Below, in pieces: positions 1-35,513 of a stretch of DNA of 35,513 nt (its first letter is position 1; each line of letters starts with the position of its first letter). The notes under the pieces were generated by a model, which was not told the DNA's origin, did no database searches, and worked only from the letters and a program-made list of their open reading frames with translations. Origin of the DNA: an uncultured Bacteroidota bacterium (lineage in GTDB: Bacteria > Bacteroidota > Bacteroidia > Flavobacteriales_D > Sanyastnellaceae); NCBI GenBank assembly GCA_903932685.1, contig CAIZGX010000047.1, positions 1-35,513 of the forward strand, in the 5' to 3' direction. The position numbers and the translations under genes are program-made.

Positions 1-898
1 CGATCAGGCGGTGGCAAAGGCAAGGCAGCGGAAGGTGCTTGAACGGACCAATGCAAAGGAGAGTGGGCAACACGCCACAAAGTATCAAGGTTTGCATTGC
101 TTTCAGCTGGCATCCCACTAGGATAATAATGCAGCCCCTTCCGATGAGAGAGCGATGGCAAGTGGGATGAATCCATCCATTTCCTGCGATAGGAACACCA
201 AGGGGACAACAGTCCACTGCCACTCCAAACCCAGCCTGCCAAACATCGGTCTTCACGACGGCTTGTTTTACGGATACATTACGCTCTTTCAAGTATTCAA
301 GTATTTTATCCAAAACAATGGCACTTCCAAACTTCTGCAAATCAATTTGAACCTTTGCATTATTTTTTCGAATCCGAGTTGATCTATAAAGCCCATTTTC
401 TTCAACATCTTCAACATCAACATTCACCGAATACATACCTGTAAAGACTTTCAAAGAATCAATATTTGGAACTTTTGGCATTGGATTCAATAATTGTGGC
501 AACCAAGCTATTTGGGCAGGAGACAGAGTAAAATCCCAACAACCGCCTGAACGATAATTGAATTCTCTAGCCATTGTCAGCATTACTCCCATGATTCTGT
601 TATAATCCGTAAATTCAAAAAAACCATTTTCAGCAGGAGAATAATTGTACAACATGCATGTGCTGTTCGGATTGTTTGCATCAATATGCATGCGCACTGC
701 GCTTTCAATCGAGTCGAAAGCGAACGAATAGTCGGTGGTGTCACCAACAACGCTGACGGTGTATTTCATCCCCAAAAAATCGCGATCGTAATCTCTTCCA
801 ATCAATCCACCATCCGTTTTACTTTTATCTCCGCATGAATGAAAAACAATTGAAAACAAAACGGTTGCAAAAAACAGGATAGAAGCATTTTTTTTCAT
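1..898 (-). CDS. ApbE-like (FAD:protein FMN transferase family) protein, cut by the window edge and frame-disrupted
   Basis: The frame opening at ATG 898 stays open to base 1. It starts with a signal peptide ending in a loose lipobox (Cys22). Family-like patches follow: SGG at 117-119 with DFT at 122-124, and an 'IDL...G.A..LD' stretch at 185-197, where ApbE proteins have their glycine-rich FAD/Mg site. ApbE enzymes attach FMN to Thr residues of periplasmic flavoproteins. After about residue 212 (below base ~260) the frame turns Cys/Pro/His-rich and no longer fits. ApbE-like pieces then appear in other frames: a 'HYYPSGMPAESN' motif at about 96-134, and bases 7-28 that nearly encode the family's A-D-A-x-A-T-A motif. 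Either the gene is decaying or the contig end has base errors. The usual GG motif near residue 215 is not clear. The family call is fairly safe; activity is doubtful. Confidence 0.6.
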   Translation of the reverse strand, partial: MKKNASILFFATVLFSIVFHSCGDKSKTDGGLIGRDYDRDFLGMKYTVSVVGDTTDYSFAFDSIESAVRMHIDANNPNSTCMLYNYSPAENGFFEFTDYNRIMGVMLTMAREFNYRSGGCWDFTLSPAQIAWLPQLLNPMPKVPNIDSLKVFTGMYSVNVDVEDVEENGLYRSTRIRKNNAKVQIDLQKFGSAIVLDKILEYLKERNVSVKQAVVKTDVWQAGFGVAVDCCPLGVPIAGNGWIHPTCHRSLIGRGCIIILVGCQLKAMQTLILCGVLPTLLCIGPFKHLPLPCLCHRLI

Positions 899-902
899 AA
901 CA

Positions 903-910
903 CAAAAATA
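903..910 (-). promoter_or_regulatory. -7 element TATTTTTG of the ApbE-like gene
   Basis: This is an exact match to the Bacteroidota -7 consensus TAnnTTTG. Only four bases separate it from ATG 898, so the transcript probably begins at or next to the start codon. It shares a 31-base divergent gap with the promoter of the Plug gene. Confidence 0.55.
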
Positions 911-917
911 AACTGAA

Positions 918-925
918 TAACTTTA
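918..925 (+). promoter_or_regulatory. -7-like element TAACTTTA of the T9SS Plug gene
   Basis: Seven of eight bases match TAnnTTTG. Four bases (TCGC) lie between it and ATG 930, which predicts a leaderless or nearly leaderless mRNA. It sits back to back with the element of the divergent ApbE-like gene. Confidence 0.4.
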
Positions 926-929
926 TCGC

Positions 930-2219
930 ATGCGGAATACTTCAACTATCCTGTTTTATTTTTTTCTTTACTTCGCTCCTATGCTCTTGTGCTCATTGCA
1001 TGCACAAATACCAACATCGAACAGCAATTTCGTTCATTCCGATTACGACTATTTCTCTGTTGAAGCACACGCGAAAAACGCATCTCTTTCCGGACCGTTC
1101 TTAAACCTATTGAGTAACGACGTAATTCAGTTTGAATTCGATGTATTCACGTCTCCTGATGAAGATTTGTTCTATTCTGTTTTTCACTGCGATCCATTCT
1201 GGAACGTTGATGACAGTAGTCCTTCCGACGTTATTCAAGGTTTTACAAGTCAACGCGTTTCCTTCCCCGAAAACTCCATTCATACAACCGCAACTTTCGA
1301 TCACTATCGATTCGAATTGCCTAATACCATGACCAAGTTTATTCAATCTGGAAACTACTACGTTCTTGTGCATGAAGGAAGCGAATACACTGAATCGAGC
1401 GTTCGGATTGGGTTTCGCATGGTTGTTTATGTTGAAGGAGATCACGGACTGAATGCCGACATGATTATTAAACGTGCTTCCACCATTCAACATCTTCAGT
1501 CACATCAAGAAATTGATTTCACCATTTCACTGGCTAGCACTCCTGTATACGACATGAACAAAGTCATTCCTGTTATTCTTCAAAACGGAAGATGGGAAGA
1601 CGATAGAATGAATTTCCAACCAACTTACATTCAACCAAACAACGTGCTAGTGTTTGATTATTCGAACGGTGAAAATGAATTTCCAGGTGGCGGAGAATGG
1701 GAAGCTTTTGAAACGAAGGATTTACGCATAAACGGATACAACGTCCAAAACAACATTCGTGTTGAAAATGAAAATCACATCTATTTATACCCTAGTCAGA
1801 ATGAAATGAATCTCGCCTACACCAGTCGTTCCGACTTGAATGGCGCTTCGCTAATTTCCAGTGAAATCTATGAGGACGATGATCTTACAAGCGACTACAC
1901 TTTTGTTCATTTCGAATTGAATTCACCCGAATTAACAAACAAGGTTTTTCTTGAATGTGGAAATGAATGGAATGCTCCTATTCTTTGTGAATACAGTGAC
2001 ATTAAAAAAGCGTATCAAGCCACAATGTATTTGAAACAAGGGGTGTACAATTACCGCTTTCGAATTGAACCTTCAAGCAATAACGAAGAAATTAATTTTG
2101 CTGAAGGAAATCACTCTGCCACCGAAAACAATTATCAGCTATTGGTATACTACTACGACCGGAATGCAGGATTTTACAAATGCGGAGGAAACTTCATTAA
2201 AAATTCCCGAAGGAATTAA
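930..2219 (+). CDS. Type IX secretion system Plug-family protein (DUF5103)
   Basis: The 429-residue protein has a signal peptide ending near residue 25. It matches the pattern of the DUF5103/Plug family: a beta-rich N-terminal domain with 'Y.VFHCDPFWN' (about 82-93), a 'HYRFELPN' stretch (about 125-132), and a C-terminal part where 'F.L' strands and a 'GVYNYRFRIEP' segment precede the end. In Flavobacterium the Plug protein closes the periplasmic end of the SprA translocon after substrate release, so this is an envelope protein of T9SS. No other T9SS core gene lies in the window, but proteins with T9SS-type tails do. It converges with the next gene on the opposite strand and overlaps it by four bases, with no terminator seen. 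The family assignment is from recall of the motif pattern. Confidence 0.78.
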   Translation: MRNTSTILFYFFLYFAPMLLCSLHAQIPTSNSNFVHSDYDYFSVEAHAKNASLSGPFLNLLSNDVIQFEFDVFTSPDEDLFYSVFHCDPFWNVDDSSPSDVIQGFTSQRVSFPENSIHTTATFDHYRFELPNTMTKFIQSGNYYVLVHEGSEYTESSVRIGFRMVVYVEGDHGLNADMIIKRASTIQHLQSHQEIDFTISLASTPVYDMNKVIPVILQNGRWEDDRMNFQPTYIQPNNVLVFDYSNGENEFPGGGEWEAFETKDLRINGYNVQNNIRVENENHIYLYPSQNEMNLAYTSRSDLNGASLISSEIYEDDDLTSDYTFVHFELNSPELTNKVFLECGNEWNAPILCEYSDIKKAYQATMYLKQGVYNYRFRIEPSSNNEEINFAEGNHSATENNYQLLVYYYDRNAGFYKCGGNFIKNSRRN

Positions 2220-2947
2220 TCCTTGTCGTAATTAAAATCTTCTTCCTTCCAATCTCTTCTTCCACGCCTCCAAATTTTGTATTGCTGAAATTCCTCCTTC
2301 ACAAAAATTAAGAATTCATACTGTGAACTCTGACGAATGAACTCGTCGCTCACATGCATAAAATCAATAAACGCATCGAACTCTTCGTTGGTTAAATCAA
2401 TGATATCATAATCGACATACAAATGAAAAAGCTCTTTCAGTAAAGCTCTTTTCTTGTCTTCATATTCCATCCTAGAAACCTCTAGCTTACTTCTTTCGCG
2501 TTTACTAAATTGCTCGTACAAAAAGGTGATTGGACTGCTGACAGTAGCTGTTTTGAATTGGTTTTCATCGAAGCCTAAACCGCGCAAATCTTCTTCAATG
2601 GCCTCCAAATCACGCGGAGAAATAAATTCAACTACTGGAAGCATGTAGGTTCTGTCGTCGAGAAAAATAGTTGGATGGTAAACGTCCTTCACCAATGAAT
2701 CTTTCATACACAATTGCCGCGTATAATAACTCAAAGCCGTGATGCTTAACGTGTCTGTCTTCTCACAAACAATGGAGTAAAATCCGCTCGAATTGCCGAA
2801 ACTTCCAGTCTTGGTTCTGTTGTTTACGATGATCGCGTTCGGGATTCCTTGACCATGAGGATCGCGCACTCTTCCTTCAATTCGAATGGTCTGGGAAAAT
2901 CCTATGAAGGAAAGAAGTAAAAAGAAAAATAGACTGACACTCCTCAT
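2216..2947 (-). CDS. Secreted protein with carboxypeptidase-D-like regulatory domain
   Basis: The 243-residue protein has a signal peptide ending near residue 18. A CarboxypepD_reg-like beta-sandwich follows (about 21-95), recognisable from 'IEGRVRDPHGQGIPNAIIV', a 'GSFGNSSGFYSI' loop and a later 'L.ITALSYYTRQL' strand. The remaining 140 residues are charged and mostly helical, and I recognise no further domain. In Bacteroidota such domains occur on many exported proteins, including TonB-dependent receptors, but there is no plug or barrel here. The start is supported by a -7-like TACCTTCG four bases upstream of the ATG. The function is unknown; it is probably a periplasmic or surface structural protein. 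Its 3' end overlaps the convergent Plug gene by four bases. Confidence 0.72.
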   Translation of the reverse strand: MRSVSLFFFLLLSFIGFSQTIRIEGRVRDPHGQGIPNAIIVNNRTKTGSFGNSSGFYSIVCEKTDTLSITALSYYTRQLCMKDSLVKDVYHPTIFLDDRTYMLPVVEFISPRDLEAIEEDLRGLGFDENQFKTATVSSPITFLYEQFSKRERSKLEVSRMEYEDKKRALLKELFHLYVDYDIIDLTNEEFDAFIDFMHVSDEFIRQSSQYEFLIFVKEEFQQYKIWRRGRRDWKEEDFNYDKD

Positions 2948-2951
2948 ATAG

Positions 2952-2959
2952 CGAAGGTA
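2952..2959 (-). promoter_or_regulatory. -7-like element TACCTTCG
   Basis: Seven of eight bases match TAnnTTTG. Four bases (CTAT) separate it from ATG 2947. The M28 peptidase promoter lies divergently about 30 bases away with the same layout. Confidence 0.4.
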
Positions 2960-2991
2960 ACGAAGATTTGAAAACTATATTGAATCGTCAC

Positions 2992-2999
2992 TAAATTCG
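2992..2999 (+). promoter_or_regulatory. -7-like element TAAATTCG of the M28 peptidase gene
   Basis: Seven of eight bases match TAnnTTTG. Four bases (CGGC) separate it from ATG 3004, which again predicts a transcript start at the ATG. Confidence 0.4.
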
Positions 3000-3003
3000 C
3001 GGC

Positions 3004-4278
3004 ATGAAAAAGTTTTTATTCCAGATATCTGTGGTTATTGCATTGGCGAGTTGCACTGTACTTCCACATGAAAAAAAATCAACCGAAAGCGTTTCTCACT
3101 TAATAACAGACGTGACGGTTTTGGCCAGTGATGCATTCGAAGGAAGAGCTATCGGAACACCTGGCGCTGATAAGGCAGCTGGGTACATTCAGGATCAATT
3201 TCTTCAAATTGGATTACTTCCAAAAGGAACACTCGGATTCTTTCAAGCGTTTTCATTCATTCCTCAAGGACATGGACAAGTGCACCAAGTGGGTGATAGT
3301 TTGAAAATGGGGAAATCGTTGGTGAAAGAAATCAACGGAAAAAATGTTATCGGATACATCGACAATGGCGCAGCGAATACCATTATCATTGGCGCACACT
3401 ACGACCACTTGGGTTATGGCGACGAGAATAGCTTATGGACGGGAGAACGAGCCATTCACAACGGGGCAGATGACAATGCCAGTGGCGTCTCTGCAATGTT
3501 AGAATTGGCGCGCAAATTAAATGCAGAGAAATCCCCTTCAACCAATAAATACAACTACCTGTTCATTGCATTCAGCGGCGAGGAAAAAGGATTGTGGGGA
3601 AGTAATTATTTCAGCAAGAACCCGACGATTGATTTGACAACTGTGAATTGCATGATGAACATGGATATGGTTGGAAGGTTGAACGCAGAGCACGCCCTTT
3701 CAATTAGTGGAACAGGTACTTCTCCAGAGTTTGAGAATTGGTTAACAAAAAATAATAAGACGAACTTCAAGTTGCTTTTCGACAAAAGCGGAATTGGTCC
3801 GAGCGATCACAGTTCTTTTTACAATGTAAATATTCCTGTGTTGCACTTTTTCACCGGTCAGCATAGCGATTATCACAAACCGAGCGATGACTTCGATAAG
3901 ATTAATTACGAAGGATTGAATGAAGTGGTGAATTACATGTATGCCATGTGCGTGGAAATGAACGCTTATTCAAAATTAGAATTTACTAAGACTATAGATC
4001 CAAAACCAATGAACTCGTCTTTCAAAGTAACATTGGGTGTTATGCCTGATTACATGTTTAGCGGTGTTGGAATGCGCATCGATGGCGTGAAGGAAAATCG
4101 TCCTGCAGCACTTGCGGGATTGAAGCAAGGCGACATTGTTGTTCGTCTTGGTGAAAATAAAATTGCAGACATGGGTTCATACATGGAAGCATTAGGCAAA
4201 TTCAACGAAGGTGATTCAACCGAAGTTGAATTTATTCGTGAAGGAAAATCAATCGTGTCTCCGGTGACATTTAAGTAA
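3004..4278 (+). CDS. M28-family zinc aminopeptidase lipoprotein with C-terminal PDZ domain
   Basis: The 424-residue protein has a lipoprotein-type signal (ALASC, Cys17), so it is probably anchored in an envelope membrane. The M28 catalytic domain spans about 28-320. The metal and catalytic residues are in place: His132 (AHYDH), Asp156/157 (NGADDNASG), Glu193/194 (FSGEEKG), Asp221 (NMDMVGR) and His291 (SDYHKPSDD). A PDZ domain (about 343-424, 'GVKENRPAALAGLKQGDIVV') follows; it usually binds C-termini or regulates the protease. The likely job is removing N-terminal residues from peptides in the periplasm or at the surface. Only one base separates its stop from the next ATG, so it is co-transcribed with the SGNH/PKD gene. 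The domain calls are firm; the substrate is unknown. Confidence 0.9.
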   Translation: MKKFLFQISVVIALASCTVLPHEKKSTESVSHLITDVTVLASDAFEGRAIGTPGADKAAGYIQDQFLQIGLLPKGTLGFFQAFSFIPQGHGQVHQVGDSLKMGKSLVKEINGKNVIGYIDNGAANTIIIGAHYDHLGYGDENSLWTGERAIHNGADDNASGVSAMLELARKLNAEKSPSTNKYNYLFIAFSGEEKGLWGSNYFSKNPTIDLTTVNCMMNMDMVGRLNAEHALSISGTGTSPEFENWLTKNNKTNFKLLFDKSGIGPSDHSSFYNVNIPVLHFFTGQHSDYHKPSDDFDKINYEGLNEVVNYMYAMCVEMNAYSKLEFTKTIDPKPMNSSFKVTLGVMPDYMFSGVGMRIDGVKENRPAALAGLKQGDIVVRLGENKIADMGSYMEALGKFNEGDSTEVEFIREGKSIVSPVTFK

Positions 4279-4279
4279 T

Positions 4280-5518
4280 ATGAAGAAAATAGTTTTCTGT
4301 GCAGGGTTGGTGTGTTTCGCCAACCTTTTGCATGCTCAGACACGCGTGCTCTTTATTGGAAACAGTTACACTGCTGTAAATAATCTTCCGCAACTAACTG
4401 CAGATTGTGCCTTGAGCATTGGCTTCGCAGGAATGCCTATGGAAGTAGCAAGCAGTACACCTGGAGGAACCACTTTCCAAATGCACACCACGAATGCAAC
4501 ATCACAAAGCTTAATCAATCAAGGCAACTGGGACTATGTTGTACTTCAAGAGCAGAGTCAACTTCCCTCCTTTCCCGATGCGCAAGTGGCTGCAGAGTGT
4601 TTTCCATTTGCTGCTACTTTGAATGAGCAAATTTTAGCCGCTGATTCGTGCGCAGAAACAATCTTCTACATGACTTGGGGAAGACAGAACGGAGATGCTT
4701 CTAACTGCGCTTCTTGGCCACCTGTATGCACTTATGAAGGAATGGACAGCCTACTCAATTTGCGTTACAGACAAATGGCTATTGATAACCATGCAATTCT
4801 TTCTCCTGTTGGAGCTCTATGGAAATACATAAGAACGACTTATCCCGAAATAAATTTATATTCCGCAGATGGCAGTCATCCTTCTCTTGAGGGAAGTTAT
4901 GCCGCGGCATGCTCCATGATTGCGGTAATGCTTCGCACTGACCCGTATCTCATTACCTATTCTTCGACATTAGATCCCTCTGTTGCTGAAAAAATAAAAT
5001 TAGCTGCTCAAGAAGTCGTGTTCAACAATTTAACGGAATGGCATGTGGGTGAATATGACCCAGCGGTTCTTGTCAACACAACATCCAATGGCTTAACACT
5101 TCAACTGGACAATCAATCTGTTTCAAGTTGGAATTTCACTTGGGATTTTGGAGATGGCAATACGTCAACAGATTTCTCTCCTCAGCACACATATGCAAAT
5201 GCTGGAGTTTATTCATTAAGCTATTCTGCAATTGATGCTTGCGGCAAAACTTCTCAAGGCTATTGGGAAATACAGCTTCTTGACAATGGAGTTTCAGAAT
5301 TCGAGAAAAAATATGTTGTTCGAAATTTAGAAAACGAATTTGCTGTTGACTTCAGTTCATTTGCTTCGGACATTCAAGTTTATGATTTAACTGGAAGATT
5401 ATTGAGCGCTTCTTTACAGAATCAATCAACCTTTTATGTAAAGAAATCTGGCACCCCTCAAATTATTCAGTTCAAAATGAATGGAATAACTAATCATTTG
5501 TTACTAGGTATTGAATAA
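4280..5518 (+). CDS. Secreted SGNH-hydrolase-like protein with PKD domain and degenerate T9SS tail
   Basis: The 412-residue protein has a signal peptide ending near residue 20. The SGNH/DUF4886-like domain (about 21-250) shows the block I serine in 'FIGNSYT' (Ser29), a 'WDYVVLQEQSQLP' strand (84-96), and the Asp/His pair in 'ADGSHPSLEGSYAAA' (Asp197, His200). A PKD domain follows at about 262-334 ('WDFGDGNTSTDFSPQHTYANAGVYSLSY'-type core, 288-315). The last 65 residues resemble a worn T9SS type A sorting domain ('IQVYDLTGRLL' at 365-375) but lack the usual final strand with a basic end. It is probably a surface or secreted esterase acting on a glycan or lipid. It sits one base after the M28 gene. 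The hydrolase fold is fairly clear; the substrate is not known. Confidence 0.75.
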   Translation: MKKIVFCAGLVCFANLLHAQTRVLFIGNSYTAVNNLPQLTADCALSIGFAGMPMEVASSTPGGTTFQMHTTNATSQSLINQGNWDYVVLQEQSQLPSFPDAQVAAECFPFAATLNEQILAADSCAETIFYMTWGRQNGDASNCASWPPVCTYEGMDSLLNLRYRQMAIDNHAILSPVGALWKYIRTTYPEINLYSADGSHPSLEGSYAAACSMIAVMLRTDPYLITYSSTLDPSVAEKIKLAAQEVVFNNLTEWHVGEYDPAVLVNTTSNGLTLQLDNQSVSSWNFTWDFGDGNTSTDFSPQHTYANAGVYSLSYSAIDACGKTSQGYWEIQLLDNGVSEFEKKYVVRNLENEFAVDFSSFASDIQVYDLTGRLLSASLQNQSTFYVKKSGTPQIIQFKMNGITNHLLLGIE

Positions 5519-5576
5519 GCGGTCCTCTGTTCAAAACTCCATGAAATAATAATATGAAGATACGAATGAACCATCG

Positions 5577-5584
5577 TATTTTCG
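5577..5584 (+). promoter_or_regulatory. -7-like element TATTTTCG before the candidate small RNA
   Basis: Seven of eight bases match TAnnTTTG. No clear -33 TTG is seen upstream. It would place a transcript start near 5589-5591. Confidence 0.35.
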
Positions 5585-5588
5585 CGGC

Positions 5589-5674
5589 CGTTAAGTCCAT
5601 ATGCAGCTTCTGCTGTGGGTCTTTTTAGTTAAGGTAAAGCAAACCCTCGAAAACGTTCGGGGGTTTGTTTTTTT
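5589..5674 (+). ncRNA. Candidate small RNA of about 86 nt, family not recognised
   Basis: This stretch lies between a -7-like element and a strong terminator and holds no credible gene. The middle can fold as a hairpin with CAGC and GCTG (loop TTCT) inside a CCA/TGG and AAG/CTT helix carrying small bulges. The hexamer GTTAAG occurs both before and after this hairpin. The 3' end is the terminator at 5641-5674. Length and layout would suit a stable regulatory RNA. I cannot say whether it matches known Bacteroidota RNA families such as 6S-Flavo or Flavo-1. An alternative is that it is only the long 3' UTR of the upstream SGNH gene. Confidence 0.4.
5641..5674 (+). terminator. Rho-independent terminator
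   Basis: An 11-bp stem (AAACCCTCGAA with TTCGGGGGTTT, one G-T wobble), a four-base loop AACG, and a run of T at 5669-5674. It ends the candidate small RNA and possibly also the M28-SGNH transcript. Confidence 0.8.
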
Positions 5675-5720
5675 CTATACTTTTTTTTCACCAAGAACAA
5701 TCCTGTAATTCTGAAGCATA

Positions 5721-5747
5721 AAAAAAGGCTGCCTTTCGGCAGCCTTT
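5721..5747 (-). terminator. Rho-independent terminator of the starch-binding-like gene
   Basis: A perfect 10-bp stem (AAAGGCTGCC at 5724-5733 with GGCAGCCTTT at 5738-5747) and a four-base loop. On the minus strand it is followed by a T run, and it sits 27 bases after the stop of the 571-residue protein. Confidence 0.85.
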
Positions 5748-5773
5748 CTCTAAAGTTAACTTATTCAAATGAA

Positions 5774-7489
5774 TTATTGAACTGCGATTTGTACAGCAGT
5801 TTTATCTAATCCGTTTGACAATTCGATAGCATAGATTCCGCTAGCAATACCTTCAAGGTTTACACGAACTTGGTTGTTTCCAGTTGGAAGGTTACCCAAG
5901 AACTGAGTATAAACTACTTGACCTAAGTTGTTCATTACACGAACAGTGATAGGAGCAGATTTTACTTGACCGAAAGAAAGAGTTACGAATTCGTTTGCTG
6001 GAACTGGGTAAGCATTCAATACAGTTAAAGCCATAGCTTCTTGAACACCAATAATACAATCAGCGCAAGAATCGAAACATACTGTATTCAATACCTCTGC
6101 AATACCGGCACGTGTGTGAAGACGGTTGTAACCACCAACACCGTTAGCGATACCACAATTGATGATTCCAGTTCCTTCTTCATTTACTGGAGCGTTTACG
6201 TCTCCGTTCATGAACTTGTACTGAATGTCAGCAGAACCACCGATGTTTACAGTGCATTCGTAAACTCCGTCTAGATCAGCATCAGTCATTTGAACTGCAC
6301 CTGCTTGCCATGCTGGATTTGTGAATCCACCAATCATCCAAACACCTGCAGCGTCTGGAGCAGTGTTGAACATATTCACTCGGAAAGTGATGTCAGCTGG
6401 ATCTGGATCAACAACACACTCAGCTCCACATTGGTTGTAGCAGAAATGCTCAACAACTGGATCAGCAGCAACAACAACCTCACGGTTACCACCTACGTTA
6501 CAATCAGCAGGCAAAGACTCGTTACCATCTGCCCAAGCAGCACCGTTAACGAATTTGTACTGATAAGTACCTGGTTGAAGTAAAAGAGTTACTTCATAGA
6601 TGTTGTCACCGTCTGGGTCAGTCATCAATGTGTTAGCATCGCCAGGATTCCATCCTTGGAAAGAACCTGCAACGTGAGGACCGTTAGCGTTAACAGTTTG
6701 CAAAGTCATGTCAACTCGGAACAACACTGGGGTTGGAGCTTGACAAGGACCACAAGCACTGAAACAAATAACGTCTACAACAGTGTTTGCATCAACTACA
6801 TCAATTACACGGTTACCTGCAACATTACAATCAGCTGGAATACCTTCAGCGAACGCCCAGTCATTACCGTTGATGAATTTGAATTGAGCTGAAATAGCAG
6901 CACCAATAGAGAAGTATCCTTCGAAAGTACCGTTTCCATCTGGATCAATCAATTGTGATCCTGCTGGATTCCATCCTTGGAAGTCACCTGCAACGAAGAT
7001 ACCTGCTGGGTTCACACCTGCAGCTTCTTGAGTCATGTCTACACGGAAACGAACAGCGTTCTCTCCGCAAGCAGCACATGATGCATAACATACAGTCATG
7101 CTCTCAGTAGCGTTCAATCCTGAAATTGACCAGAAACGGTTATCGTTTCCAGCAACCTCTACTTGACAAGCTGGTGGAACATCTTCAGCAAATGGCCAAT
7201 CGTTACCATTGATGAATTTGAACTCATAACGCTCCGCAACCAAGTTCAAGGTTACAGACCAAATACCATTTCCTTGATCAGCTAAAGCAATAGCAGAAGG
7301 ATTCCAGTTAACATACGCTGCGTTTTCAGCAGTACCATCGTAGTCAACGTCGTTGAAATTACCAGCCATGTGAACGCCATTAGCGTCTACTGTTGAGCCA
7401 GTCATGTCAACATTAAACGTTACAGCAACTTGGGCCTGAGCCATCATTGCAGATAACGCTACGAAACAGAATGTAAAAAATTTTTTCAT
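5774..7489 (-). CDS. Secreted four-repeat starch/glycogen-binding-like protein with T9SS sorting domain
   Basis: The 571-residue protein has a signal peptide (1-20), then four related modules at about 21-141, 142-249, 250-358 and 366-478, and a T9SS type A sorting domain at about 489-571 ('YPVPANEFVTLSF', 'VRVMNNLGQVVY', 'GIYAIEL'). Each module has an E-set/CBM48-like pattern: 'VDMT', 'G.H.AG.FQGWNP', then 'Y.YKFINGNDW'. Modules 1-3 carry one internal Cys and then CxxxCxxC or CxxxCxxxC (108/134/138/141; 221/242/246/249; 330/350/354/358). Module 4 has an extra Cys412 and then 445/471/475/478. These probably form disulphides. The carbohydrate-binding role is inferred from the motif and from the divergent GH13 gene next door. 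Its uniform codon use suggests high expression. No catalytic domain is seen. Confidence 0.75.
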   Translation of the reverse strand: MKKFFTFCFVALSAMMAQAQVAVTFNVDMTGSTVDANGVHMAGNFNDVDYDGTAENAAYVNWNPSAIALADQGNGIWSVTLNLVAERYEFKFINGNDWPFAEDVPPACQVEVAGNDNRFWSISGLNATESMTVCYASCAACGENAVRFRVDMTQEAAGVNPAGIFVAGDFQGWNPAGSQLIDPDGNGTFEGYFSIGAAISAQFKFINGNDWAFAEGIPADCNVAGNRVIDVVDANTVVDVICFSACGPCQAPTPVLFRVDMTLQTVNANGPHVAGSFQGWNPGDANTLMTDPDGDNIYEVTLLLQPGTYQYKFVNGAAWADGNESLPADCNVGGNREVVVAADPVVEHFCYNQCGAECVVDPDPADITFRVNMFNTAPDAAGVWMIGGFTNPAWQAGAVQMTDADLDGVYECTVNIGGSADIQYKFMNGDVNAPVNEEGTGIINCGIANGVGGYNRLHTRAGIAEVLNTVCFDSCADCIIGVQEAMALTVLNAYPVPANEFVTLSFGQVKSAPITVRVMNNLGQVVYTQFLGNLPTGNNQVRVNLEGIASGIYAIELSNGLDKTAVQIAVQ

Positions 7490-7526
7490 AGGTTTTTAGA
7501 TTAGATTACTTAGTTCGTGTACTTTT

Positions 7527-7558
7527 AACACTTTCCAAATATATATCGAAAAAGTGTT
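7527..7558. promoter_or_regulatory. Inverted repeat AACACTTT-N16-AAAGTGTT around a promoter
   Basis: Perfect 8-base arms at 7527-7534 and 7551-7558 flank a 16-base spacer holding the minus-strand -7 element. It lies in the 93-base divergent gap between the starch-binding-like gene and the GH13 gene, so it is a plausible operator for a dimeric, glucan-responsive regulator. No regulator gene is nearby. Confidence 0.4.
7536..7543 (-). promoter_or_regulatory. -7 element TATATTTG of the starch-binding-like gene
   Basis: An exact TAnnTTTG match about 46 bases upstream of ATG 7489, giving a leader of roughly 40 nt. It lies inside the inverted repeat. Confidence 0.6.
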
Positions 7559-7582
7559 GCACACTCCTCTCAGACGCAAATC

Positions 7583-9448
7583 ATGAAAAAAAGTTCCATC
7601 TACTTTTCCACAATCTTCTTTTTTATATCCTCTTTTGTCTGCGGGCAATCAACAGATTTCATTGAGCGAATAGACCCACCTAATTGGTTCAGTGGCATGA
7701 ACAATAGCGAGGTTGAACTCCTTTTTTACAGTAACGACGGAGAAGAATTAACAATTTCCCTACATACTGAAAGCAAGAAATACGTTTCATTACTCCGCCT
7801 TGAAAAGTCGAAACTCAACAACTACTATTATGTTGGCCTTTCCGTTAAAAGTCAACCTAAGGACAATCATATATTTTTCATTGTAGATAAAGCCGGCTCT
7901 TCAGCTAGTTTGATGGTACCATATTCCATAACGCCCCGATCCGCTCAGCCTCAAGGCCTCTCACAAGCCGATGCCATGTATATGGTCTTCCCCGATCGTT
8001 TTGCAAATGGAGATGCTTCCAATGATTCTGTTGCGAATTATTTCCAAGGTGCGCACCGCGATGAATTAAAAGGTAGACGCGGCGGTGATTTAAAGGGGAT
8101 AAGTAATCACTTAGAGTACATCGCCGACCTTGGATTCACTGCACTTTGGTTAAACCCCATTTTAGAGAATAACGAGAAAGTGGATTCATATCACGGTTAT
8201 GCAACAACCGACTCTTATCTAGTAGACCCGCGCATTGGAACACTTGAAGAATTACAGTCACTGATTACAAGCATGCGGAAAAAGGAGATAAAGCACGTTT
8301 GGGATATTGTCTATAACCACTGGGGAGACCAACATCAACTTTTTCGCGAAATGCCCGATAGCAATTGGTTCCATTGGTTTCCGACCTACACCAAAACCAA
8401 CTATCGCGCTGAAACTATGATGGATCCTTACGCTAGCGAATACGACAAGAACCTTATGGCGAATGGTTGGTTCGACAGGCACATGCCAGATCTTAATCAG
8501 CAAGACCCTCACCTTTCCAAATACCTCATTCAAAATTCCATTTGGTGGGTTGAAATGGGAAACATCGATGCATTTCGAATTGACACTTATAGCTATCCCG
8601 ACCAATTATTTATGTCGAAGTTGAATGCTTCATTGAAGGACGAATATCCGAATCTCTTTCAATTCGGAGAAACTTGGGTACAAGGATCTGCCGTTCAGGC
8701 TTGGTTTCCCGAAGGAAAAAAAATTGGTCAAGATTTCGATTCGAAATTAGACGGGGTGACCGACTTCCAATTGTACTTCGCAATGACCAAAGGACTTACA
8801 GAGCCTTTCGGTTGGGAAGAAGGCTTGAGAAGAATTGAGCTAGACTTGGCGCACGACCATCTTTATGCGAAGCCAGAAAACTTAGTGACATTTTTAGACA
8901 ATCATGACTTAGCCCGCATCTATTCCCTTTTAAACAAAGATTTCGAAAAATGGAAAATGGCGCATGCCATGCTACTCACACTTCGAGGTATTCCATGTAT
9001 TTATTATGGCACGGAAATTCTCATGACGGGATTCTGCGATCCAGATGCTCATGTGCGAGAAGAATTTCCGGGCGGATGGCCAGACCACAAAGTGAACGCA
9101 TTCGAAAAGAAAGGAAGAACTGCCATTCAAAATGACGCTTTCGATTTCATTCAAACATTTTTGAACTACCGAAAGAAAAACGAATGGCTCGCAACAAGCA
9201 AACTCACGCAATTCGTTCCCAATGACAATACATACGCATACGCAAGGAAATCGGCCGATGGAAAGAAAACACTTCTCTGCCTTTACAATTTGAATGAAAC
9301 AGAATTTAACTTTCCCTTGGAATCTCTGAAAGAAATTACCCTGAATATAAATACTGGAAAAAACATTTTAACTGGAGAGTCCGTTTCTTGGAAAAAAACA
9401 CTCTCCGTTCCATCAAAAGGATTTACTTTTATTGAAATTTCATTTTAA
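7583..9448 (+). CDS. GH13 neopullulanase/cyclomaltodextrinase (SusA-like)
   Basis: The 621-residue protein has a signal peptide ending near residue 21. An N-terminal beta domain (about 25-118) of the cyclomaltodextrinase type leads into the GH13 barrel (about 125-520) and a C-terminal beta domain (about 530-621). Conserved regions are 'DIVYNHWG' (241-248), 'IDAFRIDTYSYP' with nucleophile Asp334, 'FGETW' with acid/base Glu363, and 'LDNHDLAR' with Asp442. The family hydrolyses alpha-1,4 bonds in cyclodextrins, pullulan or maltodextrins, in the periplasm or at the surface. Cys20 does not sit in a good lipobox. It diverges from the starch-binding-like gene and runs on into the PDZ gene after 23 bases. 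The exact substrate is not shown by the sequence. Confidence 0.9.
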   Translation: MKKSSIYFSTIFFFISSFVCGQSTDFIERIDPPNWFSGMNNSEVELLFYSNDGEELTISLHTESKKYVSLLRLEKSKLNNYYYVGLSVKSQPKDNHIFFIVDKAGSSASLMVPYSITPRSAQPQGLSQADAMYMVFPDRFANGDASNDSVANYFQGAHRDELKGRRGGDLKGISNHLEYIADLGFTALWLNPILENNEKVDSYHGYATTDSYLVDPRIGTLEELQSLITSMRKKEIKHVWDIVYNHWGDQHQLFREMPDSNWFHWFPTYTKTNYRAETMMDPYASEYDKNLMANGWFDRHMPDLNQQDPHLSKYLIQNSIWWVEMGNIDAFRIDTYSYPDQLFMSKLNASLKDEYPNLFQFGETWVQGSAVQAWFPEGKKIGQDFDSKLDGVTDFQLYFAMTKGLTEPFGWEEGLRRIELDLAHDHLYAKPENLVTFLDNHDLARIYSLLNKDFEKWKMAHAMLLTLRGIPCIYYGTEILMTGFCDPDAHVREEFPGGWPDHKVNAFEKKGRTAIQNDAFDFIQTFLNYRKKNEWLATSKLTQFVPNDNTYAYARKSADGKKTLLCLYNLNETEFNFPLESLKEITLNINTGKNILTGESVSWKKTLSVPSKGFTFIEISF

Positions 9449-9471
9449 TTTTGAAATTAAACAACAAATCT

Positions 9472-10092
9472 ATGAAGTCACTTTTCTCACTCTTAGCAAT
9501 CGTAATGATTAGCGTAATTTCTTTCGCCCAGGTGCAAAAGAAAAATCATGTGACCATTGTCAAAATCGACACTTCAAGCACAGGTCAAATCGACACCCTT
9601 ATTTTCAACTTCGAAGGTGATCAATTGGAAAACATGAAAGATATGATGAAGCAATTTCCAGACATTGATATTTCAATTATGGACACTGCATTTAATTTCA
9701 ACTTCGACAGTAATTTTCAAATGCCCGAAGTAAAGGGATTCCCAATGCCGGATGGAATACCTTTCGGATTCGGAGCGCCAGACAATAGTGCTAAAATCGG
9801 TATTACACCAGCACGCAGTTTCAAAGGCAAAGGTGTCATGATTGAATCGGTTATCCCGACTAGCTTAGGTGCTGCGCTTGGATTACAAACAGGTGATGTT
9901 ATTGTTGAATTGAATAAGAAACAAATTAACGAATTCGATGAACTTACTGGGATTTTGAATTTGTATGCTGTTGGCGACGAAGCGAACATTACTATTCTCA
10001 GAAATGGCAAGAAGAAAAAAGTAACCGGATATTTCATTCCTGCACAAGGCGGAAATAACATGCAACGAGAAATTAGAATTCAACGTCCGTAA
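9472..10092 (+). CDS. Secreted PDZ-domain protein
   Basis: ATG 9472 is chosen over an upstream in-frame TTG at 9451 because it puts a standard signal peptide (1-20) at the N-terminus. The 206-residue product has a middle region rich in acidic and aromatic residues (about 25-100), then a single PDZ domain (about 108-188, 'GVMIESVIPTSLGAALGLQTGDVIV'). No protease domain is present, so it is not a DegP-type enzyme. It may act as an envelope adaptor that binds peptide ends. It sits between the GH13 gene and the glycosyltransferase, one base before the CTG proposed as the latter's start. The role is unknown. Confidence 0.8.
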   Translation: MKSLFSLLAIVMISVISFAQVQKKNHVTIVKIDTSSTGQIDTLIFNFEGDQLENMKDMMKQFPDIDISIMDTAFNFNFDSNFQMPEVKGFPMPDGIPFGFGAPDNSAKIGITPARSFKGKGVMIESVIPTSLGAALGLQTGDVIVELNKKQINEFDELTGILNLYAVGDEANITILRNGKKKKVTGYFIPAQGGNNMQREIRIQRP

Positions 10093-10093
10093 A

Positions 10094-11101
10094 CTGAATA
10101 CTTCGAAGAAAATACTTTTCGCGGCGCTCGATTGGGGTTACGGACATATGACTCGCGGTAGCGAGCGAATTTCGCAGTTTATTAACGAAGGAAACATTGT
10201 TGAAATTGCTTGTTCAGAAAATCAAGAATCGTTTTTCCGCAACCGGTTTCCAGAATTTAAACTCCATGTTTCCCTTCCCAACAATCACATTCATATTGAA
10301 AGTGGAAAAGGATTGTTCTTCAAGCTTGGATTGCGTGTTTTTGAATTTCATTCCAACTGGAAAAAAGAAAAATCGTGGTTGAAAAAACACCTTCAATCCA
10401 ATACTTACGACATTATTTATTCCGACAATCGTTACGGTTTTTATCACCCGAACGTACATTCGGTATTACTCACTCACCAATTAACATTGCCCGGCCCTCG
10501 ATTCCTTTTGGCGTTACCTCAATTGGTGTTAAACGCTAATCTGAAGAATTTCAACGAGATTGAAATCCCGGATTACAATGCAAGCGATAGACTCAGCGGT
10601 GTTTTAAGTCAAAACAACAGCGATGCTTCTTGCTCATTCATAGGCCCATTGAGTCAAGTTAAATTTCTCCAGATTCCATTAAAAAAGCAACTGTTACTTA
10701 TCCTCTCTGGTCCAGAACCACAACGTTCGCGCTTTGCTAAAGACATTCTCGAAGAAACCTCTCAACTTGAATTTAAGGTCATCGTAGCGGGCGAAAGTAA
10801 TGTTCAATCAACAAAATCAAACGTGAGTCAATTGGGTTATTGCAATGCGAGACAATTGGAACAATTGATGAATGAGTCTTCACACATTGTCTGTAGATCG
10901 GGATATAGCACACTTATGGAGCTAGACGCTATTCAAAAAAAGGCGCTACTCATTCCAACATCAGGACAATACGAACAAGAATATTTGGCGAAATATTGGG
11001 CAGAACAATTTAACTTTCCAACTGCAAATGAAAACGAAATCTCAACGAAAGATTTTGTCAATTACTTAAACGAAACTACTCATTTTGAACGACGACAATA
11101 A
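10094..11101 (+). CDS. GT28-like (MurG-type fold) glycosyltransferase with CTG start
   Basis: The first ATG in frame (10148) falls after the family's conserved N-terminal loop. Translated from CTG 10094, one base after the previous stop, the protein is 335 residues. It begins with a 'KKILFAALDWGYGHMTRG' segment, the typical first strand and glycine-rich loop of GT-B enzymes. No ATG, GTG or TTG occurs in frame between the previous stop codon and 10148. The C-terminal half shows 'LILSGPEPQRSRFA' and the donor-binding region 'CRSGYSTLMELD...LIPTSGQYEQEYLA'. These enzymes transfer a sugar from a nucleotide-activated donor; the acceptor is not known. Its 3' end overlaps the tadA start by 17 bases. 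The family is clear; the CTG start is inference. Confidence 0.75.
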   Translation: MNTSKKILFAALDWGYGHMTRGSERISQFINEGNIVEIACSENQESFFRNRFPEFKLHVSLPNNHIHIESGKGLFFKLGLRVFEFHSNWKKEKSWLKKHLQSNTYDIIYSDNRYGFYHPNVHSVLLTHQLTLPGPRFLLALPQLVLNANLKNFNEIEIPDYNASDRLSGVLSQNNSDASCSFIGPLSQVKFLQIPLKKQLLLILSGPEPQRSRFAKDILEETSQLEFKVIVAGESNVQSTKSNVSQLGYCNARQLEQLMNESSHIVCRSGYSTLMELDAIQKKALLIPTSGQYEQEYLAKYWAEQFNFPTANENEISTKDFVNYLNETTHFERRQ

Positions 11102-11540
11102 AGACGAATTTTACATGAAAATGGCCATTAAGGAAGCCATTTATGCCGCGGAGCAAGACGAGGTGCCTGTTGGATGCGTTATCGTTGCAGAAGACCGAAT
11201 TATTGCTCGTGGCTACAACCTAGTAGAGCGGCTTCACGACTTTACTGCTCATGCAGAAATGCAGGCATTTACAGCGGCTTCAGAGTACCTTGGCGGGAAA
11301 TCTCTGGATAAATGCACTCTTTATGTCACGCTAGAGCCTTGTGTAATGTGCGCAGGAGCGGCTTACAATACCCGAATTGGCAGAATTGTTTTCGGAGCCT
11401 TTGACTCGAAAAGAGGATTTTCGCTTTTTCAAACCGATGATAAAAAACTGCTACACCCTAAGACTGAGTTCATTGGTGGTGTGTTGGAAGACGAGTGCGC
11501 TATCATTCTGAAACAGTTCTTTGAGAGCAAAAGAAAATAG
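11085..11540 (+). CDS. tadA: tRNA-specific adenosine deaminase (TadA)
   Basis: The 151-residue cytidine-deaminase-fold protein has the zinc and catalytic motifs HAE (His56, Glu58) and PCVMC (Cys86, Cys89). TadA converts A34 to inosine in tRNA-Arg(ACG). The TTG start at 11085 is preferred over ATG 11115, because homologues have about ten residues before the 'YFMKKAL'-like first helix, here 'EFYMKMAIKEA'. It overlaps the glycosyltransferase gene by 17 bases, so translation is probably coupled. A free nucleoside or guanine deaminase is a less likely alternative. Confidence 0.85.
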   Translation: MNDDNKDEFYMKMAIKEAIYAAEQDEVPVGCVIVAEDRIIARGYNLVERLHDFTAHAEMQAFTAASEYLGGKSLDKCTLYVTLEPCVMCAGAAYNTRIGRIVFGAFDSKRGFSLFQTDDKKLLHPKTEFIGGVLEDECAIILKQFFESKRK

Positions 11541-11598
11541 GTTTAGTCCTACTTTTCCACATTTATTAACATTCCTTCTCGAAGCGACGCAAGCCGTT

Positions 11599-11606
11599 TA
11601 GATTTG
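11599..11606 (+). promoter_or_regulatory. -7 element TAGATTTG of the Mks-like operon
   Basis: An exact TAnnTTTG match 49 bases before ATG 11656. It predicts a leader of about 44 nt that contains the hairpin at 11608-11636. Confidence 0.6.
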
Positions 11607-11607
11607 T

Positions 11608-11636
11608 GTGTTCGGTGCGAATTTGTCGCACAACAC
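11608..11636 (+). promoter_or_regulatory. Hairpin in the leader of the Mks-like operon
   Basis: GTGTT-CG-GTGCGA, loop ATTTG, TCGCAC-AACAC: 11 base pairs with one two-base bulge. It begins right at the expected transcript start, so it could be a 5' stabiliser or, as DNA, an operator overlapping the start site. Confidence 0.5.
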
Positions 11637-11655
11637 ATGACCTAAACTTTTTCCT

Positions 11656-14319
11656 ATGATAACCCGAATTATTGGGATAAACACCAGCACCTATGTGAAC
11701 GCAGAAATGCGTCTAGACGATTGCGATTCATTGCAATTGGTAGGACCTAATAACGTTGGTAAGTCCACCCTTATATACACCTTGAACTTCTTGTTCATTG
11801 TAGATGGATCGAAGATGTCCTTTTCAGGACAACGCCGTGGAGACAAGGAAACCATTCACCACTACTTCCCTACTCACAATCAGAGTTACATCATATTTGA
11901 AATCAAGAAAAACAATTCAAGCTATTGTATACTCGTAAAGCGCGACAGCGATGGTGAATTGGAATACTTCCGTTTTTCAGGAGAATATAACGCCGACAAC
12001 TTCTTCAAAAAAGAAGGCGCTCACCAGCGCATTCGTAAATGGGACGAAGTTCAAGAAGAACTGAAAACAGCTGGCGTAGAGCTTTATCTATTCAAGAGCA
12101 AGACTGAAGTATTCAATACGGTATACTCTAGAGGAAGAAAGAACGACGCTGCTATTTGGCTGGAAGACAGCGTGCGCACAGACGGACTTTCAAACAACTT
12201 CTCGAAGGTTTATCGCTATTTGATTAACTCGAAGTTAATCACGAACAAAACTTTAAAGGAGAGTTTAATTGTAGCGGATAATCGTGAGAACGAGGGACTG
12301 AGTTTCTCGCAGAAAAACAAAAAAGACATCAACGATTTGCTTCGCATTAACGAAGAAATCCGCACTGTAAAAAGCATTCAAAAAGAGTTTGAAGAATTTC
12401 GTGAAGTAGTGAACTTGTTCAAAGCAAAAACGCGTATCGTTAGCGATTTGGTTTATGCTTTCGACAAACAATACAACGGCGTAATCAACGAACTTGACAG
12501 CTCTAGATTAGAAAAAGAGAAGCAATATCAAACCACGCTTCTCAACCTAAATGAAAAACTAAAACCCAAGCAAGAAGAGTTAAATCGTGAATTGGGTAAA
12601 CGCGAATTGGAAGTTGAAATTCAAGAAAAAACATTCATCAATCTTCAAACACAACTAGATGAAATTGCTTCTTTCGAAGGGAAGAAATTCTTGGAAGAAT
12701 CACTATTGAATCTCGATGCAAAACGACGTGAATCGGAAGTGCGCATTACCATGGTCGAGAATCAAAAATTAGATTCTAAGAACTTGGAAGCGAAGCTTCA
12801 AAAAATTGACATGACTTGCGGAAAGTTAGAAGCGCAAATTAAAAATTACGACGACCAGTTAATCCACAAAATCACTGCGAAAGATGATATTCGCAAAATC
12901 TTGAACACTGTGTTTTCTCAAGAATTCGCTGCGCTTCCAAGCAAACTGGTGAAGAAAAAAATCACCAAAGCTGGAACCACATTAAGCATCTTCGATGGTG
13001 AAATTACTTTGCCAAAAGATTTAGTTCTTGCAGACATCCCTTCAGTAAAATCATTGAAAGATGAACTTCAAGAATTGAAGCGTGAAAAAGCAGAACTGGA
13101 AAAACTTTGGGCGGTTGCATTGAACTTCGACAAAGCGCAAAAAGAGTTGAATACGATTCTTGCTGACATTGAAGAAGTAAAAGAGAAGTTGAACAAGCTG
13201 AAGAACAAGCCGAAACTTGAAAAAGAAGCTGACGCAGCAGGAAAAAACCTGCGCACTTTGAAAGCTGAAAAAGAAAAATGTGAAGGCGACTTGAGCAAAT
13301 TGAAAAAAGAGCTTTCCGACAAAACACTGCTTCTCGATTCATTGCGTGAAGAAACCCGCAGAAGCGAAGAGCGAATCATTGAATTGAAGCGTCGCAAAGC
13401 TGAGATTGAAACCTTCGGAATTGTTCCAACTGAATTCGATACAACAGAATCACTGGACGAAATTTACGGTAAGATCAAAATCTCCAACACCGATCGCGAT
13501 ACGCTGAAAGGCAACAAGGACCGCATGTTTGACCACTTGCGTTTCAAAACAAATTCGGCAATGGCCGATGAGGAAGAATTCATCAAGTATTTGGAAGATG
13601 AAATTGCTTGCATCAACGACAAAGTAAAAAGTATCGACGGACTATTGGGAAGTATTTCAACTCAATTCGCCAATCCTGCTTTCACCTTGCGCAAGCGTTA
13701 CGAAGAATTCAAAACCTTTGTATACAATCGCTTCAACGAAAGTTTGGCTAAAACCAGAATATCAAACATTGAATCGCTGCGCATTGAATTGGTAGACAAT
13801 AAGCGCGTCTTATTCGATTTGGAACGAATAGCTTCAATCGAAAACTTGAATTCTCAATTGGCGTTTGAATTCGAACAAGGTGAAGATTTGAAAATATTGA
13901 ACCAATACCTAGACGCTGGGAAAACCATTGAATTCGAAGATCTATTCGACATTGAACTTCATCTTGATGTAAAAGGAAAGTTGAAACGTGTAGACTTGAA
14001 AGAACAAGTAGAGTCAGATGGAACAGACCGTATGATTCGCTTGGTGATAGTTATGGCTATTATCAATCGATTGGCAATCTCTGCTCCAGAAAATAAAATT
14101 GCGCTGTTCATCGACGAGATTGGAACCATTGACGAACACAACCGTCCGCAATTGGTTCAGTTCTGCAAAGAGCACAACTTCTTACCCATCTTCGCTGCAC
14201 CGCAGCCATATGATGGATTCTCGAAGTACTACTTCATCTTCCGTTCAAAAGGAAAAATTAACTTAAACGACAAGCAGCACGCTGTGCGTCGTGAAGACCT
14301 AAAAATATCAGAAAACTAA
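11656..14319 (+). CDS. SMC-like ATPase, MksB/JetC type
   Basis: The 887-residue protein has split ABC ATPase heads. Walker A is 'GPNNVGKST' (30-38) and Walker B is 'ALFIDEIGTIDE' (Asp820, Glu821). The place of the signature motif is taken by 'ESDGTDR' (786-792) instead of LSGGQ. Long coiled coils at about 215-400 and 465-590 flank a compact segment (about 405-460) that could be a small hinge. It has no CxxC zinc hook, which argues against Rad50. Such SMC proteins form condensin-like complexes with a kleisin and an MksE/KITE partner, and the next genes fit those roles. It is shorter than typical MksB or MukB. The stop overlaps the start of a 35-residue ORF (TAATG). The SMC nature is clear; the MksB-like label rests partly on context. 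Confidence 0.75.
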   Translation: MITRIIGINTSTYVNAEMRLDDCDSLQLVGPNNVGKSTLIYTLNFLFIVDGSKMSFSGQRRGDKETIHHYFPTHNQSYIIFEIKKNNSSYCILVKRDSDGELEYFRFSGEYNADNFFKKEGAHQRIRKWDEVQEELKTAGVELYLFKSKTEVFNTVYSRGRKNDAAIWLEDSVRTDGLSNNFSKVYRYLINSKLITNKTLKESLIVADNRENEGLSFSQKNKKDINDLLRINEEIRTVKSIQKEFEEFREVVNLFKAKTRIVSDLVYAFDKQYNGVINELDSSRLEKEKQYQTTLLNLNEKLKPKQEELNRELGKRELEVEIQEKTFINLQTQLDEIASFEGKKFLEESLLNLDAKRRESEVRITMVENQKLDSKNLEAKLQKIDMTCGKLEAQIKNYDDQLIHKITAKDDIRKILNTVFSQEFAALPSKLVKKKITKAGTTLSIFDGEITLPKDLVLADIPSVKSLKDELQELKREKAELEKLWAVALNFDKAQKELNTILADIEEVKEKLNKLKNKPKLEKEADAAGKNLRTLKAEKEKCEGDLSKLKKELSDKTLLLDSLREETRRSEERIIELKRRKAEIETFGIVPTEFDTTESLDEIYGKIKISNTDRDTLKGNKDRMFDHLRFKTNSAMADEEEFIKYLEDEIACINDKVKSIDGLLGSISTQFANPAFTLRKRYEEFKTFVYNRFNESLAKTRISNIESLRIELVDNKRVLFDLERIASIENLNSQLAFEFEQGEDLKILNQYLDAGKTIEFEDLFDIELHLDVKGKLKRVDLKEQVESDGTDRMIRLVIVMAIINRLAISAPENKIALFIDEIGTIDEHNRPQLVQFCKEHNFLPIFAAPQPYDGFSKYYFIFRSKGKINLNDKQHAVRREDLKISEN

Positions 14320-14426
14320 TGTCAACATCACTAACTCCCCCAAACTTCGCAATCCTTTACCCTACGAACATTCAAGAAATTGAAGAAGTAAAAGTTTGCT
14401 ACCATTTAGAATCAGAAGAAAAATGA
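14319..14426 (+). CDS. 35-residue small ORF between the SMC-like and kleisin-like genes
   Basis: ATG 14319 overlaps the stop of the SMC-like gene (TAATG). Its TGA overlaps the next ATG (ATGA at 14423-14426). Overlap at both ends is the usual sign of translational coupling and is the main support. The product starts with a Pro/Thr-rich stretch (MSTSLTPPNF) and ends in an acidic helix-like segment (IQEIEEVKV...ESEEK). I recognise no family. It could be a small condensin subunit or regulator. It could also serve only as a coupling ORF that keeps ribosomes moving into the kleisin gene. Confidence 0.55.
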   Translation: MSTSLTPPNFAILYPTNIQEIEEVKVCYHLESEEK

Positions 14427-15619
14427 TTAAAGCCGAACCGCGGACTATACTCAACTTCCTGAACACCTACTTCGATGTGGTGCGCGACTTGTTTGAATAC
14501 CAGCAACAAGACGGGCTAATTACGAAAGAAGTTTTCGACATGATTTGTCACAAGCATGGTGCGCAAATGAAAAGTCGTCTTCGCGAATACCGCGTTGTCC
14601 GTTCAATTGGAAGTGATTTCGAAATGCGCGATGTGTATTTCAAGTTGATGGAGTTTTTGTTGTTTGAATTCAAACCACTTCTTCCAGAAACCATTGAGAA
14701 ATACAAAGGAGCCATTTCTGAATTGTTCATGAAGATTCGCAAAAGCGAACATTCCGACCGCGACATTCTTCAAGAAAGAATTAAAAATCTTTCCGGTCAA
14801 GTGCGTGAATTCGTTGATTTGGTTGAACGGAATGCCTTCAGATTATTGGCAGAAACACGCGATTTAAAATCGAACATTGACCGCGTGCAATACCGCGAAA
14901 AGGTTCACAAGGCTTCTTTCTGGATTGAATACTATATTCTTCCTTTGAATCGCATTCTCGATGTAAATCACAGTGAATCCGTAACCAGTAAGTTGGTTGA
15001 AGTGTGCGAATACGCGAACAGAAAACGTCTCGATTATTCCGACGAAACTACGCGAAGTGAATACGAAAAACTTTATACGCAGCTCATTCAAACCAATCAA
15101 GACTTGTTGAAGCAATCGAAAATTCTAACCAATGAATTGATTCCACTTCTTGAACGCATTCGCACAGAATCTTTGATTCTAACCGGTTTTATCGAGTTCT
15201 TACGGAATCCATATAAAGTAGAGACACCGCCATTATTAAAAGGAACTCGAACAATGGTTTACGCAAAAGACATGTACTTCAAAGTACGTGAATTCTTCGA
15301 GCAGTTTCAAATTGAAGCACCCGTTATTGTTGAAAATTCAGAAGCCGATTTCGACAGATGGATTTTCGACAGAACATTATTCAAGGAAAAACTCAATGCG
15401 AGTATGCCTGTGAATGATTTCTTCGGTTGGTGCTTCAAAGCCCTGAAAAAGGATTTCGATCAGATTGAAACGGACAAGTTCTTTGCGGTAACTGGATTGC
15501 TATTCGACGAAGAATTACAAATTGATTATTCAAAGAAAAGTGAACGCGTTTCCATTGAGACTACAACATCAATACTCAACGTGCCTAAATTAAAAATTGA
15601 ACCCGCAATAAAATTATAA
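14423..15619 (+). CDS. Kleisin-like condensin subunit, MksF/JetA type
   Basis: ATG 14423 is chosen over an in-frame TTG at 14396, because it gives the ATGA overlap with the small ORF and drops a short basic leader. The 398-residue, mostly helical protein has a winged-helix-like N-terminus (about 5-60), long helices (about 95-260) with a 'REKVHKASFWIEYY' segment, and a smaller C-terminal region (about 300-398). There is no signal peptide or enzyme motif. Size and position between an SMC-like and an MksE-like gene fit the kleisin that bridges the SMC heads. The assignment rests mainly on operon context. Confidence 0.6.
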   Translation: MIKAEPRTILNFLNTYFDVVRDLFEYQQQDGLITKEVFDMICHKHGAQMKSRLREYRVVRSIGSDFEMRDVYFKLMEFLLFEFKPLLPETIEKYKGAISELFMKIRKSEHSDRDILQERIKNLSGQVREFVDLVERNAFRLLAETRDLKSNIDRVQYREKVHKASFWIEYYILPLNRILDVNHSESVTSKLVEVCEYANRKRLDYSDETTRSEYEKLYTQLIQTNQDLLKQSKILTNELIPLLERIRTESLILTGFIEFLRNPYKVETPPLLKGTRTMVYAKDMYFKVREFFEQFQIEAPVIVENSEADFDRWIFDRTLFKEKLNASMPVNDFFGWCFKALKKDFDQIETDKFFAVTGLLFDEELQIDYSKKSERVSIETTTSILNVPKLKIEPAIKL

Positions 15620-15620
15620 C

Positions 15621-16166
15621 ATGGTATATCCAGCGCACCATAGACAAATTGTTGAAGAACTCATGAATGGTAAGTTCTTATTGAACAACGAAGAGCATTT
15701 CAATAGTTTGAAAGAAAACGAATCGTTTTACACCGAGTTTTTTAAAGTATCCTTCGACCTTGAATTAATCATGAAGCCCGAGTTCTGTTATTTGTTAAGC
15801 AAAGACACACAGGAAAACTTCTCTCGCGATGTAAGTATTTTCATTGCAATTCTGAGCTATGAATTAGATCGCGACGGACGCAATTTCATCGAGTCTTTCG
15901 ACTTCAATGAATTTACTTTCGAAGAAATCGACAACTATTTTCTAAATAGTTCCTTCGTAGATTTAATTGAAAGTAACAAGACGTTGCGTGATAATGAAAG
16001 TAGAAGAACGTTGCTAAATGGAATGGCGCGAAGAAATATTATTTTTAAAACATTTGAAGACCGCTTTACCTTTACACAAGCATACAAAGTATTTATTGAC
16101 TTCGCCAAAGAACTCGCATTGAAGCGAATTAAAGGCGAACCTGAAACACAAAACGCTGAACAATGA
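15621..16166 (+). CDS. MksE/KITE-like condensin subunit
   Basis: The 181-residue cytoplasmic protein starts one base after the kleisin-like stop. It has a double winged-helix-like pattern: an N-terminal 'IVEELMNGKFLLNNEEHFNSLKEN' type opening, an 'FARDVSIFIAILSYELDRDGRNF'-like middle (about 69-91), and a C-terminal wing near 'GMARRNIIFKTFEDRFTFTQAY'. This is the pattern I associate with condensin complex protein MksE. It would bind the kleisin and help close the SMC ring around DNA. Its stop overlaps the next gene's ATG (ATGA at 16163-16166). Confidence 0.65.
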   Translation: MVYPAHHRQIVEELMNGKFLLNNEEHFNSLKENESFYTEFFKVSFDLELIMKPEFCYLLSKDTQENFSRDVSIFIAILSYELDRDGRNFIESFDFNEFTFEEIDNYFLNSSFVDLIESNKTLRDNESRRTLLNGMARRNIIFKTFEDRFTFTQAYKVFIDFAKELALKRIKGEPETQNAEQ

Positions 16167-16621
16167 AAAAACTTATCTTCACTTTAACGCTAGCTTTCGC
16201 ATTTATCGCGAACAACAGCTCATTCGGGCAATCGCTTGAACGCCAAGCAGCACTTGACATCTGTGAATGTTCTCACATCATTGAAAACAATGTTAGCCCA
16301 GCATTCAAAGAAATTATCGGATTCAAATTAATTGCGGAAACACAAGAGGAGTTCGACAACGCAATGTTGACCTACATCACCAACAATCCCGATCAAGCAG
16401 CGAAAGATATGCAGTGGATGCAAAGCATGAGCGACGACAACGGTCAATTCTTACGTTGCATTTCTAAAATGGAAATGAAGTACGACAACACAGAGCTAGA
16501 CACTCCAGACATGTACAATTCCGTTATGGTAGAATTGTATGAAATTGAATGTGATTTTGCAGCTGCACTCTTCCTGTTTGGAGCTGAAGTTCAAGAGGCC
16601 GAAGTAACAGAAAGCGAGTAA
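16163..16621 (+). CDS. Small secreted protein at the end of the Mks-like operon
   Basis: The 152-residue protein has a signal peptide (about 1-22). The mature part is helical and acidic, with four cysteines (34, 36, 99, 130) that may form two disulphides; the first two are a CxC pair. I recognise no family. Its ATG lies inside the stop of the MksE-like gene (ATGA), so it is translated from the same mRNA. A periplasmic product tied this closely to a DNA-organising complex is unexpected. The pairing may be chance operon packing. The operon ends here at a strong terminator. Confidence 0.7.
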   Translation: MKKLIFTLTLAFAFIANNSSFGQSLERQAALDICECSHIIENNVSPAFKEIIGFKLIAETQEEFDNAMLTYITNNPDQAAKDMQWMQSMSDDNGQFLRCISKMEMKYDNTELDTPDMYNSVMVELYEIECDFAAALFLFGAEVQEAEVTESE

Positions 16622-16641
16622 TCCTCATCTTACTAACACTC

Positions 16642-16673
16642 AAAGCGCTGAAATTCAGCGCTTTTGCTTTTTT
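16642..16673 (+). terminator. Rho-independent terminator of the Mks-like operon
   Basis: A 10-bp perfect stem (AAAGCGCTGA with TCAGCGCTTT), loop AAT, and a T run at 16668-16673. Confidence 0.85.
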
Positions 16674-16697
16674 ATACACAATTGTTAATAAAAGTAC

Positions 16698-16705
16698 TAT
16701 CTTTG
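16698..16705 (+). promoter_or_regulatory. -7 element TATCTTTG of the DEAD-box helicase gene
   Basis: An exact TAnnTTTG match. It lies 121 bases before the ATG, which gives one of the longest leaders in the window. Confidence 0.65.
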
Positions 16706-16709
16706 CGCC

Positions 16710-16826
16710 GCCTTTAAGGGGCGGGTTTAACTATCACATTTCCTTTTTCTGTTGGCGTAAACAGAATTTAGCTCAGGGAATAAGGTCGTCGAATTCAATC
16801 CGACATCGGGCGACTAAATAAAATAT
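16710..16826 (+). promoter_or_regulatory. Structured 5' leader of the DEAD-box helicase mRNA
   Basis: About 115 nt lie between the expected transcript start and ATG 16827. Three helices are visible: CCGCC/GGCGG (16708-16712 with 16720-16724), a 7-bp TTCTGTT/AACAGAA hairpin (16747-16753 with 16760-16766), and GTCG at 16785-16788, which can pair with CGAC at either 16801-16804 or 16811-16814. The alternative pairing and length suit temperature-dependent or self-regulated expression, as known for cold-shock helicase mRNAs in other bacteria. That role is inferred. Confidence 0.45.
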
Positions 16827-18707
16827 ATGACAACATTTCAAGAACTTGGTCTATCGAAGACCACAGTTTCAGCTATTGCTGAAATGGGGTTTGAGACCCC
16901 AACACCAATTCAAGAACAAGCTATTCCGCACATGCTTACAGGCACAACAGACGTTGTTGCACTAGCGCAAACGGGAACAGGAAAAACCGCAGCGTTCGGA
17001 CTTCCATTGTTAGAGCTTCTTGACTTTCAAAACAAGAAAACGCAAGCTTTCATATTGGCACCAACTCGTGAGTTGTGTGTCCAAATTGCGAAAGACATTC
17101 AACGCTATTCTGCACACACAACCGGAGCGAACGTAGTTCCTGTATACGGTGGAGCAAGCATTGAAACTCAAATTCGCGAAATCAAACGCGGCGCCCAAAT
17201 CTTAGTAGGTACTCCTGGAAGAACCTTAGACTTGATTGAGCGCGGAGTTATTGATTTAAGTGCTGTTGACTTTGTAGTTCTAGATGAAGCAGATGAAATG
17301 CTTCACATGGGATTTAAAGAAGATTTAGATGCTATTTTGTCTGAAACTCCAGAGACTAAACACACTTGGTTGTTCTCGGCAACTATGCCCGCTGAAGTTT
17401 CGCGCATTGCTCGCAACTACATGACCAACCCGGTTGAAATTACTGTTGGAAGTAAAAACTCAGGTAACGAAAACATCGAACACGTCTATTATGTAACACA
17501 TCAACGCGATAAGTATTTGGCGTTGAAAAGACTTGCCGATTTTAATCCTGATATTTTCGCAATTGTATTTTGTAGAACCAAAGCAGAAACACAATCTGTT
17601 TCTGAAGCATTGATCAAAGACGGATACAACGCAGATTCAATTCACGGTGACTTGTCTCAGGCACAACGTGATAATGTAATGAAGCGTTACCGTAACCGCA
17701 CGCTTCAAATGCTTGTAGCGACTGACGTGGCTGCTCGTGGTATTGATGTAAATGACGTTACACACGTTATACAATACAACCTTCCTGACGAGATTGAGAA
17801 CTACACACACAGAAGTGGACGTACGGCTCGTGCTGGAAAGAAGGGTATTAGCATTGTTTTAATTAACATGAAGGAAAACTTCAGAATTAAGCAATTAGAG
17901 AAAATTATTCAAACAACATTTACAAAAGGATCACTTCCTACGCCTGCAGATGTTTGTGAGAAACAATTGCTTCACTTGGTTAATCGTGTGAAAGAAACAG
18001 AAGTGAATCAAGGAAGTATTGGAAAATATTTACCTGCGGTCTATGAAGAATTTGCAGACTTCACGAAAGAGCAAGTGATTCAACATTTCGTTTCTACTGA
18101 GTTCAATCGTTTCTTAGAATACTACAAGAATGCACCAGACTTGAATGTCGATGCATCTCGCGGTGATGCTCGCGGAGCAACACCTGGTGTTGTGAAAATG
18201 TACATCAACGTTGGAAAGAAAGATCAATTCACTTTCAACACACTGAAGACCTACATTGCTGAAGCTACTGGAGTAAGTGAACAAGAGATTCCATGGTCTG
18301 ATTTGAAAGACACCTTCTCCTTGTTTGAAGTGCGCACTGCATCTTACGACAAAGTATTGGAAGTATTCAATGCTGGAGTAAAATACCGTGGACGTTCAAT
18401 CCGTGTTGAATCTCGTGGCAACCAAGAAGCAGGTATCGGACGTGTTCGCATGCGTGGCAACAAGAGCTATAGCGGCGGATATGAAAACCGTGGCAGCAGC
18501 GAAAGAAGCTCAGGTGGTGGTGAAAGAAGCTCGGGTGGCGGATACAACCGTGACCGTGGACCTCGCACTGGCGGATCGGACAGAAGCACTTCAGAGCGCA
18601 GCTCTGGTGGTGAAAGAAGTTCTGGTGGAAGCTCGGCTGGAAGTTCTAGCGGACGTGCTGGCGGATGGAAATTCAAAGAAGGTGGTGCTAAGAAAAAGAA
18701 GTACTAA
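16827..18707 (+). CDS. DEAD-box RNA helicase, DeaD/CsdA type with DbpA-like RNA-binding domain
   Basis: The 626-residue protein has a full helicase core. The motifs are the Q motif (22-34), 'AQTGTGKT' (47-54), 'PTREL' (79-83), DEAD (153-156), SAT (184-186) and 'HRSGRTARAG'. A DbpA-like RRM (about 470-545) follows. The low-complexity basic tail (about 548-626) carries repeated ERSSGG units and ends in a lysine cluster. These enzymes unwind RNA in ribosome assembly and cold adaptation. The long structured leader supports a cold-shock or autoregulated gene. It is monocistronic between two strong terminators. Confidence 0.92.
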   Translation: MTTFQELGLSKTTVSAIAEMGFETPTPIQEQAIPHMLTGTTDVVALAQTGTGKTAAFGLPLLELLDFQNKKTQAFILAPTRELCVQIAKDIQRYSAHTTGANVVPVYGGASIETQIREIKRGAQILVGTPGRTLDLIERGVIDLSAVDFVVLDEADEMLHMGFKEDLDAILSETPETKHTWLFSATMPAEVSRIARNYMTNPVEITVGSKNSGNENIEHVYYVTHQRDKYLALKRLADFNPDIFAIVFCRTKAETQSVSEALIKDGYNADSIHGDLSQAQRDNVMKRYRNRTLQMLVATDVAARGIDVNDVTHVIQYNLPDEIENYTHRSGRTARAGKKGISIVLINMKENFRIKQLEKIIQTTFTKGSLPTPADVCEKQLLHLVNRVKETEVNQGSIGKYLPAVYEEFADFTKEQVIQHFVSTEFNRFLEYYKNAPDLNVDASRGDARGATPGVVKMYINVGKKDQFTFNTLKTYIAEATGVSEQEIPWSDLKDTFSLFEVRTASYDKVLEVFNAGVKYRGRSIRVESRGNQEAGIGRVRMRGNKSYSGGYENRGSSERSSGGGERSSGGGYNRDRGPRTGGSDRSTSERSSGGERSSGGSSAGSSSGRAGGWKFKEGGAKKKKY

Positions 18708-18724
18708 CTTTTAGATAAGACAAC

Positions 18725-18752
18725 AAAAAAGGCCGCGAATGCGGCCTTTTTT
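18725..18752. terminator. Bidirectional Rho-independent terminator
   Basis: A perfect 12-bp palindromic stem (AAAAAAGGCCGC with GCGGCCTTTTTT) and loop GAAT. It has T runs on both strands, so it serves the DEAD-box gene and the convergent yajC. Confidence 0.9.
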
Positions 18753-18770
18753 AATGCTAAATTCATTCTC

Positions 18771-19073
18771 TTATTTCTGCTGACCTTCGCTTACTGTCCT
18801 GTCTACACTCAATGCAGCTTTCTCAATACGCATGCGTCCTTGGTCTAAACCAATAACTACTGTGGTATCGTCTACTTCAACAACTTTCCCGTGAATTCCT
18901 CCAACAGTTACAATCTTGTCGCCAACGCCAATACCGTCCTGAAACTTCTTCGCTTCTTTCGCTTTCTTCATTTGCGGACGAATCATGAAGAAATACATAA
19001 TAACAAACATTCCTCCCATCATTAATAACATGGGCATCATACTTTGCTCTGGTTGTGGTTGTAATATAATCAT
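18771..19073 (-). CDS. yajC: Preprotein translocase auxiliary subunit YajC
   Basis: ATG 19073 is chosen over an in-frame TTG at 19097 that lies within the promoter element. The 100-residue protein has one membrane segment (about 12-31), a basic 'RPQMKKAKEAKKF' stretch and the conserved 'GDKIVTVGGIHGKVVEVDD' beta domain (about 50-70). YajC associates with SecDF in the inner membrane. It has its own promoter about 20 bases upstream, although reading on from the DUF1573 gene is also possible. Confidence 0.92.
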   Translation of the reverse strand: MIILQPQPEQSMMPMLLMMGGMFVIMYFFMIRPQMKKAKEAKKFQDGIGVGDKIVTVGGIHGKVVEVDDTTVVIGLDQGRMRIEKAALSVDRTVSEGQQK

Positions 19074-19094
19074 TTTGTTTTCTATTTTAGGTTG

Positions 19095-19102
19095 CAAATG
19101 TA
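19095..19102 (-). promoter_or_regulatory. -7 element TACATTTG of yajC
   Basis: An exact TAnnTTTG match 21 bases upstream of ATG 19073, giving a leader of about 15 nt. Confidence 0.6.
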
Positions 19103-19126
19103 CTCAATTATTGTCGCTGAAATAAA

Positions 19127-19612
19127 CTACTTCAAGCGATCCATTTCCACTCCTGATCTTGCTGCATCCAAAGCTTGCCCTGACACCTCCCCTTTCAGTT
19201 TCAAATAAAAATCACGGGGTATGCCATTCGTCGCAACTTGAATCGTCTTTTCGATGTTCCCTGAAAAACCTGCGCTATTAAATTCAACAGTTATGACACC
19301 CGATTGCCCAGGCGAAATGGGTTCTTTCGGCCAATCTTTCAAGGTGGTGCAACCGCAACTTGGCGTTACTTGAGCTATTTGAAGATCTGCTTTCCCCTTA
19401 TTCAAGAATGAATAAGAATGAACAATCTTCTCTCCTACCGCCACTTTCCCAAAGTTAAATTCAGCCTCTTCAAATGAAATCTCAGGTAAATCGCCATGCA
19501 CTTCTCCATTCTCTGCAGAAGGAAAATTCAACAAATCGGAAGTCACCTTGCGCTCTTTGTTTTCACATGATGCAAGCAAAACAAATAAAGCGAATACCAA
19601 ATATTTATTCAT
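19127..19612 (-). CDS. DUF1573 lipoprotein
   Basis: ATG 19612 is chosen because it gives a clean lipoprotein signal (LLASC, Cys16). A longer frame to 19696 only reads through the neighbouring gene. The 161-residue protein has the DUF1573 core: 'FNFGKVAVGEKIVHSYSF' then 'NKGKADLQIAQVTPSCGCTT' and 'P.SPGQSGVITVEFNS'. This is an immunoglobulin-like ASH/MSP fold common in secreted Bacteroidota proteins; its role is unknown. Its start overlaps the upstream stop by eight bases (ATGAATAA), which suggests coupled translation. Confidence 0.85.
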   Translation of the reverse strand: MNKYLVFALFVLLASCENKERKVTSDLLNFPSAENGEVHGDLPEISFEEAEFNFGKVAVGEKIVHSYSFLNKGKADLQIAQVTPSCGCTTLKDWPKEPISPGQSGVITVEFNSAGFSGNIEKTIQVATNGIPRDFYLKLKGEVSGQALDAARSGVEMDRLK

Positions 19613-20189
19613 TGTCATAGGTGTATGACCCATCGAATTCATCTTCATCAAAAACCGAATCATCTTCACCAAATTCATCCTCTTCGTCCTCTCCATCTTC
19701 TAATCCTGCGGCGACAGCTCCTCCAACAATATCAGATTCGAACATGTCTTGAAACTCTTTGCTATCTTGTGAAGGTGCATCGCCAAATGCAAGAGCCACA
19801 CGAGGATAAATGGTACTTGGCTTATCTTTCTTCACCTCCACTAATTCAATATAAAAAATCCACATGCGCATAAAATCATACACATATAAAATTTTGTCGC
19901 CTGGCTTCATAACCATGTCAGAAAGGATGGTGGTCGACATGGAAAGGGAATCCTCATCTACGCCTCCCATATCCATTAGCGAAATCTCTAGTCCTTTGCT
20001 CCACTCTTCATCACTTAAGTAAAAGCTGGCCATTTCGCCTTGCTCGAAATCAAAAGCATCCAAAACCGATTTGTGCAGTGTATCGAAATTCGATTCTGTT
20101 TCAATTTCAATATCACGAAACACATCTTTCTCCGTATCCATGATTACACGGAACTTAAACAAATTCACTCCACTATTTTTCTTAGCCAT
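19605..20189 (-). CDS. Plasmid pRiA4b ORF-3-like (IS1096 TnpR-type) family protein
   Basis: The 194-residue protein has the pRiA4b ORF-3-like fold, with an opening 'FKFRVIM' strand, 'HKSVLDAFDF' and 'ILYVYDFMRMWIFYIELVEV' (about 100-119), where relatives have Y.YDFGD.W. The last 45 residues are strongly acidic (Asp/Glu runs). Despite the family name there is no transposon here; such genes are ordinary chromosomal genes in Bacteroidota. Its start overlaps the rpe stop by eight bases (ATGGCTAA). The biochemical role is unknown. Confidence 0.8.
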   Translation of the reverse strand: MAKKNSGVNLFKFRVIMDTEKDVFRDIEIETESNFDTLHKSVLDAFDFEQGEMASFYLSDEEWSKGLEISLMDMGGVDEDSLSMSTTILSDMVMKPGDKILYVYDFMRMWIFYIELVEVKKDKPSTIYPRVALAFGDAPSQDSKEFQDMFESDIVGGAVAAGLEDGEDEEDEFGEDDSVFDEDEFDGSYTYDNE

Positions 20190-20853
20190 TGACAGACGTT
20201 TTTAATTCTTGAATTGTTGTTGAGGGATTCGAACTAGAAAATACAAAATTCCCGGCGACTAAAGCTGTTGCGCCAGCAGCTTTGAGTTTTGATGCATTCG
20301 TTGCGTTCACGCCTCCATCTACTTCAATAGCCGGACTGTTCTTCACATTCGCCAACATCGCTTTCAAACGTTCTAGCTTTGAAAAGGTGTTCTCTATGAA
20401 CTGCTGACCTCCAAAACCCGGGTTAACGGACATAATTAAAATCAAATCAACATCTTCCAAAACCTCTTCAATTGCACTCAAAGGAGTGTGCGGATTTAAC
20501 GCAACGCCAGCTTTCATGCCTTCGGCTTTAATGGCCTGTATGGTTCTGTGTAAATGCGTACAGGCTTCAGCGTGAACAGTCAATATATCGGCTCCTACTG
20601 CTTTAAAATCTGAAATGTACTTCTCAGGTTGAACAATCATCAAGTGCACATCCAATGGCTTCTTTGCATGTTTCTTCAGTGCTTTAATGACTGGCATTCC
20701 GAATGAAATGTTCGGAACAAATACCCCATCCATAACATCTACATGAAACCAATCAGCAGCAGAATCATTGATCATCTCAATGTCACGCTGAAGATTTGCA
20801 AAATCCGCCGATAAAACCGATGGTGCAATAAGAACTTCGTTTACTTTTGACAT
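20182..20853 (-). CDS. rpe: Ribulose-phosphate 3-epimerase
   Basis: This 223-residue TIM-barrel enzyme of the pentose phosphate pathway interconverts ribulose-5-P and xylulose-5-P. Metal and catalytic residues are visible: Ser12, His37 and Asp39 in 'FHVDVMDG', His70 in 'LDVHLMI', and Asp179 in 'EVDGG', with the phosphate loop 'NPGFGGQQF' (144-152). ATG 20853 is the right start. The in-frame ATG at 20868 would make codons 2-4 out of the -7 element TATCTTTGC. The first gene of the operon rpe, pRiA4b-like, DUF1573. Confidence 0.93.
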   Translation of the reverse strand: MSKVNEVLIAPSVLSADFANLQRDIEMINDSAADWFHVDVMDGVFVPNISFGMPVIKALKKHAKKPLDVHLMIVQPEKYISDFKAVGADILTVHAEACTHLHRTIQAIKAEGMKAGVALNPHTPLSAIEEVLEDVDLILIMSVNPGFGGQQFIENTFSKLERLKAMLANVKNSPAIEVDGGVNATNASKLKAAGATALVAGNFVFSSSNPSTTIQELKTSVNG

Positions 20854-20857
20854 GCTG

Positions 20858-20865
20858 CAAAGATA
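20858..20865 (-). promoter_or_regulatory. -7 element TATCTTTG of the rpe operon
   Basis: An exact TAnnTTTG match, with four bases (CAGC) before ATG 20853. It therefore predicts a leaderless rpe mRNA and rules out the upstream ATG at 20868. Confidence 0.65.
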
Positions 20866-20898
20866 CATTTCGTTTTGTTAGCTTGAATTATTTTTTCT

Positions 20899-21471
20899 AT
20901 GGAAGTCGTCGGTTTAACAGGAAATATTGGAGCGGGTAAATCTACCGTGGCGAATGTCTTTGTCGCTCTCGGAATTCCTGTATTCAATTCCGACTTAGAA
21001 GCCAAGAAAGCCTACGAAATCCCCACCATTCAAAATGAGGTTAAAACAATTCTCGGAATTGAAATTGACTTTTCGAAAGACTCCTGGAAATCTGAAATCG
21101 CTTCCATCATTTTTTCGAACGTAGAAAAAAGGCTCCGCCTTGAAAAGCTCATTCACAGCTATGTTAAAGACAAATTCATTCAATGGAAATCCATTCAAAC
21201 TTCAAAATACATCATTCGCGAAGCGGCTCTAGCCGATTCGTTTGAACCCGAAAACTGCGATTGGTTAATTGAGGTTGAAGCAAACAGTGAAACGCGCCTT
21301 CAGCGCGTTATCCTTCGAAGCGGACTTACAAAAGAAGAATTCAATAAGCGTGATTCGCTTCAAAAGAAAAACGAGAAATTCCCTTCCAATAAAATCTTTA
21401 CTATTTCGAACAACGATAACGATCGAATTCTAGCGGAAACACTTAAAATTCATGCACAATTGACAGCCTAA
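20899..21471 (+). CDS. coaE: Dephospho-CoA kinase
   Basis: The 190-residue P-loop kinase has Walker A 'GNIGAGKST' (8-16) and the CoaE pattern 'FNSDLEAKKAYE', then the LID-like arginines in 'ETRLQRVILRSGL'. It adds the 3'-phosphate in the last step of coenzyme A synthesis. It starts 45 bases from the divergent rpe start. The T-rich sequence before the ATG has no clean -7 match. No terminator is seen after it. Confidence 0.88.
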   Translation: MEVVGLTGNIGAGKSTVANVFVALGIPVFNSDLEAKKAYEIPTIQNEVKTILGIEIDFSKDSWKSEIASIIFSNVEKRLRLEKLIHSYVKDKFIQWKSIQTSKYIIREAALADSFEPENCDWLIEVEANSETRLQRVILRSGLTKEEFNKRDSLQKKNEKFPSNKIFTISNNDNDRILAETLKIHAQLTA

Positions 21472-21582
21472 GCGGCTTTCCTTTCAGCGTAATTAACAAC
21501 TCAGCATTGAAAACCATCCAAATTCAATGTTCATTGTTCCAAAGAAAACACTCTTTTTGACAAACACTTAATCCCAAGCACT

Positions 21583-21657
21583 ATGGATGTCCGCACTAAA
21601 AAATGGGTTTTATTCACTCTGTCAATTGTTAGCGTATACCTTTTCATCTTTAATTGA
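21583..21657 (+). CDS. Putative 24-residue membrane microprotein
   Basis: ATG 21583 opens a short frame with a basic start (MDVRTKKW) and then a single hydrophobic segment of about 16 residues. It ends in TGA, which overlaps the next ATG (TGATG at 21655-21659). The region 21472-21782 has no larger gene. The topology and the coupled overlap with a second such ORF are the only support. No family is recognised and no promoter is clear. Confidence 0.35.
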   Translation: MDVRTKKWVLFTLSIVSVYLFIFN

Positions 21658-21770
21658 TGAAATCAAAAATCAAAGAGTTCTACTCTGAGTATTTTCCTTG
21701 GTTCGTAGATGTCTGGTATTATTTTGTGATAATTATTGTTTTTATTGTCTGTGCAATTATTTGGTTGTAA
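21657..21770 (+). CDS. Putative 37-residue membrane microprotein
   Basis: It starts within the stop of the 24-residue ORF and ends 12 bases before the 2H-like gene. The product has a short charged and aromatic front (MKSKIKEFYSEYFPWF) and a C-terminal membrane segment of about 17 residues rich in Ile, Val and Phe. It could be a small membrane subunit or regulator. A chance ORF in AT-rich DNA is possible. Confidence 0.4.
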   Translation: MKSKIKEFYSEYFPWFVDVWYYFVIIIVFIVCAIIWL

Positions 21771-21782
21771 TTTTGAGTTAAG

Positions 21783-22379
21783 ATGGCTCAAAGCAATTTT
21801 TACTTCATAGCACTTAAGCCCAGCCTGCCTGAAGAACTCGCCACGCGGGCAATTCAAGGAAAACTGCTTTTTCCCGAAAATTCAGAAGCTATTGTAAAAC
21901 CCGTTTATTTGCCACTTTCATTTCAGTTCAACACCAATGAGGACGGGATTTTCGAATTAGGAAATGCTCTACAACAATCGTTGTACAACGTACCTAGCTT
22001 TACCATCACTCTCAAAAACATTGTCTTCAATTCGTTATTCAAGCAAATTTCTATTCAACCTAATGCTTCTGATGAACTTATCGAATTGTCAGGTAAAATA
22101 ATAAACGTTTTGTTGGAGTGGAATAATTTCGCGCATTCACCTGTGGCATTTGAATTCCCGAAAGCTGAAGTAGCTATTGCCCGAAGCAATTGGAGTATAG
22201 CCAATTTCGAAGAAGCAAAATCAAAAGCCCTTGCACTTCAATTAGAACAATCATGGACTATTGAAACAGTTTCAATGATGGAATGGACCGAACAAGGATG
22301 GAATGAGAAATTCTTCTTCCCTTTAGAAGACCAAAGATTACTTCGTAATCAATACAATAGTATCTTGCAAGACAAATAA
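21783..22379 (+). CDS. 2'-5' RNA ligase-like (2H phosphoesterase fold) protein, catalytic histidines not seen
   Basis: The 198-residue protein follows the LigT/2H layout: 'NFYFIALKPSLP' start, a middle 'LPLSFQF' strand (about 42-48) where active members have HxT, and 'KAEVAIARSNW' (about 126-136) where the second HxT motif would be. Neither histidine is present, so it is probably not an active phosphoesterase. The fold call is by pattern and spacing and is only moderately sure. It lies 12 bases after the tiny membrane ORFs and 11 bases before the MFS gene. Confidence 0.45.
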   Translation: MAQSNFYFIALKPSLPEELATRAIQGKLLFPENSEAIVKPVYLPLSFQFNTNEDGIFELGNALQQSLYNVPSFTITLKNIVFNSLFKQISIQPNASDELIELSGKIINVLLEWNNFAHSPVAFEFPKAEVAIARSNWSIANFEEAKSKALALQLEQSWTIETVSMMEWTEQGWNEKFFFPLEDQRLLRNQYNSILQDK

Positions 22380-22390
22380 GTCTTGCATTC

Positions 22391-23635
22391 ATGCCAAAGT
22401 CATTCGATAAAAAATTAAGCCTAACCATTTTGGTGGCATCCCTTGGATATTTCGTAGACATCTACGACCTTCAGCTCTTCAATATTGTCAGCAAAGAAAG
22501 CTTAAGAGGAATAGGCATCACCGATGAATACCTCATTAAAACATACGACTACAGTCTCTTTCTTTGGCAAATGTCTGGAATCATATTGGGCGGACTCATT
22601 TGGGGAATCCTTGGAGATAAAAAAGGTAGAAAGAAGATACTTTTTGGATCCATTCTTATTTATTCATTAGCCAATATCGCGAATGCCTTTGTTACAAATG
22701 TTGAAGCCTATTCAATCATACGTTTTATAACTGGAATTGGACTTGCCGGAGAATTAGGCGCAGCTGTTACCCTCATTAACGAATCCATGTCGAAGGAAAA
22801 AAGAGGCATAGGCACCATGATCATAGTAACTATGGGTGCGCTTGGAGCAGTCGCAGCTGTTGGTATTCATAAGATTCATTTCACTATGATGGGACTTGAA
22901 TCATGGCAAATGTCTTACATCATTGGCGGTTGTTTAGGTCTTGTTCTTTTATTCATGCGCTTTCAAACTTTTGAAAGTGAGATGTTCGATAAGGTGGAGA
23001 AACAAAACGTTCAGCGCGGAAATTTCTTCATGCTTTTCAAAACGAAAGACCGCCTCCTACGATATCTTTCCTGCATTGCAATTGGCCTCCCCGTTTGGTT
23101 TTGTGTGGGCCTGCTTATTAAATTCTCAGAGAAATTCGCTGCAGTGCTTGAAGTGGAGGGAACCATTGATCCAACTACTTGTATCATCTTTTGTTACCTC
23201 GGACTTTCTGTGGGTGATCTCATTTCAGGATTCATTAGTCAATTCATGAAAAGCAGAAAGAAAATCATCTTCTTCTATCTCGGAACAACAGTTATCATTA
23301 GCCTTTATTTCCTCCTGGTTCATCACCATTCAGTAAACACGTTCTATGCGTTAGCGGCTCTTCTAGGAGCTACCACTGGCTATTGGGTTTTGTTTGTGTC
23401 GAATGCTGCTGAACAATTCGGAACAAACATCCGCTCTACGGTGGCTTCAACTGTTCCCAACTTCGTGCGAGGATCTACCGTTCCAATAGTCTTAACCTTC
23501 AAATACATAGAACCCACTTTCGGAGTAATTAATAGCGCCTTACTTATTGGCGGAGTAACCATTTCTATTGCCATAATTGCCCTCGCCTATCTCCCAGAAA
23601 CTTTTGGAAAAAACCTAAACTTCATTGAAGAATAA
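22391..23635 (+). CDS. MFS transporter
   Basis: The 414-residue polytopic membrane protein appears to have 12 segments. MFS motif A, 'GDKKGRKK', lies between segments 2 and 3 (about 76-83), followed by 'IIRFITGIGLAGELGAAVTLINE' (about 108-130), typical of sugar- or metabolite-transporting MFS proteins. A 'SKEKRG' loop and a long cytoplasmic loop near residue 200 follow. The substrate cannot be told. One base separates it from the prolyl oligopeptidase gene, which suggests uptake linked to peptide breakdown. Confidence 0.88.
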   Translation: MPKSFDKKLSLTILVASLGYFVDIYDLQLFNIVSKESLRGIGITDEYLIKTYDYSLFLWQMSGIILGGLIWGILGDKKGRKKILFGSILIYSLANIANAFVTNVEAYSIIRFITGIGLAGELGAAVTLINESMSKEKRGIGTMIIVTMGALGAVAAVGIHKIHFTMMGLESWQMSYIIGGCLGLVLLFMRFQTFESEMFDKVEKQNVQRGNFFMLFKTKDRLLRYLSCIAIGLPVWFCVGLLIKFSEKFAAVLEVEGTIDPTTCIIFCYLGLSVGDLISGFISQFMKSRKKIIFFYLGTTVIISLYFLLVHHHSVNTFYALAALLGATTGYWVLFVSNAAEQFGTNIRSTVASTVPNFVRGSTVPIVLTFKYIEPTFGVINSALLIGGVTISIAIIALAYLPETFGKNLNFIEE

Positions 23636-23636
23636 A

Positions 23637-25769
23637 ATGAAAAAGTACTTGATAATCGCATGTATGACATCAATTGTTGCATGCAAACAAGAAAACGCCG
23701 TTATGCAAATTCAACAACCCCAAAACAAAAACATTCAGGACACAACATTCGGTTTCTTTGGCACCAAAGTGCTTGATCCTTTTTACGGACTTGAAGACGA
23801 CGGAAGCGCGCGCACAATTCAATGGGTGAAAGATGAGCAAGCACTCACTGAAAATTATTTGACGAGCGAGAATATGCGCTCAGAAATTCGGACGCGCTAC
23901 ACATCCATTTTCAATTTTGAGAAAGTAAGCGCACCCGATAAACACGGTGACTATTATTTTTTCTGGAAAAACACCGGGCTGCAACCTCAGGCTGTCTGCT
24001 ATGTAAAGAAAGGAATGCGTGGTGCTGAACGCGTGTTCATTGACCCCAATGAATTAGACAAAAACGGATTGACAACTTACAGTTTACTCGACTCTAACGA
24101 TGATCACACCTTAATGGCTGTGGCGGTTAGCAAGGCAGGAAGCGATTGGAGTAACATTCATATTTTCAATATTGAAACCGGACAAGAAGTTGAAGCCCCT
24201 ATTGAATGGGTGAAGTTTAGCGGTGCGTCTTGGTTTGGAAACGGATTCTTCTACAGCCGCTATCCAGAGCCCGCTGCAGGAGAAGTTCTGAGTGGTAATA
24301 ATATGAACCACGCGGTCTACTATCACATCGTAGGAACAAGTCAAGATTCTGACAAGCTTGTGTACGAAGACAAAAACAATCCGACCTATTACAACAATGC
24401 AGGATTAAGCGAAGACAAGCGTTACTTGTTCATCACCTCTGCTCCAGGAACAGATGGGTACGCTGTTTATTACAAAGACATCGCAAATGGTGGCATGAAC
24501 TTCATTCCGCTCTTCACCGATTTAAGTCACCACAGCTCTGTGGTAGAAGTGGCTATTGACGGAGAACTCATCGTACACACAGATGTGGATGCGCCAAATT
24601 ACAGATTGGTCAAAGTGAATCCAGGTAATCCGAATCCGAAAAATTGGAAAACAATTATCCCCGAAGACAAGCGTCTATTGGAAGGTGTTTCCACCTGCGG
24701 TGGAAAATTATTCCTTCATTACCTCAACATGGCAAACACCGAAATTGAAGCCTGTGACTATGAAGGAAAGAACATCAAGAAAATAACGCTTCCCGATGGA
24801 ACCGGCACTGCAAGCGGGTTCTCAGGTAAGCGTCAAGAGAAGACATGTTACTTCACCTTCACTTCTTTCACTTATCCCGGTGTCATCTATTCATTCAATG
24901 TTGAAGACGTAACCTACGGTGAATATCACAGACCTTTGGTCGATTTCAACATGAACGACTACGAAAGCAAACAAGTGCTCGTAAAGTCGAAAGACGGAAC
25001 ACAAGTCCCCCTCTTTCTCGTTCATAAAAAAGGACTTGTGTTAGATGGAAATAATCCAACACTGCTATACGGATACGGCGGATTCAACATTTCATTAACG
25101 CCTTCATTCTCTTCTTCTCGACTAATTCTTCTTGAGCAAGGCGGCGTATTCGCCATGGCCAATCTTCGCGGAGGCGGCGAGTTTGGAGAGAACTGGCACA
25201 AAGGCGGAATGCTGTACAACAAGCAAAACGTCTTCGACGATTTCTTGGCGTGCGCAGATTATCTCATCGACTACAAATACACTTCAACACAAAAATTAGG
25301 AATTGAAGGCGGGTCGAACGGAGGACTTTTAGTTGGCGCTTGCTTGACGCAACACCCTGAAAAATTCGCTGTTGCTTTTCCTGCTGTTGGCGTTTTAGAT
25401 ATGCTTCGCTACCATCACTTCACAGTTGGAAAAGGATGGATTCCGGAATACGGAAGCGCCGACGAATCGGAACAAATGTTCAACTACCTCAAAGGCTATT
25501 CGCCTTATCACAACTTGAAACCCAACACGAATTATCCTGCTACCATGGTTATGACAGCAGACCACGACGATCGCGTAGTTCCTGCCCACAGCTTCAAATT
25601 CGCAGCTATGCTGCAAGAATGCACAACGCATGAAAGACCTGCACTCATTCGCATTGAAACAAGCGCAGGACACGGCGCCGGAAAAAGCACAGAGCAAATC
25701 ATTGCTGAACAAACCGACAAGTGGACCTTCTTCTTCAAAAACGTTGGACACAATTATTCGTTGAAGTAG
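23637..25769 (+). CDS. Prolyl oligopeptidase (S9A) lipoprotein
   Basis: ATG 23637 is preferred to TTG 23625, which lies inside the MFS gene, and it gives a lipoprotein signal (SIVAC, Cys16). The 710-residue protein has the S9A beta-propeller (about 90-450) and an alpha/beta-hydrolase domain with Ser560 in 'GGSNGGLLVG', the Asp of 'ADHDDRVVP' (641-649), and His679 in 'SAGHGAGK'. It cleaves short peptides after proline, here probably at the envelope. It lies between the MFS and GH92 genes, each one base away. Confidence 0.93.
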   Translation: MKKYLIIACMTSIVACKQENAVMQIQQPQNKNIQDTTFGFFGTKVLDPFYGLEDDGSARTIQWVKDEQALTENYLTSENMRSEIRTRYTSIFNFEKVSAPDKHGDYYFFWKNTGLQPQAVCYVKKGMRGAERVFIDPNELDKNGLTTYSLLDSNDDHTLMAVAVSKAGSDWSNIHIFNIETGQEVEAPIEWVKFSGASWFGNGFFYSRYPEPAAGEVLSGNNMNHAVYYHIVGTSQDSDKLVYEDKNNPTYYNNAGLSEDKRYLFITSAPGTDGYAVYYKDIANGGMNFIPLFTDLSHHSSVVEVAIDGELIVHTDVDAPNYRLVKVNPGNPNPKNWKTIIPEDKRLLEGVSTCGGKLFLHYLNMANTEIEACDYEGKNIKKITLPDGTGTASGFSGKRQEKTCYFTFTSFTYPGVIYSFNVEDVTYGEYHRPLVDFNMNDYESKQVLVKSKDGTQVPLFLVHKKGLVLDGNNPTLLYGYGGFNISLTPSFSSSRLILLEQGGVFAMANLRGGGEFGENWHKGGMLYNKQNVFDDFLACADYLIDYKYTSTQKLGIEGGSNGGLLVGACLTQHPEKFAVAFPAVGVLDMLRYHHFTVGKGWIPEYGSADESEQMFNYLKGYSPYHNLKPNTNYPATMVMTADHDDRVVPAHSFKFAAMLQECTTHERPALIRIETSAGHGAGKSTEQIIAEQTDKWTFFFKNVGHNYSLK

Positions 25770-25770
25770 A

Positions 25771-28050
25771 ATGAAAAAAACACACTTTGTAATCTTCCTT
25801 TCTCTAATTACTTCCTTTGAATTTTGCTCTGCGCAACTGATTGAAAAGGTCAATGTATTCATCGGGACAAACAGAATGGGTCACACCTATCCCGGTGCCA
25901 CTGCCCCTTTCGGAATGGTGCAACTCTCTCCTGAAACGAAGCGTGCGAATTTCTTCAACGAGAAAGGAGAATACAACAGCGAAGTATACAACTACTGCGC
26001 GGGCTATCAATATCAAGATTCAGTTATTCAAGGATTTGCCCACACGCATTTTTCAGGAACAGGACATTCCGATTTAGGTGATTTCTTGTTGATGCCAATG
26101 ACAGGAAACGTTGATCTAAAAGCAGAAAACTTTCAGTCTTCCTTTCAACATAAAAATGAAAAAGCTCTTCCTGGTTTTTATAGTGTAATGCTCGATGATC
26201 ATAAAATTCTCGCAGAGCTCACCGCCTCTGACCGCGTGGGATTTCACAGATACACGTTTCCTCAAAATGAAAATCCAGAAGTCGTTTTAGATTTCACCTA
26301 CAACATTTACAATTACGATGGAAAAAATGTCTGGACTTTCATTCGCGTTGAAAGCGATTCGCTCATCACCGGCTATCGCATAACAAGCGGTTGGGCGAAA
26401 ACAAGAACGGTTTATTTCGCGGCAGCCTTTTCTCAACCCATTTCAAATTACACAACCGCAAACCTTAGCGAGCAAGACTACAAAGGCTTCTATCGCAAAT
26501 TCAATCAGTCGGAAAATTTCCCCGAAGTAGCTGGAAAAGAAATTCGCATGTTGCTAGAATTCGAACAAAACGAAAATCCGCTTCAAATCAAATGGGCCCT
26601 TTCGAACACCAGCACTGAAGGTGCTTTGAAAAATCTCTATGCTGAAATTCCGCATTGGAATTTCGAACAAACGAAAAAAGAAACTCAAACGAAATGGGAA
26701 AGAGAACTTGAAAAAGTAACAATCCAAATCGCAGACAAAAACAAAGAATCCGTTTTCTACACAGCACTTTATCACACGTGCCTCTCACCTGTTTTGTATG
26801 AAGATGTAGACGGAAATTACAAAGGACTAGATCAGAACATTCACAATTCCGAAGGATTTGAAAACTACACGGTCTTTTCGCTTTGGGACACCTATCGCGC
26901 GCTGCATCCATTGTTCAACTTAATTCAGCCAACAAGAAACAACAACATGATTCACTCTATGCTTGCACATCAGAAGCAAAGCGTGCATCACATGCTGCCC
27001 GTGTGGAGTCATTACGCCAACGAAAATTGGTGCATGACAGGTTATCATGCAGTTTCTGTTATTGCAGATGCAGCGGTGAAACAAGTTGGAAATTTCAATT
27101 TGAAAGAGGCATACAAAGCCTGCGATCAAACGGCATGTGTAGATTATTTCGAAGGATTGAAAGACTACATTGAAATTGGTTTTGTCCCTGAGGATAAATC
27201 GGGAGTTTCAGTAAGCAAGACATTGGAATATGCCTACGACGATTGGTGCATAGCGCAACTCTCTTCACTCACGAACAAAAGGGAAGTAACCATGGGTTAC
27301 GCCAAATACTTCATGCGTTCAGAGTCGTATCGAAATGTCTTTAATTCAAACACTGGGTTTACACAACCTAAACTTAGCAGTGGCGAATGGAAAATTCCGT
27401 TCGACCCTCTTGACACGCACGGACAAGGATTCATTGAAGGCAACTCATGGAATTTCAGTTTATATATTCCACACGCCATTCCAACCATGATTGAATTTAT
27501 GGGCGGAAAGAAGCGATTTGAAGAACACCTCGATTCGTTGTTCACGATGCACCTTGATGACAAATACATCGAGAAGAACGAAGACATCACACGAGACGGA
27601 ATTATGGGGAACTATGTGCATGGAAACGAGCCGAGTCATCACGTTCCTTATCTGTACAATCACACTTCTTCTCCCTGGAAAACGCAAGAACGGGTTCACG
27701 CCATTGCAAATAAGTTCTACACCAACGAAACAAATGGTTTATGCGGAAATGACGATGCGGGTCAGATGTCTGCCTGGTATGTTTTCTCTGCGCTCGGTAT
27801 TTACCCGACCTGTCCAGGAAGTGTGTATTATGAATTGGGGTCTCCCTTCGTGAACGAGGCCTTTCTTCATTTAGAAAATGGCAAAAACGTACATGTCAAA
27901 GCTGCCAAGCTTACCGAGAAAAACATATACGTACAATCCGTTCGTTGGAACAACCAGGAAATCGGTTTGCAAATTTCACATTTAGATTTGGTTCAAGGAG
28001 GTGTTTTGGAATTCGAAATGTCTTCCAAACCGAAAAAACTAAAAAAATAA
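25771..28050 (+). CDS. GH92 alpha-mannosidase family protein
   Basis: The 759-residue protein has a signal peptide ending near residue 21. The GH92 start motif is 'HTYPGATAPFGMVQLSPET', followed by 'GYQYQDSVIQGFAHTHFSGTGHSDLGDF'-type sequence (about 73-100). Catalytic-region residues are in place: Glu620 in 'GNEPSHHVPYLYN' and Asp661/662 in 'GNDDAGQMSAWYVFSALG'. GH92 enzymes are calcium-dependent exo-mannosidases acting on N-glycans. With the S9A peptidase next to it, glycoprotein use is likely. No terminator is seen after it. Confidence 0.93.
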   Translation: MKKTHFVIFLSLITSFEFCSAQLIEKVNVFIGTNRMGHTYPGATAPFGMVQLSPETKRANFFNEKGEYNSEVYNYCAGYQYQDSVIQGFAHTHFSGTGHSDLGDFLLMPMTGNVDLKAENFQSSFQHKNEKALPGFYSVMLDDHKILAELTASDRVGFHRYTFPQNENPEVVLDFTYNIYNYDGKNVWTFIRVESDSLITGYRITSGWAKTRTVYFAAAFSQPISNYTTANLSEQDYKGFYRKFNQSENFPEVAGKEIRMLLEFEQNENPLQIKWALSNTSTEGALKNLYAEIPHWNFEQTKKETQTKWERELEKVTIQIADKNKESVFYTALYHTCLSPVLYEDVDGNYKGLDQNIHNSEGFENYTVFSLWDTYRALHPLFNLIQPTRNNNMIHSMLAHQKQSVHHMLPVWSHYANENWCMTGYHAVSVIADAAVKQVGNFNLKEAYKACDQTACVDYFEGLKDYIEIGFVPEDKSGVSVSKTLEYAYDDWCIAQLSSLTNKREVTMGYAKYFMRSESYRNVFNSNTGFTQPKLSSGEWKIPFDPLDTHGQGFIEGNSWNFSLYIPHAIPTMIEFMGGKKRFEEHLDSLFTMHLDDKYIEKNEDITRDGIMGNYVHGNEPSHHVPYLYNHTSSPWKTQERVHAIANKFYTNETNGLCGNDDAGQMSAWYVFSALGIYPTCPGSVYYELGSPFVNEAFLHLENGKNVHVKAAKLTEKNIYVQSVRWNNQEIGLQISHLDLVQGGVLEFEMSSKPKKLKK

Positions 28051-29976
<1,926 letters not shown>

Positions 29977-29977
29977 A

Positions 29978-31066
29978 TTATTCTTGGGTTGCAGATTTAC
30001 GGAATGGCAACAAACGCAATTCCTTTTCAAAGTTAATTAAAAACGCTTGCCAATAGCGAGCCGCAGTAGTATTGTCTTGAAGAACAGACGGCCTTCCAAC
30101 ATCACCAGCTTCTCGAATACTCTGAATCAACGGAATTTCGCCTAGAACAGGCAGGTTCAAGCTTTCTGCTAAACGCTTCGTTCCTCCTTCACCAAAAATA
30201 AAATATTTATTCTCTGGCAATTCCGCTGGGGTAAACCACGACATATTTTCTACTAATCCCAACACGGGAATATTCACTGCTGGCAATTGGAACATCGCAA
30301 TTCCCTTGCGCGCATCGACTAGTGCAACTTCCTGCGGCGTGCTTACCACGACAACGGCAGAAATGGGCAATGTTTGCACAATGCTCAAATGGACATCTCC
30401 TGTTCCCGGAGGAAGGTCAACAATCATATAATCCAACTCACCCCACTCCACATCCGTAATCATCTGATTCAATGCTTTAGTAGCCATAGGACCGCGCCAT
30501 ACAACGGCTTGATCTCCCTCAGTAAAAAAACCAATACTCAGGACCTTCACCCCGTGGGCCTCTACAGGAGCCATTACTTTCTTCCCTTCTACCTCAATAA
30601 GTCTTGGCTTTTCCAGCACAACATCAAACATTGTTGGAACCGAAGGCCCATAGATATCTGCATCTAACAAACCTACTTTATGTCCCAATGCAGCAAGTCC
30701 TGCAGCTAAATTTGAAGAAACAGTGCTCTTCCCTACTCCGCCTTTTCCACTTGCAACAGCAATGATGTGTTTTACACCTGGAAGTATTCTGCGCAATTCG
30801 CCGCTTCGTTCTTCCCCAGAAATGGCTTCAACGTGAACCTTCACCTCAAATTCATTTCCCAATACACGTTGAATTGCGAAGACACAAGCCTCACGCATGC
30901 GCTGTTTCGCGTGCATGGCCGGATTACTCACTTTGACTTCCAACTCAATCTCATTCCCTTCTGCACGAATAATCTTTACCAGATTCAAGGTCACAATGTC
31001 CTTCTTCAAATCTGGTTCTTGTACGTTAGCTAACGCTTCTAAAATTGCTGTTTTTGAAACACTCAT
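29978..31066 (-). CDS. mrp: Mrp/ApbC-type P-loop ATPase for Fe-S cluster transfer
   Basis: The 362-residue protein has an N-terminal MIP18/DUF59 domain (about 5-80, 'DIVTLNLVK'), then a MinD-like ATPase with deviant Walker A 'SGKGGVGKST' (106-115) and 'DYMIVDLPPGTGD' (212-224). The usual CPxC after 'ENMSWF' (273-278) is absent; this copy reads 'TPAELP'. Mrp proteins normally carry a bridging 4Fe-4S cluster on that CxxC. The nifU-like gene one base downstream may supply the cluster site. Confidence 0.9.
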   Translation of the reverse strand: MSVSKTAILEALANVQEPDLKKDIVTLNLVKIIRAEGNEIELEVKVSNPAMHAKQRMREACVFAIQRVLGNEFEVKVHVEAISGEERSGELRRILPGVKHIIAVASGKGGVGKSTVSSNLAAGLAALGHKVGLLDADIYGPSVPTMFDVVLEKPRLIEVEGKKVMAPVEAHGVKVLSIGFFTEGDQAVVWRGPMATKALNQMITDVEWGELDYMIVDLPPGTGDVHLSIVQTLPISAVVVVSTPQEVALVDARKGIAMFQLPAVNIPVLGLVENMSWFTPAELPENKYFIFGEGGTKRLAESLNLPVLGEIPLIQSIREAGDVGRPSVLQDNTTAARYWQAFLINFEKELRLLPFRKSATQE

Positions 31067-31070
31067 GGTA

Positions 31071-31769
31071 TTATTTTTTCGGCATTCGAGCCTGAATGTA
31101 TTTAATCTTTCTTCCTTCCTTCAACCACATTTGCTCGTAGAATGTTCTAATCTCCAAAACATCTTTCAGCTTCTCGTCTATCGTTTCTAAAAAACCCGAT
31201 TCATAAATGTTATCGTCATGCAAAACTATCTCTGCCCCCATCAATGGAATCTCGCGCAAAGCCCGCTCGTAGAGCGCTGGATTGTCGTGCTTAATGTGAA
31301 CGATTCCTTCTGACTTCAACATACGCTCATAGCGCTTCATATAGAAGCCTGAGGTTATTCTTCTGTTTCCATCGTGATCATTCGGCATCGGATCTGAAAA
31401 CGTAAGCCAAATTTCGTCCAATTCATTGTCAGCGAAAAACGCGTCAATGAATTCAATTCTCGCTCGAAGAAATGCCACATTCGTCAATCCCATTTCAAGA
31501 GACTCTTTTGCCCCTTTATGAAAACGATGACCTTTAACGTCGACCCCTAAATAATTCTTATCTAAATTTCGTTGTGCTTGACCTACCGCATACTCCCCTT
31601 TCCCGCAGCCCAATTCAACCACTAAAGAATTGTTATTTTTATAAAATTCTTCTCGCCATAAACCCTTCATGAAGGTTGCGTTTTCACGAATAATGGGCAT
31701 TAAGTTCGGTTCGAACACATGAGGAAACGTCTTGTTTTCAGCCCAACGTTTTAACTTATCCTTTGCCAT
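31071..31769 (-). CDS. trmB: tRNA (guanine-N7-)-methyltransferase
   Basis: The 232-residue Rossmann methyltransferase has the SAM site 'VVELGCGKGEYAVGQA' (about 50-65) and the TrmB-specific 'LTFSDPMPNDHDGNRRI' (relatives have FPDPWPK). It methylates G46 in the tRNA variable loop. It lies one base from the thioesterase gene and four bases before mrp, within one operon. Confidence 0.9.
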   Translation of the reverse strand: MAKDKLKRWAENKTFPHVFEPNLMPIIRENATFMKGLWREEFYKNNNSLVVELGCGKGEYAVGQAQRNLDKNYLGVDVKGHRFHKGAKESLEMGLTNVAFLRARIEFIDAFFADNELDEIWLTFSDPMPNDHDGNRRITSGFYMKRYERMLKSEGIVHIKHDNPALYERALREIPLMGAEIVLHDDNIYESGFLETIDEKLKDVLEIRTFYEQMWLKEGRKIKYIQARMPKK

Positions 31770-31770
31770 A

Positions 31771-32181
31771 TCAATTCGCTAGAAATACGGTTCGCCAAGC
31801 TTCTGGAAGCACCTGCGTGGCTTTGTTTTTATGATTGAAACAAACCAGAACAGATTTACCTGTTGCACAAAGGCGCTCTCCCACAACAACGCGATAACAG
31901 ACTGTGAAACTCTTCGATCCAACATGCTCTACCCACAACCGAATGTTCATTCGGTCATTCAGAAATACGGGGTAGATATAATCAATTTCATTTCGAGCAA
32001 CGATTACTCCGTCTTCGTTCCAATCCCAAATGCGCGCAACTCGTTCCTTAAAATACGCCATACGCGCTTGTTCGAAATAACTGAAGTACACGGCATTGTT
32101 AACATGCCCCATAGCATCTATATCCGCAAATCGAATCTCAACAGTGGTTTCAAAAATATCTTTCCCTTCTGGCTCTTCCAT
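31771..32181 (-). CDS. YbgC-type hotdog acyl-CoA thioesterase
   Basis: The 136-residue hotdog protein has the 4HBT active-site region 'RFADIDAMGHVNNAVYFSYFEQAR' split over 17-40 (Asp22, Asn28/29 in the expected zone). It hydrolyses acyl-CoA thioesters; the chain length is unknown. The first gene of the operon thioesterase, trmB, mrp, nifU-C. Confidence 0.87.
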   Translation of the reverse strand: MEEPEGKDIFETTVEIRFADIDAMGHVNNAVYFSYFEQARMAYFKERVARIWDWNEDGVIVARNEIDYIYPVFLNDRMNIRLWVEHVGSKSFTVCYRVVVGERLCATGKSVLVCFNHKNKATQVLPEAWRTVFLAN

Positions 32182-32198
32182 AGCATTATTTTAGAGCA

Positions 32199-32206
32199 CA
32201 AAGATA
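32199..32206 (-). promoter_or_regulatory. -7 element TATCTTTG of the thioesterase-trmB-mrp-nifU operon
   Basis: An exact TAnnTTTG match 17 bases before ATG 32181. Confidence 0.65.
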
Positions 32207-32222
32207 ATTCCGAGCGGCAGTT

Positions 32223-33620
32223 CTATTTGGAAAAAACTTGATAACCGTATGGAGCCAGGGCGCGCTGATTTCTTGAATAAATCGAGAATGTCTCGCTATT
32301 GAAAATGCTTCTAAAATCTCCATCCGGAACCTCATCGGTGAAGTTGAACACTTGAGGTTTGTCAGAGAAATTCAACAACACAACAACCTGACGATCGCCA
32401 TTGGTGCGAGAATAAGCATAGAGTACATCGTCGTTAGATGTCTTCAACTTCTTGAAACTTCCACCGAACTCACCGTTCCAAAGAGCAGGATTCTCGTGAT
32501 GTACCGCAAGTAGGCGCTTGTAAAAATCGCTATTCACGTAGTTATTGAAGTAGGCGGTGTCTTTATCGAAGAAGCGTAAACGCTTTGCATTTCCTTTTGC
32601 ATCCACTTCACCACCTTCCTGCGAGGTATAAACCAGCGGCATTCCTTGAAGCGTTAAAGAGAGAACATCGAACAACTTGCGTTTCAATCCGTAACGCTCA
32701 CCTCCCGTTCCATTCCAAGTATTCTCATCGTGATTCGTTGTGAAACCCATGCGGTAGGCACTCTTTTGAAAAGCGGTATCCGACTTCGCCATGTATTCAT
32801 CAAAGGCATAAAGAGACTTCTCACCTTTCGCAACGCCGTTCATTATGCTTAACAATTCCCAGCTGTAAGACATATCAAATGCTTTCAGATGATGGTCTTT
32901 CTGTTCAGCCTCAGCTAGCATAAAAACAGGCTTAATTGCATCTAAAGCAGCGCGCGTGTCATTCCAAAACTCTGTAGGCACATTCATTGCTACGTCACAA
33001 CGATATCCATCAATATCGCAATCTCTCACCCAATATTCCATAGCACGAATCATTTCCTTACGAAGTTCCTGATTGTCATAATTCAAATCCGCAACGTCAG
33101 ACCAATCTGGAACGGGAGGCACGATGTTTCCGTTCGCATCATGCGTATACCACTCCGGATGTTGAATTACCCAAGGGTGATCCCAAGCGGTGTGATTCGC
33201 AACCCAATCGAGAATGACATACATACCCAACTCATGTGCTCTTTTCACCAAACGTTTGAAATCTTCTGTTGTTCCGAATTCCGGATTTACTCCCGTGTAA
33301 TTTTTCACACTGTAATAACTCCCCAAAATGCCCTTTCTATTCAGTTGTCCAATAGGGTTAATGGGCATCAGCCAAAGAATATCTACTCCCAAAGAATCGA
33401 TACGCGGAAGATCTTTCTCCAATGCAGCAAAGGTACCCGCAGCGGTATGCTGACGTACGTTTACTTCATAAATCGTAGCGTTTTTAGACCAACTCGGGTG
33501 ACGAACGACCTTGGTTTCAGAGTAACCAATCTGCTTGGCCTCTGACGTGTAATCTTGATTTTTCGATACGCCGCAACTTGCGAAAGCAAGAGCCAATAAA
33601 ACAAATAAATAATTTTTCAT
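32223..33620 (-). CDS. GH13 alpha-amylase-family lipoprotein
   Basis: ATG 33620 is chosen because it starts a lipoprotein signal (AFASC, Cys16); the longer frame to 33686 overlaps the WD40 gene. The 465-residue protein has the GH13 barrel: 'VILDWVANHTAWD' (about 135-147), nucleophile Asp209 in 'DGYRCDVAM', Glu237 in 'FMLAEAE', Asp298 in 'TTNHDEN', and a short C-terminal beta domain. It is smaller than the other GH13 enzyme and lacks its N-terminal domain. It is probably a surface or periplasmic enzyme on maltodextrins. Confidence 0.9.
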   Translation of the reverse strand: MKNYLFVLLALAFASCGVSKNQDYTSEAKQIGYSETKVVRHPSWSKNATIYEVNVRQHTAAGTFAALEKDLPRIDSLGVDILWLMPINPIGQLNRKGILGSYYSVKNYTGVNPEFGTTEDFKRLVKRAHELGMYVILDWVANHTAWDHPWVIQHPEWYTHDANGNIVPPVPDWSDVADLNYDNQELRKEMIRAMEYWVRDCDIDGYRCDVAMNVPTEFWNDTRAALDAIKPVFMLAEAEQKDHHLKAFDMSYSWELLSIMNGVAKGEKSLYAFDEYMAKSDTAFQKSAYRMGFTTNHDENTWNGTGGERYGLKRKLFDVLSLTLQGMPLVYTSQEGGEVDAKGNAKRLRFFDKDTAYFNNYVNSDFYKRLLAVHHENPALWNGEFGGSFKKLKTSNDDVLYAYSRTNGDRQVVVLLNFSDKPQVFNFTDEVPDGDFRSIFNSETFSIYSRNQRALAPYGYQVFSK

Positions 33621-33640
33621 GTGGAAGAAATACTTAGTGT

Positions 33641-33648
33641 CAAATATA
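33641..33648 (-). promoter_or_regulatory. -7 element TATATTTG of the GH13 lipoprotein gene
   Basis: An exact TAnnTTTG match 20 bases before ATG 33620. It is flanked by a short inverted repeat GTGT-N7-ACAC (33637-33651). Confidence 0.55.
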
Positions 33649-33667
33649 CACGAAGAGCAACCTACTT

Positions 33668-34549
33668 TTAACGAAGAATTTTCCACAACCGAATAGACCC
33701 GTCATCACTTGCGGAGAGTAAAAGACCGTTTTTAAGAAAATGTAACGCGTTCACGCTTCTTGTATGCGCTCCTCCACATAGAAAATCTAGCGTTTTTGCA
33801 TCCCAAACCTTTATTTCTTTATCTCGACTTCCGGTAACAAAAACATGACCTTTCGGATGGAAGACTATCGCATAGACATTTGCTTTGTGTGCTCTAAAAT
33901 TCATGATCGAATCAAACTTCTTTTTCGTATTCCAAAGATGAATTTCTCCGTCTCTTCCACCAGTTAATAGCACACTCTTTTTCGGATGGAAAGCGCAAGA
34001 GGCAACTCCCAAATCATTGACTTTCTTTTTTTCTATCGAATTAAAAAAAACGGGGTCTACAACTTCCATTTCACCATTTGAAAAGGGAAAAGCTAAAGTC
34101 TTTTCCTGCATATGAAAAGCAAATCGACGAATCTTAGCATCCGAAAGCGGAATTGTTCGGGAATAGCTTGCGTCTTGTCGGTTCCATTCTATAGCATTCC
34201 CATCGGCACCTACACTTATTACTTTATCTTCAACTATTTGAATATCGAAAACTCCACCAGGGTGAACGTTGTAGTTTTTAATTTCCTTTTTTTGTTCGAT
34301 GTCAACTACACCAATCGTGTTTTGCTGGCAACCAATCCATAAAAACTTAGTAGTTTCGTCATAAAGCAAAGAGAATACAGCACCGTTTGCCTTTACCCGA
34401 ATTTCAGAAGACACCCCGCATTCTGTATTCCACTCAGAAACCAATCCGTTTGCAGAAGCTGTAAAAAAAGAATCGGCATGGGTGCCGTCCGTAATAGCGT
34501 ACAACGGGGATTTCATATCCCCGAACGAATCGAGCAATTCAAGCTTCAT
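33668..34549 (-). CDS. WD40-repeat protein
   Basis: The 293-residue cytoplasmic protein is about the size of one seven-bladed propeller. Blade ends are visible as 'GLVSEWN', 'NAIEWN', 'EIHLWN', 'EIKVWD' and 'SIRLWK', with 'GGRDG' and 'GSRDKE' turns before them. It has no signal peptide and no enzyme domain, so it is probably a protein-binding scaffold with unknown partners. Its start follows a -7-like element by four bases. Confidence 0.87.
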   Translation of the reverse strand: MKLELLDSFGDMKSPLYAITDGTHADSFFTASANGLVSEWNTECGVSSEIRVKANGAVFSLLYDETTKFLWIGCQQNTIGVVDIEQKKEIKNYNVHPGGVFDIQIVEDKVISVGADGNAIEWNRQDASYSRTIPLSDAKIRRFAFHMQEKTLAFPFSNGEMEVVDPVFFNSIEKKKVNDLGVASCAFHPKKSVLLTGGRDGEIHLWNTKKKFDSIMNFRAHKANVYAIVFHPKGHVFVTGSRDKEIKVWDAKTLDFLCGGAHTRSVNALHFLKNGLLLSASDDGSIRLWKILR

Positions 34550-34553
34550 AGAG

Positions 34554-34561
34554 CTAATGTA
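34554..34561 (-). promoter_or_regulatory. -7-like element TACATTAG of the WD40 gene
   Basis: Seven of eight bases match TAnnTTTG, with four bases (CTCT) before ATG 34549. It lies directly after the terminator of the RRM gene. Confidence 0.4.
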
Positions 34562-34565
34562 AAAT

Positions 34566-34590
34566 AAAAAAGGGACCGAAGTCCCTTTTT
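34566..34590 (-). terminator. Rho-independent terminator of the RRM gene
   Basis: A 10-bp stem (AAAAAGGGAC with GTCCCTTTTT), four-base loop, and a T run on the minus strand, 25 bases after the stop. Confidence 0.85.
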
Positions 34591-34614
34591 AAAGTAAGTC
34601 AAAAGCGTATTGAA

Positions 34615-34905
34615 TCAATATCCTTGACGAAATCCACCTTCTCTACGGTTAGTAGATGTACGTGGACGGTCTTCAGCTTCTTTAACGTTGATCTTGCGAC
34701 CTTTCATTTCGGCTTGGTCCAATGCATCAATTGCATTGCGTGCTTCAGCGTCATCTGACATTTCAACAAAACCAAAACCGCGTGAACGACCGGTATCACG
34801 GTCAGTAATCACTTTAGCAGAAGCTACTTCACCATACTGTGTGAAGATTGCTTGGAGCTCATCGCTCGTTAGACTGTAGTTCAGTCCAGAAACAAAAATG
34901 TTCAT
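34615..34905 (-). CDS. Small RRM RNA-binding protein
   Basis: The 96-residue protein consists of one RNA recognition motif with RNP2 'IFVSGL' (3-8) and RNP1 'RGFGFVEM' (42-49), followed by a short basic, Gly/Arg-containing tail. It resembles the small glycine-rich RRM proteins of cyanobacteria and Bacteroidota, which bind RNA and are often cold-induced. The leader is about 80 nt long and structured, which fits post-transcriptional control. It is monocistronic. Confidence 0.92.
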   Translation of the reverse strand: MNIFVSGLNYSLTSDELQAIFTQYGEVASAKVITDRDTGRSRGFGFVEMSDDAEARNAIDALDQAEMKGRKINVKEAEDRPRTSTNRREGGFRQGY

Positions 34906-34988
34906 AAAAAAAATAAAGTTAATTAATGCTTACTCCTCATCTAAACTGTAATCCCGGAGAATTTCAAGAAGAAACAAATCGGTAAGCT
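34906..34988 (-). promoter_or_regulatory. Structured 5' leader of the RRM mRNA
   Basis: About 80 nt lie between the -7 element and ATG 34905. GCTTAC near the 5' end (34982-34987) can pair with GTAAGC (34928-34933), closing a loop of about 44 nt and leaving an AT-rich stretch before the ATG. Temperature-sensitive or self-regulation is a possibility. Confidence 0.35.
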
Positions 34989-34992
34989 CCAA

Positions 34993-35000
34993 CAAAGATA
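34993..35000 (-). promoter_or_regulatory. Promoter of the RRM gene: TATCTTTG with -33 TTG
   Basis: An exact TAnnTTTG match, with TTG at 35020-35022 on the minus strand 19 bases upstream. This is the best full -33/-7 pair in the window. Confidence 0.7.
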
Positions 35001-35039
35001 GACGAATTTTTGAGATAAGCAAGAAAAATATCAAATTTC

Positions 35040-35513
35040 CTAATCTACGAAATCTATCTCTACTTCATATCCGGCATGAGAGCGAATGTTCAAAACTTGC
35101 TGATTTTCGAAAATCAAGTATTGGCCTACAATTCCCTTCAAACAACCCTCATATACATTTTCTGGAGATAGCTTCCATGCCTTTGGGTTAACTGGACGAT
35201 CCTCGCAAGGAAATTGAATGCTCCAGACCTTGTCTTCATCATCAATAAAATCTTGATAGGCATCGGGGATCTCAAAAAGCAAATTCTCTTTCGCAGCAAT
35301 TAGATCTGAACTTTCCATGAACAAAGGTTGAAGCATTCCTTTCCAATTCGATTTGTCTGAAACATGTTCTTTCAACAGAACTTCAAATTCTCCAGCCAGT
35401 TGTCTATATGGAACCCGCGCGAAGACTAAACCTTTTCGCGCGCCTTGATCAATCCATCGCGAAAACAAATTCCGTTCAGAGGTCACCCCTACTTTCACAC
35501 CTGACGTAAATGA
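35040..35513 (-). CDS. DUF2797 family protein, 5' end cut by the window
   Basis: The reading frame is open to the last base, so the true start lies outside. The 157 visible residues carry the family's 'KVGVTSERNLFSRWIDQGARKG' region (split over about 6-28) and the C-terminal 'GCLKGIVGQYLIF' and 'IRSHAGYEVEI' stretches. The biochemical role of DUF2797 is not known to me. The ORF's internal GTG at 35498 is not a likely start, because the upstream codons fit the family. Confidence 0.8.
   Translation of the reverse strand, partial: SFTSGVKVGVTSERNLFSRWIDQGARKGLVFARVPYRQLAGEFEVLLKEHVSDKSNWKGMLQPLFMESSDLIAAKENLLFEIPDAYQDFIDDEDKVWSIQFPCEDRPVNPKAWKLSPENVYEGCLKGIVGQYLIFENQQVLNIRSHAGYEVEIDFVD

Follow-up and report, generated by a model that had tools for sequence, protein, structure and literature searches.

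The operon and its genes

The window (contig CAIZGX010000047.1, positions 1 to 35,513, forward strand), from a genome of 2.37 Mb (G000), carries four genes in a row on the + strand in the order mksB-smORF-mksF-mksE, where smORF is a small ORF of 35 codons (Table 1).

Table 1. Features of the mks operon, in coordinates of the window
Feature	Position	Strand	Details
SMC-like ATPase (probable mksB)	11656..14319	+	887 aa; sequence shows ALFIDE and a P-loop, VGPNNVGKST; stop TAA 14317-14319
TAATG, shared by mksB (stop) and small ORF (start)	14317..14321	+	
Small ORF, clade-specific microprotein	14319..14426	+	35 aa, acidic, net -4, pI 4.5; ATG at 14319, stop TGA 14424-14426
Conserved microprotein core	14382..14414	+	EEVKVCYHLES here; majority EEVKVKYHLxE
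ATGA, shared by small ORF (stop) and kleisin gene (start)	14423..14426	+	kleisin ATG at 14423
Kleisin (probable mksF)	14423..15619	+	398 aa
Kleisin C-terminal tail EPAIKL	15599..15616	+	
Kite subunit mksE	15621..16166	+	181 aa; Pfam PF21980

The kite protein is MksE, matching Pfam family PF21980 at 68.1 bits against a cut-off of 27. The kleisin has no Pfam match over the cut-off and no PDB match by sequence; in a fold search, its best matches are MukF (3rpu_B, E 0.0048) and JetA (8q72_E, E 0.012), none of them below 0.001. The SMC-like protein gives weak scores only with SMC profiles and matched no PDB SMC chain by sequence, and the SMC protein of a relative (locus L057) is modelled by AlphaFold2 as a head plus a coiled coil. 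A Toprim nuclease of the JetD/MksG kind was not found in the operon, where only the small ORF lies between mksB and mksF. Genes for an SMC-like protein, a kleisin and a kite are present together, and because the MksE match is accompanied by kleisin neighbors MukF and JetA (at weak E-values), the operon is probably an MksBEF condensin without its nuclease. An earlier reading made from the letters of this DNA (hereafter the sequence-only reading) had called the operon condensin-like, which is correct and is sharpened to Mks by PF21980.

An SMC-like ATPase, a kleisin and a kite are likewise encoded in one operon in MksBEF (with a MukB-like SMC) of Pseudomonas and Corynebacterium. The Corynebacterium gene order is mksFEBG (excerpts of PMC10123090); the order here is different (mksB-smORF-mksF-mksE), with no nuclease gene in the operon and an extra microprotein gene.

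A conserved small ORF

The sequence-only reading had claimed that the small ORF is joined exactly to both neighbors by TAATG and ATGA, and this holds to the base, as the small ORF shares one base with the SMC stop codon and four bases with the start of the kleisin gene. By itself, the overlap geometry is weak evidence and only moderately surprising: when the 103-base gap is shuffled by dinucleotides with its flanks fixed, a doubly overlapping ORF arises in 361 of 20,000 shuffles. What sets the small ORF above chance is its conservation among relatives.

The family to which the source genome belongs (group f1, Flavobacteriales) was scanned in 114 genomes, 25 of which have a kleisin match. The 5′ end of the kleisin gene is readable in 24 of these (G025, whose contig carries only the end of the gene, was left out). 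Comparing the gap across relatives, as had been proposed, yields an intact small ORF directly 5′ of the kleisin in all 24 readable genomes, with lengths of 33-42 codons as aligned; several candidate ATGs occur in some of the ORFs (L062, L066 and L067 among others), and their start was chosen by the analyst. A profile of 23 of the proteins, searched against the 114 genomes, retrieves exactly those 24 at E <= 4e-5, always just 5′ of the kleisin, with the next-best match elsewhere at 0.043 or worse. As this profile includes its own targets, the search was repeated leaving each genus out. The small ORF is then the top six-frame match 5′ of the kleisin in 23 of the 24 loci, where it scores 9.1-27.7 bits. 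Shuffles (50 per locus) reach 7.8 bits at best, and the highest score among 57 other-family upstream regions (50 of them distinct) is 9.7 bits. Within its own run, the real match at each of the 23 recovered loci beats every shuffle and control; the two weakest, L066 (9.1 bits) and L057 (9.3 bits), are outscored by the top control from other runs (9.7 bits). L062 is missed by the leave-one-genus-out profile, with another frame scoring higher and shuffles and controls higher still, and its small ORF resembles the others by eye and position only.

Conservation therefore spans seven genera by leave-one-genus-out profile and, judged by eye and position, also an eighth (that of L062), which leaves an untranslated chance open frame scarcely credible despite the shuffle count given above. 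The small ORF has no sequence match in Pfam, NCBIfam, PADLOC or PDB chains. One of the 23 members matches Bot1p at E 0.091, which we took as chance. Judged from this comparison of sequences, the small ORF is a genuine protein-coding gene, of a microprotein family that has no counterpart in the libraries searched.

Spacing and coupling

The coupling proposed from the source genome is exact there, but the exact TAATG/ATGA pair recurs in only six of the eight genomes of genus g1 and is incidental. Three of four genomes of genus g5 combine TAATG with an 8-base kleisin overlap (1 and 8 bases at the two ends), and overlap at both ends occurs in 9 of the 24 family genomes, the remaining 15 being without such a double overlap or unreadable for it. 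Small ORF and kleisin overlap by 4 or 8 bases in genera g1, g5 and g19, and lie 12-38 bases apart in the other genera. The spacing from the SMC gene to the small ORF is elsewhere 2-146 bases where the two are adjacent on one contig (1110 in G039), and the whole SMC-kleisin gap measures 99-291 bases, with G039 (1251 bases) as the exception. Tight coupling is not a conserved feature of the locus.

These distances bear on the possibility that the small ORF is a cis-acting leader, whose translation sets kleisin output by coupling while the peptide itself is inert. The exact TAATG and ATGA overlaps of the source genome are what such a leader would lead one to expect, whereas the other genera keep the amino-acid core at the wider spacings on both sides.

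Selection and the conserved core

Selection within genus g1 was assessed in seven of its eight genomes (L050, which differs in length, was left out). The 21 variable columns fall on codon positions 1, 2 and 3 as 6, 3 and 12, and the source small ORF differs from the other six with dN of 0.050-0.083 and dS of 0.121-0.235. A low dN/dS had been named as a sign of a real gene, and dN is indeed below dS in 20 of the 21 pairs; the exception, L049-L055, has a single difference, which is non-synonymous. For the kleisin, dN is 0.008-0.023 and dS 0.50-0.99 among six of the g1 genomes, so that the small ORF is less constrained overall, mainly in its N-terminal half (in the six g1 genomes, codons 1-15 vary in 15 columns and codons 16-35 in 5).

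Between genera, the 11-codon core has a pS of 0.87 and a pN of 0.30 over 76 pairs, drawn from 14 chosen representatives with L062 and L066 left out. By this measure, the C-terminal core is seen to be under purifying selection between genera. Its consensus is EEVKVKYHL with acidic residues after it, and the microproteins of the family are acidic (net -2 to -8). The pattern V-x-V-x-F/Y-x-L, in which polar and hydrophobic residues alternate, looks like a beta-strand, going by the residue pattern alone.

The same part of the gene furnishes a second point for a cis-acting leader, as the last 20 codons hardly vary even at third positions in the six g1 genomes (4 of 20, where 20-codon windows of the kleisin give 5-19). 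This comparison uses windows of the small ORF and the kleisin; those of the SMC gene were dropped because of a row out of register. Between genera, however, the core is kept while synonymous change is near saturation, and in other families mksB commonly adjoins mksF without any small ORF. Taken with the spacings, this makes a leader with an inert peptide unlikely in our view.

Other families and the slot between mksB and mksF

The kleisin homologues compared comprise 56 loci from genome contigs plus samples of the order, phylum and class, with about the best 30 places per kleisin search becoming loci. Kleisin matches were counted in 29 of 299 genomes of the order (25 of these being family f1), 2 of 395 of the phylum and 49 of 395 of the class, the source genome included. 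None of the 57 upstream regions taken from other families, 50 of them distinct, yielded the small ORF, which is limited to one family among the sampled loci. In those other families, the distance from the end of mksB to mksF is usually no more than a few tens of bases (at most 330).

At seven related loci (L040, L041, L084, L089, L096, L097 and L120), a protein of 263-281 aa belonging to one family is encoded between mksB and mksF. A scan of three of the seven gave weak matches to JetD_C and DUF7281, under the curated cut-offs. This B-G-F-E arrangement, with a JetD/MksG-like gene in the slot, is scattered over the kleisin tree. In that tree (77 rows), all 22 kleisins accompanied by the small ORF form one group (100/100). 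The loci that have the JetD-like gene do not group together and are interspersed with loci that lack it, on branches several of which are long and unsure in their places; the scatter points to a probable repeated gain or loss of this gene. From the tree and the profile comparisons, the small ORF probably arose once, in family f1, in the same slot and without detectable homology to the JetD-like gene.

The operon can be set beside the plasmid-defense systems Wadjet, JetABCD and MksBEFG. It likewise has a JetABC-like core, and in some relatives the slot of the small ORF is occupied by a JetD-like gene; it differs from those systems in that no such gene lies in its own slot, and the small ORF shows no detectable homology to one. 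The shared slot, together with the weak JetD_C/DUF7281 matches, could suggest that the small ORF is the decayed remnant of a JetD/MksG-like Toprim gene. The profile-profile probability between small ORF and slot protein is 0.7%, though, and a remnant would be expected to decay, yet the core is under purifying selection; we consider this origin very improbable. With a profile of the seven slot proteins (A3), no JetD-like gene was found in the source genome G000. JetD-like matches occur in other contigs of family genomes at G029:C24:2784-3371 (L130, with an internal stop) and G042:C47:57233-57805 (L131).

An origin as the split-off end of a neighboring gene was rejected on both sides. SMC proteins are about equally long whether or not a family has the small ORF, and the kleisins align from residue 1 or 2 and give a profile-profile probability of 0.2% with the small ORF, so the small ORF is not the detached end of either.

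Linkage to mksF and mksE

In two genomes (G030 and G026), mksB lies on another contig and the small ORF, mksF and mksE are still together. In G039, a 292-aa gene on the opposite strand separates mksB from the small ORF, which stays with mksF-mksE. As mksB lies elsewhere in these three genomes and the small ORF is kept by mksF-mksE, the small ORF follows the kleisin and kite genes, although such linkage does not by itself prove a partnership.

The kleisins of the family also share their last residues: all 22 compared end in an ExxxK(I/L) tail plus at most one residue, in contrast to the 51 kleisins of other families, which have different ends (G(I/L)S in 34 of the 51). Kleisin tail and small ORF are, on their shared distribution, a candidate for joint change and nothing more. 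At many other-family loci (L068-L129), the end of the kleisin gene overlaps the start of mksE, an overlap that is mostly gone in family f1.

Structure models and residue comparisons

Docking was explored with AlphaFold2 on read-through sequences. In an in-frame read-through of small ORF and kleisin from L051, the small ORF is unplaced (residues 1-50 at pLDDT < 50), as it is in a read-through of SMC protein and small ORF from L057 (residues 881-967 at pLDDT < 50). The alignments contain the small ORF in read-through rows only (three rows for the kleisin fusion and one for the SMC fusion), and both runs are weak tests because of these few rows and because the tether is spacer DNA read as protein. 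The read-through models lend no support to docking. Family-specific columns number 28 of 398 in MksF, 11 of 181 in MksE and 65 of 887 in MksB, comparing 22, 23 and 17 family rows with 49, 51 and 17 others, respectively (rows chosen by a kleisin score > 470); by eye, these residues show no obvious clustering in any of the three proteins.

The models without an interface, and the lack of a domain match tying the small ORF to SMC complexes, are what one would expect if this small protein had an unrelated job and were merely carried in the mks operon. The distribution of the gene speaks against this. The small ORF did not turn up when the profile was run on the 89 family genomes, out of 114, that lack a kleisin match; these include incomplete ones such as G006, which has an SMC fragment and no kleisin. 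The small ORF lies beside mksF in 24 of 24 genomes, even where mksB lies elsewhere. We therefore regard an unrelated job as improbable.

A possible accessory subunit of MksBEF

The sequence-only reading had suggested a small subunit or regulator of the complex, and this candidate role is still the best reading of the data. In the form that we favor, and hold to be somewhat probable, the microprotein gene arose once in this Flavobacteriales family and encodes an accessory or regulatory subunit of a nuclease-free MksBEF, acting on MksF-MksE. We infer that the microprotein is made, binds MksF/MksE and tunes the complex. It would consist of a variable N-terminal half followed by a short, conserved, strand-like segment with an acidic end, act on the kleisin-kite part of the complex, and dock through its strand, by strand addition to its partner. 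JetD of Wadjet contacts JetABC, among others via an N-terminal motif of the kite JetB, according to excerpts of PMC10586767. A peptide encoded in the slot of the nuclease gene could, speculatively, use a surface related to this contact site.

Small proteins that act on MukBEF-type machines are a known mode, and AcpP is a small partner of MukB. A viral DNA mimic likewise targets MukBEF (excerpts of PMC7617805). The small ORF differs from both in its place between the SMC and kleisin genes; it is likened to them by description, not by sequence. Among the papers listed in our literature searches, none deals with a small protein encoded in an Mks or SMC operon.

The chromosome organization of Bacteroidota is poorly understood; in a Hi-C study that included two Bacteroidetes genomes, homologues of known condensins were found in neither (excerpts of PMC10197239). 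ScpB (PF04079) was not found in ten family genomes (G000, G004, G010, G024, G030, G035, G038, G039, G042 and G044) by a search that was positive in 11 of 14 control genomes, all 11 of them from outside the Bacteroidota. Given these outcomes, Mks may be a main SMC system where it is present. Three of the ten genomes (G010, G042 and G044) are also without an Mks SMC.

A far-reaching extension of the accessory-subunit reading, which we consider a long shot, is that the microprotein is a fourth SMC-complex subunit of ~35 residues that replaced the JetD/MksG nuclease on the MksF-MksE surface, holding a once Wadjet-like machine in a non-cutting, chromosome-organizing state in a lineage without detected ScpB. 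A conserved, kleisin-linked microprotein would offer a handle on the control of Mks and on any substitute for the nuclease in nuclease-free Mks, and the case illustrates that the reality of a 35-codon gene can be argued from comparison alone.

Other features of the window

The GTPase family MMR_HSR1 scores above its Pfam cut-off in residues 437-511 of the SMC protein, between the coiled coils, and is probably an artefact. A search with Rfam at gathering scores gave no match anywhere in the window. Positions 16163-16621, overlapping mksE by ATGA, encode a 152-aa protein whose start looks, by eye, like a signal peptide. Among the loci compared, its homologues lie 3′ of mksE in genus g1 only, and L043/L050, L046 and L047 have a second copy in tandem.
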